Shown one piece after another: positions 1 through 12,248 of a stretch of DNA of 12,248 nucleotides. Every line of letters begins with the position of its first letter. Position 1 is the first letter of the stretch. The stretch covers positions 1-12,248 of the forward strand of contig JASHRR010001451.1 in the NCBI GenBank assembly GCA_030037185.1. The letters run 5' to 3'. Origin of the DNA: Xanthobacteraceae bacterium (GTDB lineage Bacteria > Pseudomonadota > Alphaproteobacteria > Rhizobiales > Xanthobacteraceae). The notes beneath the pieces were generated by a model. That model saw only the letters and a program-made list of their open reading frames with translations. It was not told the origin of the DNA and did no database searches. The translations under genes were made by a program, and so were the position numbers.

Positions 1-174
1 GGAGGTGGCTTCGAATATGCCATCACCAACAACTTTACCATGTTCTTTGAATATAATTATTATGACTTCGGAACCCAAACGATTAGCTTCGCCTCGGTGG
101 CGGGTTCATCTCTCCTCTCTGACATCCGCGAACGCGACAGCGTCGTAAAGGTAGGCGCTAACTGGAAATTCTAA
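1..174 (+). CDS. C-terminal end of an Omp25/Omp31-like outer-membrane barrel protein (partial)
   Basis: Reading frame 1 is open from the first base to a TAA at 172-174 and gives 57 residues; the start lies outside the window. The sequence alternates polar and aromatic or hydrophobic residues (for example FTMFFEYNYYDFGTQ), as in amphipathic beta strands. It ends in VVKVGANWKF with a C-terminal phenylalanine, the usual signature for recognition by the outer-membrane barrel assembly machinery. The ending 'K.G.NWKF' is typical of the small eight-stranded Omp25/Omp31-like proteins that are abundant in Rhizobiales. Known members are structural or immunogenic surface proteins; the specific role of this one cannot be read from the fragment. 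It lies about 150 bases before a second outer-membrane gene on the same strand. Confidence 0.8.
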   Translation, partial: GGGFEYAITNNFTMFFEYNYYDFGTQTISFASVAGSSLLSDIRERDSVVKVGANWKF

Positions 175-327
175 CTGGTGAAAACTCATGGCCAAAATAA
201 GGGAAGATGTTCGTTACCACTAAGAGCTATTCCATTCTAAAAGTCGAATTGGTCAGCGTGTTTTCGGATTGCCGGGGATGAGGGACAAACGCGGAGACTA
301 TCCGTGTCAAAGGTTAGGGGCAGAGGC

Positions 328-1989
328 ATGAAAAAGATTGGTTTGGTTGGACTGGCATTGGTGGCGCCCGGAGGCTTTGCGCCACTCAGCGTGGCGGAAG
401 CCGCAGATGCGGCCGCGTCTGGCCAGAAGGCAGCGATAGACTGCAAGGCGCCCGATGCGCCTTATAAAAACTATGACTGTCTTGACGCCTATTTGGGTGA
501 CGGGTTCTTCGAACGCCTTATGAACTATTACAAGCTGGAATGGGGCCACGAAGGGCCTCCAGCCGACCCGAAGGCGCCGCCGGGGCGCCGGGCTGGGTGG
601 CCGGACGCGCCGGCGACAGTGCCGCCATTCCCGTTCACCGAATGGCCGTACGGTGGCGCCACATCCATCGGCGTGACGAGGCCATCTTCCGCCGACAGCC
701 CGCTGATGGTCGCGCTTGCCAACACCGACTTTGGCAAGATGCTGAATGCCGGCAACATGCAAATCTACGGCTGGGTCAACGGCGGCGGCAACATCAGTAC
801 CAATACGGTCAAGGCCGGCGGCAACTCGCCCGCGGCCTACGATTATTGGCCGAACCAGTTCCAGTTCGACCAGGCCGTCCTTTATTTCGAGCGCACGCCC
901 GACACAGTGCAGACCGATTCCGTGGATTGGGGCTTCCGGGTTTCCGCGCTCTACGGCCAAAACTATCGGTATACCTCCGCCTACGGCATTATGACCTATC
1001 AGTTGGTCGGTCATAATCTCGATATGGGTTGGGACTTCCCGATGGTCTACGGCGAGCTCTACGTTCCGCAGATCGCCGAGGGTCTGTTGCTGCGATTGGG
1101 ACGTTTCATCTCGGTGCCGGACATCGAGGCGCAGCTTGCACCCAACAACTACATGTACACGCATTCGATGACGTATACCTTTGACAACTACACCAACACT
1201 GGCCTGCAGAGCACCCTTGCGCTCAACAAGAACTGGTTCCTGCAGTTGGGCTTAACGGTGGGCACGGAGGCGCTGCCGTGGCACTGGGGCGAGACAGTGC
1301 CCAACCCGTTCCCCAACGCGGTCTATTCCGGGCCCACCATTCTCAAGGACCCCGGCGCGATGCCCTCCGTTACGGCGGGCGTCCGCTGGCAGAGCGACAA
1401 CGGTTGGGACAACGTTTATGTAGTGGCTGACGCCATCAATAGCGGCACCTGGGGCTATAACAACCTCCAGTGGACCGGCATCACCTGGTATCATCGCATC
1501 AACGAGCAGTGGCATTTCTCCTGGGAGACTTACACGCTTGACGAAAACAAAGTGCTGAACCTCAACAACTCGTATGTCACCACCCAGATCATCCCGAATG
1601 GCGGCTTCCCGTTTAGCGTGGCCAACGGATTCCCGTTCAACGCCCCGAATGGAGCGTTCTGCTCCAACCCCAATGAGCTGACTTGCACAGCGAGAAGCTT
1701 TGCTACCGTGATGTATTTGAACTATCAGTTCTCGCCGCTCGACAACATTTCGTTCCGCCCAGAGTTCTTTAACGACATGGAGGGGCAGCGGACGGGCGTG
1801 AAGACGCGTTATGTCGATTTCGGCATCGGCTGGCAGCACTGGTTCTCACCACAGGTCGAAATCCGTCCAGAAGTGACTTATTACCGCTCTCTCGACGCGC
1901 CGGCCTTCAACGGCAACCCCAACGAGGGTATCGCGCCCACGAAAAGTTATGCCCTGGTTGGCGCCGCGGACCTGATCTGGCACTTCTGA
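328..1989 (+). CDS. Outer-membrane beta-barrel porin, BBP2 (OmpL-like) type
   Basis: The 553-residue product starts with a classical signal peptide, MKKIGLVGLALVAPGG..., with likely cleavage after AEA near residue 25. It ends in ADLIWHF, with the terminal phenylalanine of outer-membrane barrels. The body is rich in aromatic residues and Asn/Gly and contains repeated strand-like segments such as GWDNVYVVADAINSGTWGYN and FGIGWQHWFSPQVEIRPEV. This overall pattern is that of the 'putative beta-barrel porin-2' family, of which Bradyrhizobium genomes carry several copies. A GTG at 304 would add eight residues, but ATG 328 has a purine-rich AGGGGCAGAGG just upstream and places the signal peptide at the very N terminus, so I chose it. 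The inferred role is diffusion of small solutes across the outer membrane; the substrate is unknown. The gene is followed by a stem-loop and then, on the same strand, a two-component system. Confidence 0.85.
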   Translation: MKKIGLVGLALVAPGGFAPLSVAEAADAAASGQKAAIDCKAPDAPYKNYDCLDAYLGDGFFERLMNYYKLEWGHEGPPADPKAPPGRRAGWPDAPATVPPFPFTEWPYGGATSIGVTRPSSADSPLMVALANTDFGKMLNAGNMQIYGWVNGGGNISTNTVKAGGNSPAAYDYWPNQFQFDQAVLYFERTPDTVQTDSVDWGFRVSALYGQNYRYTSAYGIMTYQLVGHNLDMGWDFPMVYGELYVPQIAEGLLLRLGRFISVPDIEAQLAPNNYMYTHSMTYTFDNYTNTGLQSTLALNKNWFLQLGLTVGTEALPWHWGETVPNPFPNAVYSGPTILKDPGAMPSVTAGVRWQSDNGWDNVYVVADAINSGTWGYNNLQWTGITWYHRINEQWHFSWETYTLDENKVLNLNNSYVTTQIIPNGGFPFSVANGFPFNAPNGAFCSNPNELTCTARSFATVMYLNYQFSPLDNISFRPEFFNDMEGQRTGVKTRYVDFGIGWQHWFSPQVEIRPEVTYYRSLDAPAFNGNPNEGIAPTKSYALVGAADLIWHF

Positions 1990-2028
1990 CCGCGACCAAA
2001 GCAGAGGCCTCCCGCCGGGGTGAATTGA

Positions 2029-2055
2029 CCGCTCTGTCACGTCGAGACGGAGCGG
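2029..2055 (+). terminator. Stem-loop after the porin gene, possible terminator
   Basis: CCGCTCTGTC (2029-2038) and GACGGAGCGG (2046-2055) can pair over 10 positions with one G-U pair and a 7-base loop. It begins 40 bases after the porin stop codon. No run of T follows, so it is not a textbook intrinsic terminator. It may instead be a transcript-end stabilising structure or an element of the region before the kinase gene. Confidence 0.4.
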
Positions 2056-2223
2056 GCAATTCCATTACTCCGGCGAGTCCGGCGAGCATTTTCGGGGGCC
2101 TATTGAAAAAAAAACGGTTCGGATCACGGTGCGCGCGGGGACGGGTCCTGCCACCATCTAAAAATTATACCCAGTACCGGGTCGATACGGAGTTTTTGCG
2201 CGGTCCGTGGCCTGAAACTTGTA

Positions 2224-2245
2224 CCTCACCGACCCAGCGGTGAGG
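2224..2245 (+). promoter_or_regulatory. Hairpin that covers the ribosome binding site of the kinase gene
   Basis: CCTCACC (2224-2230) and GGTGAGG (2239-2245) are perfect inverted repeats separated by 8 bases. The right arm contains the only plausible Shine-Dalgarno sequence (TGAGG, 8 bases before ATG 2254). In the mRNA the stem would therefore hide the ribosome binding site. This suggests translational control of the histidine kinase, for example by temperature, a protein or a small RNA; the pairing is seen, the regulation is inferred. Confidence 0.4.
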
Positions 2246-2253
2246 CTACCGAC

Positions 2254-3912
2254 ATGAAGGCATTTCGATCACTATCGCGGCGGCTTAGGCAGTTCCGGCC
2301 ACACGTTCGCCGCTTGGCGCCGCACCCGAAGCCGGCGACCTCCTCTGTCTGGCCCGATGTCGGCGAAGCAGCGCAGGTCCGGTTCGAGGCCACGCGCATC
2401 CTGGCGCGGACCGTGCTTTATCCGCTCACCTGTGTCGCGCTGACGACGGCGCTGATGGCCCTCCTGCTTAGATACACTGCGCTCGAGTTTGAGTCGATTG
2501 TCTACCTGATCCCGGTACTTATCTGTGCAATTCGTCGGGGTTTTGTCTCTGCGATCGTCGGCATCTTTGCAAGCGCCGGTGTGGCGGATTTTCTGTTCAT
2601 TCCGCCATTCTACAGCTTTGTGATCAGCGACCCTAGACAGATCATCGAAATAGCGTTGTTCCTGTTGGTCGCGCTAGTCACCAGCAATCTTGCTGCGCGG
2701 TTGAAGAACGAGGTCGACAGCTCGCACCGTCGCGAACGTGAAATCCAAAACCTCTACGAATTCTCCCGCCGCCTCGCGCTGTGCTCCACGGCGGGAGAGC
2801 TCATCAAGGCGATCCAGCACTACCTTTCCGTCCACCTTGGCTGCGAAGCCCATCTGATTCGCGTTGCACCTTTGCACGCCGGCGATGGGGGCGCGGAGGA
2901 CGAGATGGTGCCGCAGTCGATCGCGCGGGAAGCCAAAGAAATGACGGAACATGGCTCTCGCCTGGTGACTGACCCGGCGACGGACTCTCTGTGGGCGCTC
3001 AAACACATCACCACGACGACCGCGGAACACGGTGTGCTCGCCGTCAATCTCGGCAAACCGCGCGACTCGGACGCGGACAGGCTCAATGACCGCATCGATG
3101 CTTTATTGTTGGAAGCCATCGCCACGTTGACGCGCATCGACGCTACTGCGGCGCTCGCCAAGGCCAATATACGGCTCGAGTCGGAAATCCTCAGGACCGC
3201 ACTGGTCGGCACTGCGTCCCATGAATTGCGCGCTCCGATCGCCACGATCATCGGCGCTGCGAGCGTGCTCGAGGAGTTGCTGGCGCTGCAAGGTAATGAA
3301 AAGGTGCGTTCTCTGGTAGGGGGAATGCATCTTGAGGCGAAGCGTCTCGACGGCGACATTCAGAACCTTCTCGATACAGCGCGGATCACCGATACTGGCG
3401 TCAAGCCGCGTTTGGTGTGCACCGATCCAGCCGATATCCTCGCCGCCGCGATCCGGCAGCGCTCCTATCGCCTCGCCACCCACAAGCTCAGCGTCGACGT
3501 CGACCCGAAACTGCCGTTTGTGAATGTTGATCCGGCACTGCTCGAACAGGCCATCGGTCAGCTCATCGAGAATGCCGTCAAATACTCGCCGATCGGCTCG
3601 GGCATCGCGATCGCGGCGCGGGTCAAAGACGACGAGGTTGTGCTGGCGGTCACCGACCAGGGCGTCGGTTTGACCGAGGAGGAAGCGAGCCACCTGTTCC
3701 GGCGGGCTTATCGCGGGCGACGCCACCTCGACCATGTACCGGGGCTCGGCCTTGGGCTCTGGATTGCCAGGATATTCGTTGCCGCCAATGGTGGTACGCT
3801 TCGCGCTGACAGCCCGGGCACGGGTTTGGGAACCACGATGTCAATTCGCCTTCCGGCTGCTCCTGGCATGGCACCGGAATTGGTGTCATTGAGCGATGCG
3901 CAAAGCGGCTAG
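2254..3912 (+). CDS. KdpD-like membrane sensor histidine kinase (DUF4118, GAF-like region, HisKA, HATPase)
   Basis: A 552-residue kinase that should autophosphorylate a histidine and pass the phosphate to the overlapping response regulator. Residues about 52-150 form a membrane block of closely spaced hydrophobic segments with the KdpD-type (DUF4118) feature FLFIPPFYSFVISDPRQ. Residues about 155-300 form a cytoplasmic region resembling the GAF-like part of KdpD. The H-box is ASHELRAPIATIIGA with the phospho-acceptor His323; the N-box is QLIENAVKYSP (Asn440); the G1 box is DQGVGL (468-473); the G2 box is GLGLGLWIARIF (497-508). All catalytic boxes look intact. Compared with full-length KdpD (about 900 residues), it lacks the N-terminal KdpD/Usp region that senses K+ and c-di-AMP, and no kdpFABC genes are nearby, so the signal and target are probably different. 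Start ATG 2254 has a Shine-Dalgarno sequence lying in a hairpin. The 3' end overlaps the next gene by 17 bases, implying translational coupling. Confidence 0.9.
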   Translation: MKAFRSLSRRLRQFRPHVRRLAPHPKPATSSVWPDVGEAAQVRFEATRILARTVLYPLTCVALTTALMALLLRYTALEFESIVYLIPVLICAIRRGFVSAIVGIFASAGVADFLFIPPFYSFVISDPRQIIEIALFLLVALVTSNLAARLKNEVDSSHRREREIQNLYEFSRRLALCSTAGELIKAIQHYLSVHLGCEAHLIRVAPLHAGDGGAEDEMVPQSIAREAKEMTEHGSRLVTDPATDSLWALKHITTTTAEHGVLAVNLGKPRDSDADRLNDRIDALLLEAIATLTRIDATAALAKANIRLESEILRTALVGTASHELRAPIATIIGAASVLEELLALQGNEKVRSLVGGMHLEAKRLDGDIQNLLDTARITDTGVKPRLVCTDPADILAAAIRQRSYRLATHKLSVDVDPKLPFVNVDPALLEQAIGQLIENAVKYSPIGSGIAIAARVKDDEVVLAVTDQGVGLTEEEASHLFRRAYRGRRHLDHVPGLGLGLWIARIFVAANGGTLRADSPGTGLGTTMSIRLPAAPGMAPELVSLSDAQSG

Positions 3913-4597
3913 CACGATCCTCGTGATCGACGACGAACCGCAGATGAGGCGCTTCGTCAAGGCCGGTTTGGAGCTTTACGGCTATTCGGTCAGCGAGGCT
4001 GAAAATGGCGCGGCCGGACTAAATGCCATCGCCCATAGTCGACCTGACCTGATCATCCTCGATCTCGGCTTGCCGGATATGAGCGGGCTCGAAGTCCTCA
4101 ATACCATACGATCGTGGTCGAATGTCCCGGTCATCGTTCTGTCGGTCCAGGTTGACGAGGAGCAGAAGGTACATCTTCTGCGCAGCGGCGCAGACGACTA
4201 TATGATCAAGCCCTTCGGAATTGCCGAACTGGCAGCGCGTTGCGAAGCGGCGTTGCGCCGCTATCACAAGGCCACCGACAAGAACCCGGTGGTGCGGACC
4301 GGACCACTCTCCGTCGATCTCGTGTCGCGGGCGGTGACGCTCGATGGACAACACATTACATTGACCCGCCAGGAATACCGCCTGCTGCATCTCCTGGCCT
4401 CGCACCTCGGGTTGGTGATGACTCATAACCAGCTTATCAAGGAAATTTGGGGCAACTCCTCGCCCGAGAACGTGCAGTATTTGCGGACGCTGGTACGAAG
4501 GCTGCGCCACAAGCTTGAAGCCGACCCGAGCCAGCCGAAGCTGCTGATATCGGAGTCCGGCGTTGGCTATCGCCTTGAGCACTGCAGGGGTCGCTGA
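3896..4597 (+). CDS. KdpE-like OmpR-family response regulator (intact copy)
   Basis: The 233-residue product has an N-terminal receiver domain (residues about 6-120) and a C-terminal winged-helix DNA-binding domain (about 135-228). The receiver keeps the acidic pair Asp12/Asp13, phospho-acceptor Asp56 in IILDLGLPD, Ser83 at the switch position and Lys105 in MIKPF. The DNA-binding part has the OmpR-type blocks LTRQEYRLLHLLA, the recognition-helix region YLRTLVRRLRHKLE and the terminal GVGYRL hairpin. The length is normal for KdpE and OmpR proteins. ATG 3896 lies inside the end of the kinase gene with only a weak ribosome binding site, so expression probably depends on coupling to the kinase. 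It is the intact member of a duplicated pair; the decayed second copy lies at 5513-6106. It probably works as a transcription factor for genes not identifiable here. Confidence 0.92.
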   Translation: MRKAASTILVIDDEPQMRRFVKAGLELYGYSVSEAENGAAGLNAIAHSRPDLIILDLGLPDMSGLEVLNTIRSWSNVPVIVLSVQVDEEQKVHLLRSGADDYMIKPFGIAELAARCEAALRRYHKATDKNPVVRTGPLSVDLVSRAVTLDGQHITLTRQEYRLLHLLASHLGLVMTHNQLIKEIWGNSSPENVQYLRTLVRRLRHKLEADPSQPKLLISESGVGYRLEHCRGR

Positions 4598-4600
4598 CTG

Positions 4601-5093
4601 TCTTCTCTGAGTTGCCGCAAGACCGCTTTTGCAAATCTCCTTTCAGAAAATCGGAGGTAGCCGAATCGACATACCGCTCGACCAGTAGAGCCCCCATGCT
4701 TAGGGCGTATTTGGCGAACAAGGCCTTGGCATTTTTGCAGCCGGGTACCGTCTCGCCCGGCCAGACGATCCGACGCTGAGTATTTCCGCGGACAGAATTG
4801 GCGCCAATCAAGCCTTCGTTCGCCGTTCTCGCGCTACGCGACGAAGCCGATTTTTGGAACAGCTGCCTCAATGCCAACTCCGCTTCGATGAACTTGCACG
4901 TTTGCGGATGCCACCAGATATTTACCGGGGGCGGAAAACCACTCAACCTGCAATAAGTGACAGTGAGACGGTCTTGCACTACTCGATAAGACCCTTTGGA
5001 ACAAACGAGACGTCGATATCTTTTTCCGGTGACAATCAATGCTAGCCTTGCCCGTCTTCGCTGACTGCGGTAACCGGCATTCCGAACACTCAT
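4601..5093 (-). pseudogene. Broken copy of the convergent unknown membrane-protein gene
   Basis: Translated on minus, this stretch matches the 169-codon gene at 6093-6602. KFIEAELALRQLFQKSASS followed by RTANEGLIGAN here corresponds to KLIESDLALSQLFKKSTSS followed by KRANEGFVLIA there. The matching N-terminal part, DIDVSFVPKGLIE against NIDFSFLPKALEE, lies in a different frame and ends in an in-frame TAG at the position of a lysine codon. So at least one stop and one frameshift separate the two halves. The hydrophobic membrane segment of the intact copy is not preserved (NSVRGNTQRRIVWPG in its place). The inferred ancestral start is the ATG at 5093-5091 and the gene ran tail to tail into the response regulator. 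No function is recognised; a truncated product from a later start cannot be excluded. Confidence 0.65.
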
Positions 5094-5305
5094 CACTGGA
5101 AACGACCTAATTCCTGCACTGATACTCGCAACTCTTCTATGAGCTCCACTATGCAAATATCCACAGTTAATATAAAAAATATATCATTTCGATGGACGCG
5201 CGTTTCTTGCGTATCTCTAGTCTCATTCGGGCAAAGCTTGCTAGCCCGTTGGCAGCGACTAAGCCGGAGTCCTGATGATGTCGGGGTCGCTGGTCCCGGA
5301 CAAAT

Positions 5306-5362
5306 GGGGGCACTGTTAGAAATTACAGTGACGTCAGCTAAGTCGATTTCTTAGTGCGCCCC
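5306..5362. promoter_or_regulatory. Nested, mutually exclusive inverted repeats
   Basis: CACTGT (5311-5316) can pair with ACAGTG (5325-5330). Alternatively GGGGGCACT (5307-5315) can pair with AGTGCGCCCC (5353-5362) with one bulged G. CTAAG (5338-5342) can also pair with CTTAG (5350-5354). The three pairings compete for some of the same bases. They could be operator half-sites or a structured RNA; no regulator or ligand can be named. Confidence 0.3.
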
Positions 5363-5413
5363 TTGCCCAACAAGTGGATTATTGTCAGATTTATATCTCT
5401 GATTTGACGTCAC
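5328..5413. promoter_or_regulatory. Pair of TGACGTCA palindromes, possible operator sites
   Basis: The 8-base palindrome TGACGTCA occurs at 5329-5336 and at 5405-5412. With one flanking base each, the sites (GTGACGTCA and TGACGTCAC) are exact reverse complements, 76 bases centre to centre. Two such copies in under 90 bases is unexpected by chance. A binding site for a dimeric transcription factor is a possible role, but no protein assignment can be made. Confidence 0.3.
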
Positions 5414-5467
5414 AAAGCAAAAACTTGCAAAGTCGCCAAGGTAAGAAAGCGTGGTGAAAGTCAGCAT

Positions 5468-5485
5468 GATCGCGTCGACGCGATC
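5468..5485. promoter_or_regulatory. 18-base perfect palindrome at the left edge of the second copy
   Basis: GATCGCGTCGACGCGATC reads identically on both strands, with no spacer. It ends 13 bases before the point where homology with copy 1 begins and 27 bases before the ancestral GTG start of the decayed regulator. It may be an operator, or a relic of the event that produced the duplication. No comparable palindrome occurs at the matching place of copy 1, where the kinase gene lies. Confidence 0.4.
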
Positions 5486-5512
5486 TATATCAGTCTGCGG
5501 TGCCATCGAGCG

Positions 5513-6106
5513 GTGGGCAAACTGACGAAGGATTTTGGTAATCGACGACGAGCCACAGATCAGGCGCTTCGTCAGGGCCGGTTTGGAGTGCTACAGCTAT
5601 TCGATTCGCCTGGCCGAAAAAGCGTCAGCAGGGCTGAATGCCGTGGCCGAGATGCGACCCGCCGCGATCATCCTCGACGTTGGCTTGCCGGACATAAGCG
5701 GAATCGACGTCCTCAATAGGCAATCGATCTTCTGCACCGCGGTGCGGATGACTATTTGGTCATGCCGAACTGGCCGCGCGCCGCAGAGCGGCATTGCGCC
5801 GCTATCACAAGGCCGACCAGTCACGATCGATCCCGTGATGCAACAAACGATGTTCCCAGGGCATTAATGCAATCTATCGCCCATCGAGCACCACTGTGCG
5901 ACGCCTCACACCTTGGACTGGTGATCACGCACAACCAGCTCATGAATGACGTTTCGGGCAACCCTCGCCCAACAAACTGGCATCTACGGACACTGGTGCG
6001 ACAGCTGCGACAGAAACTCGAAGTCGATCCAAGCCAGCCGAAGCTGCTGATATCGGAGTCCAGCGTTGGCTATCGCTTGCCCCGGCGCAGTCCTATCCAT
6101 CAGTGA
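5513..6106 (+). pseudogene. Decayed second copy of the KdpE-like response regulator
   Basis: The pieces match the intact regulator at 3896-4597 in order. The ancestral start is GTG 5513, and a net 2-base loss before the IDDEP motif shifts the frame. From 5535 the frame reads VIDDEPQIRRFVRAGLE through IILDVGLPDISGIDVLN, so the phospho-acceptor Asp is still present. After about 5718 some 60 bases are missing (receiver strand 4 and its surroundings). A further deletion of a dozen or so bases removes the codons of the IKPF motif with the invariant Lys. A larger deletion removes the linker and the start of the DNA-binding domain. The end is again readable as ASHLGLVITHNQLM, then LRTLVRQLRQKLEVDPSQPK and SVGYRL, in another frame, with TGA at 6104-6106. 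No functional regulator can be made. Its 3' end overlaps the end of the convergent gene by 14 bases. Confidence 0.88.
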
Positions 6107-6602
6107 TGTTCTCACTTTCGACAGGAATTTCTTCTGTTGATCCGCCTTCAGCACCGAGACTTGCGAGATATCGCGCGGTTAGTCTGGCCCGCGACCCTGG
6201 GACGTGCTCAGCCAGCACGGCCCGAGCTTTTCTGTGTGCCAGCGGGTAGCGCTGTGCCCAGCTGGAAAGCCCGAGCGCGAGTATTTCGGTTGAAAGGATT
6301 AGTGTAGCAATCAACACGAAGCCTTCGTTCGCTCGTTTGGCTGCAGGCGACGACGTCGATTTTTTGAACAACTGGCTCAACGCCAAATCTGATTCGATGA
6401 GCTTGCTAGCCTCTGGATGCCGCAAGATATCCGGCAGGGAGGTAAAGCCATTAAGCTCGTGATAGCGGATGATGAAAAGCTTGCATTTCTCCTCGAGAGC
6501 TTTTGGTAGAAATGAGAAGTCGATATTTCCGGGTGGCACAGACGCGTGTTGATGATCGATTGCGGCAACCATCATGATAATATCCTCGATGTCCGTGGGC
6601 AC
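6093..6602 (-). CDS. Unknown protein with one membrane segment; intact copy of the duplicated convergent gene
   Basis: The open frame gives 169 residues from a GTG at 6602-6600. I do not recognise the family. Residues about 1-90 are polar and probably helical (ALEEKCKLFIIRYHEL, SKLIESDLALSQLFKKS). A hydrophobic stretch follows, GFVLIATLILSTEILALGL, likely one membrane helix near residues 94-112, then a basic, Ala/Arg-rich tail (HRKARAVLAEHVPGSRARL). The frame is supported as real by conservation with the broken copy at 4601-5093. The only good ribosome binding site on minus, GGAGAG at 6622-6617, stands 4 bases before an ATG at 6612-6610 that is one base out of frame. A one-base indel may therefore have detached the true start (MSK...), leaving GTG 6602 or ATG at about 6575 as fallback starts. 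The gene converges with the decayed regulator and overlaps its end by 14 bases. A link to the two-component system is inferred from position only. Confidence 0.6.
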   Translation of the reverse strand: MPTDIEDIIMMVAAIDHQHASVPPGNIDFSFLPKALEEKCKLFIIRYHELNGFTSLPDILRHPEASKLIESDLALSQLFKKSTSSPAAKRANEGFVLIATLILSTEILALGLSSWAQRYPLAHRKARAVLAEHVPGSRARLTARYLASLGAEGGSTEEIPVESENITDG

Positions 6603-6612
6603 CTTTGCTCAT

Positions 6613-8026
6613 GATACTCTCCGCCTGCCTATAAAATCGATCACAAACATCATCGGGGTTGATAAAAAAATCATATTATTCTGGTCGGGTCTCGCTGCAA
6701 TTTGAAAGAAAAGGGTTGCTGAACACGGCCGATGTTCGCCATCGACCGCGCGGAGTAATAAATGTTCACCATCTCGTGGCGGCGCGCAATTCACGGGGCG
6801 GACTGACGTTTTTTGGTTGTGCCCAACGCTCGCTGGGCAACCCCCCTCTGCTCGGTCTTCCCGCTGATCCTTCCTCGCGCGGAAAGAGCTGCATATGCTC
6901 GACCATCCCAGTGTCCTTGCGCGGCCCGGCAATAACACTGAGGCTCTCAGCGTGAAATGACCTGGGTCAGGGAGCTCCATCAGGCCCGCAGACGGCAGCA
7001 CCCGACCGCGACGATAGCGTCGTGCGTTTTGCTGCACCGCGGCGCAGCTAGCCGCGCCGCAACAGTGCCAACGACCACCAAAGCGAGCCTTGTGATGCCC
7101 TCGATCGCTGTCCGAAGCGCTCGACTGCCGAGTTCACTCCACCTTGCGCCGCGAGACGGAACTACATGATCGGAATTTGCAAGCAAGCTGATGATGAAAC
7201 CTTGTATAGAGAACTCAGGCGCTCCCGGGCGTCCAGAGCTCCAGCAACAACGAGGCGGCAAGTGCGAATAATATAGGAGGGCAGCACGTCTCGGTTCATC
7301 CGGCTCGTGCCATCGCGGCCTCCTGGACACGCTCCGCCAGCGGGAGCTCGATCAGGCAGCAGGCACCCAAACACCGGCTGCAACGTGGAATACAACAAGG
7401 TGGCCAGCGGTGGATCCATCCACATGGATCTCAACGAAAATATTTTCCAAGTTACCCTCTGCAGAAGCGGCGACGTCAGATCAGATCAAGCAGCTGCACC
7501 AAGACAATGCCCGGGGTTCCGGCCGGTCCCAGCCGATCTACAACGGGCCGCCGCTGTGAGCCAGGAGCTTCGGGACCTCGTCGCGTTCATTGTCACGACG
7601 CGATAAGCCGGCAACGCCATCGCGGTGCCAGTTGTCTCCACCGCCTAATTCCTTCTGAAAGCGCACGGAACCACTCGAGAGCAATGGTGACGCGTCCGCG
7701 ATCCCCGCGCGAACGAGTGTAGCGGATCGGCGGATGTCACTCGTTGAGTGACCTCAGCTAGCTTCACGAGTCCCGGCGCGTTGAACAATCCGAATCTGCC
7801 CAACGCACGTTTCCGAAAGGCCAGTCAACGATCAGTCGAGCCCGTGGACGAGCCGCATCGAGGATGCTGGGATACGACGTCGGCTTCACCCTCCGGCCAA
7901 CGTTCTTCGTTGTACCGGATTTGCGCGGCCCCGCGAGCGCCGCCGGGAGGGAGCGATGGGGGCTGCCAAGAAGCAGCCGTGGATCGCTTGTTGAGTAGCG
8001 ACTAGCCGCGCGGGGGGATTATATCG
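6613..8026. other. Long stretch with no supportable gene
   Basis: I read all six frames and found no ORF with both a credible ribosome binding site and a recognisable or protein-like sequence. Open frames here are short, rich in Arg, Pro and Ser, and look like chance frames in GC-rich DNA. Two weak protein-like scraps are a plus-strand QELRDLVAFIVTTR ending at about 7606, reminiscent of cytochrome c C-termini, and a hydrophobic minus-strand LALVVVGTVAARLAA near 7050. Both are too short to name. The region is probably old gene debris. The first 70 bases (6613-6681) are AT-rich and probably hold the promoter of the minus-strand gene at 6602. A perfect hairpin lies at 7736-7752. Confidence 0.5.
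7736..7752. promoter_or_regulatory. Perfect short hairpin GTCACTC-GTT-GAGTGAC
   Basis: A 7-base perfect stem with a 3-base loop in otherwise unassigned DNA. There is no T run on either side, so it is not a classical terminator. It could be a protein binding site or part of a small RNA; nothing nearby decides this. Confidence 0.25.
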
Positions 8027-8335
8027 TCATGGGCTGCCCATTCGCCGGTGCGCCATACGATCGGCAGCCGTCTTCATGGCCTCCCGGAAACGGATTTCAT
8101 ATACGGTCATCGGCCGACCTGCGCTTTCAACGGTGGAGAGAACCGCTTTCTTGTTAGTGTCTTCGGCCTTCCATCGCTCCTCTCTTTCTCTTCGTCTACT
8201 TCCGCGCCCCCACTCGTTCAGCATTCCAATCGCGAAGACGAAGATCAAAACCACCACGCCGGGACCGCCGGTGCTTACCGTCAAGACACCGCCGAAGATG
8301 AGAGCAACAACCCACCACATTATACGGTTACCCAT
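8027..8335 (-). CDS. Small two-helix inner-membrane protein of unknown function
   Basis: The product has 102 residues from ATG 8335-8333. Two hydrophobic segments lie at about residues 6-22 (MWWVVALIFGGVLTVST) and 26-42 (GVVVLIFVFAIGMLNEW), separated by a GGPG turn. A strongly charged, probably cytoplasmic tail follows (RRREREERWKAEDTNKK) with a helical segment VYEIRFREAMKTAADRM. ATG 8335 is preceded by AAGGAG at 8 bases, so I prefer it to the GTG at 8344 that would add three residues. I do not recognise the family. The clean ribosome binding site, the membrane topology and the well-formed charged tail argue that it is a real gene. It lies 315 bases downstream of the PaiB-type gene on the same strand, too far for tight coupling. 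Confidence 0.65.
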   Translation of the reverse strand: MGNRIMWWVVALIFGGVLTVSTGGPGVVVLIFVFAIGMLNEWGRGSRRREREERWKAEDTNKKAVLSTVESAGRPMTVYEIRFREAMKTAADRMAHRRMGSP

Positions 8336-8512
8336 CGACCTCACTCCTTCGATTCATCCGACCCGGCGATGCCTGCGCTGCGGCCTTGACGGCGGCCATC
8401 CACAAGCATGCGGATCTTCGCCGACAGGTGACCCGAGCCACCGCCGTCGTCCGGGCCGCTGCCCGATCCGGCGTCCCTGCTCTGTCCGGCTGCATCCGAC
8501 TACAGCTCCGAG

Positions 8513-8538
8513 CCAGCGGGCCCAGAAAGCCCGCCTGG
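8513..8538 (-). terminator. GC-rich stem-loop downstream of the PaiB-type gene
   Basis: CCAGCGGGC (8513-8521) pairs with GCCCGCCTGG (8529-8538) with one bulged C and a 7-base loop. It lies about 115 bases after the minus-strand PaiB stop. There is no T run, so termination is only a possibility. Confidence 0.3.
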
Positions 8539-8580
8539 TCTGGGGCGCCTTTAGAGAGCAGACATCGATGACGTCCGCGA

Positions 8581-8599
8581 GGCCCTGTGTTACAGGGCC
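8581..8599 (-). terminator. Perfect stem-loop soon after the PaiB-type stop codon
   Basis: GGCCCTGT (8581-8588) and ACAGGGCC (8592-8599) form a perfect 8-base stem with a 3-base loop. It starts about 50 bases after the stop of the minus-strand gene at 8651. No T run follows on the minus strand, so it is a candidate transcript-end hairpin rather than a proven terminator. Confidence 0.4.
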
Positions 8600-8650
8600 G
8601 CAAGCGCACTCAAGCTCACAAACGGGGCGTTGTCGCCGCGGACCGCAATC

Positions 8651-9286
8651 TTATCGCATGATTTTACCTGCGACGAGATCGGCCATTTGAAGGTCGTCAC
8701 CTGCTCCCCGCGCCAGGAGGCCTCTTGCAACGCCTTCGCGGTCTTTTGCCTCCCGATTTTGGCTCATTTTCCACTTGCCTTCAATTCGTTCGATAACGAT
8801 CCGTACGCCGATGATCCCGCGCAACATGATCTCGATAAAGCCCTCGGGCGCGTCGGAGACAGCCCACGGTGCTGCTCTACCGTGTTCCTGCTGAGCCGTG
8901 AGCTCGGTCACATGACGGCGGAGCCAGCGTTTGTCCTCCATCACTTCGGGATGACCGTGGACGTGTACCACCGCGTAATTCCAAGTCGGCACCACCTTTC
9001 CATGTTCGGCTTTCGAGGGGTACCAAGTCGGCGTGATGTAACCCTCAATTCCCTGGAAAATCATGAGCGCCTCGATTCCAGCCGCAAGATCTTTCCAGTG
9101 CGGATTGGCACGCGCCAAATGACATTCGATGACACCATTTCGACCATCGTCTTTGAGAACTGTCGGCAAGTGCGTGGCATAGAGACCCTGCGACCCCGCG
9201 GAAATGAAAATGCCAAATGGGTGAGCGCGAATGAGTGTGTGCATCTGCTTCAAATCGCCCACGCGAAAATGTTCGGGTTGATACAT
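8651..9286 (-). CDS. PaiB-type FMN-binding protein (FMN_bind_2 family, putative transcriptional regulator)
   Basis: The 211-residue product matches the PaiB/FMN_bind_2 family across its whole usual length (about 205-215). Family blocks are all present: MYQPEHF at the N terminus, GLYATHLP (34-41), HLARANPHW (56-64), YITPTWYPSK (83-92), VPTWNYAVVHVHG (99-111) and, near the end, IIGVRIVIERIEGKWKMSQNR (158-178). The fold is the split-barrel FMN-binding fold. In Bacillus subtilis, PaiB is described with the acetyltransferase PaiA as a negative regulator of sporulation and protease genes. Most proteobacterial relatives are annotated as FMN-binding negative regulators without a proven role. No paiA-like gene is in the window, so it stands alone. 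Start ATG 9286 places the conserved MYxPxHF motif at the very N terminus, although no strong ribosome binding site precedes it. Confidence 0.93.
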   Translation of the reverse strand: MYQPEHFRVGDLKQMHTLIRAHPFGIFISAGSQGLYATHLPTVLKDDGRNGVIECHLARANPHWKDLAAGIEALMIFQGIEGYITPTWYPSKAEHGKVVPTWNYAVVHVHGHPEVMEDKRWLRRHVTELTAQQEHGRAAPWAVSDAPEGFIEIMLRGIIGVRIVIERIEGKWKMSQNREAKDREGVARGLLARGAGDDLQMADLVAGKIMR

Positions 9287-9339
9287 GTCGTTAGCCGTTA
9301 CGCTGGAGTTGAGCCGGATCAGCGGATACTGGTCTATGC

Positions 9340-9368
9340 TAAGCCCGTTTATTCAACAACCGGGCTTA
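9340..9368. promoter_or_regulatory. Inverted repeat upstream of the PaiB-type gene
   Basis: TAAGCCCG (9340-9347) and CGGGCTTA (9361-9368) are perfect inverted repeats with a 13-base loop, centred about 68 bases before the minus-strand PaiB start. It could be an operator, a leader structure or a terminator of a lost upstream gene. There is no adjacent T run. Confidence 0.3.
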
Positions 9369-9590
9369 CTTGCCACCAGCACCCGCAGCACCCCCAGGCC
9401 AAGCCGAAACGAAGATTTCCGATTCGCATCCATTTTGCCTTGACGAGCGGTCCCATATTCGCCTTGCCGTTGGAGACACCGAACCTTCGAGGCGGCAACT
9501 AAGCTACCACTCTGTACCGAGGATGCCTTATGGGTCGCCGTCGAAGGATACGTGCGCGTCTCGATCTGACGGCAAGCCGGCCCAGCGCTC

Positions 9591-9832
9591 CACATCGGGA
9601 TGCCGGCTGCTGATCTCCTCGAAGATCGCCGCCGCTCGCACGCCGGGCGCAGCCTCAAGCATCGGCACGGTCTCGCTCCCCCGCACGTTGGCAAGCGGGC
9701 CGGGCCGCGGCGTCGACAGGGGCATGGCCTTTGCGATCGCAACCGCGGATCAGTTTCGATCCGATAGGCAGTCGCGATGGAGATCCCCGCTTTCGGGCGG
9801 CGCCGGGTTTGACGGGACCTCATATACAACCT
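9591..9832 (-). mobile_element. istA: Remnant of an IS21-family transposase gene (istA, 5' part, frameshifted)
   Basis: Two consecutive minus-strand frames together read like the N-terminal region of IS21 IstA. The first, 9832 to about 9720, gives RLYMRSRQT, a gap, then AGISIATAYRIETDPRLRSQR, corresponding to the helix-turn-helix segment usually written 'RLYMxSRQTH...AAAKAGxSxxTGYRIExDPRLPSQ'. After a frameshift, about 9677-9591 gives SETVPMLEAAPGVRAAAIFE followed by EISSRHPDV, corresponding to 'SEIVPMLxAAPGxRxVAIFEExxRRHP'. The rest of istA, including its DDE catalytic domain, and all of istB are absent, and no terminal inverted repeats were found. The element is dead and marks past insertion-sequence activity in the region. 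Confidence 0.7.
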
Positions 9833-10342
9833 CGTCTCGCAGTGTCGGCCAGGCAAGCGCTGATCCTTCTTTTAGTGGGGAAGAAGATGCTGCGCCAGGC
9901 GAAGCCCTCCCTTACAACCTTGGGGATATCCCCACCTGCGGAAAACGCTGCGCCGGCCGCGGGAGGAATGGCCTGCCTATGGTTGGGCCGGCACCCCATT
10001 CCACCGCGATGTTCCACCCCGATGAGTTCTCATCTTGATTGTCGCTGCCTTCTCATCCTGTTGTCGCTGGATCCACGCAGGCGTGGGCAGCAATTTCGTG
10101 GGAATCTTTTGGTTGCCCGCTGTCTGTGGAACCGGTTCTGTCCATCCGAGTGCACGCTGTCGACCCGCAGCATGACCTCGCGAGCGATGGACTTTGCCCA
10201 GGGCGGACGAGTCTGCGGCCCGATGATGATCAGCACAGTACCGCGCACGACGATCGACAACGCGCTGATCAAAACCCGGCGCGCGGTATAAGGGGATGGG
10301 GAAAAGGGCCGGCGAGGACGAATACGAAAATCCTCAGTGAGA
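9833..10342. other. Decayed stretch without a recognisable gene
   Basis: About 500 bases with only chance-looking open frames. A hydrophobic minus-strand scrap, RRVLISALSIVVRGTVLIII (about 10285-10225), could come from a lost membrane protein, but no start or ribosome binding site accompanies it. Nothing can be named. Confidence 0.35.
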
Positions 10343-10438
10343 GGCCAGACGGTCCCGATCGATATCGACGGTTGTCGCTTGCTGACCGATCCCAATTTCG
10401 TTGCACGGGCCGCCACAGGCCAGGCGCGGTCCCGCCGG
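10343..10438 (+). pseudogene. Possible fragment of a metallo-beta-lactamase-fold hydrolase gene
   Basis: The plus frame reads GQTVPIDIDGCRLLTDPNFV followed by an Arg/Pro-rich stretch. This resembles the start of UlaG-like metallo-beta-lactamase-fold proteins, 'GHATVLIxIxGxRLLTDPxF...RxPP'. The HxHxDH metal-binding motif that should follow is not present in any frame downstream, and no start codon with a ribosome binding site precedes it. If real, it is a dead fragment. The match is short and could be coincidence. Confidence 0.3.
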
Positions 10439-10626
10439 CGAAGACCGCCGGCCCGGCCGTCTTGCACGTTTGACGCTCGCCTCCAGTCAATCTTAGGGCG
10501 CCCCCCTCACTTGTCGTGGCGAATGTCGGCCGGTCAGAGCCAAGCTGGCGTGCGGCTCGACCTGAGCGACCGGCGGCGTCTGACCCCGACGACATTCCGC
10601 ATAGGCTGATTATCTGAGCGGTGCCG

Positions 10627-11577
10627 TCAGAAATCAGGCTTGACGGCGGTCGGGACTGCAGCGTCTTTTTCAGTACCGTATCTATATGGGTTTTCGGCAC
10701 AGACACGTTCCGGCCATTCACGGAAGGCGCGCCGATAGGTTTTGGTCGCGGACCAAGCTGTTGTGAAGACGCCCTCATCTTCGACGGTGAATTGGAGTTG
10801 CAGTGCCTTGCCCTTATAGTTGGGGTCGGGAGCCCATCCTTCATTAACGGCGCCGCCACGGATATTCTCTCTGCCTCCACGCTCCCAAGCTTGCCTCGCG
10901 GCTTCGTAATCGATGAGCCGATAACGTTCCACCACGTGCAGGGCTTGAGTGTACGGCGTGCCGTACTGATCGATGGCGGAGAACGGCCCCATCTTAAATC
11001 CCACGGTGTCGATTACCAGGGTGTCGCCTTCGTAATGGCCAACAGAATTGCCATACCAGGATGGCGTCACCTGCGCCGGATGAGGCATATTCATGCGGAC
11101 ACGTCGGACTTCATGATCCTCCTCGTAAAGCATCGTGACCTTGTCGGACTGCTGCAACAATTGCAGTGCAGCGTTCGTGAAAATGAAGGGCACCCCTTGC
11201 GGCCAACACTGGTTGCGGGGGCTCGGATAGCCCAACCCCGCAAGTGACATCTCGGCGTGTTTCTTGACGACCTCCGCGGCCTCGGGCCGCAAGATCGGGT
11301 TTGTGTAGTCGCCCACCAATCTTGTGTTGTCGCTGACGAGTGGAGCATTCGCAGCCGTTAAGCGCCTGCCATCGGCGTCGAGAGTTTGCCTCCGCCGCGA
11401 CGTGTTCAGAACCGGACCAGGGCCCGACAGCGGCGGTTCGATCCCGTAGAGGTAAGGATTGCCCCAAAGGCCTGAGAAATCCGGGGGCGACGCGATGCTT
11501 TGATTCCGATCCTGCGTGAAGGCTGGAATAGAGAATAGGGCTGCAGCTACCGTCGCGGCAATGATGATTGTTCGCAT
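10627..11577 (-). CDS. Conserved-looking exported protein of unknown function, 316 residues
   Basis: The start ATG 11577-11575 is preceded by GGGAGAAAT at a good distance. Residues 1-21 are a signal peptide (MRTIIIAATVAAALFSIPAF), so the mature protein is probably periplasmic. Blocks I associate with a widespread but uncharacterised family are PPDFSGLWGNPYL (31-43), NQCWPQGVPFIF (122-133), SWYGNSVGHYEGDTLVIDT (173-191), QYGTPYTQALHVVERYRLID (204-223) and LQLQFTVEDEGVFTTAWSA (259-277). Such proteins are strongly beta-stranded and often occur in multiple copies in soil proteobacteria and acidobacteria. I know of no assigned reaction. Two cysteines (124 and 293) could form a disulfide in the periplasm. 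The C-terminal half carries the block CAENPYRYGTEKDAAVP. There is no neighbour that suggests a pathway, and the gene appears to be transcribed alone. Confidence 0.85.
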   Translation of the reverse strand: MRTIIIAATVAAALFSIPAFTQDRNQSIASPPDFSGLWGNPYLYGIEPPLSGPGPVLNTSRRRQTLDADGRRLTAANAPLVSDNTRLVGDYTNPILRPEAAEVVKKHAEMSLAGLGYPSPRNQCWPQGVPFIFTNAALQLLQQSDKVTMLYEEDHEVRRVRMNMPHPAQVTPSWYGNSVGHYEGDTLVIDTVGFKMGPFSAIDQYGTPYTQALHVVERYRLIDYEAARQAWERGGRENIRGGAVNEGWAPDPNYKGKALQLQFTVEDEGVFTTAWSATKTYRRAFREWPERVCAENPYRYGTEKDAAVPTAVKPDF

Positions 11578-11879
11578 ACTGGATTTCTCCCATCAGGCAC
11601 CTGGTCGCGCACCACAAGCGATGCGCCAACTTCACGGAGAGTTCGCGCCATCACGTTTATGGCCCCCTGCACCGATCGCAAGATGTTTAGCGGTGCCCGA
11701 GGTCGATGGGAACCGGGTGGCAAGGCGCAGGCTGAATGACTAAATGACGCGATTGCGACGGACATCCCGGGATCGTGCGGACCTTCGGCGCTTGCGGTCA
11801 TGGCTCGGTGCGACCGCGCCGCGAACAGGCGCCCCGGTTGCTGAACTTGAAGCAATCTTCGGCTGGCAGGGCGGCGGCC

Positions 11880-12093
11880 TCGCTCTACACCCGCGCGGCC
11901 GATCGAGCATGTCTGAGTAAAGGGCAGCCATGTCCAAGCTTGGCGGAACGACTGGCGAACAAACTATTCCCGCACCGAGCGGAAGGTCCGCTATCGGCTG
12001 GCCCAACCGTGGGCGCCGATTGCCTGAAGGCGGGCGTCGCGACCGATGCGGCAACTGTGAATACCAAAGGGAATCCCGCCACCGCAAATTCAT
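11880..12093 (-). pseudogene. Possible frameshifted start of an exported-protein gene
   Basis: On minus, AAAGGAGGAGAGC stands directly before ATG 12093-12091, one of the strongest ribosome binding sites in the window. The first codons give MNLRWRD, but the hydrophobic export-signal-like continuation FPLVFTVAASVATPAFRQSA lies in the neighbouring frame. Joined by a one-base shift they make a convincing signal peptide, with possible cleavage near ATPA. Beyond about 60 codons neither frame gives recognisable protein (DMAALYSDMLDRPRG is the last plausible piece). I infer a decayed gene for a secreted protein; its family is unknown. A sequencing or assembly indel is an alternative explanation for the frameshift. 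Confidence 0.4.
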
Positions 12094-12248
12094 GCTCTCC
12101 TCCTTTTTTTTGCTTGCGCTGGAAGCTCTCGCGTTGCATGTGCGTTTGGAAGGGACCGTGCTGTGCGTGCTCTTTGCTGCAAAGCATTCGAAATGAATTT
12201 CCTTCCGTCCACTCGCAGCTCCCGGGTCGGAGACACATGCGCCTGTCG

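What the first reader, a model, noticed from the sequence alone, without database searches (positions are those of the whole stretch)
3882..6612. Tandem duplication of a regulator plus convergent-gene module with reciprocal decay
The unit 'KdpE-like regulator on plus, unknown membrane-protein gene converging on minus' occurs twice in a row. Copy 1 keeps the regulator and has lost the convergent gene by a stop and a frameshift. Copy 2 has lost the regulator by frameshifts and deletions that remove the invariant Lys, and keeps the convergent gene open. One of each survives, in different copies. This suggests that both genes were worth keeping and that the unknown gene belongs functionally with the two-component system. 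It also moves the surviving convergent gene about 1.5 kb away from the surviving regulator, ending any antisense overlap between the working pair.
Basis: partly seen in the sequence, partly recalled or inferred. Interest (0 to 1): 0.7.

Follow-up and report, generated by a model that had tools for sequence, protein, structure and literature searches.

The report
Dead signalling module between living partners
A bacterium carries the decaying remains of a spare pair of signalling genes wedged between a working regulator and a working gene of unknown function, and that unknown gene nearly always travels with this kind of regulator in related bacteria.

Summary
In detail: RR1 (3896-4597, intact) with CONV1 (about 4600-5110, broken), then RR2 (about 5499-6106, broken) with CONV2 (6093-6602, open). 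The functional link is strongly supported: among 391 genomes of one family, CONV occurs in 21 and the RR1-type regulator (cut-off set after viewing) in 21, with 20 shared. Regulator and CONV lie within about 6 kb in 19 of the 21 CONV genomes, and CONV is head-to-head with a porin in 18. The account of two copies that each lost one gene is only partly supported. CONV1 and CONV2 are old paralogues (AU p 0.003). RR2 groups with regulators of other contigs (95-99% bootstrap), but AU tests do not exclude RR1+RR2 (p 0.14-0.33). Regulators apparently on contigs with CONV2-type genes all fall in RR1's clade (4 of 4 pairs). My reading: one dead module, CONV1(-)...RR2(+), lies between RR1 and its living partner CONV2. 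Tail-to-tail order is rare (1 of 19) and does not overlap there. CONV is an unnamed all-helical family. RR2 also holds a 58-bp inversion.

The parts
304..1989 (+). BBP2 beta-barrel porin (561 aa)
   Evidence: Pfam PF07642, E 1e-27; relatives beside CONV
2254..3912 (+). sensor histidine kinase (552 aa; DUF4118, HisKA, HATPase_c), matches only the C-terminal half of the KdpD model
3896..4597 (+). RR1, living OmpR-family, KdpE-like response regulator (233 aa); overlaps the kinase gene by 17 nt
4600..5110 (-). CONV1, pseudogene of the unknown family; pieces in two frames with stops
5174..5182 (.). AT-rich element (AAAAAATAT) upstream of CONV1, also found in the CONV|porin gap of relatives
   Evidence: pattern chosen after viewing
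5499..6106 (+). RR2, response-regulator pseudogene (frameshifts, receiver deletions, conserved Lys lost)
5837..5894 (-). 58-bp micro-inversion inside RR2 (matches RR1 4334-4391 on the other strand)
6093..6602 (-). CONV2, living gene of the unknown all-helical family; ORF from GTG 6602, likely start ATG 6575 (Met 10 lines up with the first Met of relatives)
6665..6676 (.). relaxed form of the AT-rich element upstream of CONV2 (AAAAAATCATAT)

Best explanation
The window holds a porin / sensor-kinase / response-regulator / CONV module (porin, HK, RR1, CONV2) with the remains of a second, old paralogous module, CONV1(-)...RR2(+), lying between RR1 and CONV2. The second module had its own CONV and RR; RR2 probably stayed under selection for some time after the lineages split, then the block decayed (point changes, indels, a 58-bp inversion; its porin and kinase are gone or never existed). 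RR1 and CONV2 survive because they are the matched pair. Proposed action (inferred): the kinase senses an envelope or ion cue, RR1 controls the porin and CONV through AT-rich operators in the CONV|porin gap, and CONV2 is a small helical accessory protein of that response. Shown: homology, breakage, old split of CONV1 and CONV2, co-occurrence, conserved neighbourhood. Inferred: that CONV1 and RR2 are one module and died together, the regulon, the role of CONV.
For: Co-occurrence: 20 genomes hold both, 1 CONV only, 1 RR only, 369 neither. CONV within about 6 kb of the RR1-type regulator in 19 of 21 CONV genomes, head-to-head with a porin in 18 of 21. In capped protein lists (109 CONV, best 119 RR with a length) 16 pairs share an exact longest-contig length against 2.08 on average over 200 length offsets (max 7). 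CONV1+CONV2+P0001 as one clade is rejected, p 0.003; CONV1 with the CONV2 clade p 0.024. RR2 groups with P0346/P0349/P0353 at 99/91, 95/85 and 96/90 in three row sets. The four RRs apparently on contigs with CONV2-type genes fall in RR1's 10-row clade (97/92); the other twelve paired RRs fall outside it, those of the three CONV1-like genes outside the 24-row clade too. RR1-RR2 differences by codon position in the well-aligned blocks: 22/11/49 of about 140 each. G167 (L034) shows porin-HK-RR, CONV(-), porin-HK in a row.
Against: AU does not reject RR1+RR2 as sisters (p 0.329, 0.141, 0.178 in three row sets), and diagnostic residues of RR2 split 4 to 4 with 3 other. RR2 held together with the three RRs paired with CONV1-like genes is rejected (p 4.6e-05), so the trees do not show that CONV1 and RR2 come from one module. 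No kinase or porin remnant was found in the spacers. Contig sharing is inferred from equal lengths, not seen. CONV1 and RR2 are long branches. The codon-position contrast is weaker over the whole gene (50/31/66 of about 200 each) and was not tested formally.
Confidence: 0.55

Rival explanations
1. One reading: one tandem duplication of the pair RR + convergent CONV, followed by complementary loss, so that one gene of each copy survives.
For: The two pairs are in register over RR and CONV together, offsets 1503-1615 nt, beginning at the last codons of the kinase gene. A tail-to-tail RR/CONV pair with both frames open exists in G167. AU does not reject RR1+RR2 as sisters.
Against: CONV1 and CONV2 are not sisters (p 0.003), so any such duplication is older than the CONV2 clade; the apparent co-contig pairs match RR1-type with CONV2-type (4 of 4); tail-to-tail order is rare (1 of 19).
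Confidence: 0.3
2. The middle stretch (about 4600-6100) came in from another strain by recombination and decayed on arrival; it was never a working part of this genome.
For: Both dead genes group with sequences of other contigs; head-to-head CONV...RR order, with porin and kinase between, occurs in 4 of 19 genomes.
Against: RR1-RR2 differences are concentrated at third codon positions in the well-aligned blocks (22/11/49), as expected if both were under selection for much of their divergence, though that could have been elsewhere. I saw no insertion junction, but ran no search for mobile elements.
Confidence: 0.12

Closest known systems
KdpD/KdpE two-component system
   Same: RR1's best NCBIfam model is KdpE and the kinase's best is KdpD; DUF4118 in the kinase
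   Different: Both score far under the curated cut-offs (227 against 325; 193 against 1123 bits); the kinase matches only positions 407-883 of the 895 of the KdpD model; the neighbour is a porin. kdpFABC was not searched for in the relatives
Porin-controlling OmpR-family systems such as EnvZ/OmpR (recalled)
   Same: An OmpR-family regulator and a kinase next to a porin gene
   Different: BBP2 porin, DUF4118 kinase, and a further associated gene, CONV; that RR1 controls the porin is not shown
Tandem paralogous operons with pseudogenised copies (recalled)
   Same: Old paralogues side by side, some decaying
   Different: The survivors flank the dead genes, and an unnamed gene family is involved

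Membership tests
KdpE (NCBIfam NF007820 equivalog) | score at or above the curated cut-off of 325 bits | tested here: not met
   RR1 227.2 bits
KdpD (NCBIfam NF007793 equivalog) | score at or above the curated cut-off of 1123 bits | tested here: not met
   192.9 bits, profile positions 407-883 of 895; Pfam finds DUF4118, HisKA and HATPase_c only
OmpR/PhoB response regulators | receiver domain plus Trans_reg_C winged helix, for RR1 | tested here: met
   PF00072 E 3.2e-29, PF00486 E 2.2e-20
OmpR/PhoB response regulators | uninterrupted receiver with conserved Lys, for RR2 | tested here: not met
   deletions, frameshifts and inversion
Any described Pfam or NCBIfam family, for CONV | match at a trusted score | tested here: not met
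   86 members against Pfam: 10 unrelated families, each matched by 1-5 members at E 0.5 or less, best E 0.017; 4 members against NCBIfam: none at E 0.01
Solved fold, for CONV | clear structural match in PDB | tested here: inconclusive

The most novel reading that the evidence does not exclude
CONV is the founding member of an undescribed family of small helical signalling partners dedicated to a porin-associated, KdpDE-like two-component system, acting directly on the kinase or the regulator. The 86 aligned members share an invariant histidine and glycine in the spacing H-x-x-x-G (H48, G52 in CONV2), which loosely recalls the phosphotransfer motif H-x-L-K-G (recalled); against this, no Hpt family is among the 10 Pfam families listed or the structure matches shown.
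Probability: 0.2. Interest if true: 0.65.

Novelty: new variant of a known kind. Interest (0 to 1): 0.42.

Why it matters
It turns a gene annotated at best as 'hypothetical protein' into a concrete candidate partner of one two-component system, with a near one-to-one presence pattern and a shared neighbourhood that can be tested in Bradyrhizobium. It also shows that 'one gene of each copy survives' can be a dead module between a matched pair.

Tried and rejected
Kinase or porin remnants in 5060-5540 and 6580-8040: best 23.1 bits against 21.6-27.3 in 20 shuffles, so none found. Non-coding RNA (Rfam gathering threshold) and tRNA in the window: none. CONV on plasmids: no match in PLSDB. The first structure model, from 28 rows, was poor (pLDDT 56.6) and was replaced by one from 86 rows (80.4). 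Hpt-like role: no Hpt family among the 10 Pfam families listed for 86 members nor among the structure matches shown. Pfam scan of nine further ORFs between 6612 and 12093: nothing at E 0.1. DNA of close RR2-like or CONV1-like genes: the protein database gives no neighbourhoods and metagenome scans were capped at 0, so dN/dS was not done. RR2 with the three RRs paired with CONV1-like genes as one clade: rejected (p 4.6e-05). RR2 with P0325/P0331/P0336/P0348/P0355: not excluded (p 0.47). Diagnostic residues: RR2 4 to 4 with 3 other and 3 gaps, undecided; CONV1 5 with the P0040 group, 1 with CONV2's, 5 other, 5 gaps. Summed tblastn scores put RR1 83rd of 121 regulators in likeness to RR2 (188 against at best 229 bits), but sums depend on which short pieces pass 25 bits. 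E. coli KdpE half-sites (TTTATA-5 bp-TTTACA; passages of PMC3264566 read) differ from the AT-rich element here, so I do not claim a KdpE site. Paper searches: 'DUF4118, porin, response regulator, Bradyrhizobium' 0 papers; 'pseudogene, response regulator, tandem duplication, reciprocal loss' 0; a looser search 2, seen in the listing only.
Full report
Observation. The tandem pairs are real. Direct repeats at offsets of 1503-1615 nt link RR1 with RR2 and CONV1 with CONV2, and gapped alignment covers both genes (E 2e-45 and 2e-61). RR1 is intact (233 aa, receiver plus winged helix). RR2 has lost 61 nt of the receiver in two gaps, two bases of the conserved Lys codon and its frame, and a 58-bp stretch inside it is inverted (score 22 against a maximum of 15 in 2000 shuffles). 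CONV1 can be read only as pieces from two frames with stops. CONV2 is open and has a 96% relative, P0001. No whole genome is held for the window; the kinase is listed on a contig of 12,248 bases, the window's own length.

What CONV is. 117 relatives pass E 1e-3, called 'hypothetical protein' where named at all. An alignment of 86 sequences gives a mostly confident all-helical model (mean pLDDT 80.4; 104 of 169 residues at 90 or more) without a clear match in the PDB, and no Pfam or NCBIfam family. One hydrophobic stretch exists in most members, but a membrane location is not shown.

Conserved neighbourhood. The scan of genome contigs found 9 loci, 8 labelled Bradyrhizobium and one Streptomyces. 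In eight of the nine a porin like the window's lies head-to-head with CONV and an RR1-type regulator follows, with the kinase between in seven; in L007 the contig ends about 1.25 kb from CONV and none of the three was found. In 391 genomes of the family, 21 carry CONV (up to 8 candidates per genome were scored). An RR1-type regulator of at least 300 bits occurs in 21 (up to 7 candidates scored; the cut-off was set after seeing the table, where the next genome follows at 281 bits; 91 of 391 pass E 1e-70). Twenty are shared; G006 has CONV only, G010 the regulator only. From I tabulated the 21 CONV genomes by hand. The regulator lies within about 6 kb in 19 (not G006, at a contig end, nor G257, split over contigs). 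RR and CONV run the same way in 14, head-to-head apart in 4 (G087, G208, G223, G238) and tail-to-tail in 1 (G167). The porin is head-to-head with CONV in 18 (not G006, G257, G368; in G238 the gap is 1.7 kb and holds a 248-aa ORF). A second CONV of G167 (L040), with a stop codon, shows no such neighbour in the 8 kb fetched. In an order-wide draw 2 of 397 genomes had CONV, both already known. Genus-wide draws gave 5 of 20 (the same 20 genomes), and another draw of relatives 4 of 298, all known.

Lineages. In the CONV tree CONV2 sits in a starred 12-row clade and CONV1 far outside; holding CONV1, CONV2 and P0001 together is rejected (p 0.003), and so is CONV1 with the CONV2 clade (p 0.024). In the RR trees RR2 groups with P0346, P0349 and P0353 (99/91, 95/85, 96/90) and RR1 with P0240 (95/96, 97/97). 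AU does not reject RR1 and RR2 as sisters (p 0.33, 0.14, 0.18) and diagnostic residues are 4 to 4, so RR2's place is probable, not proven. Equal longest-contig lengths suggest which CONV and RR share contigs: 16 pairs against 2.08 on average over 200 offsets (maximum 7); 14 against 0.51 (maximum 3) above 2500 bases; CONV-kinase 7 against 1.08 (maximum 4) (the RR and kinase lists were the best 120 of 6939 and of 423 hits). The four pairs with a CONV2-type gene have their RR in RR1's 10-row clade; the seven with a middle CONV clade have theirs outside it but within the 24-row clade around it; the three with CONV1-like genes, and P0057's and P0038's, have theirs outside both. Thus RR1 and CONV2 look like partners of one lineage. 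RR2 together with the three RRs of the CONV1-like pairs is rejected as a clade (p 4.6e-05), so that CONV1 and RR2 form one module rests on position and order, not on trees. Five RR pairs share a longest-contig length, among them P0293/P0346 (8,124) and P0325/P0340 (3,781), as a tandem would give; no null was computed for these.

Timing. RR1-RR2 differences by codon position in the three well-aligned blocks are 22, 11 and 49 of about 140 each; over the whole gene, with its badly aligned middle, 50, 31 and 66 of about 200 each. An immediate pseudogene should give a flatter pattern, so RR2 was probably constrained for much of its history; I ran no formal test. CONV1-CONV2 differences are 54, 38 and 55 of about 158, nearly flat.

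Mechanism. RR1 and the kinase overlap by 17 nt and are probably one transcription unit. An AT-rich element (ATATTTTTT on either strand) occurs in the CONV|porin gap of 9 of 17 loci (11 hits; dinucleotide shuffles 0.12 on average, maximum 2 in 300), with 8 hits in 259 kb outside, 4 of these between genes of the same module by my reading of the coordinates. It is absent from the gap in 8 of 17. In the window a relaxed form occurs exactly twice, upstream of CONV1 and of CONV2 (both present in 0 of 1000 shuffles). The pattern was chosen after looking and several of the 17 loci are near relatives, so it is a lead only. The proposed model is that the regulator controls the porin and CONV from this gap.

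Verdict. The finding is sound in observation and in linking the unknown gene to the two-component system.

Noticed in passing
window 5468-5485: Perfect 18-bp palindrome between CONV1 and RR2 (self-match).
   Followed up: no
window 6603-8029 and 9290-10620: Long stretches to the right of CONV2 in which the ORFs that I tested have no Pfam match; nearby are an FMN-binding protein (8651-9286) and an ORF without Pfam match (10627-11577).
   Followed up: partly
L034:1292-2777: The kinase next to the tail-to-tail RR/CONV pair in G167 matches in two frames, so it may itself be broken or hold a sequencing error.
   Followed up: no
L040:404-778: A second CONV gene of G167 with an internal TAG stop and no kinase, regulator or porin match in the 8 kb fetched.
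   Followed up: partly
L006: A record titled Streptomyces sp. AcH 505 carries this alphaproteobacterial module; probably a mixed assembly.
   Followed up: no
L038:7891-15330: Three porin genes on one strand beside CONV in G120.
   Followed up: no
L043, L048, L038, L049: In G003 and G120 CONV is followed by the regulator without a kinase match between; kinase-regulator pairs lie elsewhere in these genomes.
   Followed up: partly
window 5174 and 6665: AT-rich element upstream of both CONV copies, shared with the CONV|porin gap of relatives.
   Followed up: partly
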